Source of the DNA: Embleya hyalina
Lineage (GTDB): Bacteria > Actinomycetota > Actinomycetes > Streptomycetales > Streptomycetaceae
Length of the DNA: 64,000 nt
Reading direction: 5' to 3'
Assembly: GCF_003967355.1 (NCBI RefSeq)
Contig: NZ_BIFH01000013.1
Coordinates: 802,651 to 866,650, forward strand
Positions 1 to 64,000 of the stretch are shown in pieces. Each line of letters begins with the position of its first letter. The first letter of the stretch is position 1. Below the pieces are notes generated by a model that was not told where the DNA came from, did no database searches, and saw only the letters and a program-made list of their open reading frames with translations. Position numbers and translations under genes: made by a program.

Positions 1-922
1 GCCGTCGGTCGGTGACGACAACGCCGGGGAAGGCCGTGGCGATGCGGACCAGGACTTCCTCCAGGTGGTCGAACGAACGCAGGTCGACGATCACGGCGAG
101 ATTGCTCGGGCCGGCCACGGCCGCGCACATCCGCGTCTCCGGCCGGCTCGCCATCCGGTGTCCCACCGTCCGCAGGTCGATGTCGGGGACGGCCAACCAC
201 AACAACGCCGTCGTGTGCCATCCGGCGAGTGCCCGGGCGACGTCGCAGCGGTAGACGATGTCGCCGTTGCGCCGGAGCCGGCCGAGTCGGCGCCGCACGG
301 CGTTCGGTGTGGTGTCGAGTTCTTCGGCGAGATCGGTATAGGTACGCCGCCCGTCGTGGCCGAGGGCGAGGAACAACGCCCGGTCCCGGGGGCCGAACGG
401 GCGCATTTCCCGAGGCGGCGGACCGAGGGTCTCGCGGATCCGCTCGGCCTGCGCGCGGTTCAGCACGCCCAGGCGCCACGTCATTCCGCCGAAGAGGCCG
501 CCGAACACGTGGCTGCGCATCCGGATCACGTAGGGCGGCAGGGGCAATCCGTTCAGCAGGACACGCGTCGTGGCGGCCAGACTCGGGGCGACGATGTTCG
601 CGAACACCTGGTACTCGCCGCTGGTGATGCCCACCGTGCCGACATGGGGCAGTCTCGCCAGGTGGCTCGCGAGCGCCGTCTCCGTACCGGGAGCGCAGGC
701 CCACTCCACGATCGCCCCGCGAGCGCGCGCGTCGCCGTGCGCGACACTCACCCACGCGGCACCGTCGTCCACGAGCCGCCGCCATCGACGGGCCAGGGTG
801 ATCGGAGCGGGCCCGAGCACATCGGCGAGCTTCGTCCAACTCGCCCTCGGGTTGATCTGAAGGGCGTCCACCAGGGCGAGATCGGTCTCGTCGAGCACGC
901 CGGCCTCGATGTCGGTTCTCAT
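1..922 (-). CDS. Lrp/AsnC two-domain transcriptional regulator (3' end off window)
   Basis: Reading leftward from an ATG at 922 the frame stays open to the window edge, giving 307 residues with the C-terminus missing. It holds two AsnC-type helix-turn-helix modules, around residues 10-55 (starting DETDLALVDALQINPRASW) and 178-222 (RTYTDLAEELDTTPNAVRRR), each followed by a ligand-binding-like alpha/beta segment. This tandem arrangement is common in actinomycetes, where such proteins act as amino-acid- or peptide-responsive DNA-binding regulators. It is divergent from the M81 peptidase gene, so it probably controls the adjacent peptide-use genes. No strong ribosome binding site precedes the ATG; a GACCCG-TT-CGGGTC inverted repeat lies just upstream. 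The family is clear; the effector is unknown. Confidence 0.88.
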   Translation of the reverse strand, partial: MRTDIEAGVLDETDLALVDALQINPRASWTKLADVLGPAPITLARRWRRLVDDGAAWVSVAHGDARARGAIVEWACAPGTETALASHLARLPHVGTVGITSGEYQVFANIVAPSLAATTRVLLNGLPLPPYVIRMRSHVFGGLFGGMTWRLGVLNRAQAERIRETLGPPPREMRPFGPRDRALFLALGHDGRRTYTDLAEELDTTPNAVRRRLGRLRRNGDIVYRCDVARALAGWHTTALLWLAVPDIDLRTVGHRMASRPETRMCAAVAGPSNLAVIVDLRSFDHLEEVLVRIATAFPGVVVTDRR

Positions 923-928
923 CGTTCG

Positions 929-942
929 GACCCGTTCGGGTC
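929..942. promoter_or_regulatory. Inverted repeat upstream of Lrp gene (possible operator)
   Basis: GACCCG-TT-CGGGTC is a perfect 6+6 inverted repeat lying 7-20 bp upstream of the regulator start and about 90 bp upstream of the divergent peptidase gene. The position suits autoregulation, but this is inferred from placement alone. Confidence 0.35.
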
Positions 943-1028
943 GCCGACATCCTTCACGGCGCGCTTCGTGTCGGGCATCATCCGTCGTTGTCCGAGTCGG
1001 GTCCGGCATCGCGTCCAGACTGCCGAAG

Positions 1029-2507
1029 GTGCGCATCATGACCGCTGGGTTCCAGCACGAGACGAACACCTTCGCCGTGACACCGGCGACCTACGACAGC
1101 TTCGTCCGCGGTGAGGGGTTTCCCGCCCTGCGCCGGGGCGAGGCAATCCACGAGTTGGCGGACGTCGACATCGCGATGGGCGGCTTCCTCACCGCGATGC
1201 GGGCGTACGACCGCGACATCGTGCCCGTGATCTGGGCGGGAGCCTGCCCGTCCGGACGGGTCACGAGCGATGCCTACGAACGCATCGCCGGCGAGATCCT
1301 CGACGCGGCGCGGACGGTCCGGCCGGACGCGATCTACCTCGACCTGCACGGCGCGATGGCGACCGAGCACCACGACGACGGCGAGGGCGAACTGCTCACC
1401 CGACTGCGCGCGATCGTCGGGAGTACCGTCCCGATCGTGGTGAGTCTGGATCTGCACGCCAACGTCACCGAGCGCATGATGTCCTCGATGGACGCCGCGG
1501 TGGGGCTGCGTACCTACCCGCACGTCGACATGGCCCGGGCGGGCCGCCGGGCCGCCGCGTTGCTGCTGCGGTTGTGCTCCGGGGAGCGGCTGCACCGGCA
1601 ATGGCGGCGGATTCCCTTCCTCGTTCCGGTCAACAGTGGTTGCACCGACCTGGAACCCGCCCGAGGCATCCACGACCGCCTCGCCCGGGCGGACGAGGAC
1701 GGCGCCTGCCTGTCCTTCGCCGCGGGCTTTCCGGCCACGGATTTCCCCGAATGCGGCCCGGTCGCATGGGGATACGGGGCCGACGCCGACGTGTTGCGGA
1801 GCGCGCTCGACACGCTGTACGGCGACATCGTGCGACGGGAGGCCGACTGGCGGGTCGACGTCCTGTCGCCCGAGGCGGCGATCGCCGCCGCGAGCCGGAT
1901 GGCCGATGGCGCCGCCCGTCCCGTGGTGATCGCCGATACCCAGGACAATCCCGGCGCCGGCGGCGACGCCCGCACGACCGGCATGCTTCGCGCACTGGTC
2001 GACGCCCGCGAGTGCGCCGCCGTGGCCGCGATCCTGGACCCCGTCGCGGCGGCGGCGGCGCATGCCGCCGGAACGGGCGCGAGCCTCGACCTCGCGCTCG
2101 GCGGGCACCCCGGCATCCGCGGTGCGGAGCCGTTCGAGGGCACGTTCGCGGTCGAGCACCTCTCCGCCGGTCGATGCCGCGTCGAGGGCCCGATGATGCA
2201 CGGTACCGAGATCGACTTCGGCCCGAGCGCGTGCCTGCGCATCGGAGAGGTACGCGTCGCGGTGACGAGCCGGAAGGTACAGGTCATCGACCGAGCCCAA
2301 CTCCGAGCGCTCGGCATCCACGCCGAACGGGAACGGATCATCGTGCTCAAGAGCTCGGTGCACTTCCGCGCCGACTTCGCGCCCGGCGCCGAGGCCGTAC
2401 TCGTCGCCGCGGCCCCCGGGCCGGTACCCGCGGATCCGGCCGACCTTCCCTGGCGACGGCTGCGACCGGGCCTGCGAACGAGCCCCCTCGGCCCGACCGT
2501 GCCCTGA
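1029..2507 (+). CDS. M81 family metallopeptidase (MlrC-like)
   Basis: A 492-residue protein of the MlrC/M81 family, named for the Sphingomonas enzyme that finishes microcystin degradation and thought to cleave small or unusual peptides using zinc. The family signatures are visible: AGFQHETNTF near the N-terminus, YLDLHGAMATEH, VVSLDLHANVTERM, RTYPHVDMA, and the C-terminal-domain motif ADTQDNPGAGGDA around residue 305. The GTG at 1029 keeps the conserved first beta-strand (VRI). The ATG at 1038 has GAAGG at good spacing and is a real alternative. The gene is followed by an amidohydrolase on the same strand and faces a peptide ABC transporter operon, which supports a role in intracellular hydrolysis of imported peptides. 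The natural substrate cannot be told from the sequence. Confidence 0.9.
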   Translation: MRIMTAGFQHETNTFAVTPATYDSFVRGEGFPALRRGEAIHELADVDIAMGGFLTAMRAYDRDIVPVIWAGACPSGRVTSDAYERIAGEILDAARTVRPDAIYLDLHGAMATEHHDDGEGELLTRLRAIVGSTVPIVVSLDLHANVTERMMSSMDAAVGLRTYPHVDMARAGRRAAALLLRLCSGERLHRQWRRIPFLVPVNSGCTDLEPARGIHDRLARADEDGACLSFAAGFPATDFPECGPVAWGYGADADVLRSALDTLYGDIVRREADWRVDVLSPEAAIAAASRMADGAARPVVIADTQDNPGAGGDARTTGMLRALVDARECAAVAAILDPVAAAAAHAAGTGASLDLALGGHPGIRGAEPFEGTFAVEHLSAGRCRVEGPMMHGTEIDFGPSACLRIGEVRVAVTSRKVQVIDRAQLRALGIHAERERIIVLKSSVHFRADFAPGAEAVLVAAAPGPVPADPADLPWRRLRPGLRTSPLGPTVP

Positions 2508-2688
2508 GCCCCCACGACCGCCTCGATGTCCGCCGCCGAACGGCCGGGGCTCCCGCGCCCGAGGAGTCGTCGTGCGGATCGCCCGCTCGATCGGCCCCCG
2601 GTCCTCGACTCGCCCACATCCTCCGCGACACGTCACGACGCCCACGCCCACACCCGCCGCGCACCGGCACCGAACAAGGGACACTCCC

Positions 2689-3942
2689 ATGACCACCGAC
2701 CTTCCCTCCACCGTCCCCCTCCTTCTGCGCAACGCCCGTATCCTCGACCCGGTTTCCGGCGTGTACACCGAGGGCGACCTGCTCGCCGCGGACGGACGGA
2801 TCGTCGAGTGCGGCACCCGGCCGACCGCCCCTCGGCGCGCCGAGACGCGCGACCTGCGCGGTGCCTACGTCCTGCCGGGTCTCATCGACGCACACGTCCA
2901 CGTCACCGCCATCACCGCCGATCTCGCGTCGATCTCCACCACGTCCCCCATGTACGTCGCCGCGCACACCATCGCGATCATGGGCGGCATGCTCGACCGC
3001 GGCTTCACCACCGTGCGCGACATGGGCGGCGCCGACCACGGCATCGCCGCCGCCCAGGCCGAGGGCACCGTACGCGGCCCCCGACTGGCCTTCGGCGGCC
3101 GGGCGTTGTCCCAGACCGGCGGCCACGGCGACTATCGCGGCCCGGGTGCGCACGTCCGCGACGACCACCCGTGCTGCGGCGCCGACTCGCGCGTCGTCGA
3201 CGGCGTGGACGCGATCCGCGCCGCCGCCCGCGACGAGTTGCGCAAGGGCGGCGACCACCTCAAGGTGATGGCCTCCGGCGGCGTCGCCTCGCCCACCGAC
3301 CGGATCGACTCCACCCAGTACTCCATGGACGAACTGCGCGCCGCCGTCGAGGAGGCCGAAGCCTTCAACCGCTACGTCGCCGCCCACGCCTACCACGCCC
3401 GCGCCGTCGATCGCGCGCTGGAGGCGGGCGTGCGGTCCATCGAACACGGCAATCTGATCGACGACGGCAGCGTTCGTCTCCTCGTCGAGCACGACGCCTT
3501 CCTGGTTCCCACGTTGGTCACCTACTGGGCGCTGGCGAAGGAGGGCCGCGACTTCGGCCTTCCCGAAGGCAGCCGCCGCAAGGTGGACGAGGTCCTGGAC
3601 GCGGGCCTCGTCGCCCTGGAACGTGCGCACCGCGGCGGCGTCACCCTCGTCTACGGTTCCGACCTTCTCGGCGGCATGCACCGCCACCAGAACGAGGAGT
3701 TCCGCATCCGGGCCCGGGTCCAGCGGCCCATCGACGTCATCCGCTCCACCACCACCCACGCGGCACGGCTGCTCCGCCGGCAGGGCGACATCGGCACCCT
3801 CGAGGTCGGTGCCCGCGCCGACCTCGTCGTCCTGGACGCCGACCCCCTGGAGGACCTCACGCTCCTGGCCGAGCCCGACGTGCACATGCCCCTGGTCGTC
3901 CAGGCCGGAGCCGTCGTCCGGGACGGGCGGCGATCCATCTGA
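2689..3942 (+). CDS. Metal-dependent amidohydrolase, prolidase/Xaa-dipeptidase-like
   Basis: A 417-residue amidohydrolase-superfamily enzyme. Visible metal-site elements are DAHVH (His69 and His71), the lysine of DHLKVMASGG near residue 191 (the carboxylated lysine in binuclear members), histidines in AAHAYHARA and SIEHGN, and the aspartate of YGSDLLGG near residue 325. The K-bearing motif and overall length match the subgroup that includes Caulobacter and Sargasso Sea Xaa-Pro and Xaa-Arg carboxypeptidases, so peptide or N-acyl amino acid hydrolysis is likely. The ATG at 2689 is preceded by AAGGGA. The gene lies 181 bp after the M81 peptidase and probably belongs to the same unit. Its stop codon forms the base of a terminator hairpin shared with the converging serine hydrolase gene. 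Confidence 0.86.
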   Translation: MTTDLPSTVPLLLRNARILDPVSGVYTEGDLLAADGRIVECGTRPTAPRRAETRDLRGAYVLPGLIDAHVHVTAITADLASISTTSPMYVAAHTIAIMGGMLDRGFTTVRDMGGADHGIAAAQAEGTVRGPRLAFGGRALSQTGGHGDYRGPGAHVRDDHPCCGADSRVVDGVDAIRAAARDELRKGGDHLKVMASGGVASPTDRIDSTQYSMDELRAAVEEAEAFNRYVAAHAYHARAVDRALEAGVRSIEHGNLIDDGSVRLLVEHDAFLVPTLVTYWALAKEGRDFGLPEGSRRKVDEVLDAGLVALERAHRGGVTLVYGSDLLGGMHRHQNEEFRIRARVQRPIDVIRSTTTHAARLLRRQGDIGTLEVGARADLVVLDADPLEDLTLLAEPDVHMPLVVQAGAVVRDGRRSI

Positions 3943-3969
3943 CCCGGCCGGCGACATCCCGCCGGGTCA
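3940..3969. terminator. Bidirectional terminator built from two stop codons
   Basis: A hairpin with 9-bp perfect arms TGACCCGGC (3940-3948) and GCCGGGTCA (3961-3969) and a 12-nt loop. The first three bases of each arm are the stop codons of the converging amidohydrolase (+) and serine hydrolase (-). There is no T-tract, as is usual for this group. Confidence 0.7.
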
Positions 3970-5367
3970 GCCCACCTTCGGTGTGGCGCGGACACCGGCG
4001 TGCATGTAGGGGGAGCCGTCGGCGAGCCGGTAGAACGTCACCGCCGTCCAGTCGCGAAGGCCGGGGAAACGCGTCGCGTACACGTCGCCTCCCACCGACC
4101 GCAGTTCGGACTCGACCACCGGCGTCTCCTGCCTGCCCATGGCGAGCCCGTTGGTGACGGTGGTGCGCAGGGTGAGGGCTCCGTCGTTCTCCACCACCTC
4201 CATGCGGACCGCCTCGCGCTCGTACACGCCGAGGTGGTCGGCCGCGTCGGCGGGCAGCGGGCCGTCGGACGGCTCGAGCGGAGGGGGGACCCGCACACCG
4301 GCGAGGGCATCGACGATCTCGCCGAACAGGTCGCCGTAGAGAGCCCTGCCGTCACCGCCGTTGGTGAGCAGGCACACGGCGAGGTCGGCGTCGGGAAGAA
4401 CACGCAGGAACGCGGACTGGCCGAGGGTGGCGCCGTCGTGGCCGTACAGGCGCTGCCCGTCCCAGCCCATCAGGATCCAGCCCAGGCCCCACGAGTCGCC
4501 CAGGGTGTGCCCGTTGGGCAGGTCTATCTGCTTCTCGCGCATCAGCCGGGCGCCGGCGGCGGACAGGACGCGCGTGCCGTCGGCGGTGACACCGTCGTTC
4601 AGGTGCAGTCGGGCGAAGGCCAGGACCTCGCGTGGGGTCGAGCAGATCAGGCCGGCCGGGCCGGCGCTGCGCACGAGGCCCCACTGCGGGACGCCCGTGC
4701 GGTCGTCGCCCGTGCCGGTGTGCCCGATCGCGGTCCGAAAGCGCAGCGCGTCCTCGGGCAGGGTGACGGTGTGGGTGAGGCCGAGCGGCTCGTACAGGCG
4801 CTCGCGCATCGCGTCGTCCCACCTGTCGCCGGTGATCCGCTCGATGACGCGGCCGACCAGGTTGAAACCGGCGTTGCAGTACGACATGGTCGCGCCGAGC
4901 GGGTGGTTCACGCCGACACCGGCGAGTCGTTCGGTGTACTTCTCCAGACAGTCGTCGCCTCGGCCGGTGTCGACGAAGAAGTCGCCGTCGATGCCGCTGG
5001 TGTGGCTCAGCAGGTGCCGCAGCGTGACACCGCGCGTGAGATCGTCGTCGATCAGGCGCAGTTCGGGCAGCACCTCGAGGATCGGTTCGTCCAGACCCAG
5101 GGCGCCCTCGTCGACCAGGCCCATCGCCACGGTCGCCGTCCACACCTTGGTGATCGATCCGATCTGGAAGAGCGTGTCGGTGGTGGCCTCGATCCTCGCG
5201 TCGAGGTTGGCGAACCCGGTGGCGGCCTCGGTGACGGTTCCGCCGTGCAGGATGCCCAGGCTCGCGCCCGGCACGCCGTGCCGGGTGGCCGTCTCGTCGA
5301 GGCGGGCCTGCCAGTGCGCGGCGTCCAGGGGGCCGACGGGGGTGGTGGGGGTGGTCCGGATGCTCAT
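3967..5367 (-). CDS. Serine hydrolase, beta-lactamase/D-aminopeptidase (S12) family
   Basis: A 466-residue enzyme of the class C beta-lactamase-like fold. The nucleophile motif SITK is at residues 71-74, SYCN with the Tyr of the YxN motif is near 173, and YGHDG near 318 takes the place of the KTG/HxG triad. A C-terminal beta-rich extension follows (about residues 365-466), as in D-aminopeptidases and EstB-type esterases. There is no signal peptide, so it should be cytoplasmic. The ATG at 5367 has GAGGAGAG upstream. It is the last gene on the strand that carries the peptide importer, 91 bp after the permease-ATPase fusion, which suggests it acts on imported peptides, perhaps D-residue-containing or beta-lactam-like ones. 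That substrate is an inference. Confidence 0.86.
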   Translation of the reverse strand: MSIRTTPTTPVGPLDAAHWQARLDETATRHGVPGASLGILHGGTVTEAATGFANLDARIEATTDTLFQIGSITKVWTATVAMGLVDEGALGLDEPILEVLPELRLIDDDLTRGVTLRHLLSHTSGIDGDFFVDTGRGDDCLEKYTERLAGVGVNHPLGATMSYCNAGFNLVGRVIERITGDRWDDAMRERLYEPLGLTHTVTLPEDALRFRTAIGHTGTGDDRTGVPQWGLVRSAGPAGLICSTPREVLAFARLHLNDGVTADGTRVLSAAGARLMREKQIDLPNGHTLGDSWGLGWILMGWDGQRLYGHDGATLGQSAFLRVLPDADLAVCLLTNGGDGRALYGDLFGEIVDALAGVRVPPPLEPSDGPLPADAADHLGVYEREAVRMEVVENDGALTLRTTVTNGLAMGRQETPVVESELRSVGGDVYATRFPGLRDWTAVTFYRLADGSPYMHAGVRATPKVG

Positions 5368-5458
5368 GCGTCTCTCCTCGTTCGGTGCGCGGGCAGTGGT
5401 TCGGGGATCGATCCGGGTTCGCGAGCGCACGGCGGTACGGGTGCGCCCGGTCGGCGGC

Positions 5459-7360
5459 TCACGGGGATTTCGTCTTCTCCTCGGCCGGCGTGGTGACCGG
5501 ATGCCAGCAGGCGACCCGCCGCCGGGTGTCGGTCCCTCGCAGTACCGGCTCCTCCGTGCGGCAGCGGTCGGTCGCGAACTCGCAGCGCGGCGCGAAGGGG
5601 CAGCCGGACGTGTCCTCGCCGGGCGCGGGCGGGCGCCCGGGGATGGTCACGAGGGGCAGTCGGCGGTCGGTCCTCATGTCGGGCACGGCGCCGATCAGCG
5701 CACGGGTGTACGGATGCGCCGTGCCGGTGACCAGGTCGCTCGTCGGCAGTTCCTCGACCACTCGTCCGGCGTACATCACCACCACGCGCTCGCAGACCTG
5801 GGATACGACGGCGATGTCGTGCGAGATCATCAACACGGCGGCACCCGACGTCTCGCGCACGTCCCGCAGCAGGGCGAGCACCTGTGCCTGCACCGTCACG
5901 TCGAGCGCGGTGGTGGGTTCGTCGGCGATGACGAGCCGGGGCTCGCCCATCAGGCCCATGGCGATCATCGTGCGTTGCCGCATGCCTCCGGAGAATTCGC
6001 CCGGGTGCATGCCCGATCGGTGTTCGGGGTCGGGGATGCGCACCGCGCGGAGCCGGTCCACGGCCCGCTTCATGGCCTGGGTCCGGTTGTGGCCGAGGTG
6101 CACCTCGGCCACCTCGGAAAGCTGCCTGCCGATGGTGAGGGCCGGGTTGAGGGAGGCCATCGGGTCCTGGAACACCATCGCGAGCGATGTGCCGAGCCCG
6201 GTGTTCGCCGTCGGGTCGACACCGTCGAACGTGATCGAGCGGGCGGTGACCCGCGCCGGATACGGGACCAGGCCCGCGACGGCCAGCGCGGTCAGGCTCT
6301 TGCCGGAGCCCGACTCTCCCACGATGCCGACCGCCTCGCCCGGCGCGACCGACAACGAGACGTCGCGCACCGCCACATGGCCGCCGGGGAACGTCACCCG
6401 CAGACGGTCCACGTCCAGCAGGGGAGCGGGTTCGCCATCGTCGGCGCCCGCGCCGCCGGCGGCCGTGACACTCGTGGTGCCGGCCGGCGTCGGCGCGAGG
6501 GCCCGGCGGTCGCGGTCGGGCGTCGGTCGCAGCCCGCGCCGGCCGCCGGCCTGCGACAGCACCTCGCCCACCAGGTTGAACGCGAGCCCGGTCAGCACGA
6601 TCGCCACGGCCGGTCCCACCGCCGACTCCGGGTGTGTGTAGACGCGGTTGAGCTGCTCGTTGAGCAGTCGGCCCCAGTCGTAGTCCGGGGCCTGTACGCC
6701 CATGCCGAGGAACGACAGACCGGAGAACGCGAGGAGGACGCCGGCGCCGGTCTGGAGGAGGAACAGTGAGATGGGCTCGGCGATGTTGGGCAGGATGTGC
6801 CGCACGATCAGCCGGAAGCGACCCACGCCGAGGATGCGCGCCGCGGACACGTAGTCGGCGCCCGCCACCGATGCCGCGAGGTTCTGGACCAGCCGGGCGA
6901 ACGTCGGCACGATGCCGATACCGATGGCCAACACCGCGCCGTATGTGCCCACGCCGAAGACGACCGCGAGGAACAGCACGAACAGCAGTGTGGGGAACGC
7001 GATGAGCAGGTTGACCAGGGCGGTGACCAGGCGGGCGGCGCGGGCGCCCAGTACGGTCGGCAGGGTGCCGAGCACGAACCCGCCGACGGCGCCGATCACC
7101 GTGGCGAAGAGGGTCAGTTCGAGGGTCAGGCGGGTCGCCACGAGCATGCGCGCGGCGATGTCACGGCCCAGGGCGTCGGTGCCGAACCAGTGCTCGGCGC
7201 TGCCGCGTTGCCCGATCGCGGTGGTGTCGACGCGGTCGGCGGTGTCCTGCCAGAAGATCGGCCCGATGATCGCGACGACCAGCAGCGCGAACACGGCGAA
7301 CATCGCGACGACGCCGAGCGGCGTGCGCAGGGTGCGCCCCAGGCGTTGGGTGAACGACAC
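5459..7360 (-). CDS. Fused oligopeptide ABC permease (DppC-type) and ATPase (DppD-type)
   Basis: One 633-residue frame joins two proteins that are normally separate. Residues 1 to about 285 are a DppC/OppC permease with about six membrane segments and an EAA-like loop (AARILGVGRFRLIVRHILPN). After a proline- and arginine-rich linker (about 286-325), residues 330-630 are an ABC ATPase with Walker A GESGSGKS, Q-loop FQDPM, signature FSGGMRQR, Walker B LVIADEPT, and the oligopeptide C-terminal domain with cysteines near GCPFAPRC. The GTG start lies 2 bp after the stop of the partner permease. No DppF-like second ATPase is found in the locus, so the ATPase either homodimerises through this fusion or pairs with one encoded elsewhere. 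Codon use is uniform across the junction, which argues against a sequencing fusion. Confidence 0.92.
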   Translation of the reverse strand: MSFTQRLGRTLRTPLGVVAMFAVFALLVVAIIGPIFWQDTADRVDTTAIGQRGSAEHWFGTDALGRDIAARMLVATRLTLELTLFATVIGAVGGFVLGTLPTVLGARAARLVTALVNLLIAFPTLLFVLFLAVVFGVGTYGAVLAIGIGIVPTFARLVQNLAASVAGADYVSAARILGVGRFRLIVRHILPNIAEPISLFLLQTGAGVLLAFSGLSFLGMGVQAPDYDWGRLLNEQLNRVYTHPESAVGPAVAIVLTGLAFNLVGEVLSQAGGRRGLRPTPDRDRRALAPTPAGTTSVTAAGGAGADDGEPAPLLDVDRLRVTFPGGHVAVRDVSLSVAPGEAVGIVGESGSGKSLTALAVAGLVPYPARVTARSITFDGVDPTANTGLGTSLAMVFQDPMASLNPALTIGRQLSEVAEVHLGHNRTQAMKRAVDRLRAVRIPDPEHRSGMHPGEFSGGMRQRTMIAMGLMGEPRLVIADEPTTALDVTVQAQVLALLRDVRETSGAAVLMISHDIAVVSQVCERVVVMYAGRVVEELPTSDLVTGTAHPYTRALIGAVPDMRTDRRLPLVTIPGRPPAPGEDTSGCPFAPRCEFATDRCRTEEPVLRGTDTRRRVACWHPVTTPAEEKTKSP

Positions 7361-7362
7361 GG

Positions 7363-8334
7363 TCAGCTCTCCCGGATGGTGGAGTTCGGGTCGGTGACGG
7401 CGAGCAGGACGTCGACCGCGAAGTTGATCAGCAACGCGAGCGTGCCGTAGACGAGGACGATCCCCTGGACCAGCGGATAGTCCTTCTGGGTGATGGCCTG
7501 GACCATCGTCATGCCCAGGCCCGGCCAGGCGAAGACGTTCTCCACCAGGACGGTTCCGGTCAGCAGCCCCGCGAGCATCAGTCCGCCCAGGGTGAGCGAG
7601 GAGGTCAGCAGATTCGGCAGCGCGTGCCGCAGGTAGAGGATCCGCGTGGGCAGTCGCTTGGCGCGGGCGGTGCGCATGTAGTCCTCGTCGAGTACGCGCA
7701 GGGTCTCGACCCGCACGATGCGCGACAGCGCGGCCACCGGTCCGATGGCGAGCGCCAGCACCGGCAGCACGTAGGACTCGGGCCCCTCCTTCAGGGCCAC
7801 CGGGAGCCAGCCGAGCTGGGCTCCGAAGAGCGCGACCAGTCCCACCGCGAGCAGGAACTCGGGGAAGACGGCCACCACACTGGTGGTGCCGACGAAGGCG
7901 AGTTCCAGCCGTCGGCGGCGACCGTCACGGGTGAGGACTCCCGCCGCCATGCCCAGTGGGATCGCGACGACGATGGTGGTCGCGAACGCGATGGCGGCGA
8001 TCTGCATGGTCGAGGGCAGTCGGTCGGAGATGACGTCGGCGACCGGCATCTGGGCACCGATCGACTCGCCCAGATCACCGTGCAGGAGTCGAGTGAGGAA
8101 GCTCCCGAACTGGTCGGGCAGGGACCGGTCCAGGCCGAGCGCGTGTTCGCGTGCCTCGACCAGTTCGGGCGAGGCGGAGAGGCCGAGCGCGGCGCGTACC
8201 GGGTCGCCCGGTACCAGGTGGATCATCGCGAACGACGCCGTGACGAGCAGGGCGAGTGACACAGTCAGGCGACCGAGGCGCCGCAGTGTGAACGTCACCC
8301 ACGGGTTGTGCCGCGTATCGGTGAAGCTCTTCAA
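7363..8334 (-). CDS. Oligopeptide ABC transporter permease (DppB-type)
   Basis: A 323-residue inner-membrane permease of the DppB/OppB family: an N-terminal membrane helix, the periplasmic-type segment LVPGDPVRAALG typical of the family, and about five more helices, with the coupling loop in EDYMRTARAKRLPTRILYLRHALPN. The start is a TTG at 8334 with AAGGAG eight bases upstream; no better ATG or GTG lies nearby. It is followed after 2 bp by the permease-ATPase fusion, so the two are co-translated. It should form the translocation pore with the permease half of that fusion. Confidence 0.93.
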   Translation of the reverse strand: MKSFTDTRHNPWVTFTLRRLGRLTVSLALLVTASFAMIHLVPGDPVRAALGLSASPELVEAREHALGLDRSLPDQFGSFLTRLLHGDLGESIGAQMPVADVISDRLPSTMQIAAIAFATTIVVAIPLGMAAGVLTRDGRRRRLELAFVGTTSVVAVFPEFLLAVGLVALFGAQLGWLPVALKEGPESYVLPVLALAIGPVAALSRIVRVETLRVLDEDYMRTARAKRLPTRILYLRHALPNLLTSSLTLGGLMLAGLLTGTVLVENVFAWPGLGMTMVQAITQKDYPLVQGIVLVYGTLALLINFAVDVLLAVTDPNSTIRES

Positions 8335-8480
8335 TGGGAACTCCTTGACTCCCTACGGGAGATGGATCGCTCTCGGCGCGACGGGGCGGCCGAGGCATGG
8401 GGGCCGGGCGTCATCCCGTGCGCGGGGTGCGGGTAAATCGCCGCCGGATGGCCGGACTTCGGGCAGCGGCAGCGGACGGT

Positions 8481-8498
8481 GGTTCGCGGCCGCGAACC
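8481..8498. promoter_or_regulatory. Perfect 18-bp palindrome GGTTCGCGGCCGCGAACC
   Basis: A perfect, spacer-less palindrome about 150 bp upstream of the DppB-type gene. Its symmetry and position suggest a repressor site for an internal promoter, or an RNA stability hairpin. No cognate regulator can be assigned. Confidence 0.4.
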
Positions 8499-8603
8499 GG
8501 GACCATCCCTGGGTGCGGCGCCAAGTACCGTTGTTCTCACAGGTGTTGCATCGAGGTGCCCGGCACCGTCGCACCGGCTGTCCGGCGGCACTCCGGCATC
8601 GTG

Positions 8604-8623
8604 TCACCCGTCATGGCGGGTGA
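8604..8623 (-). terminator. Hairpin downstream of substrate-binding protein gene
   Basis: TCACCCG-TCATGG-CGGGTGA: 7-bp arms and a 6-nt loop about 40 bp beyond the stop of the binding-protein gene. It is a weak stem, probably an attenuator or mRNA 3'-end protector rather than a full terminator. Confidence 0.4.
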
Positions 8624-8663
8624 CCGCGCGGTGGCTCGACAGGCCTATCGCCGGGACGCGTGG

Positions 8664-10268
8664 TCAGTGCTTCCGCAGCGCCGTGGGGACGATGGCTCCC
8701 CGGTCGAGGCGGAAGGTGACACCTTTGCCGAACATCGTCACCCGAGTGTCCACGAAGGGCACGACGTCGACGCGCTTGAACAACGCGATCTCGGCGCCGT
8801 TCCAGTCCGCGCAGCCGGCCGCGTCCGGCTTGACCCGCGCGGCGGCGACCAGGCGCTGGTAGTCGGGATTGTCCGTCCCGCCGAAGTTCATGCCCCCCGG
8901 CGGCCGGGGGCCGCTGAAGAACGGCACGAGCTGGTCGGGCAGGGCCGCGGTGATCGGTGGCCACGAGACGTCCCAGGCGTCGCCGCCCAGGACCGAGGCG
9001 AGCGTGGTGCCGGTGAAGGTGGAGGTGGTGACCTTCACACCGAGCGCCTTCCATTGCTGGACGGCCAACTCCGCTGCCGCGATGGTCTGTTCGCCGCTGC
9101 TCGGGTAGGTGAACGCGATCTCCAGCGTACGGCCCTCCTTGGCCCAGCCGTTACCGGTTTTCGTCCAGCCGGCGGCGGTCAACTCGGCCGCCGCCCGCGT
9201 GAGATCGTGTGTGGGCAGGTTGCCGGTGATGTTGTCGCCGGGGCACATCCTGGGCTCGACGAGCCCGAGTCCCTTGGACGGGGTGCCCTTGCCGCCGGTG
9301 GCGACGCTGCCGAGTTGACCCAGATCCAGGGCGTGGACCAGGGCCCGCCGGACGTGTTCGTCGGCGGTCGCGTGCCCCGGCCCCTCGGCGAAGATGAGCT
9401 GCCCGAGCAGCGCGTTCACGGTCTGCGGCTTCAGGCCCGAACTCTCCAGACGCTGCCGGTCGGGGCCGAGGACCTGCGCCATGTCGAGCCGACCGGAGAG
9501 GAGCAGATTGGTCGCGGTCGTCTCGCTCGGGACGACCTTGAAGATCACCTTCTCGGGGGATTGGTCGTTGCCGACGCCGCCCGGGCCCCAGGTGTAGCCC
9601 TTGCGCTTGACGTAGGTGTAGTGGTCGCCGGGCACGACCTCGGAGAGGATGTACGGGCCGGTGCCGTCCGAGGCGCGCGCGAGGGTGTTCGGCGCGCTCA
9701 GACCCTTGGGACACGCGATCGCGACCATCGAGGACATCCGCAACAACATCGGTGCGGGATCCCGCGTGGTCACGGTTACCGTGCGGGTGGCGTCGTCGCC
9801 GGTCGCGGTCGTCGTCCGGGGCACGGACAGACCGAGCAACGGCGACTGGTTCTTCGGGTCGGCTATGTAGTTGAACTGGTTCGCGACGTCCGATGCCTTG
9901 AGTGGCGTGCCATCGCCGCACGTTACCCCGTCACGCAGACCGAACTCGACCCTGTCGGCGCCGTGGACCTTCCATGACTGCGCCAGCCCCGCGACCACCT
10001 GTCCGTCGGCGGCGATGTTCACGAGGGGGTCGTACGCGAACACGTTCATCACGCCGGCGGCAGAGCCCGCGATGGCCATCGGATTGAGGGTTCCCGGGTC
10101 GGACGACAACCCGATGGTCACGGTGCCGCCGGCACCTCCGGGGCCGGTGCCCCCGCCGCCGCCACACGCCGCGGCGGTCAGGCAGGCCGTGGCGGTGAGC
10201 GCCACGATTCGGGACGTCGTACTCATTTTGTTCGTCAAGTGCACAGGCGTCATTACGGACTTGGCCAT
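8664..10268 (-). CDS. Peptide ABC transporter substrate-binding lipoprotein (SBP family 5)
   Basis: A 534-residue extracellular solute-binding protein of family 5 (DppA/OppA). The start at 10268 (MAKSV) has AGGAGG ten bases upstream. A lipoprotein signal is visible, with lipobox LTAAAC at about residues 35-40 followed by a glycine-rich tether. The mature part carries family features (AGSAAGVMNVFAYDPLVN, LAQSWKV, VTCGDGTPLKASDVANQFN). It should sit on the outer face of the membrane and hand peptides to the permeases encoded downstream. It is the first gene of the transporter unit. Confidence 0.92.
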   Translation of the reverse strand: MAKSVMTPVHLTNKMSTTSRIVALTATACLTAAACGGGGGTGPGGAGGTVTIGLSSDPGTLNPMAIAGSAAGVMNVFAYDPLVNIAADGQVVAGLAQSWKVHGADRVEFGLRDGVTCGDGTPLKASDVANQFNYIADPKNQSPLLGLSVPRTTTATGDDATRTVTVTTRDPAPMLLRMSSMVAIACPKGLSAPNTLARASDGTGPYILSEVVPGDHYTYVKRKGYTWGPGGVGNDQSPEKVIFKVVPSETTATNLLLSGRLDMAQVLGPDRQRLESSGLKPQTVNALLGQLIFAEGPGHATADEHVRRALVHALDLGQLGSVATGGKGTPSKGLGLVEPRMCPGDNITGNLPTHDLTRAAAELTAAGWTKTGNGWAKEGRTLEIAFTYPSSGEQTIAAAELAVQQWKALGVKVTTSTFTGTTLASVLGGDAWDVSWPPITAALPDQLVPFFSGPRPPGGMNFGGTDNPDYQRLVAAARVKPDAAGCADWNGAEIALFKRVDVVPFVDTRVTMFGKGVTFRLDRGAIVPTALRKH

Positions 10269-10417
10269 CCTGGGGAACCTCCTGAGCGGCCGACGGCAGA
10301 ACATCGTCGGCGGGGGGATGGCTGACTTTAGACAACCAAGAGGGAGGCTACGAATCGTTCATTCGGACGAAGATGGCGCGCATTTCCTGTGCGGGAGCAC
10401 CAGGGGCCGTCGGCGGG

Positions 10418-10969
10418 CTATGCGTCGGGCGTCTGCGGGAGCGGTGTCTCCCCGGGAAACAGGGTCAGCCCGAGCAGGTGTCGCACGCGTTCCGGCGATG
10501 GCTCGTTGCCCACCCGGGCCAGGAGCACGTCGCGCACATCGTCGATCAGGGCCACGAGTTCGTCGCGGCTGAGCCAGAGCGCGTGCTGGCGAATGGCGAC
10601 CAGGTCGCGGACGGGGTCGGCGCCTTCGCGATCGAGGTAGGCATTGAACTCGGCCTGCAGGGTTGCCACCGACACGGCGAAGCTCCGGCGGTAGTCCTCG
10701 GTCGACATCGACGCGGTCGTCTCGGCGTCGATGACGGTCTTGCCGCGACGCAACACGTACCGGCGCTCGACCGCGCCTCGAACCCGCTCCTCGCCCTCGA
10801 TCGCGAGGACTCCGCCGCCGACCAGAAGGCCGACGTGCCGGTAGACGGTGGCCTGGGACACGTCCGGCAGCAGGGCGCACAGCTCCGAGGTCGTGCGCGC
10901 CGACCCGTCGTACATGGCGTGCACGATGCGCACCCGCACGGGGTGCAGAAACAGGTCGACCGTATCCAT
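10418..10969 (-). CDS. Winged-helix (ArsR-like) transcriptional regulator
   Basis: A 183-residue protein with an N-terminal winged helix (HPVRVRIVHAMYDGSARTTSELCALLPDVSQATVYRHVGLL), a wing turn, and a C-terminal helical region of about 110 residues of unknown ligand. The ATG at 10969 begins exactly at the fold but has no clear Shine-Dalgarno, so the message may be nearly leaderless. The gene is divergent from an alpha/beta hydrolase, and a TTCTCA-AAAA-TGAGAA repeat sits between them, so it probably regulates both. Confidence 0.8.
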   Translation of the reverse strand: MDTVDLFLHPVRVRIVHAMYDGSARTTSELCALLPDVSQATVYRHVGLLVGGGVLAIEGEERVRGAVERRYVLRRGKTVIDAETTASMSTEDYRRSFAVSVATLQAEFNAYLDREGADPVRDLVAIRQHALWLSRDELVALIDDVRDVLLARVGNEPSPERVRHLLGLTLFPGETPLPQTPDA

Positions 10970-10997
10970 GGACAGGACAATGCCATCGGGGCTACCT

Positions 10998-11013
10998 TTC
11001 TCAAAAATGAGAA
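10998..11013. promoter_or_regulatory. Inverted repeat TTCTCA-AAAA-TGAGAA between divergent genes
   Basis: A perfect 6+6 inverted repeat with a 4-bp A spacer, 29 bp from the regulator start and 17 bp from the hydrolase start. It is A/T-rich against a GC-rich background and is the obvious operator candidate for the winged-helix regulator next to it. Confidence 0.6.
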
Positions 11014-11030
11014 CAGTTAGGACCCGGACC

Positions 11031-12041
11031 ATGCCCAACCCGTCACCCGCCGTTCACGGCGACACCGCGCTCCCCCCGCCCCCGTTGGGGGTTCGGCACG
11101 CCGTCGGCGGCCGACGGCTGATGCTGCACCGGTCCGGATCCGGCGGCCCGGCCGTGGTGTTCCTCCCCGGAAGCGGCATGGTCGGGCTGGACTACGTCAA
11201 CATCCACAACCGGACGGCCGAGCTGACCACCAGCGTGCTCTACGACCGCGCCGGCACCGGTTGGAGCGACCCGGCCGAACTGCCGCGCCCCGCCGCCGAG
11301 GTCGCGGACGAACTGCACGACCTGCTGCGTAGCGCGGACATACCCGGCCCCTATCTGTTGGTGGGCCACTCCCTCGGCGGGTCCTACGCGCGTGTGTTCG
11401 CGCAACGCTTCCCCGCCCGGGTGGCGGGCCTGCTCCTCCTGGACCCCTCCCACGAGGACTTCCTCGCCCGTGTGCCCGAGGAGGTCCGGCGGCACGCGGA
11501 GCGGACGCGCCGAGAGGTCGAGCACATGTTGCGGGAGGGAGTGCCGGATCCGACACCGGAGCAACTGCGACAGGCCCTCGATCAGCTCGCACCGATCTCG
11601 GACGGGTGGCCCGAGTCCCTTCGTCGGCCACTCCTCGACTACCACCTGAACGCGTGGCGGACCGGTATCGACGAGGCCTGGAACCTCGACGGCGAGGTCG
11701 CCGACGAACTGCGGAGCGGTCCGGGTCTTCCGGACGTGCCCTTGATCGTGCTCACCGCGCTGGCGGAGGAGGAGGCCGAGGTCCTGATGTGGTCCGCCGA
11801 GACGCGGCAGGCGTGCAGCGACGTCAAGGCCGCGCTGCACGCGCAACTGGCCCGCTCGGTGAGCAAAGGCGAACACCGAACCCTGGCCGACGCCGGCCAT
11901 CTCTGGCTCCACGAGGAACGCGCGGACGCCGTGCTCCAAGCCGTCGACGACCTGCTCCACGCGGCACGACGACCCTCGGAACGGCCCACGCCCACGGAAC
12001 ACGGAACGGGTGCGATCGACGCCCGGAAGGGATCCCCGTGA
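11031..12041 (+). CDS. Alpha/beta hydrolase
   Basis: A 336-residue alpha/beta-fold hydrolase with nucleophile elbow GHSLGG (Ser114), the oxyanion segment FLPGSGM near residue 45, and the catalytic histidine in DAGHLWLHEE near residue 290. There is no signal peptide. It resembles epoxide-hydrolase, haloperoxidase or esterase-like members, and the substrate is not deducible. The ATG at 11031 has only a weak TAGGA ahead of it; an in-frame ATG at 11007 lies inside the presumed operator and is less likely. It is divergent from the winged-helix regulator, which probably controls it. Confidence 0.85.
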   Translation: MPNPSPAVHGDTALPPPPLGVRHAVGGRRLMLHRSGSGGPAVVFLPGSGMVGLDYVNIHNRTAELTTSVLYDRAGTGWSDPAELPRPAAEVADELHDLLRSADIPGPYLLVGHSLGGSYARVFAQRFPARVAGLLLLDPSHEDFLARVPEEVRRHAERTRREVEHMLREGVPDPTPEQLRQALDQLAPISDGWPESLRRPLLDYHLNAWRTGIDEAWNLDGEVADELRSGPGLPDVPLIVLTALAEEEAEVLMWSAETRQACSDVKAALHAQLARSVSKGEHRTLADAGHLWLHEERADAVLQAVDDLLHAARRPSERPTPTEHGTGAIDARKGSP

Positions 12042-12215
12042 GTGTTCGCCCCGGACACCCACGACGGCGAACGTGTCGTCGGGTTCGCCTTCGTCGGCGA
12101 TGTCCCACCCGGGGCGACCCGCGACGCGCCCTGCGGCGCATCACCCGGGCGCCCGGCCACAGCACACGGAAAGCACTCGACATGTTTCCTGCCATCATCA
12201 CCGACTTCTGGCTGA
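12042..12215 (+). CDS. Possible small ORF or relic (57 aa), unrecognised
   Basis: A GTG directly abuts the stop of the hydrolase and has GGAAGGGA about ten bases upstream. The first 35 codons (VFAPDTHDGERVVGFAFVGD...) have G or C in nearly all third positions, as in real genes here. The end runs in another frame through the start of the acetyltransferase gene. It may be a genuine small translationally coupled protein, or the remains of a larger gene. No family is recognised. Confidence 0.3.
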   Translation: MFAPDTHDGERVVGFAFVGDVPPGATRDAPCGASPGRPATAHGKHSTCFLPSSPTSG

Positions 12216-12904
12216 CTCCCTCGCCCACGAGTCGGCTTCTCCACGAGGACGGCGTCTTCGGCGTCACCGTCGACACCGAACTCGACGAGGACGAGCGACT
12301 CACCATCCTCACGACAACCGACGGCAGGACGCGCGTCCTGCTCATCCCCGCGGTCGCCGCGGCGGTGGGCCTGGAAAGCGGGGATCCGGTCGACGAAACC
12401 GGCTTCCGGCAGCGGCTGGAGCAGGCCGGCATCTCCCTGCACGGGGCCGACAACCTCTTCTACTTCACCGACGACGCCTTGGAGACGTTGGCGGGCGAAC
12501 CGGACGACCCCTCGATCCGCCTGCTCACCGGGGCGGACAAGCCGGCATTCGACGTGTTCGAGGCGGCCGCGTCGGAACAGGATCGCGACGACGCGTCGGT
12601 CGAGTCGGACCACTGGGCGGTCTACGGCGCGTTCGAGGGGGAGCGGCTGGTGTGCGTGGCGAGCATGTATCCGTGGAACGACGCGCCGTTGGCCGACCTC
12701 GGCGTGCTGACGCTCCCCCCGTACCGGGGCAGGGGCCACGCCCGCCGAGTCGTGCGCGCGATCTCCCGGCACGCCCTCGCCCGGGGCCACCAGCCGCAGT
12801 ACCGCTGCCAACTCGACAACCACGCCTCGTTGGCGCTGGCCGGATCGGCCGGCCTCACCCGATTCGGAACCTGGGACGTCGTCTCACCCGACTCGGACGC
12901 GTAG
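12182..12904 (+). CDS. GNAT family N-acetyltransferase
   Basis: A 240-residue protein whose C-terminal half (about residues 110-235) is a GNAT domain with the acetyl-CoA pyrophosphate loop PPYRGRGHARRVVRAI and the late strand-helix RCQLDNHASLALAGSAGL. The N-terminal 100 residues form a separate alpha/beta region (FWLTPSPTSRLLHEDGVFGV) seen in some actinobacterial GNATs. The ATG at 12182 has GGAAAG upstream. It should transfer an acetyl group to a small amine; the substrate is unknown. Confidence 0.85.
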   Translation: MFPAIITDFWLTPSPTSRLLHEDGVFGVTVDTELDEDERLTILTTTDGRTRVLLIPAVAAAVGLESGDPVDETGFRQRLEQAGISLHGADNLFYFTDDALETLAGEPDDPSIRLLTGADKPAFDVFEAAASEQDRDDASVESDHWAVYGAFEGERLVCVASMYPWNDAPLADLGVLTLPPYRGRGHARRVVRAISRHALARGHQPQYRCQLDNHASLALAGSAGLTRFGTWDVVSPDSDA

Positions 12905-12961
12905 GCAAGGACGCTCCCGTGCGACCCCTCCCTCATTCCACCCCCACCACGAGGTTTGTCC

Positions 12962-15286
12962 GTGCAGGTCACGACCATGATGCGCAGACGAATACCGGCC
13001 CTGACCGCCTTGGTGGTGCTGCTCCTCACCGCCGTCGCGTCCGCGCTGCCGTTACGCACCTCCGACCCCCGCCCCGCCTCCGCCCCCGTCGGCGACTTCT
13101 CGGCGGCCCGTGCGGTGGCCCGGCTCGACCGGATCGCGCGGGTTCCGCATCCGGCGGGTTCGGTCGCACAGTCGCAGGTGCGGGAGTATCTCGTCGGCGA
13201 GCTGCGGGATCTGGGGCTGCGGCCCGAGGTCCGGGACCGGGTCGCCGCCTCCGCCTCCGCCTCCGCCTCCGCCGATGACGACGACTCGACCATCCTCGGG
13301 TCCGTCTCCAACATCCACGCCACGATCCCCGGCGCGAAACCCACCGGCCGGGTGCTGCTCGTCGCCCACTACGACTCCGTGCCGATCGCTCCCGGCGCCG
13401 CCGACGACGGTGCCGGTGTCGCCGCGATCCTCGAAATCGCCCGGGCGCTGAAGACCGGACCGCAGCTTCGCAACGACCTCGAGATCCTGTTCACCGACGG
13501 CGAGGAGTCGGGGCTGCTCGGCGCACGGGCTTTCGTCGACGCCGAGGCGGGCACGCGCCGAGCCGCCGACCCTCGGCGGACCGTCGTGGTGAACCTGGAG
13601 GGCCGGGGCGCCTCCGGACCCGCCGTGATGTTCGAGATGGCGGGCACCGGGCTCGTGCCCGCCGTGCGAGCCTCCGGGGCCCTCACCACATCGTTCGCCG
13701 CGGCGATCTACGACCGGCTGCCCAACGACACCGACCTGACGGTCTTCGAAGAGGCCGGCATGCGGGGGCTCAACTTCGCCTTCATGGACGGCTCCGGGCA
13801 CTATCACACGACCCACGACGACGTTGCCCGGCTCGACCGCGCGAGCGTGCAGAGCATGGGGGACGCGGCACTCGCGGCGGTCCGGCGACTCGGCGGGAGC
13901 GACCTCTCCCGGGGTGGTTCGGACGCCACCTACTTCTCCCTGTTCGGCACGGTCGTGTCGTACCCGGCATGGCTGGTCCTGCCGCTCGCCGTGGTGACCC
14001 TCGCGGGCGTGGCCGTGCTGCCGTGGTTCGGCCGGCGGCGTGGGTTGTCCCCCGGCGGGGCCGGACGGGCCGCCGCGACTTTCCCGGTCATACCGATCGG
14101 CGCGGCGGTCGGCGGCCTGGCCGGATGGTGGGTACTGAGCCTGGCCCGACCGGACTTCGTGCTCGGTGGCGGCAGCGTGTATCACCTCGGCCGGTACGCG
14201 TGGGGCGAGGCGTTGCTGCTCCTGGTGCTGCTCGTCGCCTGGTATCGCCGGGCCCGCCGCAACGCGTCGCCGCTGGACGTCGTGGTGGGTGTGCTCGGCT
14301 GGTTTGCGTTGCTCGCCGTGGTCTGCGCGGTGCTGCTGCCCCAGGGCGCCTACCTCTTCACCTGGCCGGCGCTGATCGGGACGGCGGTCGTGGGCGTGAC
14401 GCTGAGGTTCACCGCCGTGGACTCCCCCTGGCGGGCGGTGACCGGAGCGCTGACCGCCGTACCTGCCGTGGCACTCGTCCTGCCGGTCGTGCTCCTGCTG
14501 CTGCCCGCCCTGGGACTCGAGCTCACCGCCGCACCACTGGTCCTCGCGGTACTGCCCGCGGCGCTGTTGCCCGGTCTCCTGGAACCCCTTCCCTCGCGCC
14601 GGGCGCTCACCGCCGGGATGCTCGCGGTGGCGGTGGCGGGTGCCGGCACGCTGGTCGTGGGTACGTCCCTCGACGGCTACAGCGCCGACGAGCCCCGGCC
14701 GGTCAGCCTCGGATACGTCCTGGAGTCCGACAGCGGAAAGGCCACCTGGGTCAGCCTCGGCGACACCTCCCAGCCCGCCGTCGGCAAGCTCCTCACGGAT
14801 GGATCGGCTCGCTACGACGACCGCGTCCCCCCGCTGGGCGGCGACGCACTCGCGAACGGCGCGGCCAGGCCCGCGCCTCTGGAAACACCGTCGACCACGA
14901 ACGTCTCGGTCGGCGAGGCCGACGGCGTACGTACGGTCCGGGTCCGCATCCAGGCCCCCGCGGGCACACACACCATCGACGTCCACGCCGACACCGGGGC
15001 CCACGAGATCCTCGACGCCACCGTCGCGGGCGTGCGGCTCGCCGGCGGTCCCAAGCGGGCACAGGGCGGCTGGGGCTGGAGCTTCGGCTACGCCGCCCCG
15101 CCCGCCGACGGCATCGACGTCGTCATCCGCGCCCGCGGCACGGGCGTCCTGCCGCTGCGCGTGGTCTCCACCACCGTCGGCCTGCCGGACGCGGCCGACC
15201 CGCCCGTCCTGGCCCCGGATCAGAGTTGGACGAGCTGGCCATCGGTCGCCGGACAGACCTTCGTCGTACGGACCTTCCGCCTCTGA
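12962..15286 (+). CDS. M28 family membrane-anchored zinc aminopeptidase
   Basis: A 774-residue protein. A signal-anchor (residues 5-28) is followed by an M28 catalytic domain to about residue 320 with the two-zinc ligands in AHYDS, GAADDGAG, TDGEESGLLG, NLEG and HTTHDD. Then come about eight membrane segments (about 335-560) and an extracellular beta-rich C-terminal domain of about 200 residues. This is the layout of Fxna/ER-type M28 proteases. Four GCCTCC repeats at 13247-13270 encode an Ala-Ser run before an acidic DDDD stretch. The GTG at 12962 has GAGG seven bases upstream; a TTG at 12956 and ATGs at 12977 are alternatives. It probably trims N-terminal residues from peptides outside the cell. 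Confidence 0.88.
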   Translation: MQVTTMMRRRIPALTALVVLLLTAVASALPLRTSDPRPASAPVGDFSAARAVARLDRIARVPHPAGSVAQSQVREYLVGELRDLGLRPEVRDRVAASASASASADDDDSTILGSVSNIHATIPGAKPTGRVLLVAHYDSVPIAPGAADDGAGVAAILEIARALKTGPQLRNDLEILFTDGEESGLLGARAFVDAEAGTRRAADPRRTVVVNLEGRGASGPAVMFEMAGTGLVPAVRASGALTTSFAAAIYDRLPNDTDLTVFEEAGMRGLNFAFMDGSGHYHTTHDDVARLDRASVQSMGDAALAAVRRLGGSDLSRGGSDATYFSLFGTVVSYPAWLVLPLAVVTLAGVAVLPWFGRRRGLSPGGAGRAAATFPVIPIGAAVGGLAGWWVLSLARPDFVLGGGSVYHLGRYAWGEALLLLVLLVAWYRRARRNASPLDVVVGVLGWFALLAVVCAVLLPQGAYLFTWPALIGTAVVGVTLRFTAVDSPWRAVTGALTAVPAVALVLPVVLLLLPALGLELTAAPLVLAVLPAALLPGLLEPLPSRRALTAGMLAVAVAGAGTLVVGTSLDGYSADEPRPVSLGYVLESDSGKATWVSLGDTSQPAVGKLLTDGSARYDDRVPPLGGDALANGAARPAPLETPSTTNVSVGEADGVRTVRVRIQAPAGTHTIDVHADTGAHEILDATVAGVRLAGGPKRAQGGWGWSFGYAAPPADGIDVVIRARGTGVLPLRVVSTTVGLPDAADPPVLAPDQSWTSWPSVAGQTFVVRTFRL

Positions 15287-15521
15287 CGTGCCGGCCGTCC
15301 CGCCCTCGTCGGCTTCCGAACTCCCCAGCGGGGCACCGGTATCGGGGCACCGCCGCAACGCCACCCGCCCGTGCGCCCGGGCTCGCCGGAATATGCCGAT
15401 CGCCCGAAGTTCGTTGGCGCGGAACCGTCGCGCTGCCAGGGTGTCCTTGCTCGGTCGAAGAACCCGGCACGATGGCGGTCGGATTCGTGGTCGGGGCCCG
15501 CCTTCCACCCGAGGAGCCTCG

Positions 15522-17078
15522 ATGCATCGCAGAACGCTGACATTCGGGTCGGCCCTGGCCCTGTTGGCCGGCCTGGTCGTCGGCACCACCACGCCCTCGA
15601 ACGCGGCACCACCCCCGACGTCACCCGCCGCCGCCCGCGCCGCCGCGATCGACGCGGCCGACCGAGCCGTCACCGGCGCCTCGAGCGCACTCGTGAAGGC
15701 ACCCGGCGAGCGGTATCGACGGGCCATGGTGACCCCCTGGATCGACAACCTCTACTCGATCGCCTACACCCGCACCTATCGCGGCCTGCCCGTGGTCGGC
15801 GGCGACGCCGCCGTGTTGGCCGACGGTACCGGCCGGGTCCGGGCCGTGGAGACCGCCGACGGCCCGCGCATCGACGACGTGCCGACCGAACCGGCCGTGC
15901 CCGCCACCACCGCCGAGGCGAGCGCCCGCACCCGTCTCGCCGCGGTGGACCGGGTCGACCGACAGCGCCTGGTCGTACAACTCGCCCCCGACGCAGCCCA
16001 CTTGGCCTGGGAGACCGTACTGGTCGGCCGGAACGGGGACGCGCCGAGCAGGCTGCACGTGTACGTCGACGCCCGGACCGGAGCGGTGCTCGACGCCGCG
16101 ACCCACGACGCCGTGCGGGCGGGCACCGGGCACAGCAAGTGGAACGGCCCCGACCCGATCACCATTCCCACCACCGCCACCGGAAGCACCCACCTGATGC
16201 GCGACCCGTCCCGACCCGGCCTGAGTTGCGCCGACTACGGCGGCGGAACACTCACCAAGCCCGTCGACGACTGGGGCACCGGGAACCCCACCGCGATCGA
16301 GACCGGCTGTGTCGACGCGATGTGGGCCGTGCAGAAGCAGTGGGACATGCTCCGCGACTGGCTCGGCCGCAACGGTCACAAGGGCACCGGCGGCACCTAC
16401 CCGGTGGTGGTCGGATACCCGGACGTCAACGCCTACTTCGACGACACCAGGGTCTACATCGGCCACAACACCGCGAACGAGTGGATCGCCGCGATGGACG
16501 TCGTGGGCCACGAGTACGGCCACGGCATCGACCTGACCACCCCGGGCCACCCGTTCACCGAGCACGGCCTCACCGAGGGCACCGGGGACATCTTCGGCAC
16601 CCTCACCGAGTTCTACGCCGACGAACCCGCGCCGTACGACACCCCGGACTACACGATCGGCGAGACGGCCGACATCGTCGGCACGGGGCCGCTGCGGTAC
16701 ATGTACAACCCCGACATCCTCGGCCACCCCAACTGCTACTCGACACGGATCCCACCGATGGAGGAGCACAAGGCCACGGGCCCGCTGAACCACTGGTTCC
16801 ACCTGCTCGCCGAGGGCTCCCACCCCGGCGGCGGCAAGCCCGAGAGCCCGACCTGCAACGGCTCCACGGTCACCGGCGTGGGCATCAAGACGGCCGGCCG
16901 GGTCTTCTACGGCGGCCTGCTGCTGCGGCCGGCCAACACCGACTACCGGAAACTGCGCCGGATCACCCTCCAGGCGGCCAAGGTCCTCGATCCGACGTGC
17001 GGTGTATGGAAGTCCACCCGGAACGCCTGGAACGCGGTCTCGGTACCGGCCAACGCGGGGGACCCCGTCTGCCCGTGA
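15522..17078 (+). CDS. M4 family metallopeptidase (thermolysin-like), secreted
   Basis: A 518-residue secreted protease preproenzyme. It has a Sec signal peptide with cleavage near SNAAPP (about residue 29), an FTP/PepSY propeptide region (about 45-190), and a mature thermolysin domain with zinc motif HEYGH (about 329-333), third ligand glutamate in EGTGDIFG (about 355), and the catalytic histidine region NHWFHLLAEG. The usual ESxSD is EGTGD here, a common variation. Several cysteines (SCADY, TGCVD, NCYS, TCNG, TCGVW, PVCP) suggest disulfides. The ATG has GAGGAG six bases upstream. It secretes broad-specificity endopeptidase activity. Confidence 0.93.
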   Translation: MHRRTLTFGSALALLAGLVVGTTTPSNAAPPPTSPAAARAAAIDAADRAVTGASSALVKAPGERYRRAMVTPWIDNLYSIAYTRTYRGLPVVGGDAAVLADGTGRVRAVETADGPRIDDVPTEPAVPATTAEASARTRLAAVDRVDRQRLVVQLAPDAAHLAWETVLVGRNGDAPSRLHVYVDARTGAVLDAATHDAVRAGTGHSKWNGPDPITIPTTATGSTHLMRDPSRPGLSCADYGGGTLTKPVDDWGTGNPTAIETGCVDAMWAVQKQWDMLRDWLGRNGHKGTGGTYPVVVGYPDVNAYFDDTRVYIGHNTANEWIAAMDVVGHEYGHGIDLTTPGHPFTEHGLTEGTGDIFGTLTEFYADEPAPYDTPDYTIGETADIVGTGPLRYMYNPDILGHPNCYSTRIPPMEEHKATGPLNHWFHLLAEGSHPGGGKPESPTCNGSTVTGVGIKTAGRVFYGGLLLRPANTDYRKLRRITLQAAKVLDPTCGVWKSTRNAWNAVSVPANAGDPVCP

Positions 17079-17104
17079 CCCGGGGGAGCCGAAGCCCCGG
17101 GGTC
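17077..17104 (+). terminator. Imperfect GC hairpin after M4 protease gene
   Basis: Starting at the stop codon, GACCCGGGGGAG and AGCCCCGGGGTC form a near-perfect stem with one bulge and a short CCGA loop. It is a likely terminator for the protease message. Confidence 0.4.
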
Positions 17105-17151
17105 GAACGGCGGCATCGGCGGGCCGATCGTGTTCCGTTGGTGCGGGCTCG

Positions 17152-17340
17152 GTGCCGGACGTGTCCCCTTGGTCGTACCGGATTCGGTATCTCGGTGAGG
17201 TGACCCACCCGGGCGAGTACGAGATCGGGCTCACGGTCCGCTCGGTCGACACCGAGTCCGTGCGCTACGAACTCGGTGTCTTCCGCGACGACACCTGCCC
17301 GGGCGTGGCCGACGCCGTCGGCCCACCCGCCGGCCATTGA
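17152..17340 (+). CDS. Small hypothetical protein (62 aa)
   Basis: A short frame (VPDVSPWSYRIRYLGEVTHP...) with strongly G/C third positions and balanced composition, unlike random GC-rich sequence. It reads as a small beta-rich protein (alternating YEIGLTVRSV and SVRYELGVF). A GTG at 17152 or at 17161 could start it; the ribosome site is weak. It may be a real small gene or the end of a lost one. No family is recognised. Confidence 0.4.
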   Translation: MPDVSPWSYRIRYLGEVTHPGEYEIGLTVRSVDTESVRYELGVFRDDTCPGVADAVGPPAGH

Positions 17341-17374
17341 CCTCAAGTCCACTCGAAGTTGCAGAGTGGGCGCC

Positions 17375-18238
17375 ATGAGTACCGAACACACGCATGTACG
17401 GCGGCTGTTGGCGGCCGTCGCGTTGACCCTCGCGGTGTTGGTCGTGGAGTCCTCGGCGCCGACGTCGGGCGCGAGTCCGCGGCCGGCTCCGGTCGAGGCG
17501 ACCGCCTCGGGGACCGAACTGAGTGTTCCGGAGGCGGGCGCCGTCCGGCCGGGCACGACCACCTTCCGGGTGCGCAACGTCGATTCCGCGGAGCGCTGGA
17601 TCGGATTGGCGCGCCTGCGCCCCGGATTCGCGCCGGAAACGTTCGTCGACCGGATGCGGCGGGCCGTGCACGGCCCCGCGGAGGAGGGCGCCGTCGCGCG
17701 CTGGAACGAGGCGGCGGAGATGCTGGGCGGGGTGTCCGTGGCGGCGCACGAGGCACGGACGTTCACCCAGTTCCTCACGCCGGGAACCTACTATCTGGTC
17801 GACTATCAGTCGCTGCGGGAGGCCGATCCGCTCGGACGTGTGCGCGCGATCACCGTGCGGGGCGCGGGATGGCACGTCGAGGTCCCCGAGGCCGACCACG
17901 TCGTGGTGTTGTACTCGACACCCGGTGGAACACGCTTCCACGCACCGGCCCGGATCGCACCGACCGCAAAACTGCTCGTGATCAACGCGAGCGGCCTCCT
18001 GGAGGAGGCGATGTTGCGCCGGGTTCGACCCGGCACCACCGACCGGGACGTGACCGACTACTTCCTCGGCTTCGGCCCCGACCCGTTCCCGCCCGCGAGC
18101 CCGCCCGGCCAAGGACTGGCACCGACGGCCCCGGGGCGGTCGGGTCACACGGACGTGGAACTGACGCCCGGTCGCTACGTATTGATCTCGTGGATCAACG
18201 ACTACACGAACACCCACCGCATCGTGGACGTCACCTAG
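17375..18238 (+). CDS. Secreted protein of unknown function
   Basis: A 287-residue protein with an N-terminal signal peptide (basic HVRR, then a hydrophobic stretch LLAAVALTLAVLVV, cleavage near residue 35). The rest is predicted mostly beta: a strand pattern TTTFRVRNVDSAERWIGLARL, a Gly/Thr turn LTPGTYYLVDYQ, and a final ELTPGRYVLISWIND repeating the same TPGxY-V motif. The two repeats suggest a tandem cupredoxin-like or immunoglobulin-like fold, but no copper-ligand set is evident. The ATG at 17375 has only a weak GAGTGGG ahead. Function unknown. Confidence 0.7.
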   Translation: MSTEHTHVRRLLAAVALTLAVLVVESSAPTSGASPRPAPVEATASGTELSVPEAGAVRPGTTTFRVRNVDSAERWIGLARLRPGFAPETFVDRMRRAVHGPAEEGAVARWNEAAEMLGGVSVAAHEARTFTQFLTPGTYYLVDYQSLREADPLGRVRAITVRGAGWHVEVPEADHVVVLYSTPGGTRFHAPARIAPTAKLLVINASGLLEEAMLRRVRPGTTDRDVTDYFLGFGPDPFPPASPPGQGLAPTAPGRSGHTDVELTPGRYVLISWINDYTNTHRIVDVT

Positions 18239-18578
18239 CCGCCGGCACCCGTCTGCTCGCCGTTCAGAGCAACAGTCGGCCCCCGGGACCCGCCGTGCGG
18301 GACGCGTGGGAGGACTGAAATCCGAGCCACTCGCGCCCGCCTACGGCCGTTCCCATTCGTTCGTTGGTGAGGGCCGCGACGTGCCTTGCCCTCGATCGGC
18401 GCAATCCGGGGGTACGGCGGCGGGCCCGTGGTCCACTGATTTCACGATCATCGGATGCTCGTATTCTTCGCGCGTCGATCGCTCGTCGTCTCCCAGCGGC
18501 ATCGGGGCCGCGGCGGGCGATGATGATCACATCGTCCACCGGCGTGGTATGCGTGTGGTCCGATCGAGTTGGAGAGCC
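18239..18578. other. Intergenic region without clear gene
   Basis: About 340 bp between the secreted protein and the HDO-like gene. The sequence is slightly less GC-rich near 18440-18480 and may hold the promoter of the downstream gene. Nothing else is supported. Confidence 0.4.
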
Positions 18579-19616
18579 ATGAGCCGTGTCGTCGACAACG
18601 GAGATCCGCGAGTTGTCGGCCCCGCGCTACCGACGCCCCGCGGACCCTGGTCGGCCATCGTGGTCACCGCGCTGGCGCGATGCCCCTCCTCACGGGCGTT
18701 GCCGATGCCGGACACGGATGGGATCGACCCGTACGGCGAGGACCTGACTCTCGCCCTGCACACCTGCTACGAACTGCACTATCGAGGCTTCGACGGTGTC
18801 GATCCACTGTGGGAGTGGGATCCGGAACTGCTACGGCTACGGGCGGTGTTGGAGGGTGTGTTCCTGGCCGCGTTGCGTGCGGACACCCCCGGCGGTGACG
18901 ATGTCGCCGGTGCCCTGGACGCGTTGCTGGTGGAACCGGTTTCGGGCGACGGCGTCTCGCACTACCTTCGGGACTCGGCCCCCTGGGGAGCGATGCGCGA
19001 ATACTTTGCGCACCGTTCCGTCTACCAACTGAAGGAGGCGGACCCGTACGCCTGGGTGATCCCGCGTCTCCAGGGGCAGGCCAAGGCATCGCTGGTGACG
19101 GTCGAGTTCGACGAGTTCGGCGGCGGCCGTGCCGAACGCGTGCATGCCAGGCTTTTCGCCGACCTCATGGTCGGCGCCGGCATGTCCCCGAGGTATCTGC
19201 ACTACCTGGACGACGTGCCGGCACCGGCGATCGCGATCGTGAACCTGGTTTCGATGTTCGGGCTGCACCGGAGACTGCGCGGGGCACTGATCGGCAACTT
19301 CGCGACGGTGGAGATCACCAGCTCGCCGGGTGCGCAGCGGATGGTCCAGGCCCTTCGACGGCTGGGTGCCGCACGGGAGTGCGTGTTCTTCTTCACCGAG
19401 CACGTCGAGGCGGACGCCGTGCACGAACAGATCCTGCGTCGCGACGTGATCGGTGACCTCCTCCGTCGGGAACCCGACCTCGCCGAGGACGTCGTGTTCG
19501 GCATCGCGGCCACGCAGCTGTTGGAGGGCAGGCTGAGCGAACACCTGATGTCGGCCTGGCGCGGCGGCACGACATCGCTGCGCCGTCCGCTGCCGGAGGA
19601 CTCAGTCCGGACCTGA
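18579..19616 (+). CDS. Iron-containing redox enzyme, heme-oxygenase-like diiron (HDO) fold
   Basis: A 345-residue all-helical protein of the HDO type, related to UndA, BesC and the SznF central domain, which use a non-heme diiron site and O2 on small substrates. Likely ligands follow the family pattern: the acidic helix VTVEFDEFGGGRAERVHARLF and the C-terminal helix FFFTEHVEADAVHEQIL with its E-H-x3-D-x2-H arrangement. The ATG at 18579 has GGAGAG ahead. The 3' end overlaps the converging CDGSH gene by 15 bp. Its position facing an operon for two methyltransferases and an iron-sulfur protein suggests shared small-molecule chemistry. Family assignment is firm; the reaction is unknown. Confidence 0.85.
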   Translation: MSRVVDNGDPRVVGPALPTPRGPWSAIVVTALARCPSSRALPMPDTDGIDPYGEDLTLALHTCYELHYRGFDGVDPLWEWDPELLRLRAVLEGVFLAALRADTPGGDDVAGALDALLVEPVSGDGVSHYLRDSAPWGAMREYFAHRSVYQLKEADPYAWVIPRLQGQAKASLVTVEFDEFGGGRAERVHARLFADLMVGAGMSPRYLHYLDDVPAPAIAIVNLVSMFGLHRRLRGALIGNFATVEITSSPGAQRMVQALRRLGAARECVFFFTEHVEADAVHEQILRRDVIGDLLRREPDLAEDVVFGIAATQLLEGRLSEHLMSAWRGGTTSLRRPLPEDSVRT

Positions 19617-19895
19617 ATCCGTGGGCGGGGCCTCGGACACCCGACGGTCGCGTCGGCGGTGGCTGGTGTCGCAGAACGGATACCGTCGACTGCGTCGACA
19701 CACGCACAGGGCCACCACGCATCGGTCCGAGACGACGACCCGTCCGTCGTCGGTCACCACCTCGACCGGGCCTTCGACGAGGAGCGGTCCACCGGCGACC
19801 ACGGTGACCCGCCTGGGCTTCCCGTCGCGCGTCCCGGTGTTCGGGTTCGCCTTCCGACCCTGCGTCGAGTCATGGTTCGTGGATCGGTCGGTCAC
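19602..19895 (-). CDS. CDGSH iron-sulfur domain protein
   Basis: A 97-residue protein whose C-terminal half has the mitoNEET-type cluster motif: cysteines in CVVALCVC, then YPFCDTSH, matching the C-x-C-x(n)-CDxxH pattern of a 2Fe-2S cluster held by three Cys and one His. The N-terminal 25 residues are polar and low in structure. It should act as an electron or cluster carrier. It overlaps the upstream HemK-like gene by 26 bp and the converging HDO-like gene by 15 bp. Pairing with a diiron oxidase is functionally sensible, since such enzymes need electrons. Confidence 0.88.
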   Translation of the reverse strand: MTDRSTNHDSTQGRKANPNTGTRDGKPRRVTVVAGGPLLVEGPVEVVTDDGRVVVSDRCVVALCVCRRSRRYPFCDTSHRRRDRRVSEAPPTDSGPD

Positions 19896-20535
19896 CGCGG
19901 ATCACCACCAATTCCTCGTGACGTTGCCCCGCGTCGATGTGCCCTCGGTTTTCCAGCAGCGCGATCCGGCGGCTCATGACCGGACCGAAAGGAACGGTCC
20001 GTCTGGCCACCACCGCGGCCTTCAACCCTCCCCGGCGCAACAGGTTCACCGTGCTCTCCACCCCACACACGGCGGAATGGACGATCAACACCATCCCGCC
20101 GGGAGAGAGCATCCGGGGGGCGTTGACGCACAGGGGATCCAACAGGGCCCGACCGTTCGGAGCCGCGTCCCAGGCTCGGCTCGGTCCGCGCCGCGGGAGT
20201 TCCGGCCGTTCGGACGGCACGTAGGGCGGGTTGGCGAGGACCACGTCGAATCGCCGATTTCCGGGAAGTGTCAGCGCGTTGCGGCACTCGACACGGACCC
20301 GCAGTCCACGCACGCGGGAGTTGAACCGGGTCGCCAACGCGGCACGTCGCGAGATGTCCACGGCGGTGACGTGTCCCGCCCCGGCACCGACGGCAGCGAT
20401 GGCCAACGCGCCGGTACCCGTGCACAGGTCCAGGACACGCGCCGCCGCGGGGATTCCGGCGTCCTGCAATGCCTGGGCCAACAGCCACGTGTCCGCCTGA
20501 GGCCGGTACATCCCCGGGAGTCTCAGCAACCACAC
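19870..20535 (-). CDS. HemK/MTQ2-like SAM-dependent methyltransferase
   Basis: A 221-residue class I methyltransferase with SAM motif I VLDLCTGTGALAIAAV (about residues 34-49), motif II TAVDIS, and NPPYVPSERPEL (about 107-118). The NPPY tetrad marks enzymes that methylate amide or amine nitrogens, such as the N5-glutamine of release factors. It lacks the N-terminal helical domain of true PrmC, so another nitrogen substrate is possible. The start may be the GTG at 20535 or the ATG at 20511; neither has a strong ribosome site. It lies 39 bp after the EgtD-like gene and overlaps the CDGSH gene, so the three form an operon. Confidence 0.82.
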   Translation of the reverse strand: MWLLRLPGMYRPQADTWLLAQALQDAGIPAAARVLDLCTGTGALAIAAVGAGAGHVTAVDISRRAALATRFNSRVRGLRVRVECRNALTLPGNRRFDVVLANPPYVPSERPELPRRGPSRAWDAAPNGRALLDPLCVNAPRMLSPGGMVLIVHSAVCGVESTVNLLRRGGLKAAVVARRTVPFGPVMSRRIALLENRGHIDAGQRHEELVVIRGDRPIHEP

Positions 20536-20574
20536 GGCGCGGACCGCGGTTCGCGGGCGGCGACCCCGCCCGAG

Positions 20575-21588
20575 TCAGTTCGCATCGGCGGCGTGGGGGC
20601 GGTTGTGCGAACGGGTGAACAGGAAAACGCCGTACTGCCACGTCTCGTCGATCCACTCGCCGCGCAGATCCAGTCCCCGCGCGGCGACATCGGCCACGAA
20701 CCGCGAGCGGTCGAACTTGTGGGACAGCCCGACGTTGAGCCCGTCGCCATGCCGAAGACTCAGTTCGAGGCCCAATCCGTGCAACACCACGGATTGGGCC
20801 TCGGTCGCGTAGACGTGCGCTTGGACGGTGGCGCTCGCCTGGTCGTAGTGTGCCCGCGCGTGGAAGTTCCGCAGGTCGAAGTCGGCTCCGAAACGCCGGT
20901 TGAGATGGGCCAGATGATTGAGTCGGAACCGGGTGAAGGCGGATCGACCGCTCGGATCGTTGTAGCAGGCCTCCAGTACCGAGGCCGCTTTTCGCAGATC
21001 GACCGATACCAGAAAGCCGTCGCCGGGCCGAAGCGTGCCGGCGATCTCGCCGAGCAACGCTTCACGCTCCCGCGGCGTGGCGTTGCCCAGGTTGCTCCCG
21101 AGGAAGGCCACCACCAGCGGCTCGCGCCGGTCCTCCCGCAGCCGGGCCAGCCCCGCCTCGTACCTGCCCCACAACCCACGCACCCGCAGACCGGGCAGTG
21201 CGGTCGTCAGCTCGTGCCCGCTGCTCTCCAACATCTCGCGGCTGACGTCGATCGGAAGATAGTCGGTCACACGACGGTCGACACAGGCGGCCGGCAGCAG
21301 ACGGGTCTTCTTCGCGCTTCCGCTGCCCAACTCGGCGATTCGACCGCATCCGATCAGGTCGGCGATCTCTGCGGCATGGCGATCCAGCAACCCGTGCTCG
21401 ACCCGAGTGAGGTAGTAGTCGGGCAACTCGGTGATCGACTCGAACAGATCCGACCCGAGCGCGTCGTATCCGAAGTGAGGGGGAATCCGCGGTGGAGCCT
21501 CCCGCAGACCGGCCATGAGGGCCGACCGGTCGTCCCAGAAGGCCCCTCCGTCGTCGACGGGCACGATCTCGACCCGGTTCGGCGTCAT
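20575..21588 (-). CDS. EgtD-like amino acid betaine (N-alpha-trimethyl) methyltransferase
   Basis: A 337-residue SAM-dependent methyltransferase of the EgtD family (ergothioneine pathway, histidine N-alpha-trimethylation). Family blocks are clear: FGYDALGSDLFESITELPDYYLTR, the SAM loop ELGSGSAKKTRLLP, YLPIDVS, AFLGSNLGNATPRE and SHKF near the C-terminus. By hand alignment to my recollection of mycobacterial EgtD, the two residues that read the histidine side chain are changed: Met252 corresponds to Ala (in ATVQAHV) and Glu282 to Gly (in NVGLSHKF). A substrate other than histidine is therefore plausible. No egtB, egtA or egtC is adjacent. The start at 21588 gives the usual N-terminus; GGGA precedes it. 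Confidence 0.83.
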   Translation of the reverse strand: MTPNRVEIVPVDDGGAFWDDRSALMAGLREAPPRIPPHFGYDALGSDLFESITELPDYYLTRVEHGLLDRHAAEIADLIGCGRIAELGSGSAKKTRLLPAACVDRRVTDYLPIDVSREMLESSGHELTTALPGLRVRGLWGRYEAGLARLREDRREPLVVAFLGSNLGNATPREREALLGEIAGTLRPGDGFLVSVDLRKAASVLEACYNDPSGRSAFTRFRLNHLAHLNRRFGADFDLRNFHARAHYDQASATVQAHVYATEAQSVVLHGLGLELSLRHGDGLNVGLSHKFDRSRFVADVAARGLDLRGEWIDETWQYGVFLFTRSHNRPHAADAN

Positions 21589-22663
21589 CGTGATTTCCCG
21601 ACTCGTCGGGCCGCGCTCGTTTCGCGGCTGCGATTCCCATCCGTCGGGCCCGTATACCGGAGAACCCTCGGACAGTGATCGATCAGTTACCCTTGGGAGT
21701 GTCCCACTGTGTGGAAGCACGCAAACCATCCACGGTCGAGGGCCCGTTCGCGGATGTGTTCGGGTTGGGTCCCGGCGGGTCGGGTGCCGGCGTGGCGGCC
21801 GGATCCGGCGCGGTGTCGACAGGCGCGGGTGACGGCCTTGGCGGGTGGTGGGGAATCGGTGGTGCGGGGGTGGTCGGGTGGTGTGGTGTCGAGGAGCGGG
21901 GGTGTGGTTTGCCGGGCTCTCTCGGTGATGTGGACTGCACAGTGTGTGCCGGACGCGCGTTCGGCCGGTGGGAAACGGACACGTGGTTTCACCGTGTGGC
22001 GGGTGTGTCGTGAGGGTGCGTGTGCGGTTGGAGGTGGCGGTGTGTGACGTCGGTCGGTGTCGACCTCGGCATCGCCGCAGGGCACGGCACGCGAGGTGGA
22101 TTCGGGTGGCCGGTCCGCACCCGATGTGGCACCGCTGAGTAAGCGGCGCGGCCGGTGCGGGCGTCGGTGATCTCGGTCGCGGGTTCGGCTCGATTTATGG
22201 CTGTCCAAGTGTCGCGTATCGGACACAATGCGACGTGACCGCCTGACGGTCGATCGCGCAGATCACCTTTTCCGGCTCCCGCCGCCCGCGTCGGGCGACG
22301 AGTCCGGAACTCCACCACAGCAACGACGGCTTCCCGCGTCGATCGGGTCCGCGACCCCCCGAAACGCATTCGTGAGGGATCGGGGCCGGGGCGGGAAGCG
22401 GTTTCCCGTACAGCGCGCGTTCGTCCCCTCCGACCTTCGGTCGCGCGTTCGTGTTCGGCTTCCGGCCCTGGCGCCGGCAGCCGATGTCACCGGGTCCTCG
22501 TCCCCATGTCGATTCGGCTGTGCCCTCGGGCCGTGACGCCCCACCGTTGTTCGGAGACGCATTCCCGGCTGCCGCCCGGTTCCCATCGCGGCGGCGGTCG
22601 ATCGCACGCGAGGAAACCCCCTCCGGTGTCGGGGAATGCCGACGCCGCCCTCAGGAGGCATGC
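21589..22663. other. Long intergenic region with G/T strand skew
   Basis: About 1.07 kb without a convincing gene. From about 21730 to 22060 the plus strand is strongly G and T rich, with four G-runs at 21843-21878 that could form a quadruplex. Several frames are open but have biased, low-complexity translations. Promoters for the EgtD-like operon (left) and the carboxypeptidase (right) must lie here. Confidence 0.45.
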
Positions 22664-25010
<2,347 letters not shown>

Positions 25011-25041
25011 GACGCGTATGAAGCGCAAGACCCGGTGAGAC

Positions 25042-25075
25042 CCGGGGTCCGGCCGGCATCCCGGCCGGACCCCGG
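25042..25075 (+). terminator. Perfect GC hairpin after S1 protease gene
   Basis: Arms of 15 bp (25042-25056 and 25061-25075) with a CATC loop, 32 bp beyond the stop codon. No T-tract. Strong intrinsic-terminator candidate. Confidence 0.7.
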
Positions 25076-25243
25076 CCCGCCGCGAACGGCCCGTCCGCCC
25101 GACCCCGACGGGTGTGGGTGTTTGACCGGAATTGCAGTTCCGGTCGGCCCGCCCCCACACGAACATGGCATCCGCGAGCTCTGTCCACCGGCGCCGGGCC
25201 CACTGCTCGTCGCCTGACGATCGGGGGTCACTTGACCACATCG

Positions 25244-25714
25244 ATGCACGAGACAGCGCAAACCGAAGAAGCCGCGAACTCACCCTCGCGCTGCAACCGC
25301 TACGCGTGGACGCCCGAGGTGCACGACCTCTACGGCGATCCCGAAGCGATCCTCGGCAAGATGGACACCTTGGACATGGATCTGTCGAGCCGCCGGATCT
25401 TCGCCCTTCTCGTGGAGAGCGAAGGGGCCGCCGACGTCCGCTTGTTCGAGCGGACCGGAACGGACGAGTACACGATCTCGACCTGGACCGGCGCAGCTCT
25501 CGACGGGCTCGGCGCACGGATCGCCGAAACGATTCTGGCCAACCGGGGAGTCCACTGCGTAGGCGAGCAGACGCGCGCCGTCCTCGCCCCGCTCGGCCTC
25601 ACCGAACACGCCGGCGTACCGGCCCCGGCCAACCCCAGGGCCGCCTTCGCACACACCGTGCGCGGTCACGGCACGGGGACGTTCACCCGCGCCACGTGCG
25701 CGCTGCTCTGCTGA
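25244..25714 (+). CDS. Hypothetical protein (156 aa)
   Basis: A compact protein (MHETAQTEEAANSPSRC...) with normal coding bias and no signal peptide. It alternates acidic helices (DPEAILGKMDTLDMDLSSRR) and strands (IFALLVESEGAADVRLFER, EYTISTWTG). It ends CALLC. A TTG at 25232 closer to the GGGGG site could add four residues. A terminator follows at 25747. I do not recognise the family; a small cytoplasmic alpha/beta protein is the most that can be said. Confidence 0.7.
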   Translation: MHETAQTEEAANSPSRCNRYAWTPEVHDLYGDPEAILGKMDTLDMDLSSRRIFALLVESEGAADVRLFERTGTDEYTISTWTGAALDGLGARIAETILANRGVHCVGEQTRAVLAPLGLTEHAGVPAPANPRAAFAHTVRGHGTGTFTRATCALLC

Positions 25715-25746
25715 AACGCCCACGAAGTGCCGGGGCGACAGCCGGA

Positions 25747-25782
25747 CGACGACCGCCCTCGGAACGTCGGGGGCGGTCGTCG
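25747..25782 (+). terminator. Hairpin after hypothetical gene
   Basis: 12-bp perfect arms (CGACGACCGCCC and GGGCGGTCGTCG) around a 12-nt loop, 33 bp past the stop codon. Confidence 0.65.
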
Positions 25783-25871
25783 CATGCGGCGCGGACGCGG
25801 GAGCGACGGTGCGAGGGCGGATGGCGGATGGCGGATGGCGTGACGGGCGTACGGCATGTGGAGCGCACGGG

Positions 25872-27206
25872 ATGAGGGAGCGACGAGGGGAGTTCGCCGG
25901 CCTGTGGACGGCCTACGCCCTGAGCAACCTGGCGGACGGCCTGGTCGTGATCACACTCCCGCTGATCGCTCTCACCCTGACGTCCGAACCCGGGCTGGTG
26001 GCCGGGGTGACCTGGGCGCAGACCATGCCCTACGTGCTGTGCACGCTTGCCGTCGGCGTCCTGGTCGACCGGGTCGAGCGCGGCCGACTGGTGCGTGTCG
26101 CACACCTGTTGCGGGTCGCCGCCCTGGGCCTGCTGGCACTCGCCCTGGCCGGCGACGTGGCCCCGCTCGCGATGATCTACACGATGGCCTTCCTGCTCGG
26201 GACCGCCGAACTCGTGGGCGACCTCGGCAGCTCGGCGATGCTGCCCGCCGTGGTCCCGAAGGATCGCCTGGAAACCGCCAACTCCCGTATGGAAAGCACC
26301 CGTTCGGCGCTCAACGAGTTCGTGGGCCCACCCCTCGGCGGCCTGCTGGTCGCGGCCGGCGCGGTGACCGCCGTGCTGGGGACGGCGGGCGTGTACCTGG
26401 CGGCGGCGGGGGCGCTGCTGTTGCCGGTCCGGGGCCGATACGCCGCACGGCCGGCCGATCCTCGGCCGCGGTCGAACCCACCCGATCGGGTCTCGTGGCG
26501 CGCCGAGTTCACCGAAGGGCTGAGGTTCCTGCGCCGCCACCCGCTGCTCCGGAACCTGGCCGTGATGGTCTGCGTGATGGCCGGAGCGTGGAGTGCGTGG
26601 AGCGCGGTCCTCGTGCTGTACGCGGTCGACCCCGGGCCGATGGGTCTGAGCGGCGCCGAGTACGGCCTGCTCCTGACCACGCTCGCGCTCGGCGGCGTCC
26701 TCGGCTCGGTTGCCGCCGGATGGGTGCAGCGAACCCTGGGAGCACGCGACACGTTGGTCGTCGACGTGATCACGAGTGTGCTCATGCTCGGTGCCCCGGC
26801 ACTCACCAACCGGGTTTGGATCATCGGCATCACCACGTTCGTGGGCGGGTTCGGCAGCGGCCTGTGGAACGTGACGGTGGTGACCCTGCGGCACCGACTG
26901 ATCCCGGACGAACTGCTGGGTCGAGTGTCGAGCGCGGCCCGCCTGATCGGATGGGGCGGTATGCCGGTGGGCGCCGCCCTGGCCGGCGTCCTGGCCCAGA
27001 CCTCCGGCCCGCGCGTGGTCTTCGCCCTCGCGGCGTCGGCGTGCGCCTTGCTGCTCCTGCCGTTCGTACGGGTGATCCGGGAGGACACGATTCGCGCCGC
27101 GGTCGAGGCCCTTGTCGAGGGTGGGGCGGACGGTGCGGTGGGCGGTGGCGGGACGCGGGGCGGTGGCGTGGATGGCGGCGGGCCGAGCGGGCGCACAGTC
27201 GGGTGA
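25872..27206 (+). CDS. MFS exporter (EntS/MFS_3-like)
   Basis: A 444-residue 12-helix major facilitator. The pattern YALSNLADGLVVITLPLIALTLT at the N-terminus, the loop motif GVLVDRVERGRLVRV and the central acidic loop are those of the EntS-type group, which export siderophores or macrolides. A glycine-rich hydrophilic tail ends the protein. The ATG at 25872 is preceded by GTGGAGCG. It is transcribed towards a LysR gene that ends 41 bp away. No substrate can be assigned. Confidence 0.83.
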   Translation: MRERRGEFAGLWTAYALSNLADGLVVITLPLIALTLTSEPGLVAGVTWAQTMPYVLCTLAVGVLVDRVERGRLVRVAHLLRVAALGLLALALAGDVAPLAMIYTMAFLLGTAELVGDLGSSAMLPAVVPKDRLETANSRMESTRSALNEFVGPPLGGLLVAAGAVTAVLGTAGVYLAAAGALLLPVRGRYAARPADPRPRSNPPDRVSWRAEFTEGLRFLRRHPLLRNLAVMVCVMAGAWSAWSAVLVLYAVDPGPMGLSGAEYGLLLTTLALGGVLGSVAAGWVQRTLGARDTLVVDVITSVLMLGAPALTNRVWIIGITTFVGGFGSGLWNVTVVTLRHRLIPDELLGRVSSAARLIGWGGMPVGAALAGVLAQTSGPRVVFALAASACALLLLPFVRVIREDTIRAAVEALVEGGADGAVGGGGTRGGGVDGGGPSGRTVG

Positions 27207-27247
27207 GCGTCCGGCGGCGGCGAGAGCCGGCTCCCGTGCCGCCCCCG

Positions 27248-28204
27248 TCACGGATGGGCCGAAGGCTCCGTTGAGTCCGCGTGCCTTGCGGTGTTGTCGT
27301 CGGTGGGGTCGCAGGTGTCGTGCAGCGCGGCGCGGACCTGTTCGCGCAGCCAGGCGTGGGCGGGGTCGTTGTCGTAGCGCTGGTGCCATGCGAGATGGAT
27401 CGGGATGGCGGGCATGGTCAGCGGCAGGGGCAGGGCGCGCAGGCCGAGGTCGTCCAGGGCGGGGCGGCCGACGCTTCGGGGTACGGCCGCGACGAGGTCG
27501 AGGTGGCGGACGAACTGCAGGGCCGCGGCGTGGGTGGGGGCGGCGGCCACCACCCGTCGGCTCATGCCCAGAGCCTCCAACGCGTCGTCGATGGGGTCGC
27601 GCAGCCGTCCTCGGCGGGAGACCGTGACGTGTTCGGCGGCCGCGTAGTCCTCGAGGGTGAGCGGGCCGCGGCACAGGGGGTGAGTGGGGCGCAGGGCGAG
27701 GACGAGCCGGTCGTGTCCCACGATCTCGTGGCGGATCTCGGGCGAGGCCGGTGCGCCGGCTCCGGCTTCGAGGTCGACCTCCCCTCGTCGCGGGTCGTGG
27801 GTGTCGGTGGCGGCCTCGGCCAGGAAGCGCAGTCGTACTCCGGGTGCCCGGGCGCGCAGGGTGCGGAGCAGGGCGGGGCCGGCCGCCGAGGCCAGGGCGT
27901 CGTGCCACTTCAGGACGAACGTGCGGTCCAGGGTCGCCGGGTCGACGTCCGTGTGGGGGGACAGTACCGACCGGGCCTGCTGGACCAGGTCGTGCACGGT
28001 CGCACGCAGGGCCAGGGCATGGGGGGTGGGCGTCATGGTGCGGCCGGTGCGGACCAGGATCTCGTCCCCGGTGGCCCGGCGGATGCGGCCCAGGGTCCGG
28101 CTCATCGCGGGCGTCGAGACGTGGAGACGGGCGGCGGCGTCCGTCACGCTGCCCTCCTCCAACAGGGCGTCGAGCGCGGTGAGCAGATTCAAATCCAGTT
28201 GCAT
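27248..28204 (-). CDS. LysR family transcriptional regulator
   Basis: A 318-residue LysR regulator: N-terminal winged helix (DLNLLTALDALLEEGSVTDAAARLHVSTPAMSRTLGRIR), then a periplasmic-binding-like effector domain. The GGREI-like second half (DLVAAVPRSVGR, HLAWHQRYDNDPAHAWLREQV) is typical of the NodD/NahR-like subgroup. It lies downstream of, and on the same strand as, an SDR gene, which is unusual for a regulator that normally diverges from its target. The DNA before its start (about 28205-28250) is A/T-richer and is the likely promoter. Confidence 0.9.
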   Translation of the reverse strand: MQLDLNLLTALDALLEEGSVTDAAARLHVSTPAMSRTLGRIRRATGDEILVRTGRTMTPTPHALALRATVHDLVQQARSVLSPHTDVDPATLDRTFVLKWHDALASAAGPALLRTLRARAPGVRLRFLAEAATDTHDPRRGEVDLEAGAGAPASPEIRHEIVGHDRLVLALRPTHPLCRGPLTLEDYAAAEHVTVSRRGRLRDPIDDALEALGMSRRVVAAAPTHAAALQFVRHLDLVAAVPRSVGRPALDDLGLRALPLPLTMPAIPIHLAWHQRYDNDPAHAWLREQVRAALHDTCDPTDDNTARHADSTEPSAHP

Positions 28205-28310
28205 GGCAGTAAATCCAGACGTGACAAGGTTGCATTGATGTTAATGCTTCCTGTTTCCGGCGTCGAATCACCACCCTCGGCCGGCGTGGTCGGAGGCGGG
28301 TGCGGCGGGA

Positions 28311-29081
28311 TCACACCATGCCTCCGTTGGCGCGCAGGACCTGGCCGTTCACCCAGTGCCCGGCCGGGCCGGTGAGGAAGGCGACGACGCGCGCGATGTC
28401 CTCGGGCGTGCCCAGCCGTTCCAGCGGCGGGGCCTTGGCGAGCAGGTCGATCTGCTCGGGGGTCTTGCCGTCGAGGAACAGGTCGGTGGCGGTGGGTCCG
28501 GGGGCGACGGTGTTCACCGTGACGTCCCGCCCGCGCAGTTCGCGGGCGAGGATCAGCGTGAGCGATTCGACGGCCGCCTTGCTGGCCGCGTACGCACCGT
28601 ACGTGGGGAATCGGGTGCCGACCACGGAGGTGGAGAACCCCACGAACGACCCGCCCGCGCGCAACCGCCGGGCGGCCTGCCGGGCGACCACGAAGGTGCC
28701 GCGGATGTTGGTGCGGTACACGGCGTCCAGTACCGCCATGTCGAGGTCGGCGACGGGCGACAGGGCGAGCCGGCCGGCGCAGTTCACCACGACGTCCACG
28801 CCGCCGAACTCCCGCTCGGCTCGATCGAACAACTCGGCCACCGCGTGCTCGTCCGCCACGTCCGCCCGGACGCAGATCGCCCGCCCGCCGTCGGCGGTGA
28901 TCGTCGCCACCGTCTCCTCGGCGGCGACCGCGTCGCGGGCGTAGTTCACCACGACGGCAACGCCGTCCCGGGCGAGTTCGAGGGCGACGGCCCGGCCGAT
29001 GCCGCGTGATCCGCCGGTGACGACGGCGACGCGCACGGTCGACGGCGGGGGAGTGGTTTCCGTGGGCTGTTTCGTGTTCAT
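28311..29081 (-). CDS. SDR family NAD(P)-dependent oxidoreductase
   Basis: A 256-residue classical short-chain dehydrogenase: nucleotide-binding TGGSRGIG (about residues 22-29), NCAG (about 98), catalytic YGAYAASK (Tyr and Lys about 158 and 162), and a C-terminal WVNGQVLRANGGM. The serine before the Tyr is in STSVVG. The ATG at 29081 overlaps a GGAGGG that is too close; the GTG at 29090 is an alternative. A role in ketone or alcohol oxidoreduction is likely; substrate unknown. The LysR gene lies 106 bp downstream. Confidence 0.87.
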   Translation of the reverse strand: MNTKQPTETTPPPSTVRVAVVTGGSRGIGRAVALELARDGVAVVVNYARDAVAAEETVATITADGGRAICVRADVADEHAVAELFDRAEREFGGVDVVVNCAGRLALSPVADLDMAVLDAVYRTNIRGTFVVARQAARRLRAGGSFVGFSTSVVGTRFPTYGAYAASKAAVESLTLILARELRGRDVTVNTVAPGPTATDLFLDGKTPEQIDLLAKAPPLERLGTPEDIARVVAFLTGPAGHWVNGQVLRANGGMV

Positions 29082-29312
29082 GCCCTCCACGATGCGCGGC
29101 ACCGGCCGGCGGAACCAGGGGACGTCATCCCCCGGGTCGCCCGCCCGCCCGACCGGACGCACATGTGCCGAACCCACCCATGAAACGCATCGCCGCCGCC
29201 GAGTGTGGCCTGCTGTCGCCAGTGGCGAAGGCCGGCCGCCATCGAGCGATACCGGGGAGTAGAACCGAGTCGCGTCGTCGTGACGCGACTCGAACTCTCC
29301 CTGGGAGCAATG

Positions 29313-30530
29313 ATGTTCAGGCGAATACCCGGCAAGCTCGCGACCGCCGCCCTGGCTGCGGCGAGCATCTTGGTCACGGTTCCCGGCGCGGCCTCGGCGC
29401 AGGCCGACATCGCGCGGACGCCGTCCTCGGCCCCCGAAGGCCGCGTCGTGGCCGCGGCCCGTCCCATCCCGGGCCGGTACATCGTGGTTCTCCGCGAAGG
29501 CGCACACGGCGCGGCGGACGTACACGAGCGCTCCGTCGCGCTGGCCGGGTCGTACGGCGGCAAGGTGCGGCAGACGTACGGCTCCGCGTTGTCGGGGTAC
29601 GCCGCCGACATGAGCGAGAGCCAGGCGCGCCGGGTCGCCGCGGATCCGCGGGTCGCGTTCGTGGAGCAGGACGGTGTGGAGGAGGTCACCGACACGCAGA
29701 GCGACCCGCCGTCGTGGGGCCTGGATCGGGTGGACCAGGCGAAGCTGCCGCTCGATCGCAGCTACACCTACCCCAACGGGGCGGCGAACGTGACCGCCTA
29801 CGTGATCGACACCGGCATATGGGTGTCGCACGGTCAGTTCGAGGGGCGGGCGAGTGTCGGCTTCGACGCCGTCGGCGACGGCAACGACGGAATCGACTGC
29901 AACGGTCACGGGACCCACGTCGCGGGCATTCTCGGCGGCCGTGACTACGGCATCGCCAAGCAGGTCAAGCTGGTCGCGGTACGGGTGATCGGTTGTGGGA
30001 ACACGGGCAGCACGTCCACGACGATCCAGGGCGTCGACTGGGTGACGGCACACGCGACCAAGCCGGCCGTGGCCAACGTGAGCCTGCGCGGCGGGGTGAG
30101 CGCGGCCAAGGACGCGGCGTTCCGCAGGTCGATCGCGGCGGGGATCACCTATGTCGCCGGCTCGGGCAACGACAGCGCGAACGCCTGTGACTACTCGCCG
30201 GGTCGGATCCCCGAGGTGATCACGGTGCAAAGCTCCGACGCCTCCGATCGGCGGGCGTCCACCTCGAACTACGGCAAATGTACGGACCTGTTCGCTCCCG
30301 GGACGAACATCGTCTCGGCGTGGAAGGGTGGCGACACCGCCACGCGGACGGCCAGTGGAACGTCCATGGCGACGCCACATGTCACCGGCGCGGCGGCGAT
30401 CCATCTGTCCGCGCACCCCACCGCGACGCCGGCAGAGGTACAGGCGGCGTTGATCGACGCGGCCACGCCGGGCCGGATCACGAGCCCGGGTGCCGGGTCG
30501 CCGAACCGGCTCCTTCGGGTCGTCGGGTAG
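29313..30530 (+). CDS. S8 family subtilisin-like serine protease, secreted
   Basis: A 405-residue secreted protease of the proteinase K type. It has a signal peptide (cleavage near AASAQA), an I9 propeptide inhibitor (about residues 50-125, RYIVVLREGAHG...VAFVEQDG), and a catalytic domain with Asp in VIDTGI, His in GHGTHVAG and Ser in SGTSMATPHV. The oxyanion-hole Asn is in GSGNDSANACDYSPG. The second of two adjacent ATGs (29313) has the better GGGAG spacing. A strong terminator follows nine bases after the stop. Confidence 0.93.
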   Translation: MFRRIPGKLATAALAAASILVTVPGAASAQADIARTPSSAPEGRVVAAARPIPGRYIVVLREGAHGAADVHERSVALAGSYGGKVRQTYGSALSGYAADMSESQARRVAADPRVAFVEQDGVEEVTDTQSDPPSWGLDRVDQAKLPLDRSYTYPNGAANVTAYVIDTGIWVSHGQFEGRASVGFDAVGDGNDGIDCNGHGTHVAGILGGRDYGIAKQVKLVAVRVIGCGNTGSTSTTIQGVDWVTAHATKPAVANVSLRGGVSAAKDAAFRRSIAAGITYVAGSGNDSANACDYSPGRIPEVITVQSSDASDRRASTSNYGKCTDLFAPGTNIVSAWKGGDTATRTASGTSMATPHVTGAAAIHLSAHPTATPAEVQAALIDAATPGRITSPGAGSPNRLLRVVG

Positions 30531-30538
30531 AACGCTCT

Positions 30539-30571
30539 CGGGCGGGCGCCGCGCAACGCGGCGCCCGCCCG
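30539..30571. terminator. Perfect GC hairpin between convergent genes
   Basis: 15-bp perfect arms with a CAA loop, directly after the subtilisin stop and before the end of the convergent gene. Probably bidirectional. Confidence 0.72.
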
Positions 30572-30654
30572 ACGGCATGTCGGCGGCGACCCGACGCGGT
30601 CGCCGCCGACCTCGCGTCCCCCGCCGTGCCGCCCCGCGCCCGCGCCGCCCGGCC

Positions 30655-31473
30655 TCAGGGCACCGCGGGGACGCGCTCGCTCAACGCGCGGGCCAGGTGC
30701 ACGTCGGTGCCGAGCGGCCGGGTCTCGACCCACCAGCGGGCACGCCATTGCCCGTTGCCGTGTGCGCACGCCGCGGCGCAGGTCATGAGCAGCGCGAGTC
30801 GGGGCACGCTGATCCAGTGTCCGGCGGGCGGTCGACGGCACGGGCATCGGCGTCCGCCGGAACGGATCGCGGCGGCGACGCTGTGGTTGTACAGGCCGAC
30901 CAGGCGCAGTACGTCGGACTCCGCGAGCCGGGTCGACGGCTGGTCCGAGGCCTCCCAGGCGTGGACCAGCAGGTCGGCCAGGGCGTATCCCAGCGGCGCG
31001 AGGGTCGGTGCGCCGCCGAGTCGTCCGGGGCGCGGGTCGACGGCGATGGTGATCGGGCCCCGGTCGTCGAGCAGGGCGCTCTCGATGTCGTCGATGGTGC
31101 GGTTCCGCGCGAGGGTGCCGCACAGCAGGGGTTCGGCGTCGAGCGTGGCGCGGACCGCTAGCCGTCGGGCGGCGTACCCGAACTCGGGTATGTCCCAGCG
31201 GTGTCGGCGACCGGTCGGGATCGCGAGTGCGACGCCGGGGACGGCGTGCGCGCCGAACACCCGGTGGATGCGCGAATCGGCGAGGCCCAGTCGGATCGTG
31301 CTCTCGTCGAGGTCGGCGCGCTCGTGCCGGGTGACGTTGCCCGCGCCGGTCAGGGCGTCGAGGAGGTCGTAGTACGCCTCGGACACGAGTGTCGGATCCG
31401 GACTCGCGGCATCGACCGGTACCGATACCGGGGCCGCGGGTCGGGCGGCGGGGGAAGTGGGGTGATGGGTCAC
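30655..31473 (-). CDS. Hypothetical protein (272 aa)
   Basis: A soluble protein with no signal peptide, starting at a GTG with GGGAGAC upstream. It contains SEAYYDLLDALTGAGNVTRHERADLDESTIRLGLADSRIHRVFGAHAV near the N-terminus, a strand-rich middle (GPITIAVDPRPGRLGG), and a Cys/Arg cluster GGRRCPCRRPP around residue 205 that could bind metal. The C-terminal third is helical. No family recognised. It converges on the subtilisin gene. Confidence 0.65.
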   Translation of the reverse strand: MTHHPTSPAARPAAPVSVPVDAASPDPTLVSEAYYDLLDALTGAGNVTRHERADLDESTIRLGLADSRIHRVFGAHAVPGVALAIPTGRRHRWDIPEFGYAARRLAVRATLDAEPLLCGTLARNRTIDDIESALLDDRGPITIAVDPRPGRLGGAPTLAPLGYALADLLVHAWEASDQPSTRLAESDVLRLVGLYNHSVAAAIRSGGRRCPCRRPPAGHWISVPRLALLMTCAAACAHGNGQWRARWWVETRPLGTDVHLARALSERVPAVP

Positions 31474-32306
31474 GGTCGTCTCCCGAGGTGTCGCGGTGGG
31501 CGGGGCGGCGCGGTGGAGTCGGCCGGTCGATCCGACGGGCGGGTGGCGAACGCGGCGACGGGGGTGCGAGGCGTGGTACGCGCGACGGTCCCGCCGTGCG
31601 GGCGCAATGGGCGGCCCGGCCCGCGCGATGGACGGCGGCGCGGGCCGGGCCGGTCGGGGGCGGCGTTCTCGGACGAGAGGCCGCAAGCGGGGTCGGTCAC
31701 GCCGCGGACCGTTCCTCCGCGACCTCGGGCGCGACGGGGAGCCCGTACGTGCCGACGCGGCGGTCGGCCCGCGCTCGGACCGGTCGGGAAGCCACCGGTG
31801 TGGGACCGCTGAACCGCGAGGGACGGAGGGAGGACTGCCGCGACGACGACCGTGGTCGACTTTCGCACCCGTGTGCGCACCTCTGCTCCGATCGGAAGGA
31901 CCACTACGCCCGACGTCATGCGGGATGCGTAGGTCTACTCCCCATTCCGGGCCCACGGCGGCACAGGTTCGCCAGTGACTCGAATGCGCGTTCCGTGTCG
32001 ATGCGGCGCTCCGCGCGACCCCGGCGAGTACGAACGGCCGGGCGGGCAAGGACTTGATCGACGCCTACCACGTGGGCGAGCGCTCGGAGGACGACAACGA
32101 CGAGCCGGCCGCCGTCCCCCGCACCGCGACCCGGGGTCGGCGGCGGAACCCCGGGTGCGGAGGGACGAGCGGGTGTCCCCGGCCGCCGGTGTCGGTGCGC
32201 GAGAACGTCCGGCGGTGCCGCGTCGGCCTCGTCCACGCACGTCCGGATCGGCGCGCGGATCCTGCGGCACCACGGCCGGCCGGCCGGGTGTGCGTGTGTG
32301 TCGTGG
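31474..32306. other. Long intergenic region, only a weak coding-like stretch
   Basis: About 830 bp with no firm gene. From a TTG at 32054 on the plus strand there is a short acidic stretch (LIDAYHVGERSEDDNDEPAAV) with good coding bias that then degrades into Arg/Pro-rich sequence; it may be a gene relic. Nothing else is supported. Confidence 0.4.
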
Positions 32307-33659
32307 TCAGTGGGTCATCGTGCGGATCAGCTTCTTGTTGACGAACTCCTCCATCCCGAGGCGACCCAACTCGCGGCCGAAGCCGGAGCGTTTGATCCCG
32401 CCGAACGGCAACTCCGCACCGTCGCCCCGGACACCGTTGACGAAGACCATGCCGGCCTCCATCCGGTCCGCCACCCGCCGAGCCTGTTCGGGGTCGGTGG
32501 TGAAGACATAGGAACCCAGGCCGTACGGCGTGTCGTTCGCGATGCGGATGGCCTCCTCTTCATCGGCCGCCGGGAAGATCATCGCCACCGGGCCGAAGAG
32601 TTCCTGCCGGGCGATGTCGTGCCGGGTCGTGACGCCGGTGAGGACGGCGGCGGGGAAGTAGGCTCCCTGCCTGGTTCCCGCGCCGACCAGTGTGGCGCCC
32701 TGGGCCACGGCGGCGTCGACCTGCCGGCCGAGGTGTTCGGCGGCGGCCGCGGAGGCCAGGGGGGCGCCGGTCGAGTGGGCGAGAAGTCGCTCGGTGAACC
32801 CGGCGACGAAGTCGGGGTAGAGGTCCTCCGCGATCACGAACCGTTTGGCGGCGTTGCAGGCCTGGCCGGTGTTGTCCAGGCGAGCGGCGACCGCGCATTC
32901 CACCACGGCGTCCAGGTCGTCGGTCGAGAGCAGGACGAACGGATCGGAACCACCGAGTTCGAGGACGACCTTCTTGAGGTGGCGGCCGGCGAGTTCCGCG
33001 ACGGCGGCGCCGGCCCGCTCGGAGCCGGTCAGCGAGACGCCTCGCACGCGCGGGTCGGCGATCACCCCGGCGATCTGCTCGTTGGTGGCATAGACGTTGA
33101 CGTAGGCGCCGAAGGGGAAGCCCGCGTCGGTGAAGATCCGCTCCAACGCGGCCGCGGAGGCCGGGCACTGCGGTGCGTGCTTGAGCACGATGGTGTTGCC
33201 GGCCGCGAGGTTCGGGGCGGCGAAGCGGGCGACCTGGTAGGCCGGGAAGTTCCACGGCATGATCCCCAGGAGCACGCCGACCGGGCTCGGGCGCAGCACC
33301 GCCTCGCCCTGTCCGGCAGCGAGCGGAATCGGCTCGTCGGCGAGGAAGCGCGCGGCGTTGTGGGCGTAGTAGGTGTAGATGTCCACGCAGAAGTCGATCT
33401 CGGCTTCGGCTTCGGCCGGGGGTTTGCCCATCTCCCGCACGATGCCGGCGGCCAACTCGGCGCGGCGCTCGCGGTGCAGGGCGGCGACCTCGGTCAGGAG
33501 CGCCGCACGTTCGCCCACGGTGGTCTCCCGGGCCCGGTCGGCGGCCTCCTGGGCGGCGGCGAGCGCGGCCTCGACCTGTGCGTCGGTGGCGGTCGGGTAG
33601 GTGGCCACGACCCGGCCGGTCGCGGGGTCGGTGACGGTGTACGGATGCCGCTCGGGCAT
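32307..33659 (-). CDS. NAD(P)-dependent aldehyde dehydrogenase, succinate-semialdehyde type
   Basis: A 450-residue aldehyde dehydrogenase with the oxyanion Asn in MPWNFP, general base Glu in VLELGGSDPFVLL, catalytic Cys in NTGQACNAAKR, and C-terminal PFGGIKRSGFGRELG. The GGSDPFVLL signature and length resemble GabD1-type succinate-semialdehyde dehydrogenases. The ATG at 33659 has AAGGAG eight bases upstream. It lies 55 bp after an amidohydrolase and near a permease and alcohol dehydrogenase, suggesting it oxidises an aldehyde released from a nitrogen-containing nutrient. Confidence 0.9.
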   Translation of the reverse strand: MPERHPYTVTDPATGRVVATYPTATDAQVEAALAAAQEAADRARETTVGERAALLTEVAALHRERRAELAAGIVREMGKPPAEAEAEIDFCVDIYTYYAHNAARFLADEPIPLAAGQGEAVLRPSPVGVLLGIMPWNFPAYQVARFAAPNLAAGNTIVLKHAPQCPASAAALERIFTDAGFPFGAYVNVYATNEQIAGVIADPRVRGVSLTGSERAGAAVAELAGRHLKKVVLELGGSDPFVLLSTDDLDAVVECAVAARLDNTGQACNAAKRFVIAEDLYPDFVAGFTERLLAHSTGAPLASAAAAEHLGRQVDAAVAQGATLVGAGTRQGAYFPAAVLTGVTTRHDIARQELFGPVAMIFPAADEEEAIRIANDTPYGLGSYVFTTDPEQARRVADRMEAGMVFVNGVRGDGAELPFGGIKRSGFGRELGRLGMEEFVNKKLIRTMTH

Positions 33660-33714
33660 GTCGGGCTCCTTCTCGATGATGGGTGCGAGCACGGGACGGG
33701 GCCGTGTGTCGGGC

Positions 33715-35391
33715 TCAACCGGCCCGGTACTCGCGTCGTCCGCCGATCCAGGTTTCCCGGACGCCGATCGCGGCGATGTCCTCGGGCGCGGTGGCGTACG
33801 GGTCCTTCGCGAGCACCGCGAAGTCGGCGCGCTTGCCCGCCCGCAGCGAGCCGAGGTCGTCCTCGCGGCCGATCGCCCGGGCCGCGTTGAGGGTATGGGC
33901 GCGTAGCGCGGTGTCGACGTCGATCAGCAGCCGGTCCGGGCCGAGCCGTACCCCGCGACGGGTGACCCGGGTGGTGGCCGCCTGGATTGCCTCCAGGGGG
34001 CGCGGCTCGGCGACGGGGGCGTCGGAGCTGATGGTGACCGGTACCCCGGCCGCGACGAACTCCCCGAGCGGGTTGAACCTTTCGCCCGGTGTACCGATCG
34101 CCGCGGTGACCCCCTCGCCCCAGTTGTAGTGGTGCTGCGGCTGGTTGACGGGGAGAACGCCGAGCTCGGCCATCCGGGCGATCTGCTCCCCGTCGGGAAG
34201 TCCACAATGCTCGATCCGGTGGCGGGCGTCGGAGTCCGGGCGTTCGGCCAGCGCGGCCTCGACCGCGTCGAGCACCATGCCGATCGCGGTCGGGGACTGC
34301 GCGTGGGTCGCCGTCTGCAGGCCGGCGGCGTGCGCCGAACGCAGCAGCTCGCGATACTCCCGCGGCGAGTGGTACAGCTGCCCCTTGCGGCACGGGTCGG
34401 CGAGATAGCCCTCGGGGAAGTACGCGGTCCAGCCGCCCAGGGTGCCGTCCGCGTACAGCTTGATGCCGGTCACCGCGAGCCGGTCGTTGCCGAACGCTCC
34501 GTGCAGGCCGAGGTCCAGGGCGCTCCTGAGCAGGTGGGAGAGCAGGTACATGTTGATCCGCAGCTTGAGATCCCCGGCCTCGGCCACCCGCAGATAGGTG
34601 TCGAACTCGCGACTCGACACCTGGGCGTCACCGATCGCGGTGACGCCACCGCGCAGGAAGTCGTCCTGTGCGGCCACCAGTTGCCGCATGTGCTCGGCGG
34701 GCGCGTCGGCGAGGTGGAAGTTCGGTCCGTGATGGCCGATCTTGACCCCACCCACCCCGGTGAGCACGTTGCACGCGGCGTCCGAGATCTCCCCGGTCAA
34801 CTCGCCGTCCGCGTCCCGGAAGAACTCCCCGCCCTCGGGATTCGGGATGTCGCGGGTCACGCCGTGGACGGCGAAGGTGTGGCTGTTCACCACGCCGCCG
34901 TGGCCCGAGGCGTTCATGACGTACACCTCGCGGTCGACGGCGACCCGGTCCAGCTCGAACCGGGTCGGATGCCGCCGCTCGCGCAGATTCCGGTGCTCGT
35001 AGCCGTAGCCGCGTACCGGAAGGCCGCGCGGTGTGCGGGCCGCCGCCTCACGGAGCAGCGCCACCATCGCCGGGATGTCGGCGGCCCGGTCCGGGCCGCA
35101 GTCGACCCAGGTCATCAACTGGCCGTGCATCAGCGGATGCGCGTGCGCGTCGACGAACCCGGGGACGACGACCCCGGAGAGCCGCCGTCGGTGCGCCACG
35201 GCGCCGAATCCCAGCTCGGCGAGGTGGGCCCGGCACTGCTCGACGGTACCGACCGCGACGATGTCGGGCCCAACGACCGCCAGCGCCTCGACGACGGGAT
35301 GTCCGGCCTCCATGGTGTGGATACGGTCGGCGGTCACGATGACGGGCTCGAACGAGCGCACATCGGGGTGGAACGTGTTCGGCTTGCGCAT
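33715..35391 (-). CDS. YtcJ-type amidohydrolase
   Basis: A 558-residue amidohydrolase of the YtcJ/NfdA group, in which members hydrolyse N-substituted formamides or related amides. Metal ligands are seen in VDAHAHP (HxH, about 88-90), TATHAQ, RIEHCG and SSDAPV. The K-like residue lies in GIKLYADGTLGGWTA. The start at 35391 has AGGA seven bases ahead. It is placed between an NCS1 permease and an aldehyde dehydrogenase, so it probably performs the first step on an imported amide or cyclic ureide. Confidence 0.87.
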   Translation of the reverse strand: MRKPNTFHPDVRSFEPVIVTADRIHTMEAGHPVVEALAVVGPDIVAVGTVEQCRAHLAELGFGAVAHRRRLSGVVVPGFVDAHAHPLMHGQLMTWVDCGPDRAADIPAMVALLREAAARTPRGLPVRGYGYEHRNLRERRHPTRFELDRVAVDREVYVMNASGHGGVVNSHTFAVHGVTRDIPNPEGGEFFRDADGELTGEISDAACNVLTGVGGVKIGHHGPNFHLADAPAEHMRQLVAAQDDFLRGGVTAIGDAQVSSREFDTYLRVAEAGDLKLRINMYLLSHLLRSALDLGLHGAFGNDRLAVTGIKLYADGTLGGWTAYFPEGYLADPCRKGQLYHSPREYRELLRSAHAAGLQTATHAQSPTAIGMVLDAVEAALAERPDSDARHRIEHCGLPDGEQIARMAELGVLPVNQPQHHYNWGEGVTAAIGTPGERFNPLGEFVAAGVPVTISSDAPVAEPRPLEAIQAATTRVTRRGVRLGPDRLLIDVDTALRAHTLNAARAIGREDDLGSLRAGKRADFAVLAKDPYATAPEDIAAIGVRETWIGGRREYRAG

Positions 35392-35425
35392 GGAATATGT
35401 CCTGGGTGTGTGTACGGGGTCGAGG

Positions 35426-36988
35426 TCAGGCGCCGCGTGGGGCGATGGGTTCGGGCCGCGCCCGGCGGACCGGGACCCAGTCCGGCTGGTTGCCGTCGAC
35501 GACGTAGGACGGCTGCGGGACGAACCGCGCGACGGCCACCGAGAGCAGGAACGAGGAGCCGAGTGCCACCGCGATGCTGATGTCGGTGCCGCCGACGAGG
35601 GAGGCGAACGGTCCGACGAAGTGGCCGGGCAGGCTGACGAACATCAGCGACAGCGCCGCGGAGATCAGGTACGAGGCCGTGGTCGGCACGTTCCAGCCGT
35701 GCCGGTACCAGTAGACGCCGCCCCGCTGACGGCGGTTGAAGACGTGCAGGTCGTCGACGGCGTACCAGCCGCCCCGCGTGACATAGCCGACGATCATGAC
35801 GACCATCCAGGGCACGGTGCAGATGACGACCAGGGTGGAGAGCGTGGAGACGGTGCCGACCATTTCGAAGGCGAACTTGCCGACGAAGATCAACACCGTG
35901 GCAAGCGCGGCGATCACCAGCGTCGACGCGACCCGGCCGAGCCGGGGCACGATGCTGGAGAAGTCCAGGCCGGTGCCGTACAGCAGGCTGGTACCGGTGG
36001 ACAGGCCCCCGGCGACGGCGATCACGCCCAGCGGCAGGAAGAACCAGCTCGGGGCCAGGGCGATCAGACCGCCCACGTAGTCACCCGAGGCGATCGTGTC
36101 CGGTTGCCGCGTGGCGATCGCGCTCGCCGTGAACAGGCCGAAGCCGAAGGCCACCAGGGGAGCCACACCCGCGCCGAACACGGCCCCCATCAACCTGCGC
36201 GAGGGGACGTTCTTCGACACGTAGCGGGAGTAGTCGCCGAGGAACGCGCCGAAGGAGATCGGGCAGGACATCGCGATCAACACCGAACCGATGAAGGCGC
36301 CCAGGAACGACGGGTCCGACCAGCGATCCGCGCCGGACCCGAAAGAACCTCCGACGCCGCCGTCGAACCCGGGGGCGTAGGCCGCCACGCCCAGGACGAA
36401 CAGAACGCCGACGACCGCGGGGACGATCCGGTTCAGCATGACCAGCAGGCGGTAGCCGAAGACGCAGATCGTGATGGTCATCAGCGTCAGCAGCGCGTAC
36501 GAGACCGCCGTCAGCCACGTCGACGGTTCCGCACCGGTCAGCCGGGACACGGTGCCCGCCAGCGCGTCGCCCGCGGTCCACACGGCCAGCGCCAGGAAGG
36601 TGAAGGCGGTCAGCAGCGACAGGAACGATCCGATGATCCGGCCGTGCACACCGAAGTGCGCGGACGACGCGACGGCGTTGTTCGTGCCGGTCTGACGGCC
36701 GAACAGCACCATCGGCGCGAGCACGAGGGAGCCGAGCAGCACCCCCGCGCACACGGCCACGAGCCCGTCGGCGAAGCTCAGCCCGAGCAGGACGGGAAAG
36801 CTGCCGAGCAGGGCGGTCGAGATGCTGTTCGCACCCCCGAAGACCACCGAGAAGACGTCCTTCGGCCTCGACCAGCGTTCGTCGTCGGGAACGGTGTCGA
36901 TGCCGCGCGACTCGACGGTCAGCGTGGCGGGAGTGGCGGGCGCGGGCGGGACAGGCCCGGGCGTCCGCGCCGCGTGCTCTTGCAGCAT
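35426..36988 (-). CDS. NCS1 family permease (cytosine/purine/allantoin type)
   Basis: A 520-residue 12-helix nucleobase:cation symporter-1. Characteristic parts are FGGANSISTALLGSFPVLLGLSF (first helix, substrate and sodium site), VASSAHFGVHG, CPISFGAFLGDYSRYV and SGDYVGGLIALAP. The N-terminus has a 55-residue hydrophilic leader. It imports a nucleobase-like or ureide compound, which would then be used by the amidohydrolase downstream (34 bp gap). It is divergent from a two-domain Lrp regulator. The ATG at 36988 was chosen by family length; its ribosome site is weak. Confidence 0.88.
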   Translation of the reverse strand: MLQEHAARTPGPVPPAPATPATLTVESRGIDTVPDDERWSRPKDVFSVVFGGANSISTALLGSFPVLLGLSFADGLVAVCAGVLLGSLVLAPMVLFGRQTGTNNAVASSAHFGVHGRIIGSFLSLLTAFTFLALAVWTAGDALAGTVSRLTGAEPSTWLTAVSYALLTLMTITICVFGYRLLVMLNRIVPAVVGVLFVLGVAAYAPGFDGGVGGSFGSGADRWSDPSFLGAFIGSVLIAMSCPISFGAFLGDYSRYVSKNVPSRRLMGAVFGAGVAPLVAFGFGLFTASAIATRQPDTIASGDYVGGLIALAPSWFFLPLGVIAVAGGLSTGTSLLYGTGLDFSSIVPRLGRVASTLVIAALATVLIFVGKFAFEMVGTVSTLSTLVVICTVPWMVVMIVGYVTRGGWYAVDDLHVFNRRQRGGVYWYRHGWNVPTTASYLISAALSLMFVSLPGHFVGPFASLVGGTDISIAVALGSSFLLSVAVARFVPQPSYVVDGNQPDWVPVRRARPEPIAPRGA

Positions 36989-37012
36989 GGCACCACGTCT
37001 TTCTGGGACTTT

Positions 37013-37031
37013 CCGATCTGGGGAAGATCGG
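37013..37031. promoter_or_regulatory. Inverted repeat CCGATCT-GGGGA-AGATCGG upstream of NCS1 permease
   Basis: Perfect 7+7 inverted repeat 25 bp ahead of the permease start, in the divergent region with the Lrp gene. It could be an operator or a 5'-UTR hairpin that masks the ribosome site. Confidence 0.45.
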
Positions 37032-37185
37032 CACAGGGTACGCACGGGTCGCGGCGCGCGACAACGGCGATATATTCGCCGGAACACCAGGTCATGGCGT
37101 TCTTGTACGCCCAGCCCATCAAAATGGAACGACTGGGGTGCACAGCCACCCCGCGACTGATTTTTCGTTCAAGGATCGAACCGAA

Positions 37186-37200
37186 GAATCCTTGGGATTC
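37186..37200. promoter_or_regulatory. Inverted repeat GAATCC-TTG-GGATTC before Lrp gene (site 1)
   Basis: Perfect 6+6 repeat 19 bp before the Lrp start. It is embedded in ACCGAAGAATCCTTGGGATT, which resembles a second site at 38165-38184 (ACCGAAGACTCTTCGGATT) apart from single-base changes and one indel. The pairing supports autoregulation by the Lrp protein. Confidence 0.5.
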
Positions 37201-37218
37201 CCGACGGAAGGCGCGTCG

Positions 37219-38118
37219 ATGTTGTCGGACGCCGAACTGGACACCCGCCTCTTCGGCCTGCTCCGCGAGGACGGCAGGGCCGGATACACCCACCTGGGAC
37301 AACTCATCGGCGTACCGAGGGCGCGGGTCGCCGACCGGGTACGCGCGCTGCTCGCCTCCGCGGACCTGCAGATCGTCACGTCCGTCGACCCGGCGATCCT
37401 CGGCGTGCGCACCATCGCCCATCTCTCCCTCACCCTCGACGTGGCGGTGCTCCCCTTCCTCGACGCACTGCGCCCCGCACCCGAGGTGGTGCTGGCGTCG
37501 GCGGTCGCCGGTCGCTTCGACGCCGTCGTCGAGGTCCGGGTGCCGACGCCGGAACATCTCGCCGAGACGCTCCGCCGCATCCGCGCGAAGCCGGGAGTTC
37601 GCACGGTGGAGGCGCTCATGTACCTCGGCGCCTCGCGCGGCTACCGGCACGTGCGCCCGGCCGGGCCGCCTCCCGTGGTCGACGATCTCGATCTGGCCCT
37701 CATCGAACTGCTGCGCCGCGACGGCCGTCGCTCGTATCGCGAACTCGCCGAGGAGGTGGGGCGGTCCGCCGGAGCCGTCCGCACCCGTGTCCGGGCACTC
37801 CTGGACCGGGGGGCCATCCGCATCGAGGCGATCACCGGAACCGCCGACAGCTCCGGCCGGCTGGCCGGTGTCGGTCTCCGACTCGGCGACGCCGACCCGG
37901 AGGAGGTGGTCGACCGCCTCGCCCTGCTGCCCGGCACCCACTTCGCGGTGCCCACGCTCGGCCGGTTCGACGTGGTCGCCACCATCCGCGGCGATTCGGC
38001 ACGCCTTCTCCAGGCGCGCCTCGACGAACTGCGGTGCACCACCGGGGTCCGTGCGATCGAGTCCTGGATCCACCTCGACGTACGCAAGGAACGCTACGAA
38101 TGGCCGGTCGAGCCGTGA
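37219..38118 (+). CDS. Lrp/AsnC two-domain transcriptional regulator
   Basis: A 299-residue tandem AsnC protein: helix-turn-helix 1 at about residues 5-45 (DTRLFGLLREDGRAGYTHLGQLIGVPRARVADRVRALL), AsnC-like domain, helix-turn-helix 2 at about 155-200 (ALIELLRRDGRRSYRELAEEVGRSAGAVRTRVRALL), second AsnC-like domain. It begins at an ATG with GGAAGG seven bases upstream. Divergent from the NCS1 permease operon and upstream of the alcohol dehydrogenase, with related inverted repeats on both sides, it is the likely regulator of this catabolic locus. Confidence 0.9.
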   Translation: MLSDAELDTRLFGLLREDGRAGYTHLGQLIGVPRARVADRVRALLASADLQIVTSVDPAILGVRTIAHLSLTLDVAVLPFLDALRPAPEVVLASAVAGRFDAVVEVRVPTPEHLAETLRRIRAKPGVRTVEALMYLGASRGYRHVRPAGPPPVVDDLDLALIELLRRDGRRSYRELAEEVGRSAGAVRTRVRALLDRGAIRIEAITGTADSSGRLAGVGLRLGDADPEEVVDRLALLPGTHFAVPTLGRFDVVATIRGDSARLLQARLDELRCTTGVRAIESWIHLDVRKERYEWPVEP

Positions 38119-38124
38119 AGAACA

Positions 38125-38142
38125 TTCGGGACAAGTCCCGAA
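38125..38142 (+). terminator. Inverted repeat TTCGGGAC-AA-GTCCCGAA after Lrp gene
   Basis: Perfect 8+8 repeat starting 7 bp after the Lrp stop codon. It can fold as a 7-bp stem with a 4-nt loop (terminator) or act as an operator for the next gene; the short loop makes both readings possible. Confidence 0.45.
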
Positions 38143-38166
38143 CGGATATGCAGCCGAAGCCTTTCA

Positions 38167-38181
38167 CCGAAGACTCTTCGG
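38167..38181. promoter_or_regulatory. Inverted repeat CCGAAG-ACT-CTTCGG before alcohol dehydrogenase (site 2)
   Basis: Perfect 6+6 repeat about 135 bp ahead of the dehydrogenase gene. Its flanks resemble site 1 in front of the Lrp gene. The DNA between here and 38260 is unusually A/T-rich and probably contains the promoter. Confidence 0.5.
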
Positions 38182-38314
38182 ATTGTTTTCGCGCATTTTC
38201 TCGACGAAACGGCATCACGGCCTCGTCCGCGAAGCATGATCCGATCGCCGGACTCGTACCCGGAAGCTAGACTTCCGCCCCACCGTCCCAACATCCCGAC
38301 ATCCTGGAGGAGTC

Positions 38315-39409
38315 ATGTCGCTGTGTGCCCGTGCCGCCGTGCACCGCGGAGGTGCCGCGGTGACCGTCGAGACCGTCGAGGTCGGCGACCCGCGTGCCGG
38401 GGAAGTCCGGGTCCGGGTCCGCGCATCCGGCATCTGTGGATCGGACCGCCATGTCCTGGACGGCGAGTGGCATGTCCCCTCGCCGACGGTGATGGGCCAC
38501 GAGGGTGCCGGTGTCGTCGAAACGGTCGGCCCGGGTGTCACTCACCTGACCCCCGGCGATCACGTCGTCCTGGTCTGGAACCAGGGCTGCGAACGCTGCT
38601 CCGACTGCCTGTCCGGCCGGCCCTGGGCATGTCGCCGGCTGCGTTCCAACGACTGCCTGATGCCGGACGGCACCACCCGGTTGCGTCAGGGCGACTCGGA
38701 GCTGTTCGCCTACATCGCGGTCGGATCGCTCAGCGAATACGTCGTGGTACCGGCCTCGGCGGCGATCAAGGTGCCCGAGGAACTGCCTTTCGAGGTCGGG
38801 GCGCTGATCGGCTGTTCGGTCGCCACCGGCGTCGGCGCCGTCCTGAACAACGCGCGGGTCGGCGCGGGTGACTCGGCCGTGGTGATCGGCTGCGGCGGCG
38901 TCGGGCTCTCGGTCGTGATGGGACTGCGGCTGGCCGGAGCGGAGAAGATCGTCGCCGTGGACGTCTCCGAGGAGAAACTCGAACTCGCCCGCTCACTCGG
39001 CGCGACGCACACCGTCCTCGCCGGCGACGACAGCGTCCGACGCGTCGTCGAACTGACCGGCGGTGGCGCCGACCACTGTTTCGAGGCGATCGGTAATCCC
39101 CGTACGATCGCGCAGGTTCCCTCCTACCTCGCCCCGGCCGGGACCGGCGTCTTCGTCGGTATGCCGCCGGAAGGCACCCGGGTCGGCTTCGACGTCCTGG
39201 ACCTGTGCTACGGCGGCAAGACCCTGATCGCGTCCAACTACGGAGGCTGCGTCCCGGCCCGCGACTTTCCCCGATACGCGGCGCTCTACCTGGCCGGACG
39301 GCTGCCGGTGGACCGTCTCGTCACGGAACGGATCGAACTCGACGAGGTCAACGCCGCCTTCGAGCGCATGCGCGGCGGCGAGGGCGCACGCAACGTCGTT
39401 CTCCTCTGA
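38315..39409 (+). CDS. Zinc-dependent alcohol dehydrogenase (MDR family)
   Basis: A 364-residue class III-like medium-chain dehydrogenase. Catalytic zinc ligands lie in GICGSDRH and GHEGAG (Cys, His-Glu), and structural-zinc cysteines in NQGCERCSDCLSGRPWAC. The nucleotide loop is GCGGVGLSVVMG, followed by an Asp-ending strand (AVDVS), so NAD is preferred. It matches mycothiol/formaldehyde- and aryl-alcohol-type dehydrogenases. GGAGGAG sits just before the ATG. It probably oxidises an alcohol to the aldehyde handled by the aldehyde dehydrogenase in the same locus. Confidence 0.91.
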   Translation: MSLCARAAVHRGGAAVTVETVEVGDPRAGEVRVRVRASGICGSDRHVLDGEWHVPSPTVMGHEGAGVVETVGPGVTHLTPGDHVVLVWNQGCERCSDCLSGRPWACRRLRSNDCLMPDGTTRLRQGDSELFAYIAVGSLSEYVVVPASAAIKVPEELPFEVGALIGCSVATGVGAVLNNARVGAGDSAVVIGCGGVGLSVVMGLRLAGAEKIVAVDVSEEKLELARSLGATHTVLAGDDSVRRVVELTGGGADHCFEAIGNPRTIAQVPSYLAPAGTGVFVGMPPEGTRVGFDVLDLCYGGKTLIASNYGGCVPARDFPRYAALYLAGRLPVDRLVTERIELDEVNAAFERMRGGEGARNVVLL

Positions 39410-39414
39410 GCCTC

Positions 39415-39430
39415 CGTCCGGGTACGGACG
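39415..39430 (+). terminator. Hairpin CGTCCG-GGTA-CGGACG after alcohol dehydrogenase
   Basis: 6-bp perfect stem with a GGTA tetraloop, 5 bp after the stop codon. Short but well placed. Confidence 0.45.
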
Positions 39431-40149
39431 CACGGATCACGAAGTCGCCGTCATCGGGGCGCGGGTGCGTCGTCGTGCCGCGGGGCGGGCAGCCGCACGC
39501 GCACGACGAGCCCGCCGCCCCGGGGCGACGGGCGTCACGCCCGGTACCTCCGGCACCGGGTCGAATACGACGCGGTGTGGGGGAATTCGGCGCCGTCTTC
39601 TACGACTTCATCGGCGGGGACGAGGGCCGGAACACGATGCCGCGCGAACATGCCGTGCTTCGGACCCGCGGGGATGACCATTCCGCCCGGCGAACGTCGG
39701 CGTGTGCACCGTATGCATGCGATACACCTGCCACGCCCGCGCCCCCGCGGATCGCGCGCCGGCGCGATCGTCGCGGCCCGTGTCGAACCGGTGTGCGGCC
39801 GGACCGTGTTGCCGTTGTGCCCCGTCGTCGGTCGTCGACCCGCCCGGTACGTCCACATTGGCTGTGGGGCGCGTTCCTGGGTGATTCGCGCGGGGCGCGT
39901 GCGCTCGTGCGCGGCGTGCGAACGTCCGCGTTCGGCGTGTATTTCCCGCAGCGGGCGGGCGGAACGCTTCCATCGATCCGGCACCCGGAGTGTTCAAACC
40001 AACCCGATGGGTAGCCAAGGTATGTGGTGCTGTTTTCGGCCACATCGAGGTCCTTCACCGAACTCCCCCGCCCGGCCCGCCACATGGCGGTCGGCAAGGG
40101 GAGTGGCATGGACCATACCGCCCATGAGCGACGGAGAACGGAGCGAGGC
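39431..40149. other. Non-coding or decayed region
   Basis: About 700 bp with no sound gene. On the minus strand near 39458-39540 a short frame ends GGGLVVRVRLPAPRHDDAP-stop, which looks like the extreme C-terminus of a sensor histidine kinase and may be a relic. The rest has no consistent coding bias. Confidence 0.35.
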
Positions 40150-40727
40150 ATGCTCGAATCGCCTGCCAACCGGCTGTCCGACACGGGAGATTCCGGCCAC
40201 GCGGTGGTGCGCCGGCTCTCGTGGATGGAGTCGTACGTGAAGACCGGGTTCCACGTCGAGTTCACCGGCCCGAACGGCGCCGGCCCGGACACCCGACGCC
40301 GCGCCCGGGTCGTGGACGTCGAACGGCCCGCCGGTGACAAGCCGGCCGTGGGGTGCGCGCCGACCGGGAACGACATGACGGAGACGGACGTGTGCACCCT
40401 CTTCCCGTGGAACGGGGGCCTGTTCGTCGGTCGCGTGACGTGTGCCTCCCGGGGCCCCGTGACCCGTGGTCGACGCGACCGCGGTCAGGAGCGGGTACGT
40501 GGTCACCCCGACTGGCATCACCGACGAGCGCTGCGTACGCGCGTCGGCGACGGGAAGCACGAGACGCACGCGACCGAGGCCCCGGCGGCCACGCCCGCAA
40601 GGATCAACGCGGCATGTCGCTCGGGGACATGCCGACCGTGGTCGAAGGCCGAAGAGCCCCGAAGGGTGAGGGAGAGGACGCGCCGATCCCCGACGAGACG
40701 TCCCGGTACGTCGGGCGAATCGGGTGA
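40150..40727 (+). pseudogene. Frameshifted gene relic
   Basis: An ATG at 40150 after GGAGCGAGG opens about 100 codons with strong G/C third positions (MLESPANRLSDTGDSGHAVV..., then MESYVKTGFHVEFTGPNGAG). Coding bias then switches frame near 40460 (VDATAVRSGYVVTPTGITDERC) and again near 40600 (MSLGDMPTVVEGRRAPKGEG... ending RYVGRIG at 40727). One ancestral gene with two frameshifts is the simplest reading. The last piece (40614-40727, 37 codons) has its own ATG and AAGGA site and could be a separate peptide. No family recognised. Confidence 0.4.
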
Positions 40728-40755
40728 ATCGGGCGAGTCGGGTGAGTCGGGCGAG
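40711..40755. repeat. Five tandem 9-bp repeats (TCGGGYGAR)
   Basis: Five copies of TCGGGCGAA/TCGGGTGAG-type units in phase. In one frame they encode Ser-Gly-Glu repeats. They overlap the end of the relic described above, and a slippage origin is likely. Confidence 0.8.
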
Positions 40756-41715
40756 CGACAAGAGCGCTGACCGCGCGGGGTCGCACAGGTTCCCGTCATC
40801 GCCACGGCCCCGTCCGGGAGTTCATCACACCGGGCACATCGACGGCCGCGCCCGTCGCCCCGGGTGGCCGCCGTTCCTGCCTCGACCCGCCCACGACGAT
40901 CACGTGCACGACCATTCTCCGAGCGTCCGGACGCCTTTGCGTCCGGGATCGCCGACATCCATCCCGCGTTCGAAGACCGCCGACGGCACAGTCGGCAACA
41001 CCCTTCCGGATCATGATCACCCTCAAGCGCGCACCCCAGGTACCCCCGACCCGCCTCGCGACCGTCAACGGCACGGGCGGGTGGAGGTGTTGCCGGTCGG
41101 AGTGGGCGACGCCTCCCACCGGGGATGGACCGACCGGGGACCGCCCGGGGGAGGACCGCGACAGTGCGGGCGAGCCCGGGCACGCCGCCGAACCGCCCCT
41201 CGAACGCGGCGGCGACGGCCCGAACGACATCGGGATCGAGCCCGGTACACCGCTGCCGCCCGCCGCCGATGCCGACCGCGTCCGTGCCCGCGACTGCGCC
41301 CGTGACCCGGAGCGGGCCCCGGCCGCCGGCCGCGATCCGCGCACCGGCGAGCAACCGGCCGCCCGCGAAGAGGAATCGGATCCGCGCGGCAGGCTCCCCG
41401 CACGCGCGTTCGTCGGCGCGATGCGCACGGCCGGTGCCCTCCCGGCCGGGCCGCTCGGCCACGACACCGCACCCACCCCACGCCTGCGGCGATGCGCCCG
41501 GCTCGGACGCGGCTCGGCCCGCGAGAGCGACGCCCACGACATCCCGGTGAAGACACCCGGCGCACCCGCCCGAGCGGCCGACGCGAGCCCGGACACGACG
41601 TATCGGGCCGAGCCGGCGACCGAGACACACCGGTCGCCCGGCGCGAAGGTGACCGCCGGCAACCCCAGCTTCCACGGCGCTTCCGAATGCCCGCGGCCGG
41701 GCCCGGGGTTCGGTC

Positions 41716-42442
41716 GTGCGCGGCGCGCGCACCACCGCCGTGACCGCCGGGAACCCGCACACCGAGACCGGGATCGCCAACCGCGCCCCCACCCCGTGGC
41801 GGACGGCCCCGGACAGCGGCGAGGCGGGTGCCGACGTCGATACCTCGATCGTGGACGAGGCCGCGGCCTGCTCGGCGGCGAGGCCGTGCGTGCCCGGGCC
41901 GACGCCGACCGGGAACGAGCCCGGGCCACGCGCGAGGAGGCCGAACAGCGCGCGGCCGTGCGCGCCGATCGGCAGCGTCGGGACGAACAGCGGCGACATC
42001 GCCGGCCGCCGACGCCCGCCGGGCGAAACGCGACAGCGAGGCCACGGGAATCACCACAGGAAACGCGATCAGGTATGGCGATACACAAGGCCGAGGCAGC
42101 AGAAAGGGCAACTCCGGCGCCCGAGAAGTCGATCGGGGTTGTCCACGACGAAATTCCCCGTACAGGCCGCCCGTTCGGCCGGGTGCGCCAAGTCCGGCCG
42201 ACGGCGATCGGACCGGGGATCGGGGCATCGTCTCCAGCGAGGAAGGGCCGGGCGACGCCCGGCGCGACGACAGCGCGGGAGACCCCCCGGACGACTGCGA
42301 GGCTCGCCGGCCCGAATGGCGGGCACCGCCCACCGCCCTACTCCACAACCCCCCTCGACAACCGCCGTACCCGCCGCCGCCGCGACCGCCGGAACATCCG
42401 GTGGACCGGACCGGCGACGAGGCCGCCATGCCCGAAAGGTAG
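41716..42442 (+). pseudogene. Frameshifted relic with coiled-coil segment
   Basis: Coding-like pieces lie in different plus-strand frames. ADVDTSIVDEAAA (to about 41867) is followed in another frame by LGGEAVRARADADRERARATREEAEQRA, an Arg/Glu coiled coil as found in plasmid-transfer-type proteins of actinomycetes. From about 42215 IVSSEEGPGDARRDDSAGD... runs in a third frame to a stop at 42442, ending GDEAAMPER. The stop is just before the next gene. An upstream continuation (about 41000-41715) has weaker bias. It is best read as a decayed gene; identity uncertain. Confidence 0.35.
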
Positions 42443-42448
42443 CGTCCC

Positions 42449-42787
42449 GTGCAGGCCTCCAACCCCTTCCCCCCTCTAGGTCTCGGGGCCGGTTCGCTGG
42501 TCGCCGCGCTCGCCGGTGTACCCACGTGGATGGCCGTGGGCTTCCTTGTCCTGGCCGTCCTGTGGATCCTGGCCGCCGCCATCCCGGCCTTCACCGCCTG
42601 GACCAACACGCGGAGTCGCTGCGCGGACCGCCGGCGCCACTTCACCGCGCTGGAGAACGCCGCCGGCTCCCTCAGCCCCCAGGAACGTGCCGCCGCGATC
42701 ACCGAGGCGATCCGGATCCAGGACGCCCCCGAGCCCCCGACACCCGAGCAGCCACCGTCGACGGCGGGCGACCGGACGAACCCCTGA
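42449..42787 (+). CDS. Small membrane protein (112 aa)
   Basis: GTG start with GAAAGG nine bases upstream. One or two hydrophobic segments (GAGSLVAALAGVPTWMAVGFLVLAVLWILAAAIPAF, about residues 12-47) are followed by a charged cytoplasmic tail with SPQERAAAITEAIRIQDAPEPP. It follows the relic by 6 bp, so it was probably its operon partner. Unrecognised family; likely a mobile-element or conflict-module accessory protein by context only. Confidence 0.6.
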   Translation: MQASNPFPPLGLGAGSLVAALAGVPTWMAVGFLVLAVLWILAAAIPAFTAWTNTRSRCADRRRHFTALENAAGSLSPQERAAAITEAIRIQDAPEPPTPEQPPSTAGDRTNP

Positions 42788-42843
42788 AGAAGGCGCCCCG
42801 AGCGGGAAGGCCCGACGCGACGGCCACGGGTCCGTCGATGCGG

Positions 42844-43095
42844 CTACGGCTTCGTTCGGGGCATGTTCGGTTCGCCGTGCCGGACGGCGATGGTCGTGCC
42901 GAAGTCGTGGGCGGTGTTGTTGTGTTCGTAGTGGATCGGTCGCCGATCGATCGGCAGCGCGTCGGCGATCTCGCGGGTGAGTCGGGCGAGTTCCTCGCGA
43001 CCGGCGGAGTCCCGGCGGAGCAGTTCGGTCAGTTCCACGGACCAGAGGGCCGGCAGTGCTCGCCGCACCTCGTCCCGGACCGTCGCGCCACGCAC
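42844..43095 (-). pseudogene. 5'-truncated small conflict-type companion protein
   Basis: Reading leftward, 83 codons (RGATVRDEVRRALPALWSVELTELLRR...) end at 42844. The helical half and the tail HYEHNNTAHDFGTTIAVRHG resemble small actinobacterial proteins encoded beside NTPase or TPR conflict modules, which end in a short beta segment with the same HNN-x-H-x-GT pattern. Those proteins normally have an extra N-terminal helical region that is missing here, and the only start is a GTG at 43095 with no ribosome site. The break point coincides with that of the plus-strand relic that begins next to it. Confidence 0.45.
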
Positions 43096-44477
43096 CAGGG
43101 CGGCGCCGCGAGACCTCCACCGCCGACGATCTGTGGCACGCCGCGCACGGTAGGCCGCTGCTCCTGCTGCGCGCGGCCGGATCATGCTGCCCAGGCCGGG
43201 GACGATCGCCGATCTGCTGCCGCCGCTGCTCGACCGGCTCGACGCGGCGGCGACGAACGCCCTGCGGCTGCCGGCGAGTCTGGGCGACGCCGAGATGGGC
43301 GCCGCGCACATCGGCGCCCTGGTCGGGCTGCCGGATCCGGTCGGTCTGTGTGATCGACTCGCCGAACCGGGTCTGGTCGAGGCCACCGAGCACGGGTATC
43401 GCTGTGCCTCGGACGCCCTGCCGGTGCTGCGCGACCGGCACACCAGGCCCTTCCCCGTCGAGACGCTGTGCGAATACTTCGCCGGTCGGGTCGCGCTGCC
43501 GACCACCGAGCCCGCCGAAGTCGCGTGCCATGGAAGGGCGTTGGAGGTGGTGGCGGAACTGGCCGAGTGGTCCGGTCGCCCGGATCTCGCGGTCCGGCTC
43601 GCGCGGGCCGCGTCGCCGACGCCGGCCCGGTCGTTGCGGTTCGGTGTGTGGGGTCGGATCCTGAGCAGCGGCTCGCTCGCCGCCGAGCACGCGAAGGATA
43701 CGAACGCCACGGCGTACTTCAAGCACGATAAGGCATCCGGGCCCTGCTGACCGGCCGTCGCATCGCCTCGGCGGCGCTGCCGGCGGAAGCAGTGCTCCTG
43801 TGGCGCCGGTTGGGTGATCTCCACGGTGCGCACGCGGCGGCGCAGGCCGGGCAGTGCGTGCCCGCCGCCGAGCAGGTGATCGCCACGCCGGCACCCGCTC
43901 CGGGCGGCGGTACGACGGCCGGCGTGCACTCCACCGGGCCCGGGAGCGTCGCCGGCGCGGGAGTCGGGGCCGGCGCGGGCACCTCGGGCCCGACCGTGCT
44001 GCTCGCGGTGGCCGCCGTCGTGGGGATCGCGGCCGTCGGGGGCGTCGCGTACGTGCAACACGAGCGGTCGTCCCGAAGCGAGCCGTCGTCCCGGACGGGG
44101 AGTACGAGTTCGGTCACGCCGAGCCCGAACGCCGAGACGTCGTCGGGCCTCGCGGGGACGTGGCGGGACGGCCGGGGCGACATCATCCGGGTCTCCGCGT
44201 CCGGCTCCGGCTCCTACGCCTTCACGGTGCAGTCCACGTGCGGCACGGAACTCGTACACGTCACCCGGTCCGGTGACTCGTACACCGGCACCGGACCGCT
44301 CTACGACATGGGCGGCGAGGCATGCCGCAAGGCCGTCGGCCGGGTGGACTTCACCATCACCCTCGCCCCGACGGGAAGACCGCCGTGGCCGTGGTCACGA
44401 TGCCGGACACCCGGGTTCAGGGCAGGTCGGTGGTGTGTTACACGTGCGGGACACACACCTTGAGCCGAGTTTCGTGA
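43096..44477 (+). pseudogene. Truncated, frameshifted NTPase/TPR-like regulator with membrane and extracellular domain
   Basis: A broken large protein. It begins abruptly in TADDLWHAAHGRPLLLLRAAG, shifts frame near 43195 into TIADLLPPLLDRLDAAATNALRL, and continues with a helical repeat region to AKDTNATAYFKHDK. It shifts again near 43735 into IRALLTGRRIASAALPAEAVLLW, then a membrane helix (VLLAVAAVVGIAAVGG) and an extracellular domain GLAGTWRDGRGDIIRV. A third shift near 44371 leads to DGKTAVAVVTMPD... and a stop at 44477. The N-terminal ATPase expected of the family is absent. Each piece has strong coding bias, so this is decay of a real gene, not noise. Confidence 0.6.
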
Positions 44478-44493
44478 CTCCGGAGGAGTCGGC

Positions 44494-44763
44494 ATGACCG
44501 ATGGAGCAGGCGACCGATACTCGATCCGGATCGGCGGCGACGCCTCCGGACCGGTCGTGGCGGGCCACGACATCCACATCGAGACGGCACGATCCGAACC
44601 GTCGGCGGCCCGAGTGGACGAACCTTCGGGCGACACGCAGACGAACACCGCTGAGGACCACGCCACCGTCTACGCGGTGATGGACGGCGAGCAGCACATC
44701 CACCACCATCACCCCCGCGCCCACCCGCACGCGCACGAGGACGGTCCCGAACCGACCGGGTGA
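44494..44763 (+). CDS. Small His-rich protein with IGGDASGPVVAGHDI motif (89 aa)
   Basis: ATG at 44494 with GGAGGAG eight bases upstream, 16 bp after the broken gene. The N-terminal half (DRYSIRIGGDASGPVVAGHDIHIE) has the short beta-hairpin GD-x-x-GPVVAG motif found in small companions of actinobacterial NTPase or effector-associated modules. The C-terminus has TVYAVMDGEQHIHHHHPRAH and could bind metal. It is intact while its neighbour is broken. Molecular role unknown. Confidence 0.72.
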   Translation: MTDGAGDRYSIRIGGDASGPVVAGHDIHIETARSEPSAARVDEPSGDTQTNTAEDHATVYAVMDGEQHIHHHHPRAHPHAHEDGPEPTG

Positions 44764-45020
44764 CCCGTGACGAACGGTCTCGGGTGCGTCCCGGGGGGAA
44801 CGGTCCCGGGTACGTTCCATCACGCCGGCGCGGACCGGCCGCGCCGCCGCGCGGCCGACCCACACCGGTGTGGTGGCGAACGGCCCCGAGGCCGTCGCCG
44901 GCGTCCCGCTCCCCACCACCGACGAACCGGCGCCCCAGCGGGGTCGGTTCGACATTCGGATGCGGGACGCCGGCGCGGTCCGTCGGGGCCGAGCGCCACG
45001 ATTCGTGGCGACGCCCGCGG
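44764..45020. other. Convergent intergenic region with possible short relic
   Basis: From a GTG at 44870 a plus-strand frame (VVANGPEAVAGVPLPTTDEP..., then RGRFDIRMRDAGAV) has good third-position bias for about 45 codons before running into the convergent DUF2637 gene. It may be a relic. No promoter or terminator is obvious. Confidence 0.3.
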
Positions 45021-45767
45021 TTACAGGCGGGTGTTGTGGCGTGGGTCTCGGTTGGTTCGTCGGGGTGGTCGAGTGAGGGTGATCTGGCGGACGAGCTGGT
45101 GCAGGCACGCGGTCATGGCGATGGCCGGCAGGGCGGCGCCGACGATGCCGTGCAGGTTCTTGGGCGCTTCGGTGACGGCGAGTGCCATGGACAGTCCGGC
45201 GAAGGTGATGGCCACGACCCAGGAGTGCGCGGCTCTGTGGTGATGGAGGCTGGAGCGCAGGATGGACAGGCAGGCCACGATCCAGGGGCCGTGGAGGAGG
45301 ATGGGCCACCAGCGGGCCAGGCCGTGTTCGGCGGGGGCGGCGTGGCGTAGCGGTTCCAGGGTGATGATCGCGCCGAGGACGCTGATCGCGGCGACCAGGA
45401 CGACGGTGGCCGCGACCATGGTATGGCTGAGGCGATCGAGTACCCGTATGCCGGTCGCCGGTTGCCGGGCGGGCTTGGGGGTGGCCGGGACGCGGCGACG
45501 GTGGCCGGCGGGCACCCCGATCCCTCGCGCGCGACGTTCGTCGGCGGGGGTCGTGGGAGTACCCGGATCGGATGGTTTCGCGGGCCGGGTGAGGTCCGAC
45601 CCGAGCAGCCACTCCTGCGTCGCGTCGTACGGGGAGAGCGGGTCGAGTGGCGTCCCCGTGTCGAACATCGACCACGAGTCGACCGAGCCGAGGGGTGGGG
45701 GAGCGTCGCCGTGCGGAGTAGGGAGGACGGGTGAGCGGGACAGGTCGTGTCCGGTTCCGTCGTACAT
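45021..45767 (-). CDS. DUF2637 domain membrane protein
   Basis: A 248-residue protein with a 110-residue hydrophilic N-terminus (Pro- and Asp-rich) and then four membrane helices in the DUF2637/SpdB pattern (VLDRLSHTMVAATVVLVAAISVLGAII, PWIVACLSILRSSLHHHRA, VVAITFAGLSMALAVTEAPKN, GIVGAALPAIAMTACLHQLV). DUF2637 proteins are common in actinobacterial plasmids and integrative elements, where some help spread plasmids between hyphae. The ATG at 45767 has GAGTGAGG close upstream; a GTG three codons earlier is possible. It follows a small gene by 64 bp on the same strand. Confidence 0.78.
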   Translation of the reverse strand: MYDGTGHDLSRSPVLPTPHGDAPPPLGSVDSWSMFDTGTPLDPLSPYDATQEWLLGSDLTRPAKPSDPGTPTTPADERRARGIGVPAGHRRRVPATPKPARQPATGIRVLDRLSHTMVAATVVLVAAISVLGAIITLEPLRHAAPAEHGLARWWPILLHGPWIVACLSILRSSLHHHRAAHSWVVAITFAGLSMALAVTEAPKNLHGIVGAALPAIAMTACLHQLVRQITLTRPPRRTNRDPRHNTRL

Positions 45768-45831
45768 GGGCCTCACTCGTTGCTGCGTGCGATGAACTGT
45801 CCGGGGGGATGGTGTCGAGGACGGCGGGCCG

Positions 45832-46167
45832 TCAGGACCGGCGGGTGCCCACGATGTCGTCGAGGCGGCGCGAGAACGCGGCCGCGATCAAGGCCATGGA
45901 AAGGGCGAATTGCTCCATCTCGGCGGAGCAGTGGTGGAGTCGAACACATTCTCCCGCGCGCTTGAGATGAGCATGGGGGGATCGGCTGAGGAAGGTGGCC
46001 GCTCGGGGGGTGAGTATCCACTCCCCCAAACGAAAGGAGTGTCTGTCGATCTTGGTGGGAAAGGGGAGGTCGGTGGATTCGTGAAAGGTCACATTCATCG
46101 AAACGACGAACACCGGCGGGGCGGATGTGCGCCGTAGGAGTGAAATTATGGCCGGCACTTCTGTCAT
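45832..46167 (-). CDS. Hypothetical protein (111 aa)
   Basis: A small soluble protein with more A/T in third positions than its neighbours, hinting at foreign origin. The C-terminal half (AGECVRLHHCSAEMEQFALSMALIAAAFSRRLDDIVG) reads as a Cys/His turn followed by an amphipathic helix. The N-terminal half has strands (PVFVVSMNVTFHES). No family recognised. Same strand and probably same transcript as the DUF2637 gene. A 56-bp palindrome lies 55 bp upstream of its start. Confidence 0.55.
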   Translation of the reverse strand: MTEVPAIISLLRRTSAPPVFVVSMNVTFHESTDLPFPTKIDRHSFRLGEWILTPRAATFLSRSPHAHLKRAGECVRLHHCSAEMEQFALSMALIAAAFSRRLDDIVGTRRS

Positions 46168-46222
46168 TTACGATGATCGCGCGGTGTGCTGTATGCGGTT
46201 ACGCGACGCATTCAAGTAAATC

Positions 46223-46278
46223 GCCCGTGGCGGCGCTCCGAAGACGGAACGTTCCGTCATCGGAGCGCCGCCACGGGC
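46223..46278. repeat. 56-bp near-perfect palindrome
   Basis: Outer arms of 19 bp (46223-46241 and 46260-46278) and a central 16-bp perfect palindrome GACGGAACGTTCCGTC (46243-46258) are separated on each side by one mismatched A. There is no loop, so as DNA it can form a cruciform and as RNA a 27-bp hairpin. It lies upstream of the 111-residue gene and next to the decayed island. Possible roles are a replication or transfer origin element, an element end, or a regulatory hairpin. Confidence 0.85.
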
Positions 46279-46905
46279 CGTGGAAGCGGCGTTCCTGCGA
46301 CGTGGGAAGCGCGGTGGGAGGAGCGACGGCCGGCCGGGGGCCGTTCTCAAGCGGTATCGACGCTCGACGGAACGGCTTCGGTGCTCCGTGGTGATTCGGG
46401 ATCCATCGTTTCCCGAACGGTATGCGCCGGTTCTCCGTGAAGAGGCGAAACACGGGCGGATCGATCCGCGTGCCACGGGTGCGATGCTCGGTGAATATCG
46501 ACTCGACGGCACGCGTACTCCGATATCGCACGGTGCCGTCATGACGGCGTTCCCGTGCGGCGCCACGTCCTCGGCAGGTGCCGCGTGACTTCCGGGTCGT
46601 CCCTCTCCCCGTCGCGGTTCATCGACCGTGCATCCGTGGGATTCCGGTGAATGTTCGCGAAGGCGCTTCGGTATCCCACGAATATTCGCGCGGAATCGGA
46701 CTCGGCGCTTTCGATGCCCGGGCGCGGACAGGCGTGACCTCGATCTCGACCCTACTCTCGGGAAGGGCGGCGATCGCAGCACCCGCATAGTACTGGAACC
46801 GTCTTGTTGGTTGCACAACGATCGTTATGGTTCATCCTTTCGGCGTACTGCCTCGTCCCGGACGCTCCGCACGGACCGATCCCGACGCATGAACCGAACA
46901 AGTCC

Positions 46906-46942
46906 TTGAGTGCTCAAGCTTCTGATATGCTTGAGCACTCAA
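46906..46942. promoter_or_regulatory. Double MarR operator (TTGAG-NN-CTCAA twice)
   Basis: Two palindromes, TTGAGTGCTCAA (46906-46917) and TTGAGCACTCAA (46931-46942), 25 bp apart centre to centre. Together they make a perfect 14-bp inverted repeat with a 9-bp spacer. The second overlaps the AAGGAGG ribosome site of the MarR gene. The layout strongly suggests autorepression. Confidence 0.8.
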
Positions 46943-46952
46943 GGAGGTCGCA

Positions 46953-47408
46953 ATGACTGATGCGTTGGACGTTTCGCTGCGTCTCGTGCGGGCCCAGACG
47001 GCCCTGGTCAAACGGTTCGACGCGAGTCTGGGCGGGCTGCACGGGGTGAGCCTGGCCGACTTCACGACGCTGTTGCGTCTGGGGCAGGCGCCCGGCGGTC
47101 GGATGCGCCGGGTGGATCTGGCCGAGGCGCTGGGTCTGACGGCCTCCGGGGTGACCCGGGGGCTGGTGCCGCTGGAGCGGATCGGGCTGGTGACGCGCGA
47201 GACGGACGCCCGTGACGGCCGGGTGGCCTACGCGGCACTGACCGACACCGGCCGTGCGCGCCTGACGGACATGCTCGCCACGGCCGAGCAGGTCGCCGCC
47301 GAGATCTTCGCCGCGCCGCCGTGGAGCAAGGAGGACATCGGCCGGATGTCCGCGCTGCTGACGCGCCTGGGCGGCACCGGCCTGCCCGGCCACACCCCCG
47401 CCCCGTGA
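46953..47408 (+). CDS. MarR family transcriptional regulator
   Basis: A 151-residue MarR protein: dimerisation helices at both ends, winged helix with recognition region RVDLAEALGLTASGVTRGLVPLERIGLV and wing ETDARDGRVAYAALTDTGR. AAGGAGG lies 5 bp before the ATG. It heads a transcript with an ABC drug exporter and carries a double operator upstream, so it probably senses the exported compound and derepresses the transporter. Confidence 0.92.
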   Translation: MTDALDVSLRLVRAQTALVKRFDASLGGLHGVSLADFTTLLRLGQAPGGRMRRVDLAEALGLTASGVTRGLVPLERIGLVTRETDARDGRVAYAALTDTGRARLTDMLATAEQVAAEIFAAPPWSKEDIGRMSALLTRLGGTGLPGHTPAP

Positions 47409-47462
47409 CCCCGGCACGCGGCCCTTCCGACGGATGCCTCATCCGCGCCCTGGAGCAACCAC

Positions 47463-48473
47463 ATGAATCCGACCCCGACCCCCGCCCCGCCCCTCGTCCC
47501 GGGAGGCGCCACGGCCCACGCACCGGCGGCCATCCACACGCGGGGCCTGCGCAAGGTCTATCCGCGCGCGCAGGGCGGCCTCGTCGCCGTCGACGCCCTG
47601 GACCTGACGGTCCGGCAGGGCGAGTTCTTCGGCCTGCTCGGCACCAACGGCGCCGGCAAATCCACCACCATCGGCATGCTCACCACCCTGGTCGCGCCCA
47701 GCGCGGGGCAGGCGTGGGTCGCCGGGTACGAGGTGAGCGCCGACCCGGTCGGCGTCAAGTCCCGCATCGGTGTGGTCTCCCAGGCCAACACCCTGGACCG
47801 CGCGCTCACCGTCGCGGACAATCTCGCCTTCCGCGGCCGCTACTTCGGCATGCGCGCCCCGGCGGCCCGCCGCCGCGCGCTCGAACTGCTGGAACGGTTC
47901 GGCCTCACCGACAAGGCCGGCGCCAAGGCCCACCAGCTCTCCGGCGGCCAGGCCCGCCGCGTCATGATCGGCCGGGCCCTGATGCACCTGCCGGACGTGC
48001 TCTTCCTCGACGAACCCACCGCGGGCGTCGACCCACAGGCGCGCGACGACCTCTGGCGGATCATCGCGAACCTGCACGAGACCGGCCAGACCGCGGTGTT
48101 GACCACCCACTACCTCGACGAGGCCGAAGCCCTGTGCGGGCGCCTGGCCGTCATCGACCACGGACGCCTGCTCGCCTGCGACACCCCCGAGGCGATCAAG
48201 GCGTCCAGCGGAGCGCGGACGGTGATCACCGTCCACTACGACGGCGATGCCACCCCGGCCACCGACGCACTGCGCGGCATCCCCGGCGGCCCCCACGACA
48301 TGGACGTCGACGGCCCGACCGTACGGGTTCGCACCACGCGTCCCGACGGCGTACTGGGCCACCTGCTGCGAGCCGGCGGCGCGGTCGGACTCACCGTCCG
48401 CGACGCCACCACCACACCCCCCAGCCTGCAGACCGCCTTCCTCACCCTGACCGGACGTGACTACACGCCATGA
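47463..48473 (+). CDS. ABC transporter ATP-binding protein (DrrA-like)
   Basis: A 336-residue ATPase of the daunorubicin-resistance DrrA group: Walker A GTNGAGKST, signature LSGGQARRVMIGRAL, Walker B VLFLDEPTAGVD, switch His in TTHYLDEA, and the C-terminal DrrA-type domain (about 230-336). It energises export of a drug or lipid-like compound through the permease encoded with a 4-bp ATGA overlap. It follows the MarR regulator by 54 bp. Confidence 0.93.
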   Translation: MNPTPTPAPPLVPGGATAHAPAAIHTRGLRKVYPRAQGGLVAVDALDLTVRQGEFFGLLGTNGAGKSTTIGMLTTLVAPSAGQAWVAGYEVSADPVGVKSRIGVVSQANTLDRALTVADNLAFRGRYFGMRAPAARRRALELLERFGLTDKAGAKAHQLSGGQARRVMIGRALMHLPDVLFLDEPTAGVDPQARDDLWRIIANLHETGQTAVLTTHYLDEAEALCGRLAVIDHGRLLACDTPEAIKASSGARTVITVHYDGDATPATDALRGIPGGPHDMDVDGPTVRVRTTRPDGVLGHLLRAGGAVGLTVRDATTTPPSLQTAFLTLTGRDYTP

Positions 48474-49306
48474 CCACCGCGAACCCCCTCGTCACCCGTC
48501 CGTCGCTCTCGTCCCGCCGGGCCGCCTGGCACGCGTACCGCGCGCTGACCAGCCGCGACCTCCACGTCCTGCGCCGCAACCTGCCGGCACTGCTGATCCA
48601 AGTCGGCCTGCAACCGCTGCTGTTCACCTTCGCCTTCGCCTACGTCATGCCCGGTATCGGCACCGGACTCGGCGGCGCGACCTCGTTCTCCACGATCCTG
48701 CTGCCCGGCCTGATCGCCAGTACCCTCACACTCCAAAGCATCATGTCCGTCACCGGACCGCTCGCCGCCGAACTCGGCCCCGGTCGCGAGATCACCGACC
48801 GGGCCCTGGCGCCGCTGCCCGTCTGGGCGCTGGGCCTGCAGAAGATCACCTCCTCCGCGATCTTCGGCCTCGTCTCGACCCTGGTCGTCGTCCCGATCGT
48901 CCGGTTCGTGCACGCCCCCGGCAACGCGCCCCGAGCGCACGTCGACAGCTGGCCCCTGCTGCTGACCACCCTGGTGCTGAGCGCGCTGCTCGCCGCCGCC
49001 CTCGGGCTGCTGCTCGGAACACTCGTCGACGCCTCCGCCTTCGGACCGCTGCTCGGCCTGCTCCTGGCCGCGGCCACCATGCTGGGCTGCGTCTACTACC
49101 CGTGGACCGCGCTGCACAACATCCGATGGGTCCAGGTCCTGACCCTGGCCAACCCGCTCGTGTACATGAGCGAGGGCCTGCGCGCGAACCTCACGCCCTC
49201 CACCGGCCACATGCCCACGTGGGCCTACCTCACCGCCCTCACCCTCGGTACCGCCACCCTGGGTCACCTCGCCCTGCGCCGCTTCGCCCGGCGGGTGCGG
49301 ACCTGA
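48470..49306 (+). CDS. ABC-2 type permease (DrrB-like)
   Basis: A 278-residue six-helix ABC-2 permease (DrrB/NodJ type). The N-terminal RDLHVLRRNLPALLIQVGLQPLLF and ABC-2 signature LTLANPLVYMSEGLRANLTP are clear. Its start overlaps the ATPase stop (ATGA), indicating coupled synthesis. The stop codon forms the base of the terminator stem that ends the operon. Confidence 0.92.
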   Translation: MTTANPLVTRPSLSSRRAAWHAYRALTSRDLHVLRRNLPALLIQVGLQPLLFTFAFAYVMPGIGTGLGGATSFSTILLPGLIASTLTLQSIMSVTGPLAAELGPGREITDRALAPLPVWALGLQKITSSAIFGLVSTLVVVPIVRFVHAPGNAPRAHVDSWPLLLTTLVLSALLAAALGLLLGTLVDASAFGPLLGLLLAAATMLGCVYYPWTALHNIRWVQVLTLANPLVYMSEGLRANLTPSTGHMPTWAYLTALTLGTATLGHLALRRFARRVRT

Positions 49307-49337
49307 CCGGGCGCCCGCCGCGTCGGGCGCCCGGTCA
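49304..49337 (+). terminator. Terminator hairpin including the stop codon of the permease gene
   Basis: 14-bp perfect arms, TGACCGGGCGCCCG (49304-49317) and its complement (49324-49337), with a 6-nt loop. The first three bases are the stop codon. No T-tract. Confidence 0.75.
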
Positions 49338-49368
49338 CGGCGATTCGGCGCCGCAATGCGGCGGGCTG

Positions 49369-49396
49369 TTGACTGATTACCGGTAATCGGTAATTC
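49369..49396 (+). promoter_or_regulatory. Promoter with overlapping GntR palindrome
   Basis: A -35-like TTGACT (49369-49374) and a -10-like TAATTC (49391-49396) with a 16-bp spacer enclose a perfect 14-bp palindrome GATTACCGGTAATC (49375-49388) and a further GGTAAT repeat. The palindrome fills the spacer, a classic repression arrangement for the GntR protein encoded 35 bp downstream. Confidence 0.65.
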
Positions 49397-49430
49397 TCTC
49401 TTCCGTGGGAAGCTACTCGGAAGGGGCGCG

Positions 49431-50123
49431 ATGGGGCTGACCGAGATGATGGATCGGCCGGATCGGTTGACGGACGCCGTTCACCGGACGCTGAAGGCGG
49501 CGATCCTCGAAGGGGACCCGGCTCCGGGAATGCAGCTTTCGGTGCCCGAGCTGGCACGACGGCTGGGGGTCTCCCGAGGGTCCGTCCGCGAAGCCGTACT
49601 GCAGTTGGTAGCCGATGGCCTGGCCGAAGAGCGGCCCCGTCGAGGTGTCGTGGTGGTCCGACTCGGGCCGGCCGAGATGCGCCACATCCATCAGGTCCGT
49701 GAGGTCCTCGAGGGGCAGGCGGCACGGTTGTGCGCGGAAGCGCCCGGACCGGGACTGGTCGAGGCTCTCGAAGACGCGCTCGACGAACAACGCCTGGCCA
49801 TCGCGGCGGACAGCGAATCCGGCTACACCGGCAGCGACGGCCGATTCCATGCCCTGCTCCGCGACGCGTGTGGCAATCCGATGCTCGGCGCTCTCATCGA
49901 ACGGCTGCACAACCAGATGCGGCTCGCGTTGACCCGCGCGGCCGAGGCGCCCGAACACCGGAGTTGCGGACACGACGAACTCCACCAGGTACTCCGGGCG
50001 GTTCGCGACCGTGACCCGGACGCGGCCGAAACAGCGATGCGACGCCATATCCGCCGCACCAGGGCCGCTCTGGAGGCGTACGAGGAAGAAGACACCGACT
50101 CGAGGGGAAACCGCGATGAGTAG
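49431..50123 (+). CDS. GntR family regulator (FadR/FCD subfamily)
   Basis: A 230-residue GntR protein: winged helix at about residues 10-75 (RLGVSRGSVREAVLQLVADGLAEERPRRGVVVV), then an FCD ligand domain with likely metal-site histidines in FHALLRDACGN, HDELHQVL and AMRRHIRRT. GAAGGGG precedes the ATG. It is the first gene of a tightly packed operon and overlaps the next gene by 8 bp, so it probably controls the operon in response to the amino-acid-like substrate. Confidence 0.92.
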   Translation: MGLTEMMDRPDRLTDAVHRTLKAAILEGDPAPGMQLSVPELARRLGVSRGSVREAVLQLVADGLAEERPRRGVVVVRLGPAEMRHIHQVREVLEGQAARLCAEAPGPGLVEALEDALDEQRLAIAADSESGYTGSDGRFHALLRDACGNPMLGALIERLHNQMRLALTRAAEAPEHRSCGHDELHQVLRAVRDRDPDAAETAMRRHIRRTRAALEAYEEEDTDSRGNRDE

Positions 50124-51129
50124 GCCGTCACCCCGGTCGGCACCCGAGGCGTCCGTGGCCGGCGCAGTGATCACCTTCGCCGATGTGCGGGCCGCGGCCG
50201 ACCGCATCGCCGGTGTCGCACACCGTACGCCGGTGCTGACCTCGCGCACGCTCGACGAGAGCGTCGGTGCCACGGTGTTGCTGAAGGCGGAGAACCTGCA
50301 GCGGGCGGGCGCCTTCAAGTTCCGCGGCGCCTACAACCGGATCTCCACCCTGTCGGCCGACGAACTCGCGCGCGGCGTGTGCACGTGGTCGTCCGGCAAC
50401 CACGCCCAGGCAGTCGCCCTGTCGGCGGCCCTGGTGGGGACACACGCGACCGTGTTGATGCCCGAGGACGCACCCGCCGCGAAACGGTCGGCGACCGAAG
50501 GCTACGGCGCGACCGTCGTGACATACGACCGCTACCGGGAGGACCGGGAGGTCAAGGCACGCGAACTCGCCGACGCCCGCAGGCTCGTCCCCGTTCCGGC
50601 GTTCGACGATCCGATGGTCATGGCCGGACAGGGAACCGCGGCGCTGGAGTTGATCGAGGACGCGGGCCCCGTCGACACGCTGGTTGTTCCCGTAAGCGGC
50701 GGTGGACTGATGGCCGGCTGCGCGACCGCCGCCCGGGCTCTGCTGCCCGGCGTGGAACTGATCGGTGTCGAACCCGTCGCCGGGAACGACACCGTCCGGT
50801 CGATCGCGGCGGGGAAGCGCGTGCGTATCCCCGTTCCGCACACCATCGCCGACGGCCAGCAGGTGGAGATTCCCGGAGCGCTCACCTTCGAGGTCAATCG
50901 GCGCCTCGTCGACGATTTCCTGCTGGTCGAGGACGACGAGTTGATCGCCACCATGACGCTTTTGTTCGAACGGCTGAAGACCGTCGTGGAACCCTCGGGC
51001 GCCAGTGCCTTGGCCGCGGTGCTCGGCAATCCCGCGAGGTTCGCGGGACGTCGTGTCGGAGTGATCCTCTCCGGCGGGAACGTCGGCATCGAGCGCTTCG
51101 CCTCGTTGACCGCGGGCGGACGGCCGTGA
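50116..51129 (+). CDS. PLP-dependent threonine/serine dehydratase-like enzyme
   Basis: A 337-residue fold-type II PLP enzyme. The Schiff-base Lys is in GAFKFRGAYN (about 65), phosphate loop SGGGL (about 193-197), SSGNHAQAVA binds the substrate carboxylate, and SGGN lies near the end. Its length, without a C-terminal ACT domain, matches catabolic threonine dehydratases, serine racemases and threo-3-hydroxyaspartate dehydratases. The reaction releases an enamine, which explains the RidA gene in the same operon. The ATG overlaps the GntR gene. Confidence 0.88.
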   Translation: MSRPSPRSAPEASVAGAVITFADVRAAADRIAGVAHRTPVLTSRTLDESVGATVLLKAENLQRAGAFKFRGAYNRISTLSADELARGVCTWSSGNHAQAVALSAALVGTHATVLMPEDAPAAKRSATEGYGATVVTYDRYREDREVKARELADARRLVPVPAFDDPMVMAGQGTAALELIEDAGPVDTLVVPVSGGGLMAGCATAARALLPGVELIGVEPVAGNDTVRSIAAGKRVRIPVPHTIADGQQVEIPGALTFEVNRRLVDDFLLVEDDELIATMTLLFERLKTVVEPSGASALAAVLGNPARFAGRRVGVILSGGNVGIERFASLTAGGRP

Positions 51130-51839
51130 GCCCCGCCCGCCGTCGAGGCGCCGTCGAGGGCATGCCCGTCGCCGGCCGATACGACGCGGTCCTGTTCGAT
51201 CTGCTCACGGCCCTCCTCGACTCGTGGTCACTGTGGAACGCGGTGGCGGGCGACGACGCGACCGGGAGCCGGTGGCGGGGTGAGTATCTGCGCCGTACAT
51301 ATGCCGTCGGCGATTACCGGCCCTACGAGGACCTGGTCTCCGAAGCGGCCCGGGCGCAGCGTCTCGACCCGGTACTGGCCCGGCAACTCGCGGACCGTTG
51401 GGACGAGTTGGCCCCCTGGCCGGAAGCACCCGGCGTCGTCGCCGAGTTGACGTCGACGTCCCGGCTGAGGGTCGGTGTGGTCACCAACTGTTCCGAGGAC
51501 CTGGGGCGGCGGGCGGCGGCCCGACTCGGCGTCCCACTGGACGTCGTGGTCACCGCGCAGGCCGCGGGAGCCTACAAGCCGCGCCCCGAACCGTACCGAC
51601 GGGCGCTCGACGAACTGGGCCTGCCTCCCGAACGGGTGCTGTTCGTGGCGGGTTCCCCCTACGACATCCCGGGAGCCGGCGGTGTCGGCATGCCCGTGTG
51701 GTGGCACAACCGTGCCCGCATGACGCGCGGCGACCTGCCCGCGCCACTCGCCGAGCACCACACTCTGACCCCACTGCTCGGCGACCTGTCCACCCCGAGC
51801 GCCGAACGTCCCGATGGAAAGGAAACCATTCCGCGATGA
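51126..51839 (+). CDS. HAD family hydrolase, dehalogenase-like
   Basis: A 237-residue haloacid dehalogenase-superfamily enzyme. Motif I FDLLTALLDSW has a nucleophilic Asp but no second Asp two residues on, as in 2-haloacid dehalogenases and unlike most phosphatases. Motif II is VVTNCSED, motif III Lys in AYKPRPEPY, motif IV AGSPYDIPGA. The GTG at 51126 overlaps the previous stop (GTGA); an ATG at 51162 is an alternative. With the upstream PLP enzyme it suggests processing of a substituted amino or hydroxy acid. Confidence 0.85.
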   Translation: MSPARRRGAVEGMPVAGRYDAVLFDLLTALLDSWSLWNAVAGDDATGSRWRGEYLRRTYAVGDYRPYEDLVSEAARAQRLDPVLARQLADRWDELAPWPEAPGVVAELTSTSRLRVGVVTNCSEDLGRRAAARLGVPLDVVVTAQAAGAYKPRPEPYRRALDELGLPPERVLFVAGSPYDIPGAGGVGMPVWWHNRARMTRGDLPAPLAEHHTLTPLLGDLSTPSAERPDGKETIPR

Positions 51840-52210
51840 GCGAGTTGACCTACGCCGAGGCGCCACATCCGTACACACCCGCCGTGGCCGCGGGCGACCT
51901 GGTATTCGTCTCCGGACGACTCGGCGTCAAGGACGGCGTCTTCGTCGAAGGCGGCGTCGAGGCGGAAACCGCCCAGGCCCTGAGCAACGCCGCCCGGGAA
52001 CTGGAGGCGTTCGGCCTCGACTTGAGCCATGTGGTCAAGGCGACGATATTCCTCGCCGACATCGACGACCTGCAACTCGCCAACCGTGCCTACATGCGGG
52101 CGATGCCCGAGCCGCGGCCCGCACGGTCGTGTGTCGCGGTCGCCGCGCTGCCCTTCGGTGGTCGCGTCGAGATCGACATCATCGCCTCCCGCAGCCGTCA
52201 CGGCGACTGA
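51836..52210 (+). CDS. RidA family enamine/imine deaminase
   Basis: A 124-residue YjgF/YER057c/UK114 protein. Typical blocks are AGDLVFVSGRLGV, GGVEAETAQALSNAARELEAFG, VVKATIFLADIDD and the active-site Arg in EPRPARSCVAVAALPFGGRVEIDIIA. Enzymes of this family hydrolyse reactive enamines such as 2-aminoacrylate. The start overlaps the HAD stop (ATGA). Co-translation with a PLP dehydratase fits removal of its enamine product. Confidence 0.92.
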   Translation: MSELTYAEAPHPYTPAVAAGDLVFVSGRLGVKDGVFVEGGVEAETAQALSNAARELEAFGLDLSHVVKATIFLADIDDLQLANRAYMRAMPEPRPARSCVAVAALPFGGRVEIDIIASRSRHGD

Positions 52211-52302
52211 ACGGCGACGACGTCGCGGTTCGGGCAACCGGAGACGGTTGCCCCGTCCGACCCAAGCTCCCGAACCACCGCTCGACCAAGTGGGAGGTCC
52301 AC

Positions 52303-52734
52303 ATGGCCACGTTGTTCTCTCGTATCATCGCCGGGGAGTTACCCGGACGTTTCGTCTGGCAGGATCCGAAAGTCACCGCGTTCTTGACCATCGCGCCGTT
52401 GCGACCCGGTCACACCCTGGTCGTGCCCCGGCGTGAGGTCGACCGGTGGACGGACGCCGACGGGGCCCTCCTGGCGCGTTGCTTCGAGGTGGCCCAGGCC
52501 ATCGGTCGGGGAGTGCAGCGGGCCTGGGACGCCCCGCGGGCCGGTCTGGTCATCGCGGGCTTCGAGGTGCCGCATCTGCACATACACGTCGCTCCCGTCT
52601 GGGACATGTCCGACTTCGAGTTCGACAAGGCGAAGCCGGAGGAGGACCCGTCGGCCCTGGACGACGCGGCGAGGAAGCTCCGCGCCGCCTTGATCGAGCT
52701 CGGCTACGAGCAGGCCCGGGACACCGGGCCGTAA
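52303..52734 (+). CDS. HIT family protein
   Basis: A 143-residue histidine-triad hydrolase with HLHIHVAP as the catalytic triad (about residues 90-97), N-terminal FSRIIAGELPGRFVWQD and LRPGHTLVVPRREV. HIT proteins hydrolyse nucleoside phosphoramidates or dinucleoside polyphosphates. GGGAGG is six bases before the ATG. It is the last gene of the GntR operon (92-bp gap) and is followed by a strong terminator. Confidence 0.93.
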   Translation: MATLFSRIIAGELPGRFVWQDPKVTAFLTIAPLRPGHTLVVPRREVDRWTDADGALLARCFEVAQAIGRGVQRAWDAPRAGLVIAGFEVPHLHIHVAPVWDMSDFEFDKAKPEEDPSALDDAARKLRAALIELGYEQARDTGP

Positions 52735-52781
52735 ACCCCCCTCGCACTGCCGCGTGGAAGCAGCGCCCCGCCGTGACGTGT

Positions 52782-52825
52782 TCCGGGCGTGGGTGGCCCC
52801 GCGCACGGGGCCACCCACGCCCGGA
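52782..52825. terminator. Very strong bidirectional terminator
   Basis: 20-bp perfect GC-rich arms (52782-52801 and 52806-52825) with a CGCA tetraloop, between the convergent HIT and SH3-domain genes. Confidence 0.82.
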
Positions 52826-52895
52826 CGTGCCGGTGTTCGGCGCGGTCACGACGCTCGGGGCGCGGGACCGGCCGGGCCGTCGTCCGCCGGTCGAC

Positions 52896-53240
52896 CTACG
52901 CGACGTAGGACGCGTAGACCCAGCCCCTGATACCGGTCGCGTTGTGCTTGACGTAGTACCAGTACTGGAGATCCTGGTCGGCGACGACCAGACCCTTGCA
53001 GTAGACGGTCACCTTCGCGTTCTTCTGGAGGACACGGAGGATGGGGGAGTGGTACGTCCCCTTGGTCTTGCGCAGACTCACGTTGTTGCCGGTGATCTTC
53101 CCCGCACGGTCCCTGTTGTCGGAAACGTTGCAGAGGGGGTGGTCGACGGCTGCGGCCGTCGGGGCCAGGGCGATGCCCGCGCCCAGGAGCAGGGACACCG
53201 AGGCCGTCGCGGCGGCCACTCTGCGGCCGAACTTGCTCAT
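52896..53240 (-). CDS. Secreted SH3-domain protein
   Basis: A 114-residue secreted protein: signal peptide (KFGRRVAAATASVSLLLGAGIALAPTAAA, cleavage near residue 31), then a bacterial SH3-like domain (GNNVSLRKTKGTYHSPILRVL, KVTVYCKGLVV, YYVKHNATGIRGWVYASYVA). A Cys pair (PLC, VYC) may bridge. Such domains bind cell wall. GGAGTCC lies before the ATG at 53240. Confidence 0.82.
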   Translation of the reverse strand: MSKFGRRVAAATASVSLLLGAGIALAPTAAAVDHPLCNVSDNRDRAGKITGNNVSLRKTKGTYHSPILRVLQKNAKVTVYCKGLVVADQDLQYWYYVKHNATGIRGWVYASYVA

Positions 53241-53517
53241 CGAGGACTCCTTGGAAGCGCGCACCCGACCCGTCGCCGACTCGCGGACGTGCCGGGCACG
53301 ACGTGGCGTGTCGTACGGAGCCGGCACCGAGGCGAAAGGCGGCCGATCCGGCGCCTCGAAACGGAGTGTCGCGGACGGTCCCACGCTCGGTGCCGCCCGC
53401 ACATCATCGACACCCGGCCCCGCGCCTGCTAGCCGATTCGCGCGGCCGGCAGGCGCGCTTCGTCACGGAGGGCCACCACCGGGCCCCGGCGAGGCGTCCG
53501 GCGAACGTGTTGTGGAG

Positions 53518-53943
53518 TCAGGCGTACAGCCGCACGGAGTTCGTCGATGTGAGGTCCGTCCACAGGCCCCCGGTGCAGTTGTTGATGTCGAGGTCCCAGG
53601 CCACCTTGCCCGTGCCGTTGGACCCCGTGAATCCCTTGACTCCCGCACCGCCCGTCTGACAGTTCAGCACGGTGTATTCGCCGACGAGGTTGGCCACGTT
53701 GTAGGTGCCGTAGCGGTAGAAGTCGTACACGCGGGGGTGGTTGGGGACGTCGTCCCAGATGTCGCCCTTGTAGATGCAGACATGGCCCGGGTCGCAGACG
53801 GACGATCGCAACTGCGGGGCGGCCGAGGCGGTCGCGGTGGTCGTGGACGCGGCGGCCAGGCCGAGGACGGCGAAGAGCGCGGCCAGGGTACGGCGCCGAA
53901 GGGTCCTGCGGCCGGATCGGGGAGGGGTCGGGTCGACGTTCAT
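53518..53943 (-). CDS. Secreted peptidase inhibitor I36-like protein
   Basis: A 141-residue secreted protein with an Arg-rich signal peptide (cleavage near ATASAAP) and a beta/gamma-crystallin-like domain: CDPGHVCIYKGDIW, VYDFYRYGTYNVANLVGEYTV, LNCQTGGAG and NNCTGGLWTDLTSTNSVRLYA, the pattern of the I36 family that includes a Streptomyces metalloprotease inhibitor. The many secreted proteases in this window would be its natural partners. The final sequence is only 18% charged, as usual for secreted inhibitors. Confidence 0.78.
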   Translation of the reverse strand: MNVDPTPPRSGRRTLRRRTLAALFAVLGLAAASTTTATASAAPQLRSSVCDPGHVCIYKGDIWDDVPNHPRVYDFYRYGTYNVANLVGEYTVLNCQTGGAGVKGFTGSNGTGKVAWDLDINNCTGGLWTDLTSTNSVRLYA

Positions 53944-54751
53944 GCTGGTCTCCCGGTTTTTCGTGGTCGGGAATCGGCCCGCCGGGCGGCTGCCCGTGCT
54001 CGCGGGTGCCGGGTCGGCACCCGATCACAGTGACCGCTCCGGTCGGCGTGGCGCCATCACCCAACCGAGTGGTGTGCGGGGGTGGGCGCCGCCCGCACTC
54101 GCGACTGGCTTCGTATGCCTCGGAGTTCGGTGACCCTGTCGCGTCGACGGCCGGTCGCCCGGGGATACGGCGGATCGGTGCTCGGTGCGGCGGTCACCGA
54201 GGTCGCATGCGGTTCGGTGCGGCCGGCGCCGAATCCGGGTACCTGCCGCCCGGGAGGAACCCGCCCGGCCCATCCGGGCATTCGCCCGCCCGGCCGGCAC
54301 CTCTCGCGCGCCTTCATGGCGTCCTCGGTCCTGGCCGACCCCCTCGCCCGCGGGCATCGCGCCGATCCGCAGCGCGCCACCCGCGCGGGGTTCCGGGGTG
54401 GGCATGTCGACGCCGTGCTCCCACATGCGGCTCGCGAACTCGACCGCCCGGTCGCGGCGTTGGGCGTCGGCACCCCTGCCCGAGGCCACCTCTTTCGACT
54501 CGCCCGAGCCGCCGTTGTCGCCGCGCCTGTGGTCGTACCGTCGGTCGTTTGGTCACCCCCCGCCGTGACGGCGAGGGGTGCGACGACAGGTCTACGCGCC
54601 CGGGGGTTACCAGGCCATCACCCGAACCGGTTATCCGGAGGTAACGCGGGCTCGCGTACAACGGGTGGGGACCGCGCCGGGCGGCGATCGCCGTGGACGT
54701 CTCGTACGACGGCGGAAACACGTGGGAACGACCCGGATCGGGACACCTGAT
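53944..54751. other. Decayed region upstream of histidine kinase
   Basis: About 800 bp without an intact gene. On the minus strand (about 54345-54560) NGGSGESKEVASGRGADAQ... has strong coding bias but no sound start or stop. On the plus strand a frame ends AIAVDVSYDGGNTWERPGSG-HLI-stop at 54754, resembling the end of a secreted beta-propeller or protease tail. Both read as relics. An AACCGGTT palindrome sits at 54625-54632. Confidence 0.45.
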
Positions 54752-56107
54752 ATGAGCAGACTGCGCGTAGCCGGCGGAAGCGGCTCCGGAGGGGCGCTGT
54801 TTCGCCGGCCGTCGGCGCGGGCCAGACTCGCGCTGATGTACGGCGGCGTGTCGCTCGTCGTCGGCGCGGTGCTGCTGGGCATCGTGTACTGGTTCGTCGA
54901 CCGGCGACTGTCCGAGCGACTGCCGATGGCGCTGGCGAGGACACTGGCGGCGGACACGTCGTCCTCTCCCGCGTTCGTGAACGACTCCGGCCCGCTGAAC
55001 ATGGGCTCGACCCGGCCCGCGCAACGCCTGCCGGGTGTAGAGGTCCATGGCGTCGCGATCCCCGCGGACGCGGTCCGGCGGGCCGTCGACACCGGCCAGG
55101 ACGTGACGATGAGTCAGTTGCTGACCGTGCTCGTCGCGGCTCTGCTGCTCCTGGCCGCGACCTCGATCCTGGTCGGCTGGTGGATGTCCGGTCGCGTACT
55201 GCGCCCGGTGCACAAGATCACCGCGACGGCCCGCCGCTTGTCCGAGCACAACCTGCACGAGCGAATCGCGATGCCCGGACCGGACGACGAACTCAAGGAA
55301 CTCGCCGACACGTTCGACGGAATGCTGGATCGGCTGGAGAAGTCCTTCGACAGCCGGCGGCTGTTCGTCGCCAACGCCTCACACGAGTTGCGTACGCCGC
55401 TGACCATCCAGCGCACGGCGATCGAGATCGGCCTGGCCGATCCGCACTCGCCGACCGACGTCGTCGAGACCCGCGAGCAGTTGTTGGCGCTGAACCGGCG
55501 CACCGAACGCCTGATCGACGGCCTGCTCGACCTCGCGGTGAGCGAACGCGGCAACGTCCGGGCGTCCCCGGTCGCCCTCGACGAACTCACCGCCGACGTC
55601 CTGCGCCAGACCTTCCCGGCGGCCGAACAGGCGGGCGTACGGGTCGACGCGAACCTGACCGCCGGCGTGGTGTCCGGCGACCCGCTGCTGCTGCGCCAAC
55701 TGGTCACCAACCTGGTCGAGAACGCGGTCCGCCACAACCACCCGGGCGGCTCCGTCACGGTCGCCGTCTCGGCCGGCCTGCTCCGCGTCCGCAACACCGG
55801 CCCGGTCATCCCGGCCGACCACGTCCCCGAACTCTTCGAACCCTTCCGTCGATTCCGCCCCGACCGCACCGGCTCGGCCAAGGGCTCCGGTCTGGGCCTG
55901 TCCATCGTCCAGGCGATAGTCCACGCCCACGCGGCCCTGCTCTCCGCCACCGCGAACCGGCACGGCGGCCTCACCATAGCCGTGGCCCTCCCCGGACCCT
56001 CCGGCCGCACGAACGCCCCGAACCCCTCCGTTCGACCCCCGCTCGAGAGCCGCCGGCACACCGGATTCGGGATCGGCGCGGATGACTCCGGTTCCCGGTT
56101 CGGGTGA
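54752..56107 (+). CDS. Sensor histidine kinase (no adjacent response regulator)
   Basis: A 451-residue kinase: N-terminal membrane helix (about 27-50), an extracellular loop of about 75 residues, second helix (about 125-145), HAMP (RPVHKITATARRLSEHN), HisKA with phospho-accepting His in NASHELRTPLTIQRT (about residue 212), and HATPase_c with N-box LVENAVRHN and G-box KGSGLGLSIV. A disordered tail follows. The response regulator normally encoded just upstream is absent; the DNA there is decayed. GC content and codon bias are normal, so the kinase is probably functional with a remote partner. Confidence 0.91.
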   Translation: MSRLRVAGGSGSGGALFRRPSARARLALMYGGVSLVVGAVLLGIVYWFVDRRLSERLPMALARTLAADTSSSPAFVNDSGPLNMGSTRPAQRLPGVEVHGVAIPADAVRRAVDTGQDVTMSQLLTVLVAALLLLAATSILVGWWMSGRVLRPVHKITATARRLSEHNLHERIAMPGPDDELKELADTFDGMLDRLEKSFDSRRLFVANASHELRTPLTIQRTAIEIGLADPHSPTDVVETREQLLALNRRTERLIDGLLDLAVSERGNVRASPVALDELTADVLRQTFPAAEQAGVRVDANLTAGVVSGDPLLLRQLVTNLVENAVRHNHPGGSVTVAVSAGLLRVRNTGPVIPADHVPELFEPFRRFRPDRTGSAKGSGLGLSIVQAIVHAHAALLSATANRHGGLTIAVALPGPSGRTNAPNPSVRPPLESRRHTGFGIGADDSGSRFG

Positions 56108-56350
56108 TGTCGGTGGTGGTGTGTGCCATGGCCGGGTACTCGGGCATCGATGTCCGAAGCGACGTCGCCGGCCACCGGACCCGTGCCCCGCCCCGGCACC
56201 CACCGGGCGTGCCCGCGCGCATCGCACGATCACCGCGCCACACCGCCCGCCCGTCCGCCGCACGTCGCGCGCCGGCGACGACCGAGCCGAATCGGTCGCC
56301 GTGCACCGTGCGGCGGTTCGACCACCACCAGACGCATCGGAAGGTTGCCC

Positions 56351-56551
56351 ATGGCCGTACCCCTGCTCCTGACCCGCCGCCTGACCACCCCGATCGGCAG
56401 GCCACGCCGGCTGCCGGACCACCACTACGATCCCGCCCTGTGTGCGAACGTCGTCGCCGACGGCACCCTGCTCGTCCACGCCGCGGACCCGAATCTCGTC
56501 GCGGACTACACCTCCACCCAGGAGCCCTCGGGCCTCAAGACGGACGACTGA
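56351..56551 (+). CDS. Small protein (66 aa), possible RiPP precursor or unknown
   Basis: ATG at 56351 with GGAAGG six bases before. The sequence (MAVPLLLTRRLTTPIGRPRR..., then LCANVVADGTLLVHAADPNL and a polar tail STQEPSGLKTDD) has good coding bias. A basic leader, a single Cys and an acidic Ser/Thr-rich C-terminus are compatible with a modified-peptide precursor, but no maturase lies nearby. Unrecognised family. Confidence 0.6.
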   Translation: MAVPLLLTRRLTTPIGRPRRLPDHHYDPALCANVVADGTLLVHAADPNLVADYTSTQEPSGLKTDD

Positions 56552-56719
56552 CCCGAAGCCGTCCCGGCGGTTCGAAGACGATCTCTCGAGGCCGAGCAGG
56601 ATCGGAGAAGCCCCGGTCATGGCGCGGCCCCTAGCGTGATGGTCATGGCAACCGCAGGGCGTCCGGGTCCGGTCCGGGTGCCGGGCGGGTACACATCTCT
56701 ACTGTGCAAGGGGCAAGAC

Positions 56720-57133
56720 ATGAAGGCGCACGTCAGCTCGATCCTCCTCGGTGTCCGTGACATGGACCGGGCGAAGCGGTTCTACACCGAGGGGCTGGGT
56801 TGGAGGGTCGAGAACGACTACGGCGTCTCGGTGTTCTTCGCGTCGGACGGGGCCTCGCCGGTCGGTTTCTATGCCCGTGAGGGTCTGGCGGCCCAGGTGG
56901 GGACGGATCCGGAGGGCAGCGGTTTCAGCGGGCTGGTCCTGACCTACGTCGTGCGCAGCGAGGCGCGGGTCGACGAGATCATGGCGGAGGCCGTGAAGGC
57001 CGGCGCCACGATCCTCAACCCGGCCGGCGCGCTGCCGTGGGGCGGCTACGGCGGCACGTTCGCCGACCCCGACGGCTACGTCTGGAGCGTGGGCTACAGC
57101 GACCAGGGCACCGACCAGCCCTACGCGGAGTAG
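56720..57133 (+). CDS. VOC (glyoxalase/dioxygenase-fold) family protein
   Basis: A 137-residue vicinal-oxygen-chelate protein with two beta-alpha-beta-beta-beta modules: SSILLGVRDMDRAKRFYTEGLGWRV and SGLVLTYVVRSEARVDEIMAEAVKAGA, then GGYGGTFADPDGYVWSVGY. The expected metal ligands (His at the start, Glu at the end) are not both present: the N-terminal His is replaced by Ser-Ser, so it may bind rather than catalyse, as in bleomycin-type resistance proteins. AAGGGG precedes the ATG. Confidence 0.85.
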   Translation: MKAHVSSILLGVRDMDRAKRFYTEGLGWRVENDYGVSVFFASDGASPVGFYAREGLAAQVGTDPEGSGFSGLVLTYVVRSEARVDEIMAEAVKAGATILNPAGALPWGGYGGTFADPDGYVWSVGYSDQGTDQPYAE

Positions 57134-57379
57134 CCGCGACCGCTCGCCGCACGGGCGTCCGGGACGGCACGGTACGCGCCGCTGCCGTCCCGGTGTGGGA
57201 TGTCCAAGCCGGGCGGTCCGGATCCGCGGTGACCTCGCCGACGAGGTCGAGGTCGAACCGGACGTCGGCAGGATCGTCGTTGACCTCCGGGTCCGCGGAC
57301 GGGAGGGTGGACGACTGTGCGGACCTCCGCCCGGGAGCGTTCGCAGGCAGTGCGGCCGGCTGCCGTCTCAGGAGGTCCT

Positions 57380-58621
57380 GTGCCCTACGGTTACCTTGTC
57401 CCGGTCGTGCTCGTCGCGGTCGGCACGGTGTTCGCGCTGCGACCGGCACCGTGGTCGCATCCGCTCGGCCGCGCGAGTTACTTTTTCGGTCTGGCCGCGA
57501 ACGAACTGCCGTTCGCGGCCTTCCTCTGGATGCTGCTCCTCCCGACGGTGTCGGCGTTCGCTCAAGGGGACATCGACTCGGCGGGTGCCTGGGCGATCGT
57601 CGCACTGGCCGCGGTGACCACGCCCGGACTCGCGATCATCGCCTGCCGCGGACTGGGAGAGCGGGGCAGGATCGAGCACGCCATGGAGGAAGGTCTGGGC
57701 GCCGAATGGCGCGCCGCCATCGACGCCGATCTGGGCAAGGGCCTTCGCCGTCGGCTCCCTCTGGCACGCGTTCTGATCCTGCCCATCTTTCGGCGTCGGT
57801 GGGATGTGCGGCGCGTCGCGAACCTCTCCTACGGCGACGCGGGCCGCCGCAACAGACTCGACGTCTACCACCACCGCTCGCGCCCGGTGGGCGGGCCCGT
57901 GCTGATCCACATGCACGGCGGCGGTTACACCGGGGGTCACAAGAACAGCCAGTCGCTTCCCCTGCTGTACCGGCTCGCCGGTCGGGGCTGGGTGACCATC
58001 AGCGCCAACTACCGGCTCAAGCCACACGTCAAGCACCCCGACCACATGATCGACCTGAAGAAGACGATCGCGTGGGCGCGGCAATACGCCCACGAGTACG
58101 GGGCCGATCCCACGACGTTGTTCATCGCGGGCAGTTCGGCGGGCGGACACATGGCCTCGATCGCCGCGCTGACCCCCAACGACCCCGAATTCCAGCCGGG
58201 TTTCGAGGACGCCGACACCTCGGTCACCGGGGCCGTCATCCTGAACGGCTTCCTGGGTCCCTACTGGGACCAGGGCCCCGAATCCTCCCCCTTGGGCCAT
58301 GCCGGACCCGACGCGCCCCCCTTCTTCATCGCGCACGGCGACCTGGACCCGCAGGTCCCCGTGTCCGACATCCGAGCGATTGCCGACGAACTGCGCCGTA
58401 CCTCCGACAATCCGGTCGTCTACGCCGAGTTGCGCGGTGGGAACCACGCGTTCGACCTGTACCACTCGCCCCGCTTCGAGGCCCTCGTGGACGCGATCGA
58501 GGCATTCACCGCCTGGGTGAGATCGACCCGCCTCGCGCCACCGACACACGAAGGCAACGGGCAGGCACCCCCAAGCCCCTTCACCCTTCCTCCGAGCCCC
58601 GACCGAACCCCGGCCGGCTGA
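57380..58621 (+). CDS. HSL-type alpha/beta hydrolase (esterase) with membrane anchor
   Basis: A 413-residue esterase. Three hydrophobic segments (about residues 4-85) anchor it in the membrane. The catalytic domain has the oxyanion motif HMHGGGYTGG, nucleophile GSSAGGHM (Ser about 255), acid in HGDLDPQVP and His in GGNHAFDL, the hormone-sensitive-lipase (IV) arrangement. GTG at 57380 follows AGGAGG by 3 bp. It should hydrolyse short- to medium-chain esters at the cell surface. It converges on the MFS gene with a terminator between. Confidence 0.88.
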   Translation: MPYGYLVPVVLVAVGTVFALRPAPWSHPLGRASYFFGLAANELPFAAFLWMLLLPTVSAFAQGDIDSAGAWAIVALAAVTTPGLAIIACRGLGERGRIEHAMEEGLGAEWRAAIDADLGKGLRRRLPLARVLILPIFRRRWDVRRVANLSYGDAGRRNRLDVYHHRSRPVGGPVLIHMHGGGYTGGHKNSQSLPLLYRLAGRGWVTISANYRLKPHVKHPDHMIDLKKTIAWARQYAHEYGADPTTLFIAGSSAGGHMASIAALTPNDPEFQPGFEDADTSVTGAVILNGFLGPYWDQGPESSPLGHAGPDAPPFFIAHGDLDPQVPVSDIRAIADELRRTSDNPVVYAELRGGNHAFDLYHSPRFEALVDAIEAFTAWVRSTRLAPPTHEGNGQAPPSPFTLPPSPDRTPAG

Positions 58622-58659
58622 CCACCGACCGGGCGTCGCGTCCGCACCCGCGAACACCA

Positions 58660-58691
58660 CCGGCCCCGGCGCGCGACGGAGCCGGGGCCGG
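58660..58691. terminator. Bidirectional terminator between esterase and MFS genes
   Basis: 11-bp perfect arms (CCGGCCCCGGC and GCCGGGGCCGG) with a 10-nt loop. Confidence 0.7.
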
Positions 58692-58760
58692 CCCACACCG
58701 ACCGCCGGTGGGTGGGGGCGTGGCGGGCACAGGAGTGCTGTGCCGGGTGGTGACGGGGTG

Positions 58761-60320
58761 TCAGTGGGCGGTGGTGGCGGGGGCGGCGGGGGTGTTCGCG
58801 GGGGTGTCGGCCGCGGCCGGCGGGCCGGCCTTCTTCAGTGGCACCTCGATGACGAACAAAGCGGCGAGGAACGCCACGGCGCAGGCGATCGCCGCGGCGA
58901 GGAAGATCTGGTGGGTGCCGTCGGTGACGGCTTGCAGGTAGGCGTGCCTGCCGGCGGCGGGGAGCCGGTCCAGCGCGTCGGGGTCGGCCGCGACGTCGCT
59001 TGTCGCGGCGGGTACGCGGGAGTGGAGGGAGCGGGTGAAGAGCGCGCCGAACAGGGCCACACCGAGGGAGCCGCCGAGGGTGCGGAACAGGTTGATCGAA
59101 CTCATGGCCGCGCCCATGTCCCGCATGGAGACGCTGTTTTGGGCGATGGTGGAGGCCATCTGCAGGGTGAGGCCGAGTCCGATGCCGACCAGGACCATGT
59201 ACAGGGCGGTCGTCCGCGACGACGTCGCGGTGTCCATGGTGGCCAGCAGGCCGAGGCCCACGGCCAGGAACGCGGTGCCCAGGACGGGGAAGATCTTGTA
59301 GCGGCCGGTGGCGGACATCACCTTGCCCGCGATCGCGGAGACGATGACGACGGGGATCATCATGGGCAGCATGAGCAGGCCGGAGTTGCCGGCCGAGGCG
59401 CCCTGCACGGTCTGTTGGAACAGCGGCAGGTAGAGTCCGCTGCCGAACATGACGACCCCGGCGACCAGGATCAGCACGACCGCGAGCGGGTAGTTGCGGT
59501 GGTCGGTGAACACGGTCGGCGGCAGCAGCGGTTCCGCGACCCGCCGCTCCACCGCGATGAACGCGGCGAGTCCGACCACGGCGATGGCGGTCGGGGTGAG
59601 GATCTGCCAGGACCCCCAGGCGTAGGTGACGCCGGCCCAGGTGGCGGCGAGCACGATCGCGCTGATGGTGACGGTCAGCAGTGCGATGCCCGCCCAGTCG
59701 ATCCTCGCCTTGATGCGCTTGGCGGGTACGTGGAGTGCCAGCCACAGCCACGCCAGGGTGAGCACGCCCAGCGGCAGGTTGACGTAGAAGGCCCAGCGCC
59801 AACCGAAGTGGTTGGTGATGAACCCGCCGATCAGCGGGCCGCCGATGGTGCCGATCGCCATGATGGAGGCGCCCATGCCCTGGTACTTGCCGCGTTCGCG
59901 CGGCGGGACGAGGGCGGCGATCAGGGCGAAGGCGCCGGCGCCGATGCCGCCGGCGCCGATGCCCTGTACGACGCGGAAGACGATCAGCTGGGTCATCGAC
60001 TGGGACAGGCCGCACAGTGCGGATCCGGCGACGAACACCGCGATCGAGGCCAGGTACATGGGCTTGCGGCCGACGAGGTCACCGAACTTGCCCCAGATCG
60101 GGGTCGTGACGGCGGTGACGAGGGTGTAGGCGGTGACGACCCAGGAGATGTGTTCCAGGCCGCCGAGGTCGCCGACGATCGTGGGCATCGCGGTGCCGAC
60201 GACCATGTTGTCGAGCATCGACAAAAGCATCGCGAGCATCACGCCGAGCAGCACCCAGCGCACGTTCTTCGGCTCGGCGGCCGGCGTTGCGGGATCGGCG
60301 GGTGGGAGGGATGCGGACAT
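58761..60320 (-). CDS. MFS drug exporter (DHA2, EmrB/QacA type)
   Basis: A 519-residue 14-helix drug:H+ antiporter. DHA2 motifs are seen: LDNMVVGTAMPTIVGDLGG (motif D1), GKFGDLVGRKPMYL (motif A), GIGAGGIGAGAF and WRWAFYVNLPLGVL (motif C/B region). ATG at 60320 has AAAGGAG eight bases before. It is divergent from a TetR repressor with an operator between, the usual arrangement for an inducible multidrug pump. Confidence 0.94.
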   Translation of the reverse strand: MSASLPPADPATPAAEPKNVRWVLLGVMLAMLLSMLDNMVVGTAMPTIVGDLGGLEHISWVVTAYTLVTAVTTPIWGKFGDLVGRKPMYLASIAVFVAGSALCGLSQSMTQLIVFRVVQGIGAGGIGAGAFALIAALVPPRERGKYQGMGASIMAIGTIGGPLIGGFITNHFGWRWAFYVNLPLGVLTLAWLWLALHVPAKRIKARIDWAGIALLTVTISAIVLAATWAGVTYAWGSWQILTPTAIAVVGLAAFIAVERRVAEPLLPPTVFTDHRNYPLAVVLILVAGVVMFGSGLYLPLFQQTVQGASAGNSGLLMLPMMIPVVIVSAIAGKVMSATGRYKIFPVLGTAFLAVGLGLLATMDTATSSRTTALYMVLVGIGLGLTLQMASTIAQNSVSMRDMGAAMSSINLFRTLGGSLGVALFGALFTRSLHSRVPAATSDVAADPDALDRLPAAGRHAYLQAVTDGTHQIFLAAAIACAVAFLAALFVIEVPLKKAGPPAAADTPANTPAAPATTAH

Positions 60321-60410
60321 GACCGATCGCTCCTTTCGGGCAGGGGAGGAGAGGGAGGCGGTCGGGCAGTGCCCCGCGACCGCCGTCTCAGAAGAGCACA
60401 CTCGTAAAAT

Positions 60411-60429
60411 AAGTGCAACCGATGCACTT
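60411..60429. promoter_or_regulatory. TetR operator AAGTGCA-ACCGA-TGCACTT
   Basis: Perfect 7+7 inverted repeat in the divergent region between the MFS exporter and TetR genes, 34 bp before the TetR start and about 90 bp before the exporter start. A further TTGCAC half-site follows at 60436. Very likely the TetR-type binding site. Confidence 0.7.
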
Positions 60430-60463
60430 TTGAAATTGCACAACCGAAGGGTAGGATCCGCGT

Positions 60464-61078
60464 ATGACCGAGACCGGCGCCGCGCCCGCACCACTGGGGC
60501 GCCGTGAGCGCAAGAAGGCCGCCACCCGTCAGGCGATCGCCGACGCCGCGCTGGACCTGTTCCTGGAGCGCGGCTACGACGACGTCAGCATCCGCGAGAT
60601 CGCGGACGCCGCCGACGTGTCCACCACGACGCTCTTCAAGCACTTCTCGGGCAAAGAGGCGCTGGTCTTCGACCGACAGGACGAGATGAAGGCCCACCAA
60701 CTCGCCGTGGTGCGCGAACGACCCCGGGGCCAGTCCATCCCCGTCGCCCTGCGCGAGCACGCCCTGCGCTACCGCCAGATCAACCCCGACGACGAACCCG
60801 AGGCCGCCGCCTTCCTCGACCTGGTCGGCAGAACCCCGGCGCTGCTCGACTACCAGCACGCCGCGTGGCTGGAGAACACGACGGCCCTGGCCCGGATCAT
60901 CGCCGAGGACAGCGGCCTCCCGGCGGACGACCCGGCCTGCACGGCCCTGGCCCACTTCGCCCTCGAAGCCCCCCGTGCCGCCCGCCACCACCAGGACAGA
61001 GCCGAAGCCATCACCCGCGCCTTCGACCTCCTGGAACAGGGCTGGCAATCCATCACATCCGGGACCCACAAGCCCTGA
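60464..61078 (+). CDS. TetR family transcriptional regulator
   Basis: A 204-residue TetR protein: N-terminal helix-turn-helix (RQAIADAALDLFLERGYDDVSIREIADAADVSTTTLFKHFSGKEALVF) and a helical ligand domain. It is divergent from the DHA2 exporter, which it probably represses. A short leader (TETGAAPAPLGRRERKKA) precedes the domain. Start at ATG 60464. Confidence 0.93.
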   Translation: MTETGAAPAPLGRRERKKAATRQAIADAALDLFLERGYDDVSIREIADAADVSTTTLFKHFSGKEALVFDRQDEMKAHQLAVVRERPRGQSIPVALREHALRYRQINPDDEPEAAAFLDLVGRTPALLDYQHAAWLENTTALARIIAEDSGLPADDPACTALAHFALEAPRAARHHQDRAEAITRAFDLLEQGWQSITSGTHKP

Positions 61079-61299
61079 TACGAGGTGATCGCGCCGGCGC
61101 GTTCGCCGCCGGCATCACCTTCACCCCGGCCGCCCTCGCGGCCCGCCCGTGGAGGTGGATCGGTGGGGGGATCGGGCTCGAACCGGTCGTGGGGCGAATG
61201 AGTGTCTGATAGCGTCCGGCGGGTTGGGACACCGTCTGCGGGGGCGTTGTTCGAGCGGTGCGAAGGCGCGTATCACTCGTTCACTCCGGGGGCCGTGGA

Positions 61300-62112
61300 A
61301 TGACACACCAGGACGCGCCGGCCGTCGCCGGGATCGACGTCGCCGTCCCGAGCGTGGCGCGGGTCTACGACTATCTGCTCGGCGGCAAGGACAACTTCGC
61401 CTCCGATCGAGAGGTCGGGGATCGCCTCCTGGCCATCGCCCCCGACACCACGCGCACGGCCCCGATCCACCGCGAGTTCCTGGTGCGGGGTGTGCGCTAC
61501 CTGGCCGGGATCGGCGTCACCCAGTTCGTGGACCTGGGTTCCGGGCTGCCCACGGCCGACAACACGCATCAGGCGGCCCACGCGGTGGATCCGCGATGCT
61601 CGGTCGTGTACGTCGACCACGACCCCATCGTCCTCGCCCACGGAAGGGCCATCCTGGCCGACCACCCGCGAACCGCGGTCGTGCAGGCCGACTTCCGCTC
61701 GCCCGACGACGTCGTGTCCGCGCCGGGATTCGAGCGGCTGATCGACCTTTCCAAGCCCGTGGCCTGGTTGATGCTCTCGGTCGTGCACCATCTCGGAGAC
61801 GAGGAGAACCCGAACGCCCTCGTCGAGGAGTACAAGTCCCGGATGACGCCGGGCAGTCACCTGTTCCTGTCCCATTTCCTCCGGCGCCCGGGAGACGAAC
61901 GCATCGATCGCCTGGAGGCCGTCATGCAGGAGAGCCTGGGCAGCGGGCGCTTCCGGACGCAGGACGAGATCGAGAAGTACTTCGACGGCATGGAGATGGT
62001 CCATCCGGGAGTCGTCTCCACCGCCCTGTGGCGCCCCACCGCGCCCGTCGCCCCCGGGGACCTGGAAACGTCGCACATCCTGATCTCGGGCGGAATGGCC
62101 CAGAAGACCTGA
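61300..62112 (+). CDS. SAM-dependent methyltransferase (DUF574 family)
   Basis: A 270-residue methyltransferase of the actinobacterial DUF574 group. The family N-terminus is clear: DVAVPSVARVYDYLLGGKDNFASDRE, then VDLGSGLPTADNTHQ (SAM loop) and VVYVDHDPIVLAHGRAIL. SHFLRRPGD and HPGVVSTALWRP close the domain. These proteins are numerous in streptomycetes; substrates are mostly unknown. ATG at 61300 was chosen because the family starts here. Confidence 0.92.
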   Translation: MTHQDAPAVAGIDVAVPSVARVYDYLLGGKDNFASDREVGDRLLAIAPDTTRTAPIHREFLVRGVRYLAGIGVTQFVDLGSGLPTADNTHQAAHAVDPRCSVVYVDHDPIVLAHGRAILADHPRTAVVQADFRSPDDVVSAPGFERLIDLSKPVAWLMLSVVHHLGDEENPNALVEEYKSRMTPGSHLFLSHFLRRPGDERIDRLEAVMQESLGSGRFRTQDEIEKYFDGMEMVHPGVVSTALWRPTAPVAPGDLETSHILISGGMAQKT

Positions 62113-62647
62113 GCTCGGCGTCCCTCCGCGGACATCCCGGCACCGGGCACCGGGCACCCCGGCCGACCAGGATCGCCGGGGCCGCGTCGAAGGGGGCCTC
62201 GCCGGCACCGTGCGGTTCGCGCCTCCTTCCGGCCCCAACTCCCCCTCGAAGTAGTCGTACAGCCGGCGCGATGGCCGCGCGGAGCAACGAGCAAGCGCAT
62301 GACTGGGCTCCGGTGGGACGGGAACGGACCGGAACGCGCCCGGGGAAGCGTGGGTCGGCGCGGACGGCCGGCCGGTCGGACCGCCGCACCACGCTCTCGC
62401 GCGTCGGTCGCGCGCCAACCGGGTGAAGTACACGAACAGCCTTCACTCGAAAGGGATGGATCGTGTGCGAGCCGTCAATTCTGAATGACGTGCCGCCCTC
62501 TTTCGGCCGCCTGCGGGTGCACTCCCGACCCGCGAACCGCCGCATCCAGCCCGGCCCGCCGCCCCGTCGCCCGTTCACCCGGCCGCCCGCCGGCGCGCGA
62601 CGACGATCCCGCGACCTTCACCGTCCCGGAAGGAACCCGCAACCACC
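62113..62647. other. Intergenic region upstream of LodA-like gene
   Basis: About 535 bp without a convincing gene. A slightly A/T-richer stretch near 62430-62490 may hold the promoter of the LodA-like gene. No inverted repeat stands out. Confidence 0.4.
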
Positions 62648-64000
62648 ATGAGTGACGACATCGCCTACGCGAAGATCCACCCCGCGATCGGAGTGGCCCG
62701 GGTGGGCAACAGTACCCGCGACGACGGCTGGTACTACGGCCCCGAGACACCGGACCCGGATCCGATGCCGGCCGGCTCCCTCAAGGACGACACAGGCGCG
62801 TTCAAGCGCCAGGCGGCCCGCTTCCGCCTCTACGGATACGACAGCGCCGGCAAAGTGGTACGCGAACTGACGGCCACCGACGCCGGAGTCGCGATCGAGT
62901 GGGGCGTCCACGTGGCGAACCGGAAGGCCGCCTGGTACGAGTTCAGCCTCGCCCTCGACATCCCCGACATGCAGGGCCACAGCTCACCGAGGCGCAACAA
63001 GGGCATCGACCGCCCCAGCCTGGTCATCGACCCCGGTCGCAAGACCCTGCGCGCCGGCACCGGCCAGAGCGTGGAGTTCACCGGCGGCATGTTCCAGGGC
63101 ATCCCCGTCCCGCTGGGCCGGATGCACACCGACGAGCACGGCCGGCTCGTGGTGCTCGGCGGCTCCGGCCGGTCCGGCGCGAAGAACAACGAGGAACTGC
63201 ACTCGTTCGGCAACAACGACGGCTGGTACGACGACGTCTCGGACGGCCCGGTCACCGCCGCGCTCACCCTGGACGGCCGCCGCATCGAGGTCGAACCCGC
63301 CTGGGTCGTGGTGGGCCCGCCCAACTACGCGCCGGACATCAAGACCGTGCGCACCGTCTACGACCTGCTCCTCGACGTCTTCGTCGGCAACGGACAACTG
63401 CCCCGGCCCACCCCGGTGTCCTTCGAACACCACATCGAGCCCCTGCTGCGCCGCTTCAGCGACCTGCAGTGGGTCAACAAGGGTTTCGCCACCCACTTCG
63501 GCAGCGCCGGCCCGGAGGACTTCACCACCACCGAGCTGCGGCGGCGCCTCTCCCGGCCCGGCAACACCTACCGCGAGCTGCGCCGTCAGGTGTACACCGC
63601 CATGCGCAACTACGAGCGCGACGGACTGGCGCCGATGACCTGGCCGTGGTTCTACGGCGACGGGATGGCCAGTCGCCCCACGTCACCCCGGCAGTACATG
63701 ACCCTGTCGGACCTCCAGATGGACATGCTGCTCAAGTGGTCCGACGGCGCCTTCGTCAGCACCTCCCGGAGCGGCTTCCCGCGCCACCTGGAAGAGGCGC
63801 CCCTCGCCGATCGGCCCGGGCTCCTGGACCGCGCCGCCCTCGACTTCTGCCTCGCCGACGCCTTCCACCCCGGCTGCGAGGTCACCTGGCCGATCCGGTA
63901 CGCGACGATGTTCGCCGAGCCGTTCCGCATCCTGCACCGCGCCGAGGGACAGGCGGAGCCCGACTACGGTGCGGAACTCACACCCGAGAAGGTGCTGGCC
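62648..64000 (+). CDS. LodA/GoxA-type CTQ-dependent amino acid oxidase (3' end off window)
   Basis: 451 codons are open to the window edge. The N-terminus (AYAKIHPAIGVARVGNS) and internal blocks (ELHSFGNNDGWYDDVSDGPVTA, VEPAWVVVGPPNYAPDIKTVRTVYDLLLDV) are diagnostic of the family of L-lysine epsilon-oxidase LodA and glycine oxidase GoxA, which carry a cysteine tryptophylquinone cofactor and release H2O2. In LodA the cofactor Cys and Trp lie near residues 516 and 581, beyond the edge here. A flavoprotein partner (LodB/GoxB) needed to form the cofactor is expected just downstream. GGAAGGA lies about 12 bases before the ATG. Confidence 0.88.
   Translation, partial: MSDDIAYAKIHPAIGVARVGNSTRDDGWYYGPETPDPDPMPAGSLKDDTGAFKRQAARFRLYGYDSAGKVVRELTATDAGVAIEWGVHVANRKAAWYEFSLALDIPDMQGHSSPRRNKGIDRPSLVIDPGRKTLRAGTGQSVEFTGGMFQGIPVPLGRMHTDEHGRLVVLGGSGRSGAKNNEELHSFGNNDGWYDDVSDGPVTAALTLDGRRIEVEPAWVVVGPPNYAPDIKTVRTVYDLLLDVFVGNGQLPRPTPVSFEHHIEPLLRRFSDLQWVNKGFATHFGSAGPEDFTTTELRRRLSRPGNTYRELRRQVYTAMRNYERDGLAPMTWPWFYGDGMASRPTSPRQYMTLSDLQMDMLLKWSDGAFVSTSRSGFPRHLEEAPLADRPGLLDRAALDFCLADAFHPGCEVTWPIRYATMFAEPFRILHRAEGQAEPDYGAELTPEKVLA

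Follow-up and report, generated by a model that had tools for sequence, protein, structure and literature searches.

A small cassette of four genes, which recurs in distantly related actinobacteria, probably builds a modified amino acid. It consists of a heme-oxygenase-like diiron oxidase (HDO), a CDGSH-type [2Fe-2S] protein, a methyltransferase of the HemK2/MTQ2 type, and a methyltransferase related to EgtD; the first three constitute a core that is widespread among actinobacteria and forms the deep unit of the locus, with the EgtD-like gene being a rare partner and a YbdK ligase gene its alternative in the fourth position. We tentatively favor, at somewhat less than an even chance, a reading in which the cassette is exchangeable and yields an N-oxygenated, N-methylated, and α-amine-capped amino acid, with the CDGSH protein acting as the electron donor. 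HDOs carry out unusual oxidations; according to the accessible text of PMC13108848, there are more than 10,000 of them, of which only around a dozen have been functionally validated. A literature search over titles and abstract openings, with most subscription papers outside its scope, found no paper describing this gene set.

The window, that is, the whole stretch of 64,000 nucleotides of Embleya hyalina DNA that was analyzed, carries the HDO gene on the plus strand (18579..19616), with GGAGAG ahead of an ATG at 18579 and the stop at 19616; it encodes 345 aa and matches PF14518 (1.5e-57). Tail-to-tail, it overlaps by 15 bp the minus-strand gene of the 97-aa CDGSH protein (19602..19895; PF09360, 9e-17), which overlaps by 26 bp the minus-strand gene of the HemK2/MTQ2-type SAM methyltransferase (19870..20535; 221 aa), and after a 39-bp gap there follows, on the same strand, the gene of the EgtD-like Nα-methyltransferase (20575..21588; PF10017, 2.7e-86), which belongs to a separate clade that we name EgtD2. 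An earlier note on this DNA had listed the same four genes, gap, and overlaps, all borne out by these coordinates, and its four family assignments agree with the profile matches. A gene caller based on GC position called the HemK and HDO genes of the window short and missed the CDGSH gene, and core genes were for this reason counted by tblastn in the surveys described below.

The 3-His/3-carboxylate ligand set of the HDO family, which sits on three core helices, is present in the window HDO as the candidate diiron ligands E153, E179, H189, H275, D279, and H282, kept in 167/167 or 168/168 different matched stretches covering each position (the counts here, and those for the CDGSH and HemK proteins, are of distinct stretches, among which truncated copies of a single gene appear), and their spacing is that seen in the alignment with SznF. 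The predicted model of the protein (pLDDT 90.3) has a heme-oxygenase-like helical fold whose best match is HrmI (Z 33.0, with an rmsd of 2.4 across 304 residues), followed by SznF (Z 29.0), RohS (27.9), and the P. aeruginosa protein 3bjd (25.0), with lower scores for FlcD (Z 23.9), CADD (19.6), UndA (16.8), and BesC (16.2); the eleven top VIA-align rows are HrmI, SznF, and RohS. Profile matches to solved HDOs reached 1.4e-15 for RohS, 1.8e-15 for SznF, and 3.4e-15 for HrmI, and were weaker for FlcD (0.0018) and BesC (0.0041). The enzyme is thus predicted, by likeness in profile and modeled fold, to be an N-oxygenase, being nearer to that group than to HDOs that act on carbon chains by cleavage or desaturation, and its identity to HrmI of about 20–22% is insufficient to fix the reaction. 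The earlier note had described HDO enzymes as cleaving or hydroxylating amino-acid-like substrates; its family assignment stands, and the likeness is specifically to N-oxygenases. An FlcD-, UndA-, BesC-, or PolF-like assignment ranked below the N-oxygenases and was not adopted, with chemistry of those kinds still conceivable for this protein.

HrmI, SznF, and RohS, from the hormaomycin, streptozotocin, and azomycin pathways, respectively, belong to the same structural subgroup of HDOs as the window protein. Unlike those pathways, the cassette has no cupin domain, PF14518 being the only Pfam match in the HDO and no SznF-type C-terminal cupin being found in it, and it adds the CDGSH protein and the HemK2-type and EgtD-type methyltransferases. 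What we infer from these likenesses is a pathway in which the HDO would bind a diiron centre and N-oxygenate a side-chain nitrogen of a substrate derived from an amino acid, most likely an amine or guanidine of the lysine or arginine type. The family is common in the group to which the host belongs, with matches at E<=1e-50 in 93 of the 121 genomes of its taxonomic family.

The linkage of the core holds across separate lineages. Among 111 HDO loci, which form a non-random sample, a CDGSH gene is found no farther than 2 kb from the HDO gene in 98 and a HemK gene in 95, and all three are linked in 89 even though gene order and orientation vary. This sample includes 19 added loci that were partly picked for a seemingly missing partner or as outliers and whose genomes may duplicate those of a set of 80 loci, as well as 6 loci from the genus g246 picked for carrying EgtD2 and 5 plasmid matches; four loci are shorter than 8 kb, and two pairs (L118/L126 and L185/L186) come from one genome each. 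In the 68 long loci (>15 kb) from the best 80 of at least 549 HDO relatives, a choice that over-represents close relatives, the CDGSH gene was found in 68/68 and the HemK gene in 66/68, and in a second set of 14 loci the counts were 14/14 and 11/14. Neither gene was found (E<=1e-12) in any of 40 control windows of 17 kb from actinobacterial genomes, and chance adjacency of the three genes was rejected on this ground; the control positions were round coordinates, most of them in members of the host's family, and some of the genomes lack an HDO. Around the core, transporter and tailoring genes come and go, none of them being constant, which is a point against a biosynthetic reading. Rieske, FAD-Rieske, and FMN-reductase genes are occasional neighbors, and a dimethylargininase gene between YbdK and HDO in Kitasatospora, considered as a hint of arginine chemistry, was set aside as occurring in only one of the loci then examined.

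The CDGSH protein, for which PF09360 is the only Pfam match, carries the three-Cys/one-His cluster ligands in the motif C64-x-C66-x8-C75-D-T-S-H79, with CDTSH replacing CDGSH; C64, C66, and C75 occur in 159/159 different HDO-linked matched stretches and H79 in 152/152. It may serve as the dedicated electron donor of the HDO and, to our knowledge, would on that reading be the first CDGSH protein to do so for a diiron oxygenase. Work on other HDOs has employed chemical mediators, among them phenazine methosulfate, according to the accessible text of PMC13185094 and PMC10724926. A dedicated redox partner has a precedent in MboA/MboB of the mangotoxin system, where the HDO is likewise encoded with a 2Fe-2S partner; MboB is described in the same accessible text as a flavin and Fe2S2 reductase using NAD(P)H (PMC13185094), and the cassette has the 97-aa CDGSH protein instead.

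The HemK2-like protein scores above the TIGR00537 HemK2/MTQ2 cut-off (93.3 bits against 87) and consists of the catalytic domain only. Its N102-P-P-Y105 motif is kept in 134/134 different HDO-linked matched stretches covering it, and NPPY together with W-x5-G-R is common to it and N6AMT1 (HemK2/MTQ2). We know of no HemK2/MTQ2 relative of known function that methylates small molecules rather than proteins, which counts against the reading that we favor; release factors absent from bacteria are the targets of the archaeal and eukaryotic members, whereas the cassette protein is bacterial and tied to an HDO. The NPPY motif is presumably of the same kind as NPPF. Methyltransferases with NPPF act on planar amines, PsiM excepted, as far as the accessible text of PMC10978996 goes. 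By analogy with SznF, which acts on an N-methylated amino acid, Nω-methylarginine, the HemK2-like enzyme could place a methyl group on a planar guanidine or amide nitrogen of the compound that the HDO oxygenates.

EgtD2 shares the Methyltransf_33 family with EgtD, and the alternative partner YbdK falls in the GCS2 family, like EgtA. With 264 bits, the window protein falls short of the 290.9 that TIGR03438 requires for egtD, three further clade members score 231.4, 256.4, and 269.6, and the canonical EgtD of the host reaches 381.2. In M. smegmatis EgtD numbering, M252 is replaced by Ala and E282, which we take to be the imidazole-recognition residue, by Gly; position 282 is Gly in 13/13 aligned clade members versus Glu in 4/4 canonical EgtD proteins, and Y39, F47, Y56, N166, Y206, and S284 are kept. 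EgtA, the EgtB domains, EgtC, and EgtD are encoded together elsewhere in the host genome (G000:C33), and egtA, egtB, and egtC are absent from the cassette. The separate and complete egtABCD set and the loss of M252 and E282 led us to reject ergothioneine synthesis by the cassette, in agreement with the earlier note, which had reached this view from the missing egtA, egtB, and egtC.

EgtD2 is rare. With the host included each time, it was found in 2/121 genomes of the family (E<1e-100), 1/293 of the order (E<=1e-80), and 7/394 of the class (E<=1e-75), and in 100 loci taken regardless of EgtD2 (101 minus L169, which has no HDO) an EgtD-like gene lies near the HDO in only one, which rules it out as a constant partner. 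The four-gene set nevertheless recurs. A block of the window (18504..21616, no strand), bounded 75 bp before the HDO start and 28 bp before the EgtD2 start, matches a 1.6-Mb plasmid of Streptomyces sp. NBC_01237 that carries the same four genes (blastn, 76.7% over 3159 columns), with no further blastn match between the window and a 17-kb stretch of the plasmid. In g246, another genus, the order is HemK-CDGSH-HDO-EgtD2 in one operon; HDO and EgtD2 are adjacent in all 16 genomes carrying EgtD2 (E<=1e-75), and all four genes were present in 14/14 loci inspected. A quick tree built from 70 rows places the HDOs accompanied by EgtD2 at two or more separate positions. The four-gene grouping of the earlier note is upheld as two arrangements in distant genomes, while its own refuting condition, that the four are seldom neighbors in related genomes, holds for actinobacteria at large. 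One locus (L089), where the CDGSH gene is followed by no more than a remnant of the HemK end, was left out of the four-gene cases. Window positions 21956–24004 match a genome of the same genus (G004) at 93%, in a 19-kb stretch without the four genes; this comparison was rejected as evidence of an insertion or empty site, the likeness ending on both sides and G004 having its own core elsewhere.

The same distribution bears on two other readings. EgtD2 could be a neighbor by chance or selfish transfer beside a self-sufficient three-gene core, as its rarity would suggest, together with one genome (G031) in which an EgtD2 (78–79%) lies on a 5.8-kb contig without the core, the core being on another contig; the retention of the four genes in two arrangements and the unbroken HDO–EgtD2 adjacency in g246 argue against this, and we regard it as very improbable. 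The order implied by the earlier note, with EgtD2 acting first, seems improbable as well; in the version considered here, EgtD2 would turn an aromatic amino acid into its betaine (tryptophan betaine, for example) for later oxidation by the HDO, and HemK2 would act elsewhere. It draws on the changes of M252 to Ala or Gly and E282 to Gly, which resemble the M252V/E282A variant of M. smegmatis EgtD that reportedly accepts tryptophan, but the core lacks EgtD2 in 99 of the 100 loci, so that a betaine cannot be its substrate in every case, and the N-oxygenase kin of the HDO use aliphatic amines, guanidines, or 2-aminoimidazole.

In the reading that we favor, the α-amine cap would be added here by EgtD2 through trimethylation and in many other loci by YbdK through a gamma-glutamyl-type ligation. 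YbdK, assigned to TIGR02050 in the one locus tested, is the fourth partner in 33 of the 111 loci; 26 of the YbdK genes sit no more than 300 bp from the HDO gene, 25 of them upstream and in the same orientation. None of the 111 loci has both YbdK and EgtD2, a count that represents few lineages, and neither lies within 2 kb in 70/111, so that the capping step would be dispensable in places or encoded elsewhere. The EgtD2 of G031, apart from its core, likewise counts against this reading.

The main competing explanation, which we consider rather unlikely, is a stress defense without a metabolite. When cells dry out or suffer oxidative stress, the HDO and CDGSH proteins would consume O2, peroxide, or iron; the HemK-like enzyme would have a protein as its target, and EgtD2 would separately add an antioxidant betaine. 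Stress-related neighbors do occur: the 68 long loci from the best 80 of at least 549 contain hemerythrin in 12, a SigB-like sigma factor in 10, and an RsbW-like gene in 9, versus 0/40 controls for each, a contrast that is partly circular since the probes were derived from the same HDO loci, and the second set of 14 loci gave hemerythrin once and neither the sigma nor the RsbW probe. SpoIIE, STAS, CsbD, and gas-vesicle genes are also found in annotated HDO loci. According to the accessible text of PMC13232832, DtpC, an HDO of Acinetobacter baumannii, confers protection from drying and from oxidative stress and requires its metal ligands; its six predicted ligands and E-x9-H spacing are like those of the cassette HDO, but it is encoded with the catalase katE, and the main text makes no mention of CDGSH. 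A stress role is compatible with a metabolite, however, the HDOs studied so far being enzymes of small-molecule biosynthesis (PMC13232832, accessible text), and a metabolite would better explain why YbdK and EgtD2, two enzymes that can act on the amines of amino acids, take each other's place.

More speculatively, and with considerable doubt, the cassette may define a widespread and as yet undescribed class of actinobacterial small molecules. These would be amino acids that are both N-oxygenated and N-methylated, produced by an HDO that draws on a CDGSH protein and completed at the α-amine by one of two exchangeable caps (a quaternary betaine from EgtD2 or a gamma-glutamyl-type amide from YbdK), and they would act as stress or redox metabolites alongside ergothioneine. 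For a large conserved HDO family, the finding provides partners constant enough for guessing the chemistry, including a candidate native electron donor, and the two alternative fourth enzymes, EgtD2 and YbdK, hint at the kind of product and render the question testable.

The four genes form a real and recurrent set, the base of which is a widespread, uncharacterised core, and the positions, gap and overlaps that the earlier note had read from the window are borne out on its sequence. The set consists of a heme-oxygenase-like diiron oxidase (HDO; 18579-19616, plus strand), assigned to PF14518 as an iron-containing redox enzyme of heme-oxygenase fold (Pfam/NCBIfam), followed on the minus strand by a CDGSH gene (19602-19895; PF09360, Pfam), a gene for a HemK2/MTQ2-type methyltransferase whose TIGR00537 score exceeds the cut-off (19870-20535; NCBIfam), and a gene for a Methyltransf_33 protein, here EgtD2, that scores under the curated egtD cut-off (20575-21588; Pfam/NCBIfam). 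No description of the four together was found in the literature searched. Five peptidase genes of different families surround them, namely M28 (12962-15286), M4 (15726-17078), M14 (22745-23995), S1 trypsin-like (24060-25010) and S8 with an I9 propeptide (29205-30530), and a 2-kb island carrying the M14 gene (21956-24004) is 93% identical to the same-genus genome G004, both flanks being unlike.

Within the family to which the window belongs, 99 of 121 genomes have an HDO relative at E<=0.001, and 93 still do at E<=1e-50; at phylum scale the figure is 49 of 296 genomes at E<=1e-40. The best 80 of at least 549 relatives in named genomes come from, among others, Streptomyces, Nocardia, Mycobacterium, Mycolicibacterium, Amycolatopsis and Lentzea. 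In a non-random sample of 111 loci, CDGSH lies within 2 kb of HDO in 98, HemK in 95, both in 89 and neither in 7; an earlier set of 100 loci gave 91 and 86 within 3 kb, long loci among the best 80 relatives 68/68 and 66/68, and 14 additional loci 14 and 11, while neither gene appeared in 40 control windows. Order and orientation of the core genes vary across the 100-locus set, which points to selection for keeping them linked. Such free reshuffling is unusual given so tight a linkage: HDO, HemK and CDGSH are co-directional in L019, L020 and L032 and convergent in L004 and L189. Among the more distant loci L044-L059 (16 in all, each some 4 kb long), 10 show CDGSH and 3 show HemK, so the HDO-CDGSH link looks the older on this comparison. 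One Pseudonocardiales MAG (L089:6170-6470) carries HDO and CDGSH genes and then a mere HemK remnant, past which the DNA is unrelated and by eye resembles the start of a PLP-dependent decarboxylase. Seven loci (L107:11706-13061 and six others) share a conserved ORF cluster, whose median distance to HDO is about 4.7 kb and which putatively resembles Orn/Lys/Arg decarboxylases (named by eye). The E. hyalina genome also holds a second, distant HDO-like match (L212, G000:C31:127656-128117; 34% over 152 residues, E 3.4e-5).

All six candidate metal ligands of HDO are kept in every matched stretch covering them. A 49-sequence profile picked up RohS, SznF and HrmI near 1e-15, with FlcD and BesC reaching only 0.002-0.004, and the structure model (pLDDT 90.3) ranks HrmI (Z 33.0), SznF (29.0) and RohS (27.9) above the P. 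aeruginosa protein 3bjd (25.0), FlcD (23.9), CADD (19.6), UndA (16.8) and BesC (16.2). HrmI oxidises the side-chain amine of lysine and SznF oxidises Nomega-methylarginine (PMC13108848), and RohS oxidises 2-aminoimidazole with PMS and NADH (PMC10724926); by analogy with these substrates the likeliest site of oxidation is a side-chain amine or guanidine, likeness being no proof. The CDGSH protein retains its full set of four cluster ligands, and because its linkage is constant we infer that it feeds HDO; the authors of the MboA/MboB study regard these two as what may be the first pairing of an HDO with a dedicated redox partner (PMC13185094).

EgtD2 retains six residues of M. smegmatis EgtD, namely Y39, F47, Y56, N166, Y206 and S284 (numbered on the 4uy5 alignment). 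Position M252 is A or G and E282 is G in 13/13 aligned members of its clade, against M and E in all four canonical EgtDs; an M252V/E282A variant of EgtD reportedly accepts tryptophan. The canonical EgtD of the same genome stands elsewhere (G000:C33), beside EgtA, EgtB domains and EgtC. The HemK-like protein, far from its next paralogues in the genome (35% identity), carries NPPY in each of the 134 stretches that span the motif, and enzymes with NPPY belong together with those that have NPPF. The latter target planar amines, with PsiM a noted exception (PMC10978996).

EgtD2 is a rare addition to the widespread core: of 100 loci sampled irrespective of its presence, the window alone has it near HDO. 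A direct EgtD2 search led to a 1.6-Mb Streptomyces plasmid and to one other genus (g246). The plasmid matches window 18504-21616 at 76.7% identity, and because the alignment ends at both cassette edges the set appears to be an exchangeable unit. Within g246, EgtD2 is present in 16 of 40 genomes at E<=1e-75 (HDO in 22 at E<=1e-40) and adjoins HDO in all 16; in three more g246 genomes, whose HDO is similar, a laxer search placed an EgtD-family match beside it in G1014 and G1022, and none beside it in G1023. The order HemK, CDGSH, HDO, EgtD2 on a single strand is uniform across the 14 g246 loci examined. The same-genus genome G031 has an EgtD2 (L169:2245-3225, 79% identity) on a short contig that lacks the core, between putative citrate synthase-like and beta-lactamase-like genes (named by eye), the HDO core being on a different contig.

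An alternative fourth partner, the GCS2-family ligase YbdK (profile match; PGAP name), is near HDO in 33 of the 111 loci and within 300 bp in 26, upstream on the same strand in 25 of these. YbdK and EgtD2 occur together in none of the 111, an exclusion that rests on few lineages. In a quick HDO tree, the window clusters with the plasmid and a Pseudonocardiales MAG within a YbdK-bearing set, and g246 forms a separate group. Since either enzyme is able to modify an amino acid at its alpha-amine, we infer that each would cap the same product. In Kitasatospora sp. NBC_00039, YbdK and HDO flank a dimethylargininase gene (L191:5100-5921; PGAP name; Pfam DDAH_eukar), which might hint at arginine chemistry.

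The shared metabolic pathway proposed in the earlier note gains from the recurrence of the four genes and, as refined here, is plausible rather than proven. A rival reading, less probable than the metabolite one, is that the core protects directly under stress: of the 68 long loci, 12 carry hemerythrin, 10 SigB-like and 9 RsbW-like genes, and none of 40 controls does, and DtpC, an HDO, has a part in drying survival (PMC13232832); the 14 additional loci yielded one hemerythrin and neither SigB-like nor RsbW-like genes. A stress metabolite would be compatible with both the metabolite and the protective readings.
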